DNA of 64,000 nt from Tubulanus polymorphus. Lineage: Eukaryota > Nemertea > Palaeonemertea > Tubulaniformes > Tubulanidae. Of the stretch, positions 1-64,000 are shown piece by piece. Under the pieces are notes generated by a model. That model did no database searches. It saw nothing but the letters and a program-made list of their open reading frames with translations, and had not been told where the DNA came from. The stretch's first letter is position 1. Each line of letters starts with the position of its first letter. The position numbers were made by a program, and so were the translations under genes. The stretch spans positions 4,092,001 through 4,156,000 of the forward strand of contig NC_134026.1 of the NCBI RefSeq assembly GCF_964204645.1. Direction: 5' to 3'.

Positions 1-3000
1 CGTACAAACAATGGCGCTAAGGTGCGTCGAGCTTTCCCGAGATTCAAAGGCTCGTCATATCTTCGACGATTTTGAATAAACGTATCGTTTATCTGCGTCC
101 CGATATGAGAAATCCGTGCACATAAATGGGGCTTAATTTCAACGGTATATTCTCTCGGTGTTGCTTAAAAGGAAATTCGAGAGCTTTCCTACGGGTTATC
201 TTTAGTGCCGATGCTATTAAATTACGTCGTTTATTTACTCGGGTGATTAGGAACTGCGAAAATATATCAGGCGACGTCAAGCTAACTCACCTAAACACTT
301 AACATTCGATGACTCAACAAATTATGCGTCCCTCAGTAAAAGAGCCACTGGAAAAATGTCGGAGCATGCCGCGGTAAATGGTAGCTATGAAGTGACAAAC
401 AAATAGACATTTATTACTTACCAAATATTATTAACCGATTTTCTTGATACTAAAGTTACGAAGGGCGATGGTTCGTATTATTCAAGTGTTCTTCGTTGTG
501 ACTGGTCGATAGGATGAAATAACTCGATCGTATTTCAGCCAATAACTAATCGTTTTGCTTATACAACAACGCTTCTTCCTGTCCAAAATGGTTATTCCGT
601 GATCGTGAATTCGACGTTAGTAAATTGAATTTTGCACCGCCCGGAAACTAATCAAGATACTAATTTGCAATTCATAGGATGTCGAAGCCGTTTTACGCAA
701 TATTTTTAATAGATTCTTTTTTATAAACAAACTTTACGCCCAAATGCATGAATGGATGTCATTTTGACATGAGAAATTTATCAATGAATAAGAATAAGCT
801 GGAGTTCGCTTGCCAGTGGCGATATTTACATATTCCGTCGGATCATATTCCTCCTGAATAATCGGGAATAATTCGAAATTCAGGGGAACGAACTGTCGAG
901 TTGGTCGCTTGTTAAATCCGTGAATTTTTTCGCGATTAAATTGGCCAGGTCGTAATTGTGGTTCTCCTAATTTGCGATATCGATAATCGATGCTATGAAC
1001 AAATAAGTATATTATCAACGTAAAACAAGTCATTAATGATGTATAACTGTGAAGGGAAATATTGATTATGTATAACGTATTTAATGGTCGAATAGCAGAA
1101 ATTACTTCCTATTTCGAAAACATATATGTTTCTTTCTCAGACATACACTACTCTCAGCTTTTTCATTCGACGTCAATACAAGATTCTTTTTCTGGTTGTA
1201 TATATTTCAGATATAATTGAGGAAATTCATCCTATTGAACAGTCGTTGGTAAGTAGATCTCAGATTTTCTGTAACCCGCGTCTTAATGCGCTTTAGATGT
1301 CCCAGTGACCGTATTAAGATATTCGCAACTGTCACTATTGAGCGACTAGAGTGGAGAACTTTGCAGCGTTGAAAATGCCTTATAGTTCAATTTATACCCA
1401 CAGTCATCAATTATTGAGAAGAATTTTTTAATATCTCGATGTCACGGATTAGAATATCGACGAGGAAGTCTTTCTGCGTTTTTCTGTCAAAGCATCGTTA
1501 GAAGTTTTCTGTCTTTCCCCGTGAAACATTGTTAATCTCAGGCCATTACGAATAAAGCCCCGGGTAAAGACATGGTGTTGTTTTATCTCCCGAAAGTCGT
1601 ACGTAATTCCCCCATGTGGCTCCGTCGTTTCCTTGGAAATCATAATTTCTTAGCTGTAATCGCCGGATAAATTTAATATAACAACCGACTCCGACGCTGG
1701 TTACTAGGTGATTAAGGCTTTGGTGCAGAGTCGTCAATTAAAATATGATGGATCCTTTAGAATTTCGCTTGCAGTCGTTTGGAATATATTATACAGCCTG
1801 CTCTCTCTTCAAATATTTCCTTGTACGGTTGGTGGAATATCAGCACTAACGCGTCCCTGGCTACTTTGGTAGTGTTAATGGGGATAAGAGTCTGCAGTGC
1901 AAATGCATTGATTTTATGAGTTCACCAGTCTCACTTCAATATTTGGTATTCGCCGAGAATGACAGCTATTCGATTACTGAGGGAATTCTCATCCTGCAGA
2001 CGAGATTTGACCCAGCTGCGTCACCATCAATAGACAGTCGACTAAATGTTAGAAGAATCGTTATCCCGCTTGTGATTAAAGCAGATGTATCCTTCTAATT
2101 GGCAAGACTTTCGGGAATTTGATTTTTAGAACTTTCTCTTCTGGAACGGAGACATTTTCTCACATTTCCAATTGCTTTTGGTCAATAGTGAAAAGTTATG
2201 TCGTCATACCATGGTCCAACCGTTAGTTTATATTGGCAACTGTGATGGTATTGAATGTGCTTAATGTTTTGTCTAAATGCTCTCCCTAAATGACACATTA
2301 GAATAATATATCTGTGAAATAGCAATCAAGATTAATCCGACACTTGAAGACTAAAGGGAATTAAAGGTTTATTGAGACCATAATGTTTCGGCAGCGTTTC
2401 CTAACAGCCATCATGGTGGAATAGTTATCTGCAAATGAAGAAAAACATGGAAAGAATTAACAATAAGCAAGCTGAATTGTTGCTATATTCTCAGATATAT
2501 CGTTCGATGATATTCCATGCACAAAATGTTCTATCATTTTGTGTAATACAGTTTACATGCGTCTGACTTTGTTGAGGTATACTTTGCGAAGATCTTACAC
2601 CGACTACTTAACGGGTAATAACCAGTTTAGAGCAGGGATGTTGAGCACGTATAGCCCTTAGTGGAGTACTAACTCCATACTTAGAATCGCGATTTTAAGG
2701 GGTTCGTACTACACTCTGCCTGGGGTTAAGTTTTGCTCCGGGAACTCTTTTATATGCACATTTTCCAGTAGCTAATTCTTGGTTGCGAATGATACTATCG
2801 AGTGCTTTCATATCGAACCGGCATTTCTAGCAGGTGCGAAAAAAGAACACACGCCAGTGTGTTTCAAAGGTATCAAACATTCTTTGCGGAAAGCGAATAT
2901 CGACGACCGCGTAGCGCGGAGAAAAATAAATATATGTTTTTCATGAAAACGGCGATAACAAATCATCAAAGGCCGAAGATCCGAGGATGGTTTGTTTTAT

Positions 3001-4550
3001 TTACACGTATTTGTAACAGCCAACCGGCCGCGTTCGGAGCGGCGAATTGAAAAAGTTATTTGCTATGCGACGAAAAGCCAAATAAATGCCATATTGGTGG
3101 TCAACGTTTCGTATTTATTTTGAATAAACGAATCTCGTCTGAATCCGATAATTCAATATATTAACGCACACGACACAAACAGCAGGACTTCCGCAGACTG
3201 TCGAGTTATTGGAAACATATCTGCTGTTTATATCATCGGTGATAATCACCGACACACCACCAGGCTCCGATATCAATTGGAAATGCGGCGATGATGTATC
3301 GGCATATCGTCGCGGTATAGCTGGTGTTTTTGTGTGCTACTCCTACGACACAGTTCAACCACCCGCCCTCGTATTGTAGGTGATATAAGACAGCGCTTAA
3401 GATAGATGCCTTTTGAGTCGTTAAAGATAAAACCCAGTTTAAAAATTAGAGAAGAAACTATTTAACAGGCTACTACTGCTCGCTAAGCATTTTATATTTT
3501 TGAATTCATTGAGTTATTTATTCATAGAATATTTATTGTAACAGAAGAGAGGAAAATGTTCAACTGGTTAGAAACAAAGTCAACATTGAAGTGATGCATT
3601 ATAAATTGTGTTCACAAGGCATTGTAATAAAGAATATATTTGTTGCGTATTGCAATACATCGTTTAATTTATTTCATAAAATTCTGGTTTGTAGGAGCGC
3701 GTTTTTTTTTTACACGTGCATCGATTAAAATTGTTCCAAAATTGCTGAGCGAGTAATTTCAGTAATGTTGTCGTAGCATTATCGCAGTATCAATTCGTTA
3801 ATGAACGCGTCGAATAGAAATTTCTGTTCGCATTCTTGACGGAACTTGGTACATAGACGTATATCCGCTAAACACATGTCGCTAGATATTGAGTGGGTTT
3901 CCGCGCTTAAGAGTCAGGTAAAAAAATATACGTCGCCACACGGCATTATAAATGATATAACGTATATAGCCCAGACAACGTGATTAACGGCGAATTAAAC
4001 ATATGTTTCATGCGGCGCGAAATATTGTATAGAAAAAATCTCATGTGTCCGTCAGTTTATAAACGTTACGTACGTACGTATATATATGCGTTAACACTAG
4101 TTTTAAAAAATCGAGCTGCGTGTATTCGCCTATACTTGTAAGTATACAGTATAATATATATGATATGATGTATCTGCGGAATCTAATCGACACTACGTAA
4201 TTGAAACTGCCTCGATTATCAAGTTAAATAATTTATGTAAACACGTTCGTTCCATCGACCACTGACCGATTGCCCTGTTAACGCACATGTGACGCCATAT
4301 CAACGAACAAGTTTTTGACTATTAAAACCTGTTTTATCACTGTAAAGGTTATAATTTTTTTAGGTTCAATAAACCTGATTCAAAGCTAAACGTTGAAAAG
4401 TACCTGGATACCCAGGTGGTATTCTCCCTTGATGTTCATTTATAGTAATAGTAATAGTAGTTAAATTTCTAAGGCGCGATTTTTACTGTGATACAATGTT
4501 CAACGGCGCTTTCCATCAGATAAGTATCATTACCCTCCAGCCTATAACTC
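1..4550. other. Gene-free stretch, no recognised coding sequence
   Basis: I see no conserved protein domain, RNA gene or complete transposon here. Open frames are short and lack convincing splice context. The only one worth naming is a minus-strand frame at 734-1033, listed separately. Short AT-rich and ACGT repeats occur, for example around 4068-4090. Confidence 0.5.
734..1033 (-). CDS. Possible terminal exon of an unknown protein
   Basis: A 99-codon open frame on the minus strand. A plausible splice acceptor (CGCAAATTAG then GAG) lies inside it near position 969. The stretch after the acceptor encodes about 75 residues with a mixed, protein-like composition (many Pro, Arg, Phe and Tyr) and no low-complexity run. 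I do not recognise a family, and no companion exon was found to the right. In an AT-rich genome a frame of this length can arise by chance, so this is a weak call. Conservation or transcript evidence would decide it. Confidence 0.15.
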   Translation of the reverse strand: MTCFTLIIYLFVHSIDYRYRKLGEPQLRPGQFNREKIHGFNKRPTRQFVPLNFELFPIIQEEYDPTEYVNIATGKRTPAYSYSLINFSCQNDIHSCIWA

Positions 4551-4551
4551 T

Positions 4552-4757
4552 AACCATTTATCAGTCATCTCTCCCTGGGGAAAGGTAACATTCGAGCAGT
4601 AACATCTAGGCGCATTGGAGTCATCTATTAGACCAGGTATACCCATTTATCCAGGCCAAAGAGAGGCAATGAGGATAAATCTTTTTGCGCGGGGACACTA
4701 CGGTAATGTACGGGCTTTCTACAGTCGAACGCTCTAACCACTCGCCCACACCCCTCG
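4552..4757 (-). mobile_element. Degenerate tRNA-derived SINE
   Basis: Read on the minus strand, the start resembles the 5' half of a tRNA: GAGTGGTTAGAGCG (A-box and D-arm-like) followed by CGACTGTAGA, an anticodon-arm-like segment. The B box is degenerate (GTCCCCGCGC). The body that follows includes GGATAAATGGGTATACCTGG, a type of segment I associate with tRNA-SINE bodies in marine invertebrates. It lacks a tRNA-like 3' half, so a functional tRNA gene is not supported. Ends are approximate. Confidence 0.4.
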
Positions 4758-4759
4758 CT

Positions 4760-7700
4760 TAAAAGTTATTAGTATTTAGTTGAAATAAACCTCTGATTAG
4801 AAGATATAGCAATTGGGAATTGTATCATCCTCCTAGCGACTCGGCCACGCCAAAGCGGTCGGGTGTCGTAGAAATTCGTATCAACAACAATGAGCCAGTA
4901 ATGAAAACAAATTTTCACATATTTCTGCTTGGATTCTAGCGTTGGGGTTGGCGAGTGATAATAGTCTCATATCCATCCGATATTGACACCGTGGAGGGAT
5001 ATACATTAAATATAATGTATATTTAGCGTCCTTCGCAAATAGTCAATTTCACCAGTATCGATCATCATTAGGAAAACAATTATTTGGAACCAAGCGTGAA
5101 AACCTCTTACGACATCGTTATTAAATTGAGGCACATCACCAGCTACGTCATCTGCGCCGCATCATTAGGCGGTTGTTTGTTTTTGTTGTTGGATTGTTAA
5201 TATATGTATCGACCACAGGGCATTTAAATTGGTCACCGGTGAAGCGTAATATGTTTATCAGAAATTGCTATCTAATGGGTAGTGGCTGATAGCGGACTCG
5301 AAGCCACCAGACCCGACGTCTGAAAGCCAGACTCGGTCGAAATTTTCCCCGGGTTTGGTTAACCAATTAATGAAATCACTTAATGGTTTTATTGATTTCA
5401 GTAAATTACACCATGCTCCAGAAATCAATGACAAAAGCTTCTGAAATTTGGAATGTCCCCGTTCTGGGCGGCTTTCGATAGACATTCGTGTTTCTCGGAA
5501 ACGAACATGATACCAATGATTCTGTGATAATTTCATTACCTTTGTTATCTGCGTTTGGTAACTTTATAACGCGTCGTATTGTGACTTCGCGTGCGCTAAT
5601 TGGGGGTCACGCACGGGTCGTAACGGGAGCCACACCACGTCTTTGACGTAACTTCTCTTCCGCTAACTTTTCTCGCATACGTCGCACGGAATATCGCTGA
5701 CCCATTTTCTTTTTCGCATTTGAAACCTTGCCCTCTGTAAACTCTAGGTATTAGCTAATCCCCGAGGCAAAAAGTTGCTAATGCGACAAACCAGATATAT
5801 CCATTACGCGCGAAATGGATTTTCCTCGTACTCAGATGTATATGTGTCCATTTTCATGTTCAAACGTTTGTTATTGTCAAGGACGATGAAATTTGCGACA
5901 TCTTAAGCTAAAATTTCACACGCCTTCGTAGTAATATCTCTCATCCAAAATACAGCTTTCGCTCTAATCAAGACACAGGAGTCAGCTTAGTCTAGAGTTC
6001 TTAATTTTCGCTGAATTGATTAAGTCCCCCGTCTATAATACGGTCTGATCTGGGAGATTTTGATATTTAGAGTCAACCGCATACAGACCTGGTATTCGAT
6101 TGGCAGTGACATCTCACTCGACACTCAAACGAAACGCGCTATCGAGAGACGCTTAGTCCGTTCGTTTCTCTGATGATAGGATTTAGTCAAAATCCCGAAA
6201 CTGTCGGATAATAAATCGGATATCATGTCAATTGTGGGATTTTATTTCGCATGCTTAGACGGTATTAGTATCCGACAGAAGTGACATTCAATTCTTACAC
6301 CGAAGCCTGATGGTTATATTGATTAGAGATCGATATGTATATACATATACGCGCAAATAACATTAGAGATATGAATATAAACAACAATAATAATATGATT
6401 TATGAAACGAGATCTGCGTGTCATATTACATTATTGACGAATGTAAATATGGAAAATAAATGCATTATGACATTGTCTTAGAATCCGGTCTAAATGGATT
6501 TACCGTATACGAAATGAATACACGAATTATTTGCACATACCTCCATGTTCATGTGTCATCCGACGATTCCGACGACGGCATCTTTTAAGCATTTGGAATT
6601 TTCCAATATTTAGAGAAATGATAAAGCAATACAAGTGAAATTTACACACTACATGAATTTTTAGATTTTGATGGATAGCAGTGTAAAACGAATGTAGATG
6701 ATTGGTAAAGGAATAGCAACTTTAGCCTCTGAATTGACTATACAGATGGTCTACGAAAGCTTTTTTGAAATGCGACTATTGTTTGTAGCACCTAATTGAA
6801 TTTCCGAACACTAGGGTTAACGGTATGCTGCACAGGACAGTAATTGGGTCAAATATTTTTGAAAAGATGCAACGAGAGGTAAACATCAAAGGTAGTAGTC
6901 GTCACCAACAACATGGCTATTTATGTAGCATCCAGAACTTGCTTCAAGTTTACACTAAACGAATTAAACAGCAGTGATACTGAAAAGGATGTTCTATATT
7001 GAACGCTAGAAAATAAGATACATCATGATATTTTCTTTTTTTAAGTAGGGATTGACCCTGTGATTTATCTAATAAGTATAGATTTCGTTTCATTTTGTTT
7101 TGATTTGGTGTCCCTTACAGCCCTGCTGCACCTACTGGGAGCGAAGCAGGGATTTGATTTTGAAATCGGAAATCGAAGTACAGGTATACACAGTCTAATT
7201 AGATTATATTTCGCGCTCACAACAAAAGCGTAAATACAACATATAATATAATAACATCTAAAAGAGAATATCCATCTCAAGTCACTATAACCTTTCTAAT
7301 TGGATAGAAATCGAACACATTTAATATCGAATTAAAATGAAGCGTTTGAATTATTAAAAAATGAATAATTATATTCACCAAAAAAATTAGCTCATAAAAC
7401 ATGACGTATCTAGATGGTAATTCAAAAAAAATCCTCATCTAATATTGAAGTTAATATTATTGTTGTAAATTTCAACGTGGCCACTCCATCAACGCGTATT
7501 GGCATTTCCATATGATGAAGCCTGCGTTTTATTTGTTAATTCATAGGAAGCAAAATATGTGAAATATGTAAACAGTGGTCTAGGATACTGTATATATTTC
7601 TATCACTATTCACATGCATGTAGATTTTTTTTATTGAACCTAGCGGCGGAAATGTGCTTAGTTGTGTTTGGCGATATCATGGCGATATCATGATTTTATA

Positions 7701-8030
7701 ACATGTTTATTGTCACTATGATTATTATCTTTAATGGCGTAAAAATGGCTTCATCTTTCTTGGAATGATTACTACCGTTCAGGAGAAAAGGCTTATCAGA
7801 TTATGATCTCGTAGCTATTATTAGATTCTTCTTCGAATGTTAAACTGATCAGTTAAAAAAGTTTATAAACACGGCCTAACGCGACGCATTGCCAGAAACG
7901 AATAAACTGACGTAGAATTTAATTGTGCGGAATATGTTCGCAGAGAGTTGGAGATTTCTGAACGATCTTGAACAAAACATCTGAACAACGAGGGTGTGTA
8001 GTAAATGTAAGTATGTCGGTTGCTATTGAT
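4760..8030. other. Gene-free stretch
   Basis: No conserved domain or RNA gene is visible. A minus-strand frame at 5258-5536 is open for 92 codons but resembles no family. Its end contains a GGCTTCGAGTCC box that looks like a remnant of a tRNA B box, so it may be an old SINE scrap. Confidence 0.4.
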
Positions 8031-8034
8031 TTAT

Positions 8035-8246
8035 CGTTGTCTCCTCGGCGCAGCAACCGGACGTGTTAACGCTACGAGCAGATTTGCAGCGCAGCGTTTG
8101 ACGGTACGGACGCGTTCTCACGGCGCTCCCCATACATCCGTTGCTTCGGTGTCTCGTTGAATAGTTCTAATAAACCGGACTAAATTGTCCCGCATAAAGG
8201 CAATGGAACTATTACGAAAGGAGCATTTACAAACATAAACCATCAG
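8035..8246 (+). promoter_or_regulatory. CpG-rich block ending in a consensus splice donor
   Basis: Against an AT-rich background this stretch has many CG dinucleotides (8045-8160). It ends with ACCATCAG followed by GTAATTTG at 8247, a good 5' splice-site match. It could be a promoter with a non-coding first exon for the receptor gene at 11.2 kb, whose coding exon starts behind a splice acceptor. That link is inference only. Confidence 0.2.
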
Positions 8247-8249
8247 GTA

Positions 8250-10740
8250 ATTTGATTGTTGTTAAAATAATAGGGTTTCTCCTAAGGAACATAGGTATAT
8301 TTTTTCAGTAGAACACTTATCAAACTGAATGATTCAAATAGATTTTCTATTTTACGTTCGAATGTTTTATCATTTGGAAATATTCGAAGTAAATAGAAAA
8401 ATATAGACTTGTGATAAATACAGAAGTAAATACCGTTTCACTGGCAATTTCTTTTTGAAATATATTATACGGCTGTAGTTGTATGGATAATCTAATGGCC
8501 TCGATTCGAGGGAAACTTTCTAGGCACGAATTTTCTGTCAACCCTTATCACTACAACAGTTGCAGTGATGTCGTCGATATATATAACGCTAGAATAAAAA
8601 GCTTATGACTATGCATAATGATTTTTTGATAGAGGCTATTTTGTTCACGTCGCACTCCTCTGCCGACATATGTTTCATTCGTATCAATTGCGGATACTAC
8701 GTCGAGTCTCTGGAAATCGTTAAGTGCTGTCGACGTCGATTTCTAAGTTTGTTAATTAATAGCGCAGATGTCCGCCATAAATTCCGAAGTTACAGTGCAT
8801 TAACCGTTACAGTCTATCGAAAAAGCCTAACTTGCTAAGTCGCTAACTTGCTATTTTTCTGCGTGGTTAATTGCGCTACCGATTTAGCTCTGGTGCCACC
8901 GGATGATGATTTCTTAATTCGAGCAATTTCGTCGTTTGCCCGCGGGTGTTAGTTCGGTTCGAATTTATAACGAACTTGCAAGCATCAACTGCTGTAAGAA
9001 TTAAGCAGCGTCACGCGTTTCGGCGGAAACCGCGAACGCTTTTAAAACTCGCTTTCATTCGAGCGTTGAAATCATTTCGCCTAAATTAATCCGCGCCCAT
9101 CATATCTTAACGCATCGACGAATTAGTTCGGAATTACATCGTTTTCGAAGATCTTAATTTTTTTTTTCAAATTTTGCCAGTCCATAGGAATGGATACGGA
9201 GGCATTTGAAAACATTCCTATAATAATAAATGTTTTTATTGAAAACAATTATCTATCTGAAATTATCAGGCATTTCAGTGCACTAAAACAAATGATTATA
9301 ATCGCACGTGCGTATCAGACCACACGCAATTATTACAGATTCGTCGAAAACTAGGTTTATTCAACGGAATTGGTGTCGTCCTCATTTCGTTTAACGGCCA
9401 ATGTCGTAGTAGTTTTGGTCTTCTATTTGCGCTAATTATGGAGTAACGACCAGTTTATCGTAGTTTTACGATATGCATTGCGCGAATGTAGGCTCGGTTT
9501 GAGTAATCAAAAAGTGTTTATAGCTCCATAATCTCCACAGCGCGTCCGATGTCAACGCGTGTGCAATAAACACTTCTCATATGAACAGTTAAATTGGAGT
9601 TATCCTCAGCTTCTGTCGGATTATCTCGTCAATTCACAAGCAACTGCCGGAATTCTGCTGGCCGAAGAAAGACCCGTCTACAGCAGCTATCTTTGTAAGT
9701 AACCATATTATACGCACTAAAATGCTTAGTTCAAAGTATCATTTTCCCCCCAAAGAGATTTTGCTTTCTCTCGGGTATATTTGTGTTTATTTTTACGGCC
9801 ACGGATGGATGAGCCGACGAAAGTTCGGCGTAAAATCTAAACAGACAGCACGTCGTATACAGGCTCGATAAAAAAAAAGGCACGCAGCAGCTGGTGAAAC
9901 TGAATTGTCGATGATGAGATATCGAGTAGCGACCGGTCAATGGATCTTATCGTCTGAAAAAACACCCGTTAACTAGGTAATGTCGATTGGATGCGTCGGA
10001 GAAATGTAATTTGCAACGTCCAGCTTTATTGAGCGGTCAGCGCTGGAATAACATGGCATATACGTCGAATGAAGATTACGCCGCTGTCTTATCAATTCGT
10101 TTCAGGAGCGTGACTTTCTTATAGGTCGTAATCGTGAACATTTTGACGGACAGGCGACTAGTGAGGTCGCATATTAGGTCTTATAGGAGCGTCGTTCGGA
10201 AGGTGTATATTTTGTTTTCTATGATATTCAAGATTTTGTAATCATTATTCGGTATACTCGAACATTCTATACTTCTGTGTTGGCCGTGATGATCTATTGT
10301 CTGTTGCTACGAATCGACGATCATCGCCATTACGCGACAATTAGTACTGACGGAGCAGTAACCGACGCAATTTATCATACATAATCCCGACGTAACGAGA
10401 ATCTGCTAATATTTCGTCGGACCTTTTAACTGTCGAGCTGGCACCGATGCTTACATATTTCAGTCCGAGCCGCCGCGCCTGTCAAATAGATCGGATCAGG
10501 CCGTGATGCCACCATGAAAGCGGCTAATGAAACAGCCAAATTGGCTCCTTAATCTCGCGCAAGCAGCCGCTCAATCAAAGGGGATGCACGGATGAATCGC
10601 GTACCCACTTTCATTTTCGTTCTTCGTGTGACATTTCTTGTCTTTCAGATTTAGACATCGTCTGCCAGCTGTAATATATCGACGGCGGACAATATGTTTG
10701 CAGTTTCCCAAAATACTTGTAGACTGAACGGCACATAGTG
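8250..10740. other. Gene-free stretch
   Basis: No conserved domain or RNA gene is visible. A second mildly CpG-rich patch lies around 8940-9080. Open frames are short and have no recognisable family. Confidence 0.4.
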
Positions 10741-10744
10741 TGAC

Positions 10745-10806
10745 GACTCCTGGTTTAACCACGGACGTATAAGCTAGAGTTCATACGTCCGTGGTTTCAG
10801 GGGAGT
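10745..10806. repeat. Hairpin, 14-bp perfect arms
   Basis: AACCACGGACGTAT (10757-10770) is mirrored by ATACGTCCGTGGTT (10783-10796) around a 12-nt loop. Pairing continues outward imperfectly (CTCCTGG-type against CAGGGGAG). It lies about 450 bp upstream of the first receptor's coding exon. It could be a decayed foldback element or a structured non-coding segment. Confidence 0.5.
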
Positions 10807-11200
10807 TGTACATCGTTTAGATCAGATCGTATATAATTCAACGCCTGTTGATTTCGAGCTCGGTTGACAATGGGCGCATTACTATTCTTTATTCGATTAA
10901 TTACGAGCCGTTAGGTCTCTCTAACTACATTAAACCGGTCAACATCTTGTACGCAGTGGGAGTTGGGGATAACCTCTAACCAACCCATCAGCTGTTGCGC
11001 TTGTTGATTCCTATTGATGAGTATTCTTAGCCCATTAGCAGCAGATGGCTTGGCCCTAGATTAGAAATACGACAACGATTAAAAATGTCACTTATACCAC
11101 ATTACCACATTAATCGCAAACTTTAATAGATATTGGCTTTTCAATTTGTATTTAGGGATCTAGATCAATTTAATCCAATGACTCATGTCCTTTCGAATTT

Positions 11201-11212
11201 TATCGTTTCAGA
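11201..11212 (+). promoter_or_regulatory. 3' splice acceptor ahead of receptor copy 1
   Basis: TATCGTTTCAG precedes the coding exon. Copy 2 has the near-identical ATTATCATTTCAG in the same relative place (ending at 18710). Both receptor genes therefore probably have at least one upstream exon holding the 5' UTR. Confidence 0.6.
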
Positions 11213-11264
11213 TCAAATCGAAGGAATCCTTGAACCCAGTGCGTACATGATAGACAGAAGTGAA

Positions 11265-12488
11265 ATGAATAACCCAACTGTGGCGGCTGCCATAGACAAT
11301 AGCACCGGACTTGTATCGTCAGAGAGTGGGAACTCCTCTGTTGCCAATGATTCTATCATGGAAAACTCGACTGGTGATATCACGGATGAACCATGGCTGC
11401 GTGGTATCGTTATACCGTTCTACGTAATAATATTCATACTTGGTATAACTGGTAATACGATCGTTGTGTTCGTCGTGGCACGGAACAAATCCATGCAAAC
11501 TATCACGAATATTTTCATTACAAACTTGGCTCTATCAGACATCATGATGTGTCTAATGGCAGTGCCTTTTACTCCCTTGGCGGCATTTATGGGTGACTGG
11601 ATATTCGGCGACACAATTTGTCACATCCTTCCGATGGCACTTGCTGTAAGTGTTTTCGTTTCTACGTTGACCTCGACTGCGATTGCCATTGATAGGTACT
11701 TCGTTATCGTTTACCCCTTTAAGCCGAGGATGAAAGTATGGATCTGTTTGCTATTGATCTTCTTTATTTGGATGATATCGACATCGATTTCTATGCCTTT
11801 GGCAATATATCAGAGAGTCGAATACAACGCCGCGAAGAACATTCAATTCTGCGGCGAAAAATGGCCGGATACGCAATCTCGGAAGTTCTTCACGTACACG
11901 ATCTTTATCCTTCAGTACGTGGCTCCGTGCACCGTCATCATATTTTGTTACCACGAAGTCTCCCGAGTTCTCAAAGAAAGGTCGCGCGCAAAAATCGGAA
12001 GCGGGAGTAAATCTCGGGAAAAAGAGATACTGGAAATCAAACGAAAAAGACGAACCAATAAAATGTTAATCGCTATGGTTGTCATTTTTATGGTATGTTG
12101 GATGCCTTTGAACGTAGTACATCTACTCTCAGAAAACATAACCAGCGTACAACACTGGTATTGGTTCACTTTGGTATTCTTCATAGCGCATATTATAGCT
12201 ATGAGCTCAACGATATATAATCCATTTTTATACGCCTGGATGAATGACAATTTCCGCAAGGAATTTAAGACAATTTTACCATGCCTGTTCGTGCTTCGTC
12301 CTCGCAGTAACATTAATGGGTCGACCCAATATTCAACCGTCGACACGGCGGTCACAAACGTCGAGCGATCGCCGATGAGAGAACGAAACGGCAGTAATAG
12401 CGGAAGTGGCAAGAGCGCGCACGCTCATTATGACCTTGACTCGGAGAAAGTTCACCTCAAAGTAACTGCCGACCACGAGGACGTGTAA
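11265..12488 (+). CDS. Rhodopsin-class neuropeptide receptor, NPY/NPF-receptor-like (copy 1)
   Basis: A seven-transmembrane G-protein-coupled receptor of 407 residues in one coding exon. Visible landmarks are the TM1 GN (63-64), the disulfide pair C119 (top of TM3) and C196 (ECL2, C-G-E-K-W-P), DRY at 143-145 in DRYFVIVYPF, CWMP at 278-281 in TM6, and NPFLY at 319-323 in TM7. A helix-8 cysteine near 340 could be palmitoylated. The extracellular N-terminus carries several N-x-S/T glycosylation sites. DRYFVIVYPFKPRM and ECL2 CxEKWP are typical of NPY/NPF and related RFamide-type receptors; the ligand cannot be read from sequence. I chose M at 11265 because a TATCGTTTCAG acceptor ends at 11211 and because this residue aligns with the first Met of copy 2 (MNNPTVA against MDKPTVA). 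The open frame continues upstream to 11133 without an ATG. An alternative ATG is at 11247. Confidence 0.93.
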   Translation: MNNPTVAAAIDNSTGLVSSESGNSSVANDSIMENSTGDITDEPWLRGIVIPFYVIIFILGITGNTIVVFVVARNKSMQTITNIFITNLALSDIMMCLMAVPFTPLAAFMGDWIFGDTICHILPMALAVSVFVSTLTSTAIAIDRYFVIVYPFKPRMKVWICLLLIFFIWMISTSISMPLAIYQRVEYNAAKNIQFCGEKWPDTQSRKFFTYTIFILQYVAPCTVIIFCYHEVSRVLKERSRAKIGSGSKSREKEILEIKRKRRTNKMLIAMVVIFMVCWMPLNVVHLLSENITSVQHWYWFTLVFFIAHIIAMSSTIYNPFLYAWMNDNFRKEFKTILPCLFVLRPRSNINGSTQYSTVDTAVTNVERSPMRERNGSNSGSGKSAHAHYDLDSEKVHLKVTADHEDV

Positions 12489-12718
12489 CTAGATTTCGAA
12501 ACGCGGCGTAAAATGGAACTGACACCGACGTCAGACAATGTACATCAATCGAATGTCTTGTCAGCACATTCTGTCCATTAAATTGAAGGATACGGATAAA
12601 TCATAATGAATGTACATTGAATTATCTTCCAATGAATTGCTGAACAGGCAAACCAAAAAAAAAAAACAAACAAAACTTAACATAGCAGACAAACCACGAA
12701 TGTACAGACGAATAATTT

Positions 12719-12728
12719 AATAAATAAA
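12719..12728 (+). terminator. Polyadenylation signals of receptor copy 1
   Basis: Two overlapping AATAAA hexamers lie about 230 bp after the receptor stop codon. A GT-rich segment (GTGTCTCTGTGATTTTTAGTG) follows them, as expected downstream of a cleavage site. Confidence 0.6.
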
Positions 12729-12829
12729 GTGTCTCTGTGATTTTTAGTGCTTTACTGTTGAATTTTGGTAGATTATCGTATGTTGTATGAACCTGTAAAG
12801 TGTTATAATATGAATAATATACGACCCGT

Positions 12830-15800
12830 AGTGAAAAATAAGGCGATCATGTATTCCTAGATGGGACGAACACTATCATTTTATTATGGTGCTATATGTA
12901 TTGACTAAAATACGAAATAACACTGTCACTGGATCTAGGAAAAGCGTGTTTCGCGACAACAACTGTGCTAGGTACCGAATTACACAAAACGGCAGCTTTT
13001 AGATGATATATCTGCCCTGTCTCGATATAGTATATAGTATATGATCACAGGTCGAGCCTCGGTGTTAAATGATGATCGAGGATGATATACGACACAAGAA
13101 TAGGTCGTTTTAGAATTGAAAATATGAATAAACGAAAGAATGTAAAAAATGCAATAATACCAACCGCAACTTAGTCATTATTTATGGAGATAAAAGAAGG
13201 AAATAAAAAAGAATGAAATTTTCTGAGTGCCCTATTATCCGCCATATTATCGAAGTAATCGTGAAAAGAATGATAAAAGATGATATGAGGTTATGTGTTT
13301 TTTTTTAATTTCATGTTCTTACCGTAACTCGTGTCGGCGTGAAATAAAACGTGTAGGCTACAAACATATTGATGATACGAGCATGTGAAGTTGAGAACAA
13401 AAAGCAGCTGTTTTGATAAATACAATAGTCGTTGGAGTATAAATCGCATTGTACCATGTGTAACTAATTCATATTTCACGCCTATGCCGTTTATGTTTGT
13501 ATAGAATTTTTTTTACGGTTATGACAACATCGTGATTTGGATGACGCGATGTGTTCACGTGTGCGGCGGCGGTCACGATATCTCGCATATTCTGTGACCG
13601 CTCGCACTATTTTGTGAAGATTTGGATGTTTTTTTTTTGTTTTAAGAAAAAAAGTAAGAAAATCATCGTCAATACCTATTTACCTACATTCCACCAATGA
13701 CATATTTCAGGTATTTACTTTGAAATGTACATGCATACATACAGTCATCTTTACTCTTTTTTATGTCTTATAGGGCCATTCTTTTCATGTACTCAGATAT
13801 TTGGGCATTATGTACTTTGACTAAGAACCAGTATGGGCCAATGATGATTTCAAGCGTTCGCTTTCATCGATTTATGTTTCCTATAAAGAAATACGCTTTG
13901 CTTTATGATGATTTCAGATGAAATCGCTATTGATAAAAGTATCGATTGAGTTTGATCGATGCTTCAGTTAAACCAGGTAATACGAGTTTATCGGTTTTCG
14001 TAACCCACGTGATCGGCTGTGAGTGAAATGAGGTTGTGATGACGGTTGCGATGACGTGGAGGGTGTGTAAGATATGTATTTGTGAGTAGTGAAATGAGGG
14101 TGTCGGTGCATTATCTTCCCAACGTCAAACGAATGAATGTGGGCTCAAAAGCTGGGTTTATGAGACAGATAGAACGCGGAAATGAATAGTGGGCGAGAAT
14201 GAGAAGTGAATGTTATGTGAAAGTGTGTTAAACGAATGTGTCATCGATCGAGAGTTTGATGTGAAAAGGGTGTCTATTTCCCAGACGTTTTTTAAAGTAA
14301 TGTTACCAAATTTGCCAAAAAATCCCAATTTGAAGACATGCAATATTTTCAATAAATTGTCTGTCAACGACGTTGATATCTTGTATCAATTGACTGCATA
14401 TCTCTTCTTTAGTTTTGTTACTATCGCTCGTTGAATAACGTAGTTTCATCAATATATCACTTTTCAGACCATTACGATTTTTGAAGTGTGTGGACGTGTG
14501 AATATCGTTGTACGTGCGCCTCATTGCTTGAGTGATTTTTTTGCCAGAAATATCTGATGAAACATATACCAAGTAATATTATTTATTCGCCAACGATGGT
14601 ATTTTATTAAAGAAAATGTAAATATCGAAAATAGCTCAGTGTTTCACAATATTAATTAGTCCCACAAAGCCTATAAAAATAGGTGAGCCTTGTTCGGGTG
14701 GTCACCTGGTTATTACTCGCATTGAGGATTCTATGAGGAAACCTCTGCTGTTTTCATCGACTGTGTATCGGAATGGTAATTGTGTAACTGCGTGAATCTC
14801 ATTGATTTGTGTGTGTGTGTGTGGAGTGAACAAGGTCGAACTTACGCGCCGATACTATTTTTGGCGATAGTGATTTATTCATGGGTTTCAGGTGATGACA
14901 GACGCATGAAAGAGTTACGCGTTAAGATTGAACTAATCTTAGAGAGTCGAAGTTATCCCTCGACTGTGGAACTGGATCTTGGGTCCTGTAGTGCATCTTC
15001 TCGGCTCAGAAAAAATCTCTGGTTTTTGTTGTTGTGCGGACTAGATAATTGGGGTGTGCTGTGTGAGTCTGCCGAGAAGGACTTAAGAGCCATTTTGTGT
15101 GAATGAATAAGACGTTTGATAGTGGTTTGTTCGTTTACTATCCATGTTGACATTTTATTGACGGCATGTTTGTTATTGTACGTATGATCGTTTGTTTCTG
15201 TTCACGTTATTTTCCCTATATTCGGCCATTTACAGTGCTCCGAGTAATATGCGCACAAAGCAACTCTCGTTTCCCGTATCCGGACTCCACTGTGTTTATG
15301 CCCCACGCCGAGCCTGACCAGTGGAGACCATCGATTCAGCCATCGATTCCAATATATACGCAACGTTATGCTATTACAGCTAATTGAATTTCCGTCAAGT
15401 TCACGCTCGAATTAATGGTTTTTGTTCGAATATTGTGAACTATTTGAATGCATCGTCGTCGAATGGATGTGGCCGCATTAGGTTTCTTGAACTGATTGTT
15501 GTGTGCGTGCGTTGCATGGTTTCGAATTCACCATCATCCTTTAACCATATTAATGACCTTAAGAAAAATATAATTGAATAAAAGATGTACAAATAAATAT
15601 ATATATATATATATATATAATACAATTTTGTAAATAGATTATGAGTTATTAATTATCATAGTTCGATTTTAGATTTTCAGTTGAATGTAGATTTGCTTTC
15701 GTGTTTCGTATAAGACAATTCGTACCGTACGAAATAACATCGCTTGTCTTTCTAGTTTATAAGTACTATATGATATGATATAAATAATATATATATATAT

Positions 15801-18580
15801 ATATATACATATATATAACATTAGAAAAATATCGCTTAACTTAAAACGGCGAAGAAATGTTAAAAAATGGTCGGACATCGATGTTTGATGAAAAAGTAAA
15901 TAGTATCAATCATTTAAGCGAACGTCGAATGTACGTTTATCATCTAACAGGTGCTTGGTAGCACACGTGCGTCACCGCCCTTATCATTGGACATAATGAA
16001 CGTTTCAAAAAAAAAATTAACAATAAACTACCATTAATACTTTCACATTGTTTGTGAAAATATCAGTGTTGTCGGATTATATTGAACTATATTCTGTATT
16101 AAAGCGAGTTATATGATACAATGAAGAGTTTTTGCTTTGTTTCTTTTGTCGGGAGACTTTTTCATTGACTGATAGCTCATAGTTTGATTTCCCAGATGTT
16201 TCCGGCATTGTGGTAGTCCATACAACGAATAATAAATCTATTCCGGTTTCTCTGTCTATAATCCAACTTCATCTACTCTCTCCTCACTATCATCAGGCCT
16301 ACGCACTTTCGAGGAGGTGCATTTAAAACGGGACACTGTTTCGTATTTTTTACGAAGGTTAAAGTGGTCGGAACGTGTCACATGCGCACGGAAGTATGGG
16401 AGCTCAATTGAGAACAATTCATTTCGAAAGAAAGTAAAATAAATAAATAGTTTGAAGCTAGATTTTAAAGTGAGGTGGTTTTGGCATTTATCATACCAAA
16501 TGATCAATATATTAGTAAGAAAACATTCGCGTGCCATTTCCTCGATTTGTCCGTGAAATGATACCGTCGAATGTTCATCCACATTAATATCAATATATGT
16601 ATGTATGTATATGCACCATCTATGTATATAAAATATTCATAACCAATTATTGATTATCGAATCATTTGAATCGCAACTTTGCAAATGCTCTCTTGAAATG
16701 AAATCTTGTCAGGTTTGAGTGTTATGAATGTTCAGGATTCGCAAACCTTTTTCAGCGTATTAAGTGATTACGGTACCATTTTGCTCAGAGCTGCGTCCGA
16801 CAGCTAGGGCATCGGCTAAATGCACTTTTCGAGATTAACCACCTAGAGCTTTAACTGTAGCTTTACCGCATCGTTCATCGTCCTGATGAGTAATATTAAT
16901 GGCGGTATCGCATGGTAAAAGATACCAGCAGGAAGTCGGCTAATGAAACAATCAATTGACCCCTTCTCATGCTTACCTGTCCGCAAATTATCATTGGCTA
17001 CAAAGTACTACCAGAACCCCCATAGTTAATCTATATTTTGCATATTTACATACGATCTTCAAAACAACTTGATTCTGAAGGCTTATAGCAGACCATGAAC
17101 TCTGGGTGTCCGAACAAACATAGGTTTGGGACCTTCAAATAGACTCAATGAAGCCAGTCTTTCAGGGATATAAGTTAAAGTCATAATTCGTATAGTTAAC
17201 TGAAATTTGCTGTAATTGATATTTTTTCCGCGAATGAGAGCAGCAGTAGAGACAGATTCTAAAGCAAAATACTAGAAAAACAATCCCCCAAGTCCGCACA
17301 AACAATCACTAATACCTTACGAATATTTATTATCAAAATGTCGAACTTTCAATCACAGTTATTTTTAAAATTTACTCGTGAAAGCATGGATTACGAGGAA
17401 TTCCATTTTACTGACGTGAACTACTTGTATTTCCTGTACTCATTAATTCTGAAAAGAACTGTGATTGGCAATTCTATGCCAACTGAATTTCTGTTTTTGT
17501 GTGTGTAGAGTGACTTGTACGTTCACCTTTGGGCTGGATGCAGGTTATAGTAATTGATACAGATTAAATGTATTTCTATTACGCTTGTCACTATAATTAA
17601 TAGGTAAATGCTACTTACATTAGAGAATATTTGCGACGATAAAAGGTGAACCAAAAAATCTCAGTGAAATAAATTTATATTATGGCAGTTCAATAACTTT
17701 ATGTCATCCTCTGGAGTTTTGAGATAATTGTTAATCTGCTGTGCTATAGATGTTCTCTAAGAATACGAGATTGTCGGGATTGAAAGAGTGGCATTCCCGC
17801 GTTTCTGACAATGAATTATCAGCAGATTTCGATCCCACAGGCGAACGATTAGTATCAAAGTGATGCTATACTAAAAATTCGTATCTAAACTCAATATTAG
17901 CAACATTTTCCAGTTGTGGGCTTCACAATCACCCGTGGTTTCCACGAGTTTTTAGTCTAGTAGACTTATTATCGTGCCATATTAGAATGTACTGTTTCAT
18001 CTTCAATGAAATCAATTAATTATCTTGATATGATTATCGATTTACCACATTTTACCACAATTCGACTTATTATCGTCGTAGTATCAATACCCCGACTTAT
18101 TCATCTCGGTAGATTTTGGTTACTCGACTTATTCATCACGAATTGCCCTGATTTTTATGAGTTACGAAATACGTTCGATAATATATGAACGAGACCGAAC
18201 CCCTAATTACCTACTGATGGGGAAGTTTTCTAAACTGAATTGTCGATGTCCATAAAAAAGACAGACCTGCCAATTACCTACGTACTTCACTGGAAACTAT
18301 CTAAACTTAAAGCCTGATATACCTCATTCATCCTGGGAAATCTGTCATATAAGAAATCAAGTGTATTTACACGTAAATTCAAAAAGTACTATGAGGTATC
18401 AAATATCATCGATGAATTAGCGTGTTGTCTAAAAGCTGGTCCGCATAATGCTTCCATTCTTATGAGATAAAATGGAATACTCGGTGAGCGAATTGCCGCA
18501 AGTATGTTGGCGTAAATTTTCAGCGCAAGATCTGCTGTTGCGATACTGAGATGTAGATTGGACCATGTTGATTTATATTC
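12830..18580. other. Intergenic region between the two receptor genes
   Basis: No third receptor copy or other conserved gene is visible. It holds small (TA)n runs at 15597-15620 and 15788-15813, an (ATGT)n run near 16596-16612, and a short segment at 14963-14975 matching one arm of the inverted-repeat element at 55.3-55.4 kb. Several 60-110-codon frames here look like chance. Confidence 0.4.
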
Positions 18581-18751
18581 TAAAATAGTTTGATGTTTAT
18601 TATGAACGCAATTCATCGCATCGGTCGTTGTATTGGGCTGTCATTTTATGTAACAATAACAACTATATGTACAATGACTGATGTGTTGATTGAATTGATT
18701 ATCATTTCAGTCACACCAACTTTGAAAGCATCGATTCACACAACAGTTGAG

Positions 18752-19906
18752 ATGGACAAACCAACTGTAGCAACAGCCACTGATAATGGCTCGAACCCAG
18801 TGATGGCTAACACGGCGGAAAACTCGACTGGTGATATCACGGATGAACCATGGCTGCGTGGTATCGTTATACCGTTCTACGTAATAATATTCATACTTGG
18901 TATAACTGGTAATACGATCGTTGTGTTCGTCGTGGCACGGAACAAATCCATGCAAACTATCACGAATATTTTCATTACAAACTTGGCTCTATCAGACATC
19001 ATGATGTGTCTAATGGCAGTGCCTTTTACTCCCTTGGCGGCATTTATGGGTGACTGGATATTCGGCGACACAATTTGTCACATCCTTCCAATGGCACTTG
19101 CTGTAAGTGTTTTCGTTTCAACTTTGACTTCAACTGCGATTGCCATAGATAGATATATTGTCATCATCTATCCCTTTAAGTCGAGAATGAAAGTATGGAC
19201 ATGTTTGCTATTGATCTTTTTCATTTGGACGACAGCGGCTTCGATTTCGATACCTTTAGCGATTTATCAAAAAGTTGATTACGACGACGAGAAAGGTATT
19301 AATCTATGCGGAGAGAATTGGCCGGGTACGCAATCTCGGAAGTTTTTCACGTACACGACCTTCATCTTACAGTACGTGGCCCCGTGCACCGTCATCACAT
19401 TTTGCTACTATCGCGTGTCCGGGGTTCTTAAAGAAAGATCACGTGCGAAAATCGGAAGCGGAAGTAAATCGAGGGAGAAAGAAATGATAGAAATCAAACG
19501 GAATCGCCGCATTAACAAAATGTTGATAGCTATGGTTGTCATTTTTATGGTATGTTGGATGCCATTGAACGCGGTCCATCTAGTAACGGAGAACATTAAC
19601 GACGTGCCAGTCTGGTTGTACACCTTGGTATTTTTCATTGCGCATATCATAGCTATGAGCTCGACCATATACAACCCGTTCTTATACGCTTGGATGAATG
19701 AAAACTTTCGCAAGGAGTTTAAGACAGTTTTATCGTGTTTATTCGTCGTACGTAGACGAGGTAACAATAACGGTTCTTCCCAGTGCTCGACCGATGACGT
19801 AATTACGAATGCCCCGCGTTCGCCGATAGCAAATGAACGTAATGCCCACTACCAAAGTGACTCGGAAACGGTCCATTTCACGCTCCTTAATGACCACGAA
19901 GTTTGA
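18752..19906 (+). CDS. Rhodopsin-class neuropeptide receptor, NPY/NPF-receptor-like (copy 2)
   Basis: A 384-residue tandem paralogue of the receptor 7.5 kb upstream, also in one coding exon. It keeps the TM3/ECL2 cysteine pair (ECL2 CGENWPG), DRY (in DRYIVIIYPF), CWMPLN in TM6 and NPFLY in TM7. The segment from the N-terminal glycosylation motif ENSTGD through the DRY motif is identical in protein to copy 1. The third intracellular loop, the TM5-TM7 halves and the tail have many substitutions. The C-terminal tail is shorter and ends DHEV where copy 1 ends DHEDV. Start chosen at 18752: it follows an ATCATTTCAG acceptor ending at 18710 and aligns with copy 1; the frame upstream of the acceptor is probably intron. 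Function, ligand and coupling are inferred from family only. Confidence 0.93.
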   Translation: MDKPTVATATDNGSNPVMANTAENSTGDITDEPWLRGIVIPFYVIIFILGITGNTIVVFVVARNKSMQTITNIFITNLALSDIMMCLMAVPFTPLAAFMGDWIFGDTICHILPMALAVSVFVSTLTSTAIAIDRYIVIIYPFKSRMKVWTCLLLIFFIWTTAASISIPLAIYQKVDYDDEKGINLCGENWPGTQSRKFFTYTTFILQYVAPCTVITFCYYRVSGVLKERSRAKIGSGSKSREKEMIEIKRNRRINKMLIAMVVIFMVCWMPLNAVHLVTENINDVPVWLYTLVFFIAHIIAMSSTIYNPFLYAWMNENFRKEFKTVLSCLFVVRRRGNNNGSSQCSTDDVITNAPRSPIANERNAHYQSDSETVHFTLLNDHEV

Positions 19907-22900
19907 ATGAACAGTTCCAGCTTAATGTATATTAAGAAATGATGCCAAAATCCAAGATATTCAATTTGTTTTATAGCCTGCATAAACCGATATTGTTTGT
20001 CTCTGATAGCCTATGTAGGCCTATGCATAAGACATTTCTAGCACTGAATCAGGCGGCCTGCATGCGGTTTTATGATAAGTAAAGTTCAAGTCAAATCAAA
20101 TCATCACTACTTCATTGAAGTCCGTGAAAATCTATTTCTGTTTGAAAGACTGATGGATTTGACTTGATAACCATTTTATTGAAATTATGGTAGCTTTTTC
20201 AGGAAACAACTATAGCGATGCACTTATTGATTATTGATAACTCCGTTCAAGACTAAAATAACGCCTAGAGCTCGAGATTTTTAGTCCACTTTTATTAACG
20301 TTTCAATATTTTATCACGTATCATATAGTTTACATATAGTGTTTCATTATTTTGAGCGAATATTTTGAAAATCGATTGAAGCTTCATTCTTATATTATCA
20401 CAATTCAGTGCATATTATTGTCCATTTTGTATCTTAAATCGTTCAATTAATCAATTATTCTCGGTCGCTTTGTAACGTATTTCAATCACGCATTTTCACT
20501 TCAATATGGGGACAGCGAATTATATAATGCCATTCTGCTTGCGCGAATTAAAAAATAACGTCTGTAGGGTCCAGTTCCACGGATCAGGATTAAATTCAAT
20601 TGTAATTAATTCCGGTAATCATTGAAAGTGTTATTCACAATCATTGTTTTGTGGAACGGGTTCATCACGGGTTATTTGCGTAAATACATATTTTGTTTAT
20701 CTTGCTTTACGTCGTTCGGATCTCGGTTCCCCAAAACTAACCCTATAATGGATCCATTTTCAGCGGTAAAGCGAGAATTGAAAATGATACTGATCCAAAC
20801 AGTAGTATTTTAGATTTTTAAAGATATAATTTTCATACCGTTTACAAATCATTATGACCGCCGGGGATTCACGCTTAAAATATATATTCTTTAACCGTGG
20901 ATGAGATGTTATATTTTCTTTTTCTGAAATACATGCGGTTTTACGAGAGATACGCGAGGAAACAAACATAAGAATATTTCGTTCTCACAACAACCGAATA
21001 AAATCTGTATTATATCATGTATAACAATTTAGGTAGTTGAGATGTATCTCTGTATATGTATACAAAATGTTTTACTTAGTAATAAAAAACTGGTTCCCAG
21101 AGTTGCATCTTTCAGAATAACTGCATTATCAATCTTTTGTTAGCTAGATTTCTCAACAGTATTTCTATAATGTGGCAATTTCTTTTTTTAAAGCCAAACA
21201 AGAGCAAGAATTCAAGATGAAATAATTGGTTCAGTGATTTAAAATGGAATTCGCATGTCAAGTATCAAATTTGAAATTTTTGACATTTCGTTCAAGCTTT
21301 AAAGATCGAAGCTTAGCGTGCCACGTCATTCAATTTTCGGTAGTTGACGATTCTTCAAGTTGATAGTGGAATTACCAATATATATTGAACACCAGCCAGA
21401 CCTTCGTTTCCTCGGTTGTAGTTAATGGATACCACATGTCTTGTTGTTCCTGTCTTATCGAGCTTTGGCCCGTCTGTTTTAGAGCATTATCATGTTCCTC
21501 AGCCCCCAGTTCTACCGAAGAATTAGGATTTCCCGCTATCACCAATAGCTTGGTTTATTTTTATTAAATCCGTGTCATCAGCTGGATGACTGACTATCTG
21601 GTTTCCCAAAGTTTTCAATGAACATCGTTGGCACATGAACGAAACGATGAAATATACAGGTTTTAGTAAATTGGAGCCTAGCATAGCTAGAAATAATGAT
21701 CAGTGTTTTAAAGTCACTCAGCTGTAGCATAATACATTCAATGAAATAACCGAACTAAAAAAAAAGGTATTTCAATTGAATTTAGTAACACTGCAAAAAT
21801 AGAATAAGCCGCATTCCACCATCTTATTGAGGTTTAAAAACAGTACTTCAAGCCCCCAACTTCTCAAAACCCAGGTGTGATTAGACACAAATTGCACTTC
21901 TAATCATACTGCCTACATATTATACGTATCGATTTGAAGCTTATGCTTTATTCAAATGGAGCTTTCTCGTTGGCCTTATTTCTAAAATTCAGCTCAAAAT
22001 GATCGTTCGTTTATATTGATTTTGAGATTGTAAAAACGCGAACTTCCTGCTTTTAGAATAAGAGCGCTCTTAGCATTTTGTGAAATAAATGGCGAGTGCC
22101 AAGCTTTCGATTATGTCGGATAAAATAAGTCTCAACAGCCGATGAAATTAACAGTCACCAAGACCTCGGCTATGATTCCGGCGTACGTCAAGAGAAGAAG
22201 AGTGTGTGGAAATAGCAATGTCAATGTTTTCCGATGACTGTCTAACGCAGTCGAGAGCTTCACAAGACGTCCGTTTGATTCAGTTCAAATCTAAACACAC
22301 AGCCCCGAAAAGATTATAATAGTTCAGTTTCAGCACGGTCTATCCGCGGATATAGGGTTGGTGGAACTCTCTGGCAAGATGCCCGCATGAGATCCACTAT
22401 TATACACAAAATGCTGAAGGTCATTGAAAATTGTAATAAGCATAGAAAACTGCATATGAATAAATTCTATGTATATGAACATGTTTTTCTATGGGATGAG
22501 CAATAATTCAAAAAAAATAAATCATAAATCATAAAAAAGGTAATTATCAGCCGATTTGAGTGATATTTATACTTCGTTTTTACCTTCATCCATGCCAGAG
22601 GTATGAATTGAATAGGAACAAATCCGCATAAACAATACGGAGGAAATAGAAATGATACGACAATACGGACCCAGCGGGTACCCAAAACATCGCGCCTGGA
22701 AACTGATGTGCTGTATTCATATGCGATCACCGCATATGCGAAGCCTTCTACCGGGGCGGGGAGTGGTGTTACTCCATGAAAACTCAAATTCAACCGTTTT
22801 TCGATGCATCGGGGAATTTAGATGAATATTTTGTATATACGTAACCATTCACTGGGCAGTGAGGAACAAGTGAAGGAATATTGAACCCCCTGGTTACATG

Positions 22901-24453
22901 CCTGGATGCATTTTTGTTGACAAAACACCCAAAAAATTGTCAATGATTGACTGTATAGCTTGAACGAATTGCTATGTCAGAAGCATTGAGAAATCTATCC
23001 AGCTTTTTCGAGTTGTAACTGAAAACGGATGAATTACACAAAAACTACCTTTCTCTGGATTAGGATATCGAAAGCTAAAGAAAAATACGAATACCTGTGC
23101 TCGGGTATACACTAATCCAAAGCTTAGGGAGTTCTTTTTTCACATTACCCAATAATTACATCGCGGTAACGACCGTTTTTGCATAAGTTTGTGCCAAAAG
23201 TCGACTAGGATATACGACGAATCGTGTTCTTTATCTTCATCGAGGTAATAATACCAGTAGCCGGAATTCTCTAGCGATGCCGTGTAATGCCAGCCAGGTA
23301 CCAATTAGCGCCAGAATAAACACCTGCTCATAAACACTGGATTGCACCGGACCATCAGATGATTTTCGTACTAGAGAAAGTACTTCATGTGAAACTTATT
23401 AGGGTCTTATGTTGCCGAATTTCCGTTTTCTTTTGCCGGATAAATTGGATGATATATAATTATATTACACTACAGCGTGCGCTGCATGCTAAATCGCCGC
23501 TGCCATTTTTAAGAAAGCATAATTCCCTCGATCTGATGATCTAGTGACGATTTATTCAACGGAGAGAGATAACTAACTGTCTTGTCATAGTGTTTTATGT
23601 CTCGGAATTAAGATTGCTTTACTTGTTTGTGTAACTGACGGCCAGACATTTATAGGCCATTATTACATGTCGACTTGGTCTAAATATTCGTTGTTGTAGA
23701 ATAGATTTTCAAATTTAACGTTGATAAGATTATGAGCATCTTCGAAAATGAATCTCGTGTGGTAGTTGCTTCGTCCGCTGAACCAAATCATTTACAGCCG
23801 ACAAAGCTTATTTATTTTCGAGTTAAGGGGCACAGGCTCATTATTTTAGGTTTATCGTATTGGACCTACTGACTTAACAATGTTTTATCGCCAGCGTATA
23901 TACGCGTCCGAATATTATGAGACAATGAAAACGTCCTGATAACTTCTTCTAGCTAAATGAATAACCAAACGCCCGCGAACACCTAAAAACCCTACGTGCA
24001 TTGCCAGCGCATCGTGTCGTGAGTTGAATTTAAAATGTATCGCTATCGTATGATTTTAATAAACTTCGTATTCTGTGAACAATTAATTCTTCGCACGTAC
24101 GACCACACCCATAGCAATCTTCGCCGATCGGATTACCGTTTTTAGAACGTTCGCTGGCGTTTCAACTCGTATTACAAAGGAAACTGTCTAACTTGTCTAG
24201 ATTGTATTGATGGCGTAAGTGACACACACTCAAAAATCCATCACTGAAAAGACATGAAAGTTAATCATATAGAATGTACACGTCATGAAATATATTTAGA
24301 TACAAAATTAACGGCAAAATTCACAAGTTTGATTGTTAATTCGAAACGCCAATATTGATGATGTAGTGCACATCGACTCACACCCCCAGTACTAACTCAC
24401 ACGGTACCCCGGTTACGGTTTCTACGGCGTCATTGAATGCCACACAATTCGAA

Positions 24454-24499
24454 GTTTAGGAGAAAGATCCGTAGACGTTTAGGAGAAAGATTCGTAGAC
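24454..24499 (+). repeat. Two-copy 23-bp tandem repeat
   Basis: Two adjacent 23-bp units (24454-24476 and 24477-24499) start with GTTTAGGAGAAAGAT and end with CGTAGAC. They differ at one base (C or T before CGTAGAC). Confidence 0.8.
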
Positions 24500-27300
24500 G
24501 TATAACACGTCCATGGTTTATGTAACTACAAAATCGCAAGGAATAGATATGACGTTTCAAGGCGATTACTAATAACTGCAATCAAACTTCTGCGTATCTT
24601 TTATTAGATTGCCATAAATAGAAGTGAAACGAAGACAATCAACTATAGTAATTATCATCTCAAAGGCGTTTGGCATTTTGGGAAATCAACGTTCTACTGG
24701 TGCAAACGCAATCTTCCTTGCACATAAAACATGTCGTAATTCCTGACTTAACGGCCGCATTTTATGTCAGCAAAACGCCTTTTAATTCTGCGACTCTTAT
24801 CGCTTGTGCAGTTGATACAAGTTGGTCAAGTCGCCAACTAGTCTACCTATTGCTTTTAATGGCTAGCCGAGACGGTGATATGGATAAAAGTTCTCACCAG
24901 ATCAATAGATAAGCAAGTTATGTAGAACTGACTTCATAGTCAGCTCGTCAGTTTTCCGGTACTGCCAAGACCACATTGTAGAGACACAAAACCGTATCGC
25001 AATCTTTATGGCAAGGAAAATTGGCCATGAGCAAAATGAAAGCCTACGATTCTCAATTAACTCGATGAATCTCTTCAATACCTCACTCATCCTATCTTAA
25101 TTGAGAATCAATAGGTAGTTATGGGCATCGTGTAGACCAGTGAAATACGCTAAGATCCCGACTGCTGCCAGTGTAAGACAGCTACGGCTACTGATTATGA
25201 TATATTGTGATGGAATACCCCAAATAGGCATACAAAAGGAGCTAAGGTTCAAAATCATTAATTCGTTAGCTTATTTTCAGTTGACAAAACACTCAGCCAG
25301 ATGATGGATGAATTTATCAGATAAATGACTTACAAGTGACTTAAGATTTTCCACGCGGAGTCATTAGGACTGTTTCTCATCTGACTTGGTGACCGACGTT
25401 TTTGACGATGACAATAACAACTCAGGCGCCAGGTTAGATTATCTAAGAACTTTGGAGACGTTGACGATGATTTTCAGCAGGAAAAAACGGGCGAAAGCTT
25501 CATCTTATTCATGGCTTCTTATCGCAATATGGAAATGTGTCGCAAACGGCCGCAATTGCCAACGGACTTAAAGGATTTGAAAATTGCCCCGGCCATTCGC
25601 GGCCAGCGCATTTAAAAGCAAACTAATTACAAAACTGTGAATTTTAATCATGCATTTCACAGATGACTAGGCGTTCAATTTCCTGCTAACGCGAAAAATT
25701 GTGACACTGGTGATTTGAAAAAAAATAGTCTCCGATTGAAGCACGTTTACCAGCGTAACGCGCGTACCTTCAAATCTGATCAGCAAATATCGTCTGATGA
25801 CAAAGACTCGCCGTAAAAAAGAAGAACCTGCAGCACAATAGGAGTAATTTGGCTAATATAATTCCGAAGTATCACCCTTTGATCAAGTAATAATACTAAA
25901 CTGACTCTTTGATCAATTTTCTGAAGAAACCTCCACACAATGTCATTAGCGAGTTACTTTTATGTTATTACGCCGAAATTAGTAACTCAACTTTCTTATC
26001 ATAGTTTTGATATCTTCTGTTTAATGTTTCAGGATTTTCTTCGCTTTTGTGTGTGGTTAGAAATTACAGTCCGGGTCGTATGAAATGATAACAAAAAATA
26101 ATACTACGCATTTTAAGGCGTTCTTCCGCGATCTTGAAAGGACTTTCAAGCGAGAAATGATTAAACTTTTTTCAGAACTCATGCCTGAAACTCGTATTAG
26201 CTGCCAGAAATAGGTTTGGGTTTTTAACGAATGTCTAGCAATATATGACAAAACGTATTTTCTACGCTATCTATTATATGGCAGGAACATGTTCATCAAA
26301 TATCTTAAAATCTCAATTCAACAGAACGAAAAACAGAAAACAAATTCACAATCTCAGAGAGATACACTATTTCATTGTAGGAATCGATATATCCAACGAG
26401 TAGCTAAGTTAGATAAATAGCCCCCGCCTTGGAATACCCGATGAAGCACGCGAGTAACACTTGGTAGAAATTGTAATCACTAATCTACATCTACGGATTA
26501 TGTGACTTCGTGGAATTCAAAGTTTTTTACTCCATACTTTTACCAAAAGAAATCGAGCACAGATAATTATTCACATTTTACATCTAACATATTTTCATAT
26601 ATGTCAAGCGACCGAAGAGATGACCGGAGCAAAAATATTCGCAGAGCACTATACAGACACATTCATTGGCAGAGATGTAGAAATACTGCCATGCTTTAAA
26701 GAAATACGTGTGCTCCATAATCCTTATTAATGCGTGTGGTATTATAGCAGTTTACTTGCTTCTTTCATATACCGTTTCTAGTACTTTCCGTGTTAAAAAG
26801 TGTCTGATGAATATAGATTAAAGTGGATTTTATTAATAGTTTATTTCAGTATCTTGAAATGATCCACAGATATTACCGTTTGTGGATTGCGACGTTTTCA
26901 GCCATTTATAGGCGCACGAAATCCATTTTTGCATCTTTTTCAAAACGTAGTTCAATGCAGTGAAAAATACGAATCCCCGGGACGATGTTATTATACGTAT
27001 ATCAATATATAATGAAAATAGTAGATGCTATGAAACTAGTTCTTTACTTATTTTGAAAAGTTTTTGTTATACAATCATGCTCGTGTACAACTAATACATA
27101 TATAGATGTAACATAGATATATATTTTTCTCTTGAAGTACGGCCATTCATTTTTAATTCAAAGCTCCTTCGCTGCGGCTCCGATATAAGCTGAAGCTCGC
27201 GTTCGTTGCTTTTGTTAGCGCTTGAAAACCGAATGTGTGTACCGCATCCATAATGATATCGTTTCGGGCTCTAAAAAATCAAAACAATGATGTATAGCGC

Positions 27301-27334
<34 letters not shown>

Positions 27335-29934
27335 ACTTTCCCGATACGTCAAAAATCCAATAGCGGTATAGATTTCGAGTACCTCGTGAAACCTCTCAGC
27401 GCGTTTTTCATTTCATTGCTTTGCCGCGCGCGGTGAAGGTACAATTCAAATTTCTACATCTCTTACGAATATATCATTAACACCATCCGCCCGCGTGGCG
27501 TGTAATTCAATCACGTCGTGCATATCGATGTCGATACTTGGTAAACATCTTTCAAAAGCATATCAATCTAGTTTTACCATCGATAAAAAGTAATATTGGT
27601 AATATACATATATACGACGTATTTCTTTGATCATTCAGAAAACGCTATGATATTTAGAATTTGTCGTGTTTGTGTCCATGAGTGATGTATGATATAGGGG
27701 ATATATGCGTCGTATAAACCGTATAAATTCATAACGAACTTTGAGTCTTCCGATGACGGCGAATCTTGCATACATATACATATATATATGTACATATTCA
27801 CACATCCGAGAACAAACATATCGTTAGTATCCACTCAGGATGGTTTCATTGATTTATGTCGTACTTCGTTTTGTTTGCTTGTCCGGGTAGTTATAGCGAG
27901 GTGTTTGTGGCTAACTGATCTCTCCGCATATATACATCGCCGCCGCCGTGAAGATTCATGATTATTTGTATTTAATCCTGATTTCATATATGTGATAGAT
28001 ATGAGCAATTAACCGCTACTGTCATTTGGTTTCCCTGCCAAGCTACACATGCGATACAAGAAAACTAACTTGAAAGTCTATTGACGGCTTGAAAATTGTA
28101 CATATACTGTTTATTGCTTAACATTATCAACAATAAATAATAAGTATGATATAATGTTTGGATCAAGTCAAATTGAATTTGAATATACCGACAATTGAAT
28201 TGAATTGACCGGTAACCAGTCTAACCGGGCTAGACTATTTCCTTCATCTATTAATGGGCGGTTGTGTTGCCGGCGACTGGAAGACCTCTTTACACTACGT
28301 CGACTTGAATAATAGGAAAATCTGCCATTAATATCGTAATTCAAGCAATCCAAGAACGGCTCAGTCGGGGTCATAAAATATAGAGATGCGCCTGTATCGT
28401 TTGAGAGTGTATCACCCACGCCCTGAACCGACAAGTCAATAGTGATAAAATACCGCGCCTGAGTGCGACGTGAACACGCAAATAAAGTTTCGAATCGTCG
28501 CTTCGTTTTAATCAGATTGTCATGTACTGGCAAAATAAGCCGTTCTTTAATTTCAATAATTTACCTCGCTATGTGTTTTTACGGGCACAATAACGTCCAT
28601 CGTCGCACCGTAGCCATTTTGTGACGAAGATGGATCTCACTCGAGATAACTCGCCAAATTTAGCCACTATATTCTGCCTGGATGAAATCTAATTCATTCA
28701 AAGGTTTTTTTCCTGAATTGCATTTTATCTATCTGGCGTCTGCCGCAGAATACATGATGGATGTAATTGAATTAATTCGCCCTTTTAATCAACGGTTTAA
28801 TCACCGTTAGTGTATTTTTCTTGTTGTGTGACATTTTGCTTTAAACGACCATCGATAAGGCTCATTGTATGTATGAATAAATTTACCCTCCGGGGGGTAA
28901 GCGAAGGGAGAAATCAAGGAAAACACTTGAAAATATGTGTTTAGAATATTCTAAGGGGTATATATGACTATTCTAATGTGTCGGGAGACATTGTGATGAT
29001 CGGGGTCTGCTACCTTTAAAGGCCAGAGGGTTTCATTTCTTGTAGTAGCTCTCGAAAGATCGGAAATATTTGCGCCGTAGTCTTATATTAATCAATTCCA
29101 CTCCCCCAAGGCCTAAACCCTGTAAACATGACCAGTGTTATACATAGATACGTATCGTTTATTGCTTCGCGCCTATCAAATCAGGGATGTGTAATGATTA
29201 GCCCGACCGGTGGCCTAAACAAGATGATAATGACAAATCGAGTAAATGACATTGCCGTGCGTTAGACAACGTACCTCCCCTTGAGCCTGTTGATCGTTTG
29301 TGTCCGTACTCGGAAAAAAGAAATAAAGGCTTGACAGAAATGATGATTGTGGTATGTTATTGCGGATTGTGTCGACGAACTAAATAAGCCATATGATGTT
29401 GTTCACGGCATTCTCGGCCGCCGTAATCCAGTCGAATTTTCATGCCGTGTTAACCGGTTTTCTGGGAATATGTATAATTATATACCATTTTATGCACCTT
29501 CCGATCGCACTTTCGCCGGAATAACGACTTCTTAAAATGTATCGTGACATTTTCGGTTGATTTATTTTCATAAATCCTCACATTGCTTCCTCTTATCATC
29601 CGGCATTAAACAGTGACGTCAGTCGGCACTGGACGTTCGAATAACGAGGGTGATAAATACAAATCGTTCGCCCTGGATAGTTTACATTCCAATATATTTT
29701 ACACGAATAAAAAGAAGCTAATCCTAACGACGATTCTGGTCAATTTTTCACGTCAGAATGCTGAAAGCCTTATCGGGAAATCACTCTCGTCAGACACTTC
29801 GTTAAACTGACTGATACTGATTTGATTTATTCAAATGTAATCAAATGTTAAACGTGGTACAGGTTGAATGTGGTCAAAATGCGGTATAGCATCTAATTAA
29901 AAAAGCATTTAATTTAACTTAATACTATTTAATG

Positions 29935-30089
<155 letters not shown>

Positions 30090-33000
30090 TCAGGGTTTTT
30101 GGGCTTGTCCATTTGGTTCTTTCGGCTGAGGAGACGAAACATTCTAAGATTATATGCATCCCGTGTTACATTAGTTGCATAACTCAAGTGTCATTTGTTC
30201 TACTGTTTCGACCGGGAGACTGTAATAGCTACGCCGAAATCTAATACGCGTTAAATGCTAGAATTCCAGCAATAGTACGGTTCTAGGATAAAAACTATTC
30301 CCCTCTCAAGATATTCGATTGAACTTTCATAGCAAATCTGTACGCCGATATTTGGTTCATTGTGTAGTAAAGTCTTTCCGATGATGAGTTTTATTTGCTG
30401 AATATTTTTTCTTCGCATGAATAACCCACAAAAACGTTGTCGGCAAATTTTTCGATTTTGAACCGACGAACTATAATGTAAATCAGCTCTTGAAAACAAA
30501 ACGATAGAAGGTTAAGAGAACCCGGATAACTGTATTCCTCTCGTTAATCTAGACGACGAACCGGGCGTTTTCAACCTGAAACTCGAATTCTTGAAAGGAT
30601 TCGCTACCGTTGTCGAATTGGTACATGTACTTCTCCTTTCAAATTGAATTCATTAGAACAACGATGACATAAACCCAATCTTGTTTTGATTTAGATGACA
30701 TCTCCTTTCAATTCGTTTATACACGCGCCACATCATAAAAACGTAGCGTAGAACGCTGTTTGTTTTAATCTACTGTCGACATCTCTGTCGAGAAGTTTTT
30801 TTGATAGTGGTCGTAAAAAAAAACTTTATTAAAGGTATCATGTTTGTTCGTCGAGGATTTTAAAAGAGGCAACTCATCATCGATATCTCGTTATACCGTG
30901 AACATGTCAGGCATATCATCACTGATGGTTACACGATATGAAGTTATTGTAGCAAATATCCGGCCGGTTGTTTTCTACTTTGTTGCGGCGCCGAGCATTA
31001 TTTTCGACTTACTGGCCATTTTATAGCGTACACAGCGGAGATAACAGTACGAGAAACGCGCATTAAATCTGCGCTTAAGTTGGATACGGTTACCATATAA
31101 GAATACCATATGGCCTTTTATCCGCATTATCGTTCTTGGCAAACCAATTAAAGCAGAAACTCCGGTGGAAACGTGCTTTTTGAAGTTTTTGGAAGCACGA
31201 TTTCGTTGATTTTCGTACATTTTGTCAATCAAGCGATATCCTCTGATCGACTTATATACGACATTTTTGATTGGCGTGATCAATAATAGAAAAAACTGCC
31301 TTGCTGAGTATCACGCGATGTATTTTGATTATTTAAGGGCCGCTCCTAATACCCGGCGTTTTATATACCCATCAGCTAGTCAATGCGTACACATGGACGC
31401 AAGACAGCAAAGCAAAAAATCTAATCATGGATTAAATCCAAAAACATCGAACCCGCTGTCAACAAAACTCAACCGATCAAACCAAAAACGACATATTTAT
31501 TGGAGATATCGACATTTTTGTCAACGGTTATATCCGGAATAATAGTGCCGTACAACCAATTAAAAAGTAAACTGACAAGTCTTTTATGCGAATGATTGTC
31601 AGCCGCTGACAAACAGCGTCGGCCATGAAACCAGCAAAAAGCGATGCCCGTCTGGCGTACGCCGCAAGAGTTTGCATTCTCTCTGGTCAGATATCCAGTT
31701 TCGAATTTGAATTTGAGTTAGTTCTGGAATCATCTTACATCTGTCGCCCTCGGATTTCACGTAATATATTTTCCTCGAATTGGATTCCAATAATATGTTG
31801 GAAAAGCCGAGAGTTTAAAATATGGTTTGTAGACGTTGCTGCTAATTGGATGATTCGAATATTTTGAAGAACGTATGTCCGTCCGTTTCAATAGTGACAC
31901 CCACAAGAAAATCAATTCACAGAAATGTATCCACCTATCAAATGATCAAATACTGCATTAAACATTTATCAAAGCAGGCCTTTTTGCAGACGAATTTATA
32001 ATAAATTTAGATGTATTCAATTGATCTTATATCATTGTCAATTCATGAAACGGAAACGGATACAAATAAAGATTAGTCGTAGGCTTCGATGCTCTTTAAT
32101 CATCTTAATCAATATCATATCACCGATATCGGCTCCTTCCCAGATAGCGAAACTGTGAGCCCGTGAAATGCGTTAAAGAAACGTTCAAAAAATAAAACGA
32201 AATCTACCAATCAAATAGATATCGATCGATCTATTTTAGGTTCAGAGAAACGTTAGTTTTGCTCTATAATCTATATCATGATGCCAACCCTTTCTTCATT
32301 TGAATCCGATACCCATATCTTAGACGATGACATTTAGATCACATGTGAATTAAGCACATTTCCATGCGACATAAACAACAATATAGTCTTCGCACACCAA
32401 ACTTGTCTTCGCCGTTTACAGATCTTTTGATCAGCGTCTAATAACGCTTCTTTGATCGAAATTTCGTTTATTTGTCTCTGGAAGACACGAAAATGATTTG
32501 CATGTCTCGGAAGAACGTTCGCTGTCCATGAGCAGGCCAGAAAAAAGAACAAGAATCATTACGCGTTCTACGTAACCGATAAGATACGTAAACTTTACTA
32601 TTGAAATCCATCAATATAGTAACACTCTCAACTGAAATAATCTAATTCTCTAGTTATCAACGGATTTCATAAGCGTCGCCTTTTACCTAACAGACTGAAA
32701 TATCACCTCATGCTTTACAATACTCGCTAACGATTGCAGAATACATATTCCCCTTTGTAAGTTATATCATTTTGCCGGATACTCAAGTAAGTACTCATTC
32801 ACGACTTACACATTCGTATGTATTTCTCACGTGGCCAAGACTAATGGGCATTTGAAGCACGTACATCTAGAGACAATTTACCCGGAACTATCCAGTATGT
32901 AAAACAAGAAAACGAAGGGAAACTATTCGGTATCACTTCAATCACTTCATGGTCACCTTTTTCAATTTTTGTTGGATACGAGGAAGCTCGTGCACGCGTT

Positions 33001-34937
33001 TTGTTTCTTTTTCGGTCGAACACCACGGCGACTCGCTGATTGATGTTGCGTTCGACCAGCGAATATTGGATTAATGGTAGACCACACCATGGATCCCTGC
33101 AACAAGACTCTATCGCCGCACAGTAGCCTGCTGACTAATAACCCCGCTCGCACGTGCCCGATAATGCCGGTCGCCAAATATCACATTAAATTAATGAACC
33201 GTCAGATTTTCTCATTTATCAGGTTCTGATTCAGCTAATTAACTTCTTCCATGGCAATTTCATCATCCGCTTGGTGGGAGAAATGTAGACCAGGGGCGGA
33301 AAGTGTAGGTGGCTGTCGGGGATGATATTCGCGAGGACAAACCCGAAAGTGCGTTTCGAATCTGAGTCAAAGTTCGTCGCAGAAAGGCGATCTCGGCGCA
33401 ACAGCCGAAATTGGTATACTTAATGACGGGTATTATCGTTTTATCCAATACGAACGGGAATCACGTTCTAATCAATGACCAGCAGACCACCAAAGTCACT
33501 GATTACACGACCGTACGAAATCGACGAAGAACTAGTCCTTTGATCTTGTATAAAAAAGAAAAGTCCGATCCCGGTATGAATTACTGATGATGCGTACCAC
33601 GAATTCGTGTGTGCCTGAGTTGCATGAAGGTTTGTGTCGTATGGGAGGAAAATCAAGCACCGTAGAAATACACCGTAGCGAGCAAATTGAAATGATATGA
33701 TAAACTTTAGGCAAACTCCGAGGTATAATCTAAACAAAAATCTACCAGTATTCGTTTTTTTCAAACTTTAAATAGCGATGCTTAGGTTCGTGTTTCTTTT
33801 TACGAATCGTAAACATCTATTGGAACCTTTGTAAGTTTGATTAACATTTGTACGAACCCGACTAATATGTCTTGCAACCTCTTAACATAATCGTTACATC
33901 TCAAAATGGATTTTTACTGTCTGGCACTGATATTGAGTCATTGACTGAACTAGTACTCTGGAAGACTTTACTAATGCTTTATGTTCCAAGAATAAATAAT
34001 TGACATAATGAAAGCATTCTCACAAAACCGTAGGAACCGAAGAACCACTTCTGATGCCGGCACGCACCACTTTGCTTAGGCAGTTGAGGGCAATACAATT
34101 AAACCATCGTCAGTCATACCGCACTCAACTGGTAGAATATTCACCCAAGTGACTGATAAACTATTATGAAGAGTAATTGAATTGTTGTAGTTTCTGCGAC
34201 AATTACTAGTGCATTTAACAACATCAAAACGTGTGTGATGAAATGATTTTTCTATCCCAGACGCAAGCGATTTTAACCAATATTAGCTGCTGACGTAGAC
34301 TGCACTAATCATATTGTAGACGGCACCCATGCGACCAGTTGCAAGCAAACCGATCGCATCGCGTTGCAAGCAGTTGTGAGTCGACCAACGTCTGCCATGA
34401 CGAATAGAAGATGATTATTGTCGTATCAACAGGACTTCCATAATTTGCGAGCTAACGATGCAAATTTGTTATATTTGATGATATTTGTTTGAAAAATGGG
34501 CTCGTTAGAAATTTCCATTTATCACGCGTTTTTATTAACGAAGATGGGGAAATTTATACACGTCTAACCAATTAGTGACGGTGGAGGTTTATGACGAGCG
34601 ATACAAATCCGCCATCTATCCAATGACGATAAAAACACGAGAGCTTGATGACCAAAAATGAGTGGATTTGTTCAACAGTCGTTACATGAGATTAACGAAT
34701 GTCGTAGTGTAATAACCACTGATAGGAGTAGCGGTGGACTTTGGAAATGATGAATACTTGTTTCCTTGGTAAAAATCAGTTCCTATAGAAACAACTGCTC
34801 CATGTGTCTAGTTTGGACTGGTAATTTTTGTCGAAAGGTAGGCTGTGGTAGGCTTTATATGTACATACTCTGTATTAAGATATTTTAACGTACATTGTCG
34901 TTTTTAAGGACATGGTACATGTGGCTATGTGTACCGC

Positions 34938-35192
34938 ATGGGTGAAAATGATAGAATTCCTTTGTTGAAGAAAAGAAGAAGGAAATCATCAAAAAGAACT
35001 AAAAAGACGAGTGAAAAAAATACCGAGGCATCACCGGAAGATGAAGAACAAACGAACTGCGGATGTTTTGGATATCTGTTTCACACCATATGGAAACGGC
35101 TACGCCGAGCGTTTGACAAGAGAATCAAGAAGAAAATCGCCCGAAATGTGGCAAAGGAAGCAGTAATACGAGCAATGTATATGAAAAAGTAA
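34938..35192 (+). CDS. Small Lys/Arg-rich protein with a Cys-Gly-Cys centre, unknown function
   Basis: From the first ATG the frame encodes 84 residues. In order: a short acidic start, a polybasic stretch (LLKKRRRKSSKRTKK) that could be a nuclear signal or membrane-phosphate binder, an acidic linker (PEDEEQ), a C-G-C followed by aromatic/hydrophobic residues (FGYLFHTIW), then a strongly basic amphipathic C-terminus. Such a Cys-plus-basic arrangement could be lipid-modified and membrane-bound, but I do not recognise the family. The frame stays open upstream through GHGTCGYVYR to an acceptor-like TCGTTTTTAAG (ends 34908), so this may instead be the last exon of a longer gene. ATTAAA at 35270-35275 could serve as polyadenylation signal. 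It converges on the LamG-like gene. Confidence 0.45.
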   Translation: MGENDRIPLLKKRRRKSSKRTKKTSEKNTEASPEDEEQTNCGCFGYLFHTIWKRLRRAFDKRIKKKIARNVAKEAVIRAMYMKK

Positions 35193-35337
35193 AGTCACCA
35201 CGCAGTTCTTTTGCATATCATGATTGAATAGAAGATTCATTAATTAATCATTTATTGTCATACATACGCATTAAACTTGATTACAACGTTATTATAGCTT
35301 TAGATCGGTATAGACTTTTTGCGAGGTAGGATTCGTT

Positions 35338-36686
35338 CTAGCAACGCATCATTCTTCGGATGTGAAACATTTCATTCACCGGCAAAATTCGGTTATAGTA
35401 GAGAATATCCGAGACGAATCCATCAAAGCCCGTACCTCCGACATAGGGCGGTGGAAGCTCGTGCAACGAAGTGTACATCGCTGGACCCTGGTCGCATTCG
35501 CGGCCAACGCAGAGGTACTCAACTTTCGTTTCATCGTCGTAACTCCACGCGATCAGATTTGTCACATCGATGGGCATATGAACGGATTTGCCGGACGATG
35601 ATCGCAGGTTAATTATTAGTACCCGTCGTATAGACCTCGGGAGGGTTATCTCGATTGTGCCAAGAAAGGAAATTCGCGCGATCCCCTGAAGGAACCGCTT
35701 TGAGAAGTTTGGCGCAGAGAACAAATGTAAATTTACCGGCCTCGTTCACGGGTAACATAAGCCAAGGATCTCGCTCTGGGAACTTTGCTCTCAGTCGACC
35801 GTCCGCAGTCTCGAATTTAACTGATCCGTAAGCTGATGTACCAGTTACGTTCAGTTGCGTGTTGTTCAGCACTGTGCCATTGTAGAAGCACGCTTCAAAT
35901 CGTCCATCTAATGGCCAAAATAGATTCGGTTTCGCCAATAGCCCTAAAAATGAACGATCAACCACGTTAGCATGTGATCAGAGCCAGGTTGCGCAGTCGT
36001 GCAAAAACGGTCATAAATCTTATTAAGACTGGTCTAAAATTGTTAAGTTAGCTATAGAACCAAGATGTTCTTAGACTGATCTTAAAAGAACTATTGATGA
36101 AATAATTTCTGTGTTGTGACGATAGAAAATACAACACTAAGAATGAAAATGGAGTCCGAAGTTTCGATCATTTAGCTAGTAGTTTATTTGACGTTTCGAG
36201 GATCTTCTAATATTCATCTTCGGGAGTACTGGAGGTAATCTACAGGAATTCAGTATTCTGTATCAAAAAAAAACTACTATAGCTCGTGGAAGCATTTCTA
36301 GTCTTTCTTATTCTTAGCGTGAGACTCTCTGTAGGTCTAGTATAGTCTTAAGCCTTGACTGTGCAACTGGATCCAGGCTTCCACGTGGTTTCTTTCTTTT
36401 ATGAACGAAAGTTGCAAATGAAATCTAGTTATTCGACCGATAAAATGATATGCGTTACGTTATTTCAGATTTCATCGTACATATTATTACCTGATATCGC
36501 TGAATGGTTATCGCAACGAGAATCTAATTTGCTAACTTTCATAGGCACGCCTTAAAAAGAGATATCGGTTCAGTTAACGGGATCGAGAATGGTTTGAAGA
36601 AGGTTTCTGTTATATTCTCTATAGAACTTACCATGTGCAAAAATAATGCAGCCAAATAACACGGTAATACAAGCCAACGACGTCAT
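35338..36686 (-). pseudogene. Secreted LamG/concanavalin-like protein, two exons, +1 frameshift in exon 2
   Basis: Exon 1 (36686-36632) encodes a hydrophobic signal peptide (MTSLACITVLFGC...) and ends at a GTAAGT donor. Exon 2 starts at 35943 behind TTCATTTTTAG in matching phase (1). It encodes a jelly-roll-like fold: an LFWPLDGRF start typical of LamG-like domains, a mid segment FTFVLCAKLL, FLSWHNRDNPPEV, then in the +1 frame HMPIDVTNLIAWSYDD, a Cys pair, and GFDGFVSDILYYNRILP, the usual closing strand and 'neighbour' motif of LamG folds. The first frame stops at 35609-35611; the second stays open to the stop at 35338-35340. The two frames join within about 40 bp (35600-35640). No splice sites fit a tiny intron there. 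This is either a recent pseudogene, an indel allele or an assembly error. The intact product would be an extracellular carbohydrate- or protein-binding protein (inference). Confidence 0.7.
36190..36224 (-). repeat. CGAAGATGA ... CTCGAAACGTC motif (copy b)
   Basis: On the minus strand CCCGAAGATGA is followed after a 13-nt gap by ATCCTCGAAACGTC and then AAATAAAC. It lies in the intron of the LamG-like gene. Similar pairs occur at 37578-37612 and 46183-46216, so this is probably the end of a dispersed element family. Confidence 0.4.
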
Positions 36687-36689
36687 TTT

Positions 36690-37450
36690 CTGCGCAACTT
36701 GAACGAACCGATTAAAGTACATACTGAGCAACGAAGTAAACATCCTGTTTTTCAGTAGGACAAGATATTAATTTGTTTAGAAAAGCTTTTTTGCGACCTA
36801 TGTATTTTTCTGAAATAGTCAATACGTCAAAATTCATCTCAAAACGGTTCAATTTTGAATCCAGTGAAAGTGGTAATCTTGATGCCACTGATTACTGGGA
36901 TATTTTACCCAATAGAAGAAATAGCCACATTTGGTTGTACGCCACTGTCAGACTGGGTACCTGAGGTATACACATGTAATATAATTGGACTTCGGAAACG
37001 GCTGTAATGGATGCTGGTACACTCAAAATCGATTGACACGATTTTCTTAAAGGTAGCAGCGTCGTCTGCCATTTCGATTGCGCCACGGCACCGTTGAAGT
37101 CCCGCGCGGCTGCAACAAATGGTTTATCAAGTCTCGTGAGAGAATGAATGTAAATTCACACAGGCCTCGTAGAGCGCTGTATCATTAAATAGGCCTAAGG
37201 GTTTTCGGTCGGCCATCTAGAGATTTCGAATGGAATTCTACCAAAAAAAAAAACTACCAGTAGATTGCCATTCAGTGGTGCACCGGGCTTACTCTATATG
37301 TTAATTAGCAACAACTGGAACATTGTGGGATGCATGATACAGGCTAAAAGCCCCCTCCCTACTACGAAACTAGAATATCAAGAATTTCGTGCTTTCGTGC
37401 TTTTGTGATATATCACTGCGTACTTGTATCGGCACACTAAAAGTAAGAAG
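36690..37450. other. Stretch with no recognised gene
   Basis: Upstream flank of the LamG-like gene (which is on the minus strand). No clear TATA box and no other domain-bearing frame is visible. Confidence 0.35.
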
Positions 37451-37461
37451 TCCACTAAAAC

Positions 37462-37692
37462 GTGATTCTTATAGAACGATAACCACACTCAAACGTGGTG
37501 AACGGATAATAAGATAAAAACCCACTATCTACAGATTAAAAGAATTTAAAAACATCGTCAGAGATCATCGTCACACCTGACGATGATCTCTAGGGTGAGA
37601 TCGAAACGTCCTGTCTTATATATATTTTAGATTGAATAAATAAATTCTTGTTTTTAAATTCTTTTAATCTGTAGATAGTGGGTGATTCTTAT
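37462..37692 (+). mobile_element. Non-autonomous element with 35-bp inverted repeats and 11-bp flanking direct repeat
   Basis: GTGATTCTTAT occurs at 37462-37472 and again at 37682-37692, flanking about 209 bp. Inside, 35-bp arms at 37520-37554 and 37649-37683 are perfect reverse complements (arm start ACCCACTATCTACAGATTAA). A second perfect hairpin, AGAGATCATCGTCA against TGACGATGATCTCT with a CACC loop (37560-37591), sits between them. It is followed by GAGATCGAAACGTC and an AATAAATAAA run. The layout suggests a short mobilised element with a target duplication. A 15-bp fragment of the arm (AAAACCCACTATCTA) recurs at 55507-55521. Confidence 0.65.
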
Positions 37693-37699
37693 GGTTGGG

Positions 37700-40600
37700 T
37701 CTCGCCCAGGTGTTCGCCGAAGGATGTGTATGAGTGAAATATGGGTACAGTTTTCGGTGTCATAATTTAGCTATTTTTGATTAAATAGTAATGCTGTTTG
37801 TAAAACAATTATTGTATATTTCTCTAGGCAGAGCATCTGCTGCTTTTGTAACATTTAATGTAGATCGAAATTCAAGGCCCTTCAAACTGGTTTATTCAGG
37901 CTTCATTATTCCAATTCATGATTAGTATCCATCGGGATATTCCATATTATCTATGAATATTGGTTAAAACATGGACTTGAGAGTAGTGATCTCTTTACAT
38001 GTAGATTTTTAGAGTTATGAAGTTGTTAATCTATAGAATGTTGGGAAGATTATTTAGTAATTAACTGATGCAGAGGGATTGAGGCTCTTGGGTGATATTT
38101 TGGGATAAATAGTCTGTGGTTGAATTCGGTGAGACTAGAAGAAACGAGACGGAGAAGTTAGGCGAGCCAAGTTCAGTGCGGGAAAGATATAATCGGGAAT
38201 AACGGGAAATCAGATCGGGATCATTATGCGCAAAATCTAGCCGAGGGATTGGTTCTGGATCAGATGAGTCGACGTTGGATTTGTATTACAGAGGAAGATC
38301 ATAATCGGTAGATGGAATTAACACATATATTATAGGAGATAAAGGCAAACTACTGAGTTAAGTATACTATTTCCATTCACGGATTCCCAAGAGCTAGGGT
38401 ACGATAATCTACATCAAATTATCAATCATATCCAGTCACCGTATAATTAGTCGTTTCAGTTAATCGGTTCACTCTGGAGTATTCGTTTCACAGAGTGCAT
38501 AGTCTGTCTACATAAAAATAAGGCATATTGCATGATGCAATACCACCACCAGGTTGTCTGCTGACTCTATTATGATCACTCAGGTTCGGAAATTTGCGGT
38601 CAAAATGCTTAAATCTAGTAAAAAAGCGTTTGGCACTTCCCACGCGAAGGTGACATATACGCATACAGCGACGAACTATTCAATTCTTATTTTCAGTATT
38701 CAAAATCCTTTAGAAATTATGTGACATTAAAAAACTATCCGATATTTATTTTGCGTTAGGCAAATTTTAAAAAATGTCAACTTTAAAACATGTAAACGTT
38801 GAGAAAACATTATACGAAGAATACGACACAACCCTTGTATATAAATAAAAAACAACTTATCAATGAATTTTGTTTTTAACACTATCAAATTTTCATATAG
38901 TGGATTTGATAACATTTACCCATCCTATGCAAAGATTGTACAGGCATGTGCGATTCCTATCAACGTTTACAAAGTTTGGGACGAGAAAAGCCTTGTCCAA
39001 GGTCAAGCTCAAGTTCAAGTTTATTTCACTGAAAGAAAGATACAGAAACAGAGATTTGAAGAAAAATTACAATATAACCTAACATACACAACTAGAACAC
39101 ACGTATAAAAGAGTAAGATGAGACACTTCCTCTGTGGACCAAGCAACTCCTTGAGGTTGCCATCGCAAGCAGCCAGTTAGATACGTTGAAGAAGTAAAAG
39201 AAAGAAAAGGGGAAAAAACGAGAATCAAAAGTGTTACATAGTACAATATTTAAAGGCATTAAGCTAAGAGCCATTTGAGGATGTACAAAACGACTAAAAG
39301 GGAATGGATAGATATGTTCAGGGAACACGCAGGTAGAATCTCAGTTTCAAAGTTAACAGTTCCTAAGACAGGGTTACGCGGAACTAGCCGATTACATTTA
39401 ATCAATGTCCCAATAATCGTGTCGGAATGGGAATAAATAGCGATGAAATTATTCTTATATCTGTCGCTTGTTCAGAAATAAAGTCTAAATGAAAAATGAT
39501 TGTTTATCCTCACGTTTAATGGACGATATTGGAAAATATTACCAAAACATCAGAATTCTTTTCAAAGTTTGAACGAGTTCTTATAAATCAGTGATAAAAA
39601 AAACTGATCTACAAACGTGCTAAGGGAGAAACGACCGCGACTTTCGGGTGATTTGAATATCAAGCAAATTTCTTTTGTTCGGTGGAAAGATGTCTGGGTT
39701 ATTTCGGGTGTCTCGCTGATTTGACCGACCGAGGCCCTAGATCTTGCACTAGGCCTGGCGAGCTTCCAAATTTTGGAACGGCAATTGCAACGACATAATA
39801 TGAGTACATTAATATCAATTTTGGCAACGGTTTTTGAACGCCGCCAATTATTCAAATGACGTTCATTCATGAAAGTTTATGAATGAAAAAGCGGGCAATG
39901 AATGGGTGCCACTGGTAACCGCCACGCAAATACTACACTCGGCAATCACTTGGGCTGTGAAACGTCTTTCGATATCGTTTATAACAAAGACCCGTCAATA
40001 ATTAATTTACTCCACACAAAGGGAACACTTCGATATTAAGTATACAGAATAAATCATGGGAACGTTGCAGTAAAATCTGACCAGACATCGCCAGGTTTTC
40101 TCGAGCTGCCCGCGCTTGTATCGCGTTTTGGCACATAGCCATATGTCTATTAGGTATATTGTAAGCACATAATAATATTTGGGTGGATTTCCATTCAGAA
40201 GAATGAACAAAAGATTCTAAAATTTACATAAACGTCTGAAAGACTATTCTGTGTCAATGCTAGGCAGGTCTGGGACGCTAGATTTTACACCATCTTAAAA
40301 AATACCCTACGCAAAACATTTCTCGAAATGTAGACCAGTTTGCAGTCACCAAGTCCGAAAACGCCACCGACAACAACACTCTGAAATAAGATAGTATTTT
40401 GAAAAGTTTCGAACGTAATCAAAGAGATTCACGGTTGATCGATCAATGGCTTCTTACGCGTTCCCTAATGTGTTTCGTTAGTGACGTCGTTAGCACCAAC
40501 CACATTTGTCTGCTGCCATTTCGAAACAGATTTTTCATCGACTTCGACAACAGCTTACTTCATACGTGGGAAGAATAATCCCTCGATCTAATGCCATCTT

Positions 40601-43600
40601 ATCTTTCAACTGTCTGTAAATTGGACAGCTCATCATTTTCTTAATATACCAGAGGTCGGACTACATATGCGGCCTGATGGATGCAATCCTCCAAATCTTC
40701 ACCGGAACACGAAAGGTTTCTCTTGATAACATAAACTTGAGCATTTCCACGGGCACCTTTTACCATGGACGTAGAAACTGGAGTTTGATATGATCTAGGC
40801 CGAAGGGGTATAATATGAGGCTCTCTGTAATATTCGCATTGCTCGTCGAGGTTTGTTGCCCCTAAATCCTCGAATTTAGACTTCGCTTAAGTCTAGCTTC
40901 CGTAAAATTGGGGATTCGTGTGACTGGCCACAGACTGTACAGAGCAATGAAAATGTACAAAAATATACACAGAATATAATCAAAGAATTGATAAGTTTTT
41001 GTTTGCCGTCGGAAAATAAGACCGTTTATAAGTTACGTCCAGAACTGAACGTAACCACTAAACTCGTAGTTTAGACATCCTGAAAAAGTTTCCTTGTTTT
41101 TCCTCATAATTTTTGAAATGATAACTTTCATTTGCTTTATACTATCGAGTAGAGATTTTCTACGGAATTCCCATTTTAATTGAAATAACAGTAGCTTGTT
41201 TCTTCTCGACTACGAAACATATTCGACCATTCCGACGATACCCTTGAAAATTAACAGAGAGCCATTTGCCTGTTGATCTATTATGTTACGTAAGTAACAA
41301 GTTATTGATATGTATTCACAACGTAAATGCAAGGAATGTGTACTTGATGTATTGAAAATAAACTCGGGTGCAATAATTTTTCTACACGCGCATTGGATGC
41401 TCATCAAATCTGCGGAATATCTATATTCACTACTGTCAGTCAATGAATAAAATTAGTGACCAGAAGTCATCATGTCACAGCGCAAGAATGCATAGTTAGT
41501 TCATCACCAATAGAACTGTCGTGTCGAATGTTTATCGATCAGATGCACATGGACGGGAGTTGTTTTTCATACGAAATTTTTACAGAATTGATGCATCAAA
41601 ATTAAACGAAGGACTGATTTTAAGCAACAGTAACTTATCCACGAAAGCAGGCCATAGAAAAGAGTTGTTGTGCCCATGGATAGCATTACGAAAGACGCTG
41701 AGAAAACCCTCGAAATTCTAGATGGATTTGGAGTCCAGGGGTCCATTTCATGTCAATAACTTAAACTAAAACCTATAACAACTGAAAGTTCCATTAGTTA
41801 TAACGCAATACTAATGAAGCTTGGATGACCAAGCCATAAATATCCAGACGTCCGCCAGACATTCTGAACGAAATCATGCAATCAATATCATAGTCATTTT
41901 TCGAAAGTTTGTTTCCGTGATGCACTATGTACGAACAGTGCTGATATAAACAAAAAATCAAATGAAGAATAGCATTTTCTCCCATAATATTTCTTTGATG
42001 CCTGGATCCGATATCACGAAACAGAATTTTCAGATTAAAAAACTGCCACCAAAACATTCTAGCATCGAGTTTTTAACAGAACCGTTTAAAAATGTGTCAA
42101 GCCCCGCCCGCGATGTTCTCACGTTTGTGGGTCAACTGGTCGCACTCGAGACGAGTAGCTATTGAACCAGATACCAAAATAGAAATTCGATTTAAAGATA
42201 GCTTGATGTAGAAATTTTTAAGTCAATCAAACACCGCCACAATGTTCAATACAAAGCCAGGTCGCATTTGCATAAGTACATAAACACACCAAGAACTCAC
42301 AGAAACCGCTATTGTTATTGCGGTTCTTTTTGAAAAATTTCATATCTTCACGTTTCAAAAGTTGACCCTAAAACTCGGCCACCCCCGCTTTTATATCCGA
42401 TAAAAGGTAACCGGGTTTGACTGATTCGTTCAAACCTGCGGTTTCAGGTGAACTGTCGTTCAATGTTCGACGTTAAGTACAATAGATACATTCAGTATCT
42501 TAACAATTTCTGCATCGACATTGAGTGATTTTACATAAAAGTCTCTAAGAACGAAATTTATAGAATTTGATTTTCAAAATATTTTTGAAAAGTGCTTTTA
42601 GATAATTCAAGCCTTATTCATGTTTTTATTTTGCCTGGTTCTTAATTTACATTCTATATACTGATAGATAATTTTTCTATCCATATTGACAACGATAATC
42701 TTATTTTTCGTCAGCTTATATACTTTTTGTAGGTTTTTAGCGGGATATTCTTTTTGACGTATCTGTATTTTGTATCTGTATCCACTGATAGCGTAATGGA
42801 CTGAAAATCACAAAAATTCACATAAGGGGCTTTTGCCTATAGGATGTTATATGGTTTATCTTCACATTTCAAATCGATTAAATATAGTTTAGGTTTATGA
42901 GATGCGTTATGTGTTAGTAAGGTTCTCAACGGCGCAAATTTGTAAACACAACAACGTCATCACGCGAAAAAGCAAAACGTAAACAGTACTCATAAACATA
43001 CACCGCACCTCGACGGTATTGCGTCAGAAATCTCCAAACTTCATCGAATTTTATATAAACACACTTTCTTTGAAATTCGCGTACAATGCGCCCTTACAGT
43101 CTGGGTCTAGAGCGCCCGTTAACCTTTCCCGTTTGGCCCCGGTCCAAATACGGCAGAGAACGTCACGGGATGTTTAGTTTGTGTATTTGAATTGCGGGTG
43201 TGTTCGTCACAATGCCATCCCATTGGTTCTCGTGTGACCCTGTGACATCAGTGTATTTCATTTCCAAACATTGAGAGAGAATGTCAACAACGCCTAATTC
43301 ACAGCAATCGAAAACGACTCACGTGGTGTTTTACAATTTGCGATAAAAAGGCTACGAACAAAAGAAGCAGGAACAACATATCATATCTGGAAAGATGCCA
43401 TGTTATTGAATGATTTGAAATATCAGATTAACGCGCAGACACGAACTGGCTAATATCTTGGCGCGATGCCAATCGCCATCAATCAGATTCTCCATTACGT
43501 CGACTTATCCCACATTTTGAAAAGATGGTGTGCCCGCCAGAGAACCGACACTAAAAAACCCGCCGACAGCGATCCATTCATTTTTAATTTCCCGCTAAAA

Positions 43601-43850
43601 GTAACTTATTTCATGACGTGAATGGGGAACCTTACTGTTGTTCAGGCGTTGAATAATCAATACAATGATATATTATTCTTTTTAATCGTCTAGGCGCGTA
43701 TATTCATATAATTGATTGATATTTCTCCGTATCGTTTTTTACGAAAAGAACCCTTTGACATTTTGTAAACGTTTTTATTTTGGTGTATTCAATGAGTTAC
43801 TACGTTGTTGACATTCGCACGCCCAATTACTATCAGCCAATAGGTGATCC
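37700..43850. other. Gene-poor region
   Basis: About 6 kb without a recognised gene, RNA or transposon. Open frames of 60-100 codons are scattered on both strands but show no domain or convincing splice context. Confidence 0.4.
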
Positions 43851-43864
43851 GCGCGTAAACCCCA

Positions 43865-43902
43865 TATAAAGGCAATCGGCAGCTCGCTTGTCTAATCACA
43901 GT
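43865..43902 (+). promoter_or_regulatory. TATA box and initiator-like site of the pacifastin-like gene
   Basis: CATATAAAGG puts TATAAA at 43865-43870. An initiator-like TCACAGT follows at 43896-43902, the expected 25-35 bp downstream. The start codon is about 185 bp further on, with no intervening intron required. Confidence 0.65.
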
Positions 43903-44084
43903 TCAAGACACGTTCATTCAGAGAAGACATAAACGCTGATAGAAACGAAGATTGTTAAACGCTTATATACTACTACAACGGGAAAAGAGATCGAAACTCG
44001 AGAAAAACAGTTCAAACGTTTCATCGCAGAAGATCGTAAACGATTTCGACTCATCAACTCGAGACGGAGAAGTGAAAATCAAAG

Positions 44085-45263
44085 ATGCAGCTGATGATTG
44101 GAGCCATCGTGTTTGTCGGGGCAATTTTCGCTGCTAACGGGGCAGCAGTCGGCAGCGATATCGTCAAAAGTCGCCAGAAACGATCGCATATGAAGTACAA
44201 CACCAATCTACCGCCAGTCGACCAAGCCCAGAACATGATACCGTGCGCCGAACACATGACCGAAGAAATCTGGTACGAGGGATGTCAGACGTGCGGATGC
44301 ACGACCGAAAAGCTGATGGTTTGTACGCTGAGAGACTGCATACCGATGCAAAAGCGACGCCGAAGAAACGTCATGATGGACAGCGTTCGTTCGCTGCGAC
44401 CACGCAATAACGAAGACACAGCCGGCGTGAGAATTCGCGTCCCGTACTCGCACTGTCACGGACACCTGCAAGAAGAAGTGTACCATATAGGATGCAACAT
44501 CTGCAAATGCGACGTCGGAGGCATCGAATATTGCCAGATGAAGAAATGCCCGAGATTTCACCGCGGTATGAACGAAGTGTACGACGAAAACTACGCGAGG
44601 GTTAGCGAAAGTGCCTGCGATGAAGTTTCGCTCGGTAAGTTCTCTATACGTTTGAATGTAAAATATGAATGCACAAACATGTAAAATTATCGTCAGATAA
44701 CCTTAAGAGCTTGAAGATATTTTGAAAACTTGGTATTATTAGCATTTACATGTAAATACCGAATAACTATCGATCAGGTCATTATCTAGTTTGGATAGAA
44801 TGTTCATATCGTTTTATTGGCCTTAACGTGTAGTTGATAAATTTTTACTTAGTATCCCGCCGTTCATTTCTACCTCAAATTCATACAAGCTTTCATCACC
44901 GTAAATATTGCCTTAAATGGCATGCTAATAGTATATCTCTTTGAAAACGATGTTTCCGGTTTTTACAATAAGATGTTGCACGAATGAAAAGAATGACCAA
45001 TGTACCTTAAGGTTATTATTGCCACGAATGATAATATCATTGATCATTTGTGTAATAAAATCAAGTCTTCTTTTGCCGATAGAAATAAACGGCATTTTCT
45101 ATTATTCAAAGTGCAGCTATTCGAGCGCTCATGGAAATTGCCTTTTTAATATTTTCCAGGTAAACACATCTCGGATGGCTGCCATCTATGTAAATGCACC
45201 AGTTACGGGCTGGTATGCACTCGCAACTGGTGTCCAACTATTGAGATCGACTACAAAAGATAG
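44085..45263 (+). CDS. Secreted precursor with three pacifastin-like cysteine domains
   Basis: Two exons: 44085-44634 and 45160-45263, joined in phase 1 across a 525-bp GT-AG intron (donor CTCG/GTAAGT, acceptor TTTTCCAG), giving 217 residues. A signal peptide (about 1-20) is followed by three six-cysteine modules with pacifastin light-chain spacing. Module 1: C-x12-C-Q-x-C-x-C-x7-C-T-x3-C. Module 2: C-x12-C-N-x-C-x-C-x7-C-x4-C. Module 3: C-x12-C-H-x-C-x-C-x6-C-T-x3-C, split by the intron. Basic sites RQKR (before module 1) and KRRRR (between modules 1 and 2) could allow furin-type release of separate peptides. Pacifastin-domain peptides are known mainly as arthropod serine-protease inhibitors; inhibition here is inference. 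A VWC-like Cys-rich fold is the alternative. The ATG has A at -3. The tail after the last Cys is short (PTIEIDYKR). Confidence 0.82.
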
Positions 45264-45269
45264 ACTATT

Positions 45270-47180
45270 CGTTCGGACAGCGCTTGGATCAATCTACATG
45301 CTGCCAAACGCCACTTACCTGCCTAGTCTGAACGTGATGCACGACCAATGCAAAAAAAACTATGAATATAGATTAGTAGAGACGCTTGCGGTCAAATCGC
45401 TCCGATATTAAAACTATCCGCATTTACTTAGGCAACCGCGTATCGGTCTCAATTCGATGAAAACATTTTGGCGCATTCTCGCAATAATATCGCCGAGGTA
45501 TTTTCGTGATTCGTTGAAATGTTCTTGTTCAGTAGACGAGTGGTAAAAATATTTTTATTATTATATAGTTTATCAAAATAACATATATATGTCAGATATA
45601 TGTCTATTCGTGATCCAGTAATATCGTGGATATTTACATTACGATACTTCAGGCCAATACCGCCAATAGTTTCCTAATGTAAATTGAAAGAAAAATCAAT
45701 GCAAATCATTTTCTTCCATTTTGTACAAATTTCCATTCTCTTCATCTCTCTTTCTTCGTTTTATTCTGTAAAAAGGTGTATATACTATTTACAACTACAT
45801 GTAGTATTTTCGAGTTCTACATGATTATGTACAGCATAGTTTAGGTTTACGGAACCGCTGCAATACGTAGTTCGCGACATTCATCGCCGAGTTGTATCGG
45901 CTTCTTGCTTTACAAGCTTTAGCTAACAAACTCTACCAGCAGACGAACGAAAGTTCATGTAATCATGTTTAAAAAACGAAATCATGACCAACAAAAATTA
46001 TTTCTTCGGACATTCTAAAACGGTTCTATTTATGGCCACACATTCCAAGTCTGGCATATCAATACGAATATGATAACCGACCGAGTTGATAGATAAATTA
46101 CATCAGGTGACTTCGTGGCTTGATTTTGACTTCGGGTCGACGTCGACCTAATCAGAGAAAATGTGGATCATTCGCAGAATGTCCGAAGATGAGGTCGAAA
46201 TCTAACTCGAAACTTTCCAATTCATCGACGATCTAATAACGATAGTGAATTAAATTATTCCGATGCAGGTCTCATGTTATTTATTTTTGTACGGTCAAAG
46301 AAAGCTTGATTATTTGTTTAACATTATTTGTTAACTAAAAGTCGATGCTGTAAGATTTAACTTTTTTGTATCCAGTAAACTTATAAGTGAATAAAACATT
46401 AAATGTTTTACATTCCTGTTCGGCGTCTTTTTATTTCATTCAGGCGCAACTAGACAACGACACGAGCGAGGAAGTTGTTTTAGAGCGAGGAAATGGTTGT
46501 AGGCTACAAGAAAAATGGAACGATTCACGCAGTTTCGAAGGAAAACATCAAGCTCCAGCGAATGTATCGTCCTTATTTAATGATTTCACACTTCGGAGAT
46601 GGAAAATTGTCTTTTCTTCAAAATCAATTTCATGCCTTCTATAAAATCTTTGGTGAACTGGTAATACGTCCGCTCAGAGATATTGTCAGATATATAACGA
46701 ACAATCCCTGCATTGCCAGAGCGCATAAGTGAAAACCGTGACGTGAATATTATCATTTTGTTTTTCTAAATTCAAATTATCACCGTCAGTGTCAGCCGAG
46801 TGTGAATATTCTAAAGTCAGTGTAAAGAATCTCCGGAAAGAAGCGTCTGATATGAGTGAGTGTGTGTGACGTGACAATGACTTCGGTCATCAGTGACAAG
46901 TAAACTGCTGATAACCGACGTGTGTCCTCATATCAATTACGAACGTCCTACATAGTTCTAAGTGCTTTTTGCTAAAACCAGTACTTCGAGACCTCTCATA
47001 TATAACACTCAAAGAATACATCGACCTCTGAGTGGGTGACATTCTCCCAAGATCAAAATGATTCTTACGAAAAAATGCATCAATTACATTTGTCCATTCG
47101 TTGTCCGCTGAATTAATTTCCTTCAAATGTGACTGTTTAAGGCGGCATAGGATTGCGATATTCTAAATGACCAAAATAAT
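45270..47180. other. Downstream flank of the pacifastin-like gene
   Basis: No clear gene. A possible AATAAA lies at 46389. A sequence with an acceptor-like TTTATTTCATTCAG at about 46442 followed by an open frame was considered as an alternative 3' exon, but it adds no matching cysteines. A CCGAAGATGA...CTCGAAAC motif lies at 46183-46216. Confidence 0.35.
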
Positions 47181-47187
47181 CTTATAC

Positions 47188-47312
<125 letters not shown>

Positions 47313-48457
47313 TGTAGTTATGATTTAACAGGACATCCTGGTGCACTTGAAAATCCTTAAAATAATAACCCGACTTATTATGGACAATTTCCATAGGTAA
47401 TTTTATCTAATGATCAAAAGAATTTTTCATTTTTCATACATGGATCTCTAGTTCACACCGATATGATGAAAGCCACATCAATAGAAAAAACCAGGTTATT
47501 CGCGTGTAAAAATATCGCGCCTAATTATTATACGAATGTCAATTTGACAGTATACTCGAGAATCGATATTGTTCTGCCATATACGTATATACAACATGTA
47601 CATATATAGAATCAAATCTGAACATGATCAACAACGATAAGATAACCCATAAACTTATGTAAACCCACTTCGCAGAAAATCTGCTTATAATTCCAGCCGC
47701 GAGTCTATAAAAAGAATTATTTTTTCGATATCTCAATCTAAACAACCGGTCATTTCAATACTGCTGTTAACCCTCAGTATTCGATTGAGACTTTTACATG
47801 AACTACAAGCACCACTAAACTTTAAGTGGGAATTTGAGATGGCATAGCATTTTTGCCTTTGGCTTTATACACGTACATGCATACAATGTATGCAGAAAAT
47901 GTGCTCAGTACATGTAGATTTAATTCCTTTATCCAGTGACTTCCAGTGCAACCGTACAACAAAAGAATTATAAGACTCCAAATTTGAAAAAAAAAACCCG
48001 AGCTGTTCATGAGCCAACGGAAATCAGTGGAAATTTGACATTATGGTATTGCACTATCGAGCTAGTTAAACTTAATCGAGAATTGCGGAACCGGTTCCTA
48101 ATCATCAAGTTCCTCAAAAATACTAGGAACACAGGTCAGTAGCGAAAGGAATATGCTGGTGGATTCGTCTTCGGGAACTGATCCGGGAACCCTACTCAGA
48201 AAAATTTGGAAAGTTTGATGCTAAGATATGGTGTCCAAGCGATTCAAATCAATATACAAAATCTATAAAGAAATCAAATATACTGGTACATGTAAGCGAT
48301 TGTGAGTGTCATCAATTTCAGCTCGATATTTTTTTCAAATCAAAAACAAGCGGACAAAATCATTTTGTGGGGGGTTTATTCAAACTTCTCAACCCCCCAC
48401 ACTACGGGCCTGGAATAAGATAAAATTAATTCTACTTTTTTTCAATTCGACTTTACA

Positions 48458-48463
48458 TTTATT
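48458..48463 (-). terminator. Polyadenylation signal of TIMM22
   Basis: TTTATT on the plus strand is AATAAA on the minus strand. It lies about 98 bp past the TIMM22 stop codon. Confidence 0.55.
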
Positions 48464-48560
48464 ATACATTGTAGAGTATTTACAAACCTCTTTATATTCA
48501 TATTATATACAAAACATTTTCTACAAAATCTAAGATCATATTCTAGAAACGAATCCAGTG

Positions 48561-50776
48561 TCAGTGTCTCATATAGTAGTCGATTGCTGTTGAAAAGATC
48601 GCAAAACCAGCAGCTCCAAGTGCAGCGGCCTTAACTCCGGCTACAAAACAAATAAATAATACATGTACAATATATACCGGTAGCGATGTCATAATAAGAT
48701 ATCTGTGACAGGATATGTATCACATTTTTGCGATAAACAATATCGATATGTCGGTGGATATTTTACATCACAAAGATCTAGATTCCTTTCGAACTAGGCC
48801 GCAGATGCGGATATTTGTGAAATACAGAACAAAATACGTAATTCGAATTCGTAATACCAACACTTATATGGGAAATTGGCACAAAAATTTACGCTTAGGC
48901 TAAACAAAAATGATACCTTGTTTCTCCGCAGCGGCCGGGTCATTTTTGTAAAATATGATAAATTTATAAACAGTTCATTTCTATAGCGGCCGGGTCTGTT
49001 ATGGTGAAATTGATCACGATTTAAAAAAAAGTAATGTATAGGGTAGATAGGCGGCCGGCCGGGTCAACATTTAAGCTCAGCAGAGCGGAGAAACAAGGTA
49101 TCAATTTTTTTTGGCCTTAACATCTCCAAAATTCATAAAGTATAAAAGAGTGGATAATTCCAGTGAAATATATTTTGCATATGTACCTATTTTATAGAAA
49201 GGGTCCTATATGCTATGGGTGGATATACAGTGGACTCCTCCCACCTAACTTGAGATTTATGTTCGAGTTATTCTACTCCATAAACTAGATGTTATACGGT
49301 AGACTTCCCTCAAGTCAGATTTTTTGTGACCGTAAAAATGTGTCCGAGTGATATCTGAGTTCGATGTTATGTGTATCATTTAATGTGTCGCAAAAAATAT
49401 CGCAAAAAAATATTGAACGGTATTCGAGTTGGACGGAATCCGAGTTTATCGGATCCGACTCGGGCGGAGTCTACTTTCTATGCATAATGATTCAAGTATA
49501 GAGACCTCAATTGGTGCGACGAGTACAATCAAATCATACTGTACTAACCTCTTAAGCCGATTACTCCTCCGACAATTGCACCAGACATCGTGCCATTAAT
49601 GAGTTCAGATTTACCGCGGTACTAAAAGTAACAAACACAAACACAATCAGGAAATGAAGTAGTTATGAAAATAACACAGATGACACAGTCAAAATGATCA
49701 TAAATTATCCAGATATTCATGAAATCACAGAAAACAACCGAATGACTGTAAATTGTCTGCATATCAACATACCGATTCAACCACGCATTCTGTCCCGGCA
49801 AACATAGCACCGACAATAGCGAAATTCTTGGCATAGGATTTTGACCTTTCGCCCATCTCTTTCAGTACAGCTCGAGCTGTCGGCGTTTTTTCAGTTGTTA
49901 TGTTTGGATCAACTCCAGCAGTGAATAAACCGAAAGCAGCTCCTAGAGCACCGCCTAGATGAAGAGAAAGCGTAGAAAGCTATCAAAGAAAGCTTCCTTA
50001 TTTCTTTTGATTGCAAATTTTCGAATGCGAAGTTATCTGGTTCTAGCTACCGGTACCAATGCAATATCATAGGTGTTCATTTTCAAGTCCTTGTGTAAGC
50101 CATGATTCTTATGAACCCCCTCCCCACACACACACACACACACATACACAAACCGCCCAAGATTTGATTGAGCTTATTAGAACCATAGGCCTAGCTAGTT
50201 AGAGAAGATAAGATTGGCCCCCTGAGCACACACGGGCTCGTCACGATAGCTGGGTCCAAAATGAACGGTTAGTTCCAGCATTCTAGGTACCACCCATAAG
50301 CATTTACCTGGTTCCAACCCATCAGTGTTGGTATAATTTCAATAGGTAGTACCTAGGAATAGGATACTGGGTAAAATCCTTCAATTTGATATAGGACCCC
50401 CAGCTATCGTGCCGAGCCCCTATGCCTGACTGAGACCTTTATGCCATAATGGAAATTAATTAATAATCACGATGAATATGCTTTAACACGTATCATTGTA
50501 AAAATATGAAAAACAGGCATCTCCTTGCTACTATTACCCACCCAAAACACAGCTCATAACTGTTCGAAAAGTACAACTTTCCATTGCTCCAGCGATAATT
50601 AATTCTTCTCTGGATTTAGGCGCTTGCGGGATTCCGATCGACGGCAATAGGACATTATTTTTGCGTCTCCCGTCACCGATCAATCGTCGCATAACTGGGT
50701 AAAAGTCTGCCTCGCTGAGAACAGCTTCATTATTGCGAGTATCTGGGCCATTCCGAACATCTATGGGCAGCGCCAT
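48561..50776 (-). CDS. TIMM22: Mitochondrial import inner membrane translocase subunit Tim22
   Basis: Four exons: 50776-50542, 49954-49773, 49621-49549 and 48640-48561, all with GT-AG junctions and matching phases (1, 0, 1), give 189 residues; the human protein is 194. Tim22 is the channel of the carrier translocase that inserts multispanning carriers into the mitochondrial inner membrane. Diagnostic segments follow the family in order: AMESCTFRTVMSC, then LGGALGAAFGLFTAGVDPN, MGERSKSYAKNFAIVGAMF, a GTECVVESYRGKS segment, a Gly-rich helix (SGAIVGGVIGLRAGVKA) and FSTAIDYYMRH at the end. The conserved Cys in MESC and in SC/GTEC regions are largely kept (AGTEC). The ATG at 50776 sits in CGAACATGG; a frame extension upstream to 50812 begins with GTG and is not a start. 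It is head-to-head with the HMG20-like gene. Intron 3 (49548-48641) holds an inverted-repeat element. Confidence 0.96.
48911..49103. mobile_element. MITE-like element with 19-bp perfect terminal inverted repeats
   Basis: TGATACCTTGTTTCTCCGC (48911-48929) is the exact reverse complement of 49085-49103. Inside are three copies of a GCGGCCGGGTC unit (48930, 48995 and 49051; the last is lengthened). The element is about 193 bp and lies wholly within TIMM22 intron 3. A diverged relative is in an intron of the phosphatase gene at 59201-59360. Confidence 0.75.
50128..50155. repeat. (CA)n microsatellite in TIMM22 intron 1
   Basis: A short CACACA run with one T interruption (ACACATACACA) lies in the first intron, between exon 1 and exon 2. 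Confidence 0.85.
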
Positions 50777-51455
50777 GTTCGTATTTTGCCGACCGAGATG
50801 GCAGCACCACACAACTCACGCTTATAAGTCTTGACTTTTCCGGATTCGAACTCCGGAGAAACCATCTGGAGCCGCAATTCACGCGTGAACTGGGAACCCG
50901 CAAAGATTATTGAACGCTGAGATTCAAATTTAACTTGATTCAAAAACATTCCATTTGCGCCGGAATATAGATTATAAATATGTTAAATTGAATTGAATTG
51001 ATTGGTTCGAGAATGAATGATTTTCCGACGACATGGTACATATTGTTTTACTTCCAAAAATATCAAAAAAATTGCAAAAAATGTTGTTTTAAGTCAGGTT
51101 TCTCTTCATTTCGACGGTTCAAATCAACTTTTCCGGTTAGTCTCGTTTAATTTGATGAACGAAGCATTTCTTAAGAGTTCTACGGCGTCGATAATTTTCC
51201 GAGCTTTGCTTTAGTAGTAAATGTACGAATGTTATCACCGACCAAATTCAATTTTATTGACACTTGATGGATTGTCCTCGGTACCACACCTGTGCCAAGG
51301 ATACCGTATCGAATTTTTTGATTTTGGACCACCAACTATCGTGGTTTGCGATCTCACTCGCTAGCAGAGGAGGCATGGCATCTAGCTTTACATAAAGTCA
51401 AAGACCACGTTATGCAGAGAGTTCTGCCACAATTTTTACAAATAATGTTGCTGTT

Positions 51456-52270
51456 CAGGGGCGGATCCAGGGGGATGGGTAGACAGTATTGGAAGGAAAT
51501 TTAAGGGCACCTTTCTGATCTTAGGGCACACCCAGTATCCAGGTCAATGCGAGCGCCGAAGGCGCGAAGTTCTTAGATGCGGTCTGGGGTACCATTTAAA
51601 GGCTTTTAGAGGGCTTCTAGAGACTAATTCAGAGCAATTCAGAATAAACGAATTCAAGACAAGATTTCAACAGATGCGGATAAAAAATGAAGCTGGCGAA
51701 CCCATGAAAGAATGGTTGTCGCCAACTTCGCCTAGTGCCCCTATAATCTTTAAAAGTGCCCCTTAACAATTATACAGAATACGGCTAAGTGCCCCTTCAT
51801 TGTTAACAATCGGCAAAAAATTGCCTCGTCTTCACATTTATCCTTATGTCGTGTGCCATCTTCCAAACCAAAAGTGCCCCTAAAATTTTAAAAATTAGGC
51901 AAAAAAGTGCCCTTTTCTTCAACATTTTCCGCGTATAGTGCCCTCTTCTAAAGTACGAGTGCCCCTTTAGCCCTCCCTGAAAAGGCAAGGACAAGGTGCC
52001 CTCATCTAAAGTATGAGTGCCCCTTGCAAAAGGAAAGTGCCCTTTTTAATTTATCATGATTAAAGGCTTTACAAATATGATTATCTCTCCTCACTTTCTC
52101 GGCAGCAGTATATACCGATTAATTTTATAATTATGCCTGGATTACGGACACGGAATTAGCGGTTGCTGAAATAATGCCGTCAAAAATATTGCCGGTGAAA
52201 TTTCGAAGGGCACTTAAAAATTCTAGACCGTATTGGGCAATACGGCTAATACGGTCTGGATCCGCCCCTG
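51456..52270. mobile_element. 815-bp non-autonomous DNA transposon, 15-bp TIRs, 5-bp TSD
   Basis: CAGGGGCGGATCCAG at 51456-51470 is exactly mirrored by CTGGATCCGCCCCTG at 52256-52270. CTGTT occurs immediately outside both ends (51451-51455 and 52271-52275), fitting a 5-bp target-site duplication. CAGGGG termini are usual for hAT-type elements, and some hAT groups make 5-bp duplications; assignment to hAT is inference. There is no transposase frame. The centre (about 51725-52045) is a degenerate array of AAGTGCCCCT units. It lies between the start of TIMM22 and the start of the HMG20-like gene. Confidence 0.85.
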
Positions 52271-52322
52271 CTGTTATTCATTATTGTTGTGCAAAATCTT
52301 TATTTGCAGCACAGTTGCTTTT

Positions 52323-52429
52323 CACAATTTGATGGAGAATGGATGATACCAGTATCCCTAAATAAAAAAGAAAGTTTCTTTTTTATATAGGGATACATAC
52401 GGGTATCATCCATTCTCCATCAAATTGTG
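52323..52429. repeat. Long near-perfect palindrome upstream of the HMG20-like gene
   Basis: A 28-bp left arm (52323-52350, starting CACAATTTGATGGAGAATGG) is the exact reverse complement of 52402-52429. Inside it a further run of about 23 bp (TATCCCTA...AAAAAAGAAA) also pairs with few mismatches, leaving almost no loop. As RNA it would form a stem of about 50 bp. It ends about 140 bp before the HMG20-like start codon, in an intron or 5' UTR. Confidence 0.85.
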
Positions 52430-52569
52430 ACAAGCCCATGTGATTTGCAGTACCTTCCCAGTCAAATAGAATTTAAGTTATTCGAAATGTCAATTGTTGC
52501 TACTATTACGATAAAATGTTTATTCTAGACTATTTCTATTATTTCATTTGCATCATCAACTGCAGATCA

Positions 52570-55500
52570 ATGGATATTTCACCGGATAAACAACAACAGC
52601 ATCATGTTAACGATATCAGTACAGCGGGACATGTATCAATCAGCCTGCCGTTACCACCTGGATTACAGCCAGCCATACCTACCTCGGACCACATGGGTAA
52701 TGAACCGACGGGGAATGATGTAAATGGAACAGTTATACAACAAGCTCAACTACAAATAGATACCGTTAAAGGGTAGGTCCTTTAAAAGTTCAATCTGCTC
52801 TGAATCGGATAGATATTCTTGCTCCAATTTTTTGGATACCGGTATGTTCGAGAACAGAATTAAAGCGTCGCGAATCATAGCATGCTGTGAAATACAGGTC
52901 ATCTATAGTCAGCGTTCAAATTCAAATGATGGCTTGAATAATGCGAGAGGAGGCTGCCATGAATTCAAATGATATCTGTTATCTTTGTTTATCTTGAATT
53001 TGGCGTGATATGTATAAGTGTAGCGGTATATTTTTTGTAATTGTAGAGTCATGTGTATGAAAGTTGGTGACACTGTGTATCAAATGCCTCTAGCGATTAA
53101 CACTGATGGATTGGAACCAGGTAAATGCTTAATCTCTTCCTCTTAAAATCTCCTGTACCAGTATGAACAACAAAATTGCCAAGTGATTTGGTCCATTGAC
53201 TGTTATTGAGTAATATAAAAAACTACGAAGACTTGAAAAAAGATATCAGCCTGGCAGTAAGTGATTTCATAGCGTATTTCAAAGAGGTGACCATCTTTCA
53301 TGGAAATGGATCCTTCTGAAGTCTCTCCTGCGTAAATGTTAATGAGCGAATATTGATTTTGTTTTAGGGTCTGTGCTGAGTAATATTGACAATGAACTAC
53401 TGACGTCTCAAATGGCCACTGCGCCACATGAACCGTCAGCGTTAACAATAGCGGAAGATGTCAGTTTGGATGGAAGTTCAAGTGAACAAGGAACATTGAA
53501 GACAACTTCAGCTGAATCAATGATGAACTACACAAATATCAACGCTGTAATAGAACAAACACCCCAAACAGAAACCGTTGTACGTCTTATATCGTCTTTG
53601 ATTAGAAATATAATTCCTGTTTAGAAATGTAATTGAATGTAGATGCAGCATTTTAGAAGTTTATCGTCGTACATTCTCAGTATTTCTCTTCTTTCGGCGT
53701 TAAATCTAGAAAAGAAAAGGAGGCTGGCCTAAAGGCAAGAAAAGAAGGAAAGATATAACAGACCCAAATGCACCTAAAGCTCCAAATACGGGGTTTGTAT
53801 TTTATTATCGACAAAATGATATACTATTAAGCAGCTCTATACAAGTTGGAGTTCCATCAGTCGTTTTATGTCATTATTTCATTTAATTATTTGATGAATG
53901 TTTCATTAAGGTATGTGCTTTTTGCTCTTGACCGTCGGAAAATAGTATCGGCTCTAAGACCTGAGTTATCATTTTCTCAAGTAACCAAAATCCTTGGAAG
54001 TGAATGGTCATCACTACCGCCCACAGAAAAACAGGTAGACTCTCCTTGTCTAGGCCAATTTCTGATAGAATGTCCTGATTCACTCGAGATTTCATTGCAG
54101 AAATACATCGACCGCGGCGAGGCTGACAAAAAGAAGTATATCAAAGATTTAGAAATATACCAGAAATCAGAAGCTTACCAAGAGTATTTAAAGAAGAAAA
54201 AGCAGAAAAGTATCGCAGGTATATTTTCATATATACGCAGTATTTTATTTCTAGTTCGTTACAAAATTGATTCATCTCGAAATAAACTATGATATAATAT
54301 TTTGATTCTGAAGAAGGTGGCGATGCTTCTTATCTGGACTTGGGTGCTCAGGTAATAATAGACAAAATGGTCTAGGAATTCGCCGTCATTTTACCATTCA
54401 CTGATTTCACTGAGCTCTCACTTTTCTCAAAAATTGTTTCGCCAGGATTCGGATCTGCTCTATTGTAAAGTCTGTGATAAACTGTTCAGCTCTCAGCACA
54501 ATAAAAAAGAGCACATGTTTGGGAAGCAACATCTAAATGCTGTGAAAGGTAAGCATCATTTCTCTAATTCTCTATTTAGATTTGTTATACCTTTGTTACA
54601 ATAAAGCACGTGACTACAACATTGATTAAAATCAAAAGCACCATTCCAGAATTTATTGAAGCCGGTGAAACCAAGTTCCACGTATTTACACGAAAACTTG
54701 AAGAGTATTTTATGCATCTTTTAATTAAAGGTGAATTCGAACAAGAGTTACATAATCAGGAAACTGTGACCATCAATTCCGATGATAGTCAAGATTCGGA
54801 TGATGAAGGCGTGAATGTTGGTCGATTCGTAAACAAATTTTTAGCGAAGAACCTGGGTAATTATTAACATATCATTTATATTTAAAAAAAAAAACTTCAA
54901 AATCTTCTTTATTGTCCAGTGTCTTTATATCTGTAGACATTGTTTAAAGTAACAAATATATGTACATACATTTAGCCCTTGTTTATACAGTTCTGTTTAA
55001 AAAGTCAATATTCTTCTTGTTATGATTATTTCCAGATGTCCCTACTAAGATGTTTATACCCGGTACATGTAATAATCTGGATTTTGATAATAGGAAACCC
55101 ATTTAATACAACGATTTTCTCTGTTGCTCACAACATTTGTTTTGACAAGGTTTCATTGTAGTTGGTTCTAAAAACTTTGTTTTTGGCTTCCTGAATCAAG
55201 TTTTCTTCTAATCACTTTGCAGAAAGAGAAATGGAAATTCGACAATTACAACGTACGCTCAAAATCGAACGAACAAAACACATTAATCTTTGCAAACAAG
55301 TCACCGAAATGCGGGTAGGTGGAATAATTGATAACCAGGGTCCAGTTCCACAGTTCCGAGTTAAGATTCAACTCTGAGTTAACTCATTGAAAATGAACTA
55401 ACTTTAACTCAGAGTTAACTCTAACTCACAACTGTGGAACTGGGTCTAGGTTTACTAAAGCTACATTAAGTACGAGTTTCTTCGATATACTATTCATGAT

Positions 55501-55963
55501 AAGCTTAAAACCCACTATCTATAAAAAAAACACTATGTTTCAATCTGGTGTAATGGTCTCTTGACAGTCTAGAGTCTTAAACATTATGTCTCATGATTTT
55601 TATTTTTGATAGATGAAGTTAATTCGCTTTTAATCTTTTAAATATTACCGGTATATATATTAGGTTTTAAATTTATTATCAAGTTTCCAAGTCAAACTGT
55701 GGCTATTCTACTGCTATTGATGAATGTCTTGTTTCCATCTAGATTACTATCGATATACCGGTGGGCTACTTCGATCTCAAATCAGAAATTCATCTGCTGG
55801 AAAACTATGTTCACTCAGATCGTGTTCGCTTTTTCTTTTGCAGGAACTTGAAGTAAAATTAGAACAGGAATTGGCCATGATGAAAAACTACTACATTTCG
55901 CTCAATGCTCAAATCGACGCGCTGAAAATGGTGCCTACTCTATTCGGCGTGATAAACTTCTAG
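52570..55963 (+). CDS. HMG20A/B-like HMG-box protein with an added zinc finger
   Basis: Eleven coding exons: 52570-52772, 53047-53120, 53368-53579, 53710-53792, 53911-54034, 54101-54218, 54314-54351, 54446-54548, 54650-54856, 55223-55314 and 55844-55963. All are GT-AG and in phase, giving 457 residues. In order: a Gln/Pro-rich start, a short block (VGDTVYQMPLAIN), an acidic/Thr-rich segment, the basic GGWPKGKKRRK leader seen before the HMG box of HMG20A/B, an HMG box (about 185-255: NAPKAP, GYVLFALDRR, GSEWSSLPPTEKQ, KKYIKDLEIYQ), a C-x2-C-x12-H-x5-H U1/matrin-type finger (C291, C294, H307, H313), an acidic patch (SDDSQDSDDEG), and a C-terminal coiled coil (about 388-445). HMG20A/B act in LSD1-CoREST chromatin complexes through the coiled coil. 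The finger is not present in the vertebrate proteins as I know them. A TTTGCATCATCAACTGCAG acceptor just before the ATG implies an upstream 5' UTR exon. Confidence 0.88.
54035..54100 (+). other. 66-bp stop-free in-frame intron inside the HMG box
   Basis: The intron between EKQ and KYIDRGEAD begins GTAGAC and ends TTTCATTGCAG. Its length is a multiple of three, it is in phase 0 and has no stop, so retention would insert 22 residues in the HMG box rather than truncate the protein. Confidence 0.8.
55337..55447. mobile_element. Palindromic MITE-like element in the HMG20-like gene
   Basis: CCAGTTCCACAGTT (55342-55355) mirrors AACTGTGGAACTGG (55430-55443). Inner AACTCTGAGTTAA and TTAACTCAGAGTT blocks also pair, so the whole of about 110 bp folds back. 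It is within the last intron. Matching pieces occur at 20566-20580, 14963-14975 and, diverged, 36358-36375. Confidence 0.7.
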
Positions 55964-56337
55964 TATATATAAATATATGTTCTATGAAATTCTGACAATT
56001 TATAATGAGTGCTATTTACACAAATGATGTGCCATTCTGTGCAATTTGAACCTGTTCAGATTTTTGCATGGTCAATATTCTCAAATTATATCGAATGCTG
56101 CATTGTCATCATAATCCTTGGCACGACAAACATTTCTCGCCTGTCTACAAGACTAGGGTCTGGTATAGTGTTTTCATATCTTGAGTTTACCTACTCAATC
56201 TGCACGTTAAATTATTATTAGTATCTCTATGTTTTAGTAGAGCGATATTATTAAAAAAGATATCACTGAACCAAGATTGTTTCCGTTGGTGTTTTCTGTG
56301 GAGGATGGACTGCTACATTGGACGTGTATTCGGTCGT
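55964..56337. other. Tail-to-tail intergenic interval
   Basis: Only about 370 bp separates the stop codon of the plus-strand HMG20-like gene from that of the minus-strand phosphatase gene. No canonical AATAAA is obvious on either strand here, so the 3' UTRs may overlap. Confidence 0.5.

Positions 56338-64000
<7,663 letters not shown>

Follow-up and report, generated by a model that had tools for sequence, protein, structure and literature searches.

Two gene pairs serve as comparisons for the locus described here: CCR2 and CCR5, mammalian chemokine receptor genes that are adjacent and have uninterrupted coding regions, and fog-2 and ftr-1 of Caenorhabditis elegans, whose products are not known to be receptors. 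CCR2/CCR5 is the closest receptor case found: conversion is reported there among paralogous rhodopsin-class peptide receptors (Vazquez-Salat et al. 2007, cited in PMC2720389). CCR2 and CCR5 are said to evolve in concert in multiple lineages (PMC2720389), whereas the pair studied here, copies A and B, shows one tract in one genome and is neuropeptide-receptor-like. According to a Caenorhabditis review, fog-2 and ftr-1 resemble A and B in being adjacent paralogues of moderate identity with short tracts; their identity is 82% overall and 77% in one converted tract (PMC3966223). Several differences also emerge. The direction of conversion and natural alleles are known for fog-2/ftr-1, and the tabulated tracts are at most 145 bp (PMC3966223), compared with 273-303 bp in A and B. 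Moreover, conversion there was probably aided by about 70 bp of neighbouring perfect identity (PMC3966223), whereas no such stretch was seen at A and B, where the longest perfect run outside the tract is 35 bp; this counts against conversion. A third comparison comes from the GOT1 paralogues of Tigriopus californicus. Divergence is uneven along that pair, as it is along A and B, and sliding-window and GENECONV analyses were used there to infer converted segments (PMC3728101). That work dealt with many events in several populations, whereas here there is one tract in one genome.

How does a tract of 273-303 bp sit among those already described? Surviving tracts in Caenorhabditis aggregate towards 50-200 nt, and in one genome-wide study they range from 12 to 2,958 bp, according to the same Caenorhabditis review (PMC3966223). 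Another review places conversion mainly above 80% identity, with cases possible at lower values, and gives about 200 bp as the efficient segment in yeast (PMC3924818). By this yardstick, the roughly 80% core identity of A and B lies at the lower end of the main range, which counts against conversion (PMC3924818). In length and arrangement the A/B tract agrees with published cases, which favours conversion. With its 273-303 bp and a core identity of 80%, it is within the known range and towards its diverged end. Judging by titles and the opening lines of abstracts, none of the open-licence papers that the literature search returned describes conversion between tandem neuropeptide receptors.

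The tandem receptor genes

Copies A and B lie in the window, by which we mean the whole 64,000-nucleotide stretch of Tubulanus polymorphus DNA that was analysed. All positions are those of the window unless a contig is named.

11265..12488, + strand: copy A, an intact peptide GPCR gene of 407 aa whose coding region is one open frame (7tm_1, E 8.2e-57)
18752..19906, + strand: copy B, the direct tandem paralogue of copy A, an intact peptide GPCR gene of 384 aa in one open frame (7tm_1, E 9.3e-56)

Copy A was read from the ATG that corresponds by homology to the start codon of copy B, in a frame that is open from 11133, and 6,263 bp separate the two coding regions. Both products are rhodopsin-class receptors by their match to Pfam 7tm_1. 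Along with this domain, they carry the conserved transmembrane motifs GN, LxxxD, DRY, MPLN and NPFLY, which mark the class. The top PDB match of copy A (query 11250-12488) was the prolactin-releasing peptide receptor, at 213 bits, and that of copy B was neuropeptide Y receptor type 2, at 202 bits. We take the pair to resemble the fly sNPF receptor. The PDB matches, together with motifs, suggest that A and B are perhaps sNPF/PrRP-type receptors, an identification that serves as a lead only.

Downstream of the tract described below, dN/dS is about 0.11, and it is likewise 0.11 in the receptor core; the pair is therefore under purifying selection. With region limits drawn from motifs, replacements outside the tract proved dense in the upstream N-terminus (13 of 22 codons), ECL2 (10 of 27), ECL3 (6 of 11) and the C-tail (23 of 59); few fall in TM7-H8 (2 of 35). 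Such a pattern is expected of receptors in general, and conversion needs no special role in it.

Across the genome, many of the 102 rhodopsin-class matches appear to carry the bulk of the 7TM core within a single open frame of at least 300 aa, which suggests that intron-poor peptide receptors may be common. The insect odorant-receptor family 7tm_6 had only three matches in the assembly, the best with an E of 2.9e-7. Another neighbouring pair of single-frame GPCRs was found at C2:30024500-30029500, both on the minus strand. At 36% protein identity it was too diverged to use as a control, and we rejected it. A blastn search run jointly over this record and five others gave six hits, each of at most 128 bp and none labelled by record.

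The near-identical block and its edges

The first-pass annotation had reported a block of 303 bp shared by the two copies with a single mismatch. We recovered exactly this block, at the same positions in both genes.

11360..11662, + strand: probable conversion tract in copy A; the match is perfect over 273 bp, up to 11632, and extends to 303 bp if one mismatch is allowed
18817..19119, + strand: probable conversion tract in copy B, aligned with that in A over the 303 bp; a DNA search found the block at two places

The one difference is a G at 11633 against an A at 19090, and the longest run without mismatch is 273 bp. Could such a run arise by chance? When the 1149 aligned coding columns were shuffled 10,000 times, neither a run of 273 bp with no mismatch nor one of 303 bp with a single mismatch was ever reached; the longest zero-mismatch run in the shuffles was 62. 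Because plain base shuffles ignore amino-acid constraint, we also shuffled silent codons alone, and again none of 10,000 shuffles reached the observed run. These shuffles and the change-point fit given below served as stand-ins for GENECONV.

Besides the last part of the extracellular N-terminus, the tract takes in TM1, TM2, ECL1 and roughly the first half of TM3. It stops in residue 133, ten residues ahead of the DRY motif (D143-R-Y), a point that we take, by the usual numbering, to be about half-way along TM3. The extent first given for it, TM1-TM3, thus holds for TM1 and TM2, while TM3 is only about half included.

Silent sites had been described as homogenised across the block, and our counts agree. 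Taking as informative those silent codons that encode the same, degenerate amino acid in both copies, we found a difference at 1 of 92 in the block and at 84 of 186 downstream. At the downstream silent rate, the probability of one difference or fewer among 92 is 7.6e-23. With the fast tail left out (the rest of TM3 to TM7-H8), 61 of 150 silent codons differ, and the probability for the block is still about 1e-19. The 383 aligned codons in all tell the same story when divided by region. Over the 100 codons of the block, dS is 0.014 (1 difference over 70.7 silent sites) and dN is 0. The 22 poorly aligned codons upstream give a dS of 1.75 and a dN of 0.46, and the 261 codons downstream, fast C-tail included, give 1.28 and 0.14. 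In the downstream receptor core (204 codons, 11664-12278), 122 of 612 bases differ (80.1% identity), with a dS of 0.96 and a dN of 0.11. The first 100 codons past the tract have a dS of 0.75, and identity drops to 61% in the last 56 codons, where silent sites are saturated. Uniformly low silent divergence along the genes, which had been named as the pattern that would tell against conversion, is thus not what we found, given the step from 0.014 inside the block to 0.75 next to it and 0.96 in the core. We dropped a view of the pair as unusually diverged; it had rested on 76% downstream identity with the fast tail included, and the core figures replace it.

Might conservation of the protein account for the block? 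None of its 100 columns carries a replacement, whereas about 22 replacements were predicted from matched columns, and the zero extends to 14 codons of the N-terminal tail ahead of TM1. Downstream, 62 of 255 columns are replaced. The alignment behind the matching held A, B and 18 genome frames (18 of the 100 other rhodopsin-class matches), each taken from stop to stop around the best hit. Several of these frames are single exons and one does not include the block; we left out any column represented by fewer than six residues. Because about 22 replacements were predicted and none was seen, amino-acid constraint is insufficient for the block, which bears out the earlier remark that selection on protein alone is not the expected cause.

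The 3' edge of the block is sharp, with differences at 11663, 11666, 11672, 11675, 11690, 11696 and on. A one-interval change-point fit (within 3 lnL) confined the 3' edge to 11652-11662. For the 5' edge it gave 11330-11370, where the value of 11330 stems from a gap in the codon alignment.

11331..11360, + strand: ten codons of copy A without counterpart in copy B in the protein alignment, adjoining the 5' edge of the tract; the gap is slightly shifted in the DNA alignment

The 5' edge is the weaker evidence because it adjoins this 30-nt length difference; beyond it, 22 codons align, poorly, with 28 of 66 bases differing. It may just mark where alignable homology stops. Since good alignment gives out at the 5' edge, sharpness is tested by the 3' edge only, a point against conversion. 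Hence, the block first called sharp-edged keeps that description on its 3' side, while its 5' edge does not lie within well-aligned sequence. As for the single mismatch, 11633 may be a later mutation, or it may be the true 3' limit, with the next 29 bases matching by chance. We mildly favour the longer tract, to 11662 (p about 0.04).

A second tract had been proposed in TM6.

12072..12106, + strand: identical 35-bp stretch in TM6, partner 19529-19563 (7 silent codons, silent shuffle p 0.745)

For this stretch, plain shuffling of the downstream bases gave a p of 0.0076, which we discount because such shuffles ignore protein constraint. Its run of seven identical silent codons is matched by another at 11733-11759 and, at the silent shuffle value listed, is unremarkable; the stretch does not hold up as a second tract. 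Silent-codon shuffles of the pair yielded no second silent-identity run above chance. A low-divergence scan downstream picked out the interval 11669-12277 (0 of 200 codon shuffles), and we rejected it as a tract: it is nearly the whole core and is separated only from the fast tail.

Origin of the block

We conclude that ectopic gene conversion very probably accounts best for the block. Silent and replacement divergence both collapse locally, the 3' edge is sharp, and two copies were found in the assembly; these observations support the first reading of the block as a recent event of this kind. We infer the event and its repair mechanism along the following lines. An older tandem duplication would have produced two single-frame peptide receptors, and A and B would then have diverged to about 80% base identity, with a core dS near 1. 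Much later, a short stretch would have been copied non-reciprocally from one copy into the other (interlocus conversion), presumably by double-strand break repair templated by the neighbouring paralogue. TM1, TM2 and ECL1 would have been overwritten, together with the last part of the N-terminus and the first half of TM3. For dS accumulated since the event, the 95% upper bound is 0.047 if the tract is 273 bp with no silent change, or 0.067 if it is 303 bp with one; assuming equal silent rates, this amounts to about 5-7% of the value in the core, 0.96. With regard to donor direction, GC3 does not separate the copies (0.46/0.45 in the block, 0.535/0.523 downstream). The four next best-scoring genome matches are unfit to polarise silent sites because they are only 31-37% identical. 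A search for outgroups in prokaryote and virus collections, where no relative was to be expected, gave none. The process proposed here is a well-known and ordinary one, and it leaves knowledge of gene conversion unchanged.

With 35 bp as the longest perfect run outside the tract, either a better-matched segment existed beforehand or earlier rounds of conversion had kept the block similar. Perhaps repeated rounds of homogenisation, beginning after the duplication, have kept the TM1-TM3 segment from ever reaching the divergence of its flanks, and the present tract is the latest round? This variant is compatible with conversion as the best explanation and is possible, though we lean against it. 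Stretches of identity aid conversion, and in a core only about 80% identical a block that was already similar would be the easier substrate; a dS of 0.75 next to the tract, somewhat lower than the 0.96 of the core, would also be compatible with an older exchange. However, no older tract stands out, no other silent-identity run exceeds chance, and silent differences restart right at the 3' edge. A more elaborate form of the idea is modular concerted evolution, in which the TM1-TM3 half would be re-copied repeatedly and selection for shared signalling or dimerisation would keep it alike in both receptors, with the N-terminus, ECL2, ECL3 and tail kept distinct for specificity of ligand or regulation. 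We consider it doubtful. The first-pass annotation had described TM1-TM3 as being homogenised while the rest keeps diverging; one tract was indeed observed, but an ongoing process goes beyond what one tract conveys.

Could selection at the base level, through an overlapping element, a structured RNA or an exonic enhancer, have frozen the block in both copies? The receptor region that contains the block is indeed conserved somewhat better than the downstream part (mean column entropy 2.14 and 2.32, respectively), and the comparison covers a single genome. However, replacement sites are identical too, where about 22 changes were expected, and the sharp 3' edge sits in mid-TM3. In addition, Rfam gave no match at gathering score in the window, folding of the block RNA was ordinary (z-score -0.32), and no minus-strand ORF of at least 100 aa overlaps the block. 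We therefore regard base-level constraint as barely plausible. It is also very unlikely that an assembly or polishing artefact replaced the sequence of one copy with that of the other. The listed places with TTAGGG arrays include some no more than about 65 kb from an end of C1, C4 and C7, a sign of a chromosome-scale assembly, and reads from copies that differ by about 20% should not normally be placed in the wrong copy. Assembly collapse is unlikely, since the window has no N, the contig spans 31.9 Mb, sequence beyond the coding regions shows no match between the copies, and the DNA search found the block at two places only. Lastly, the direct tandem orientation permits unequal exchange, and the block could stem from unequal crossing over via a transient three-copy array, then deletion. 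This would require two exchanges flanking the same 303 bp as well as the loss of a copy. The DNA search of the assembly found two copies of the block and no third copy or remnant among the best candidates scored, though a lost copy need leave none. We find this route hardly conceivable.

Gene conversion thus remains our preferred reading, and it has a practical consequence. Whole-gene dS values or trees of A and B would be biased by the tract, so the segment should be excluded when dating the duplication. The locus also offers a clear single-genome case of a conversion tract in receptor paralogues whose silent sites are well diverged elsewhere.

Other features of the window and assembly

TTAGGG arrays in the assembly gave 545 forward and 1089 reverse overlapping matches, and the places listed lie near ends of C1, C4 and C7. 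Together with the scarcity of 7tm_6 matches, these arrays indicate that the genome is probably not an insect's, and an initial guess of a hymenopteran was dropped on this evidence. A search of the assembly for COX1 gave no match. Within the window, self-complementary repeat tracts occupy 29934-30089 and 47174-47309 and are mutually identical over 119 bases. At 60596-60834 is a low-complexity tandem array, and one plus-strand frame through it reads as a long leucine-rich run. A 199-aa ORF at 44085-44684 matches the pacifastin-inhibitor family PF05375 (E 3.2e-7). Frames at 53846-54292 and 58770-59123 match, respectively, an HMG box (E 3.3e-8) and a protein-tyrosine-phosphatase, the latter at 20.1 bits, just below the curated cut-off of 20.9.
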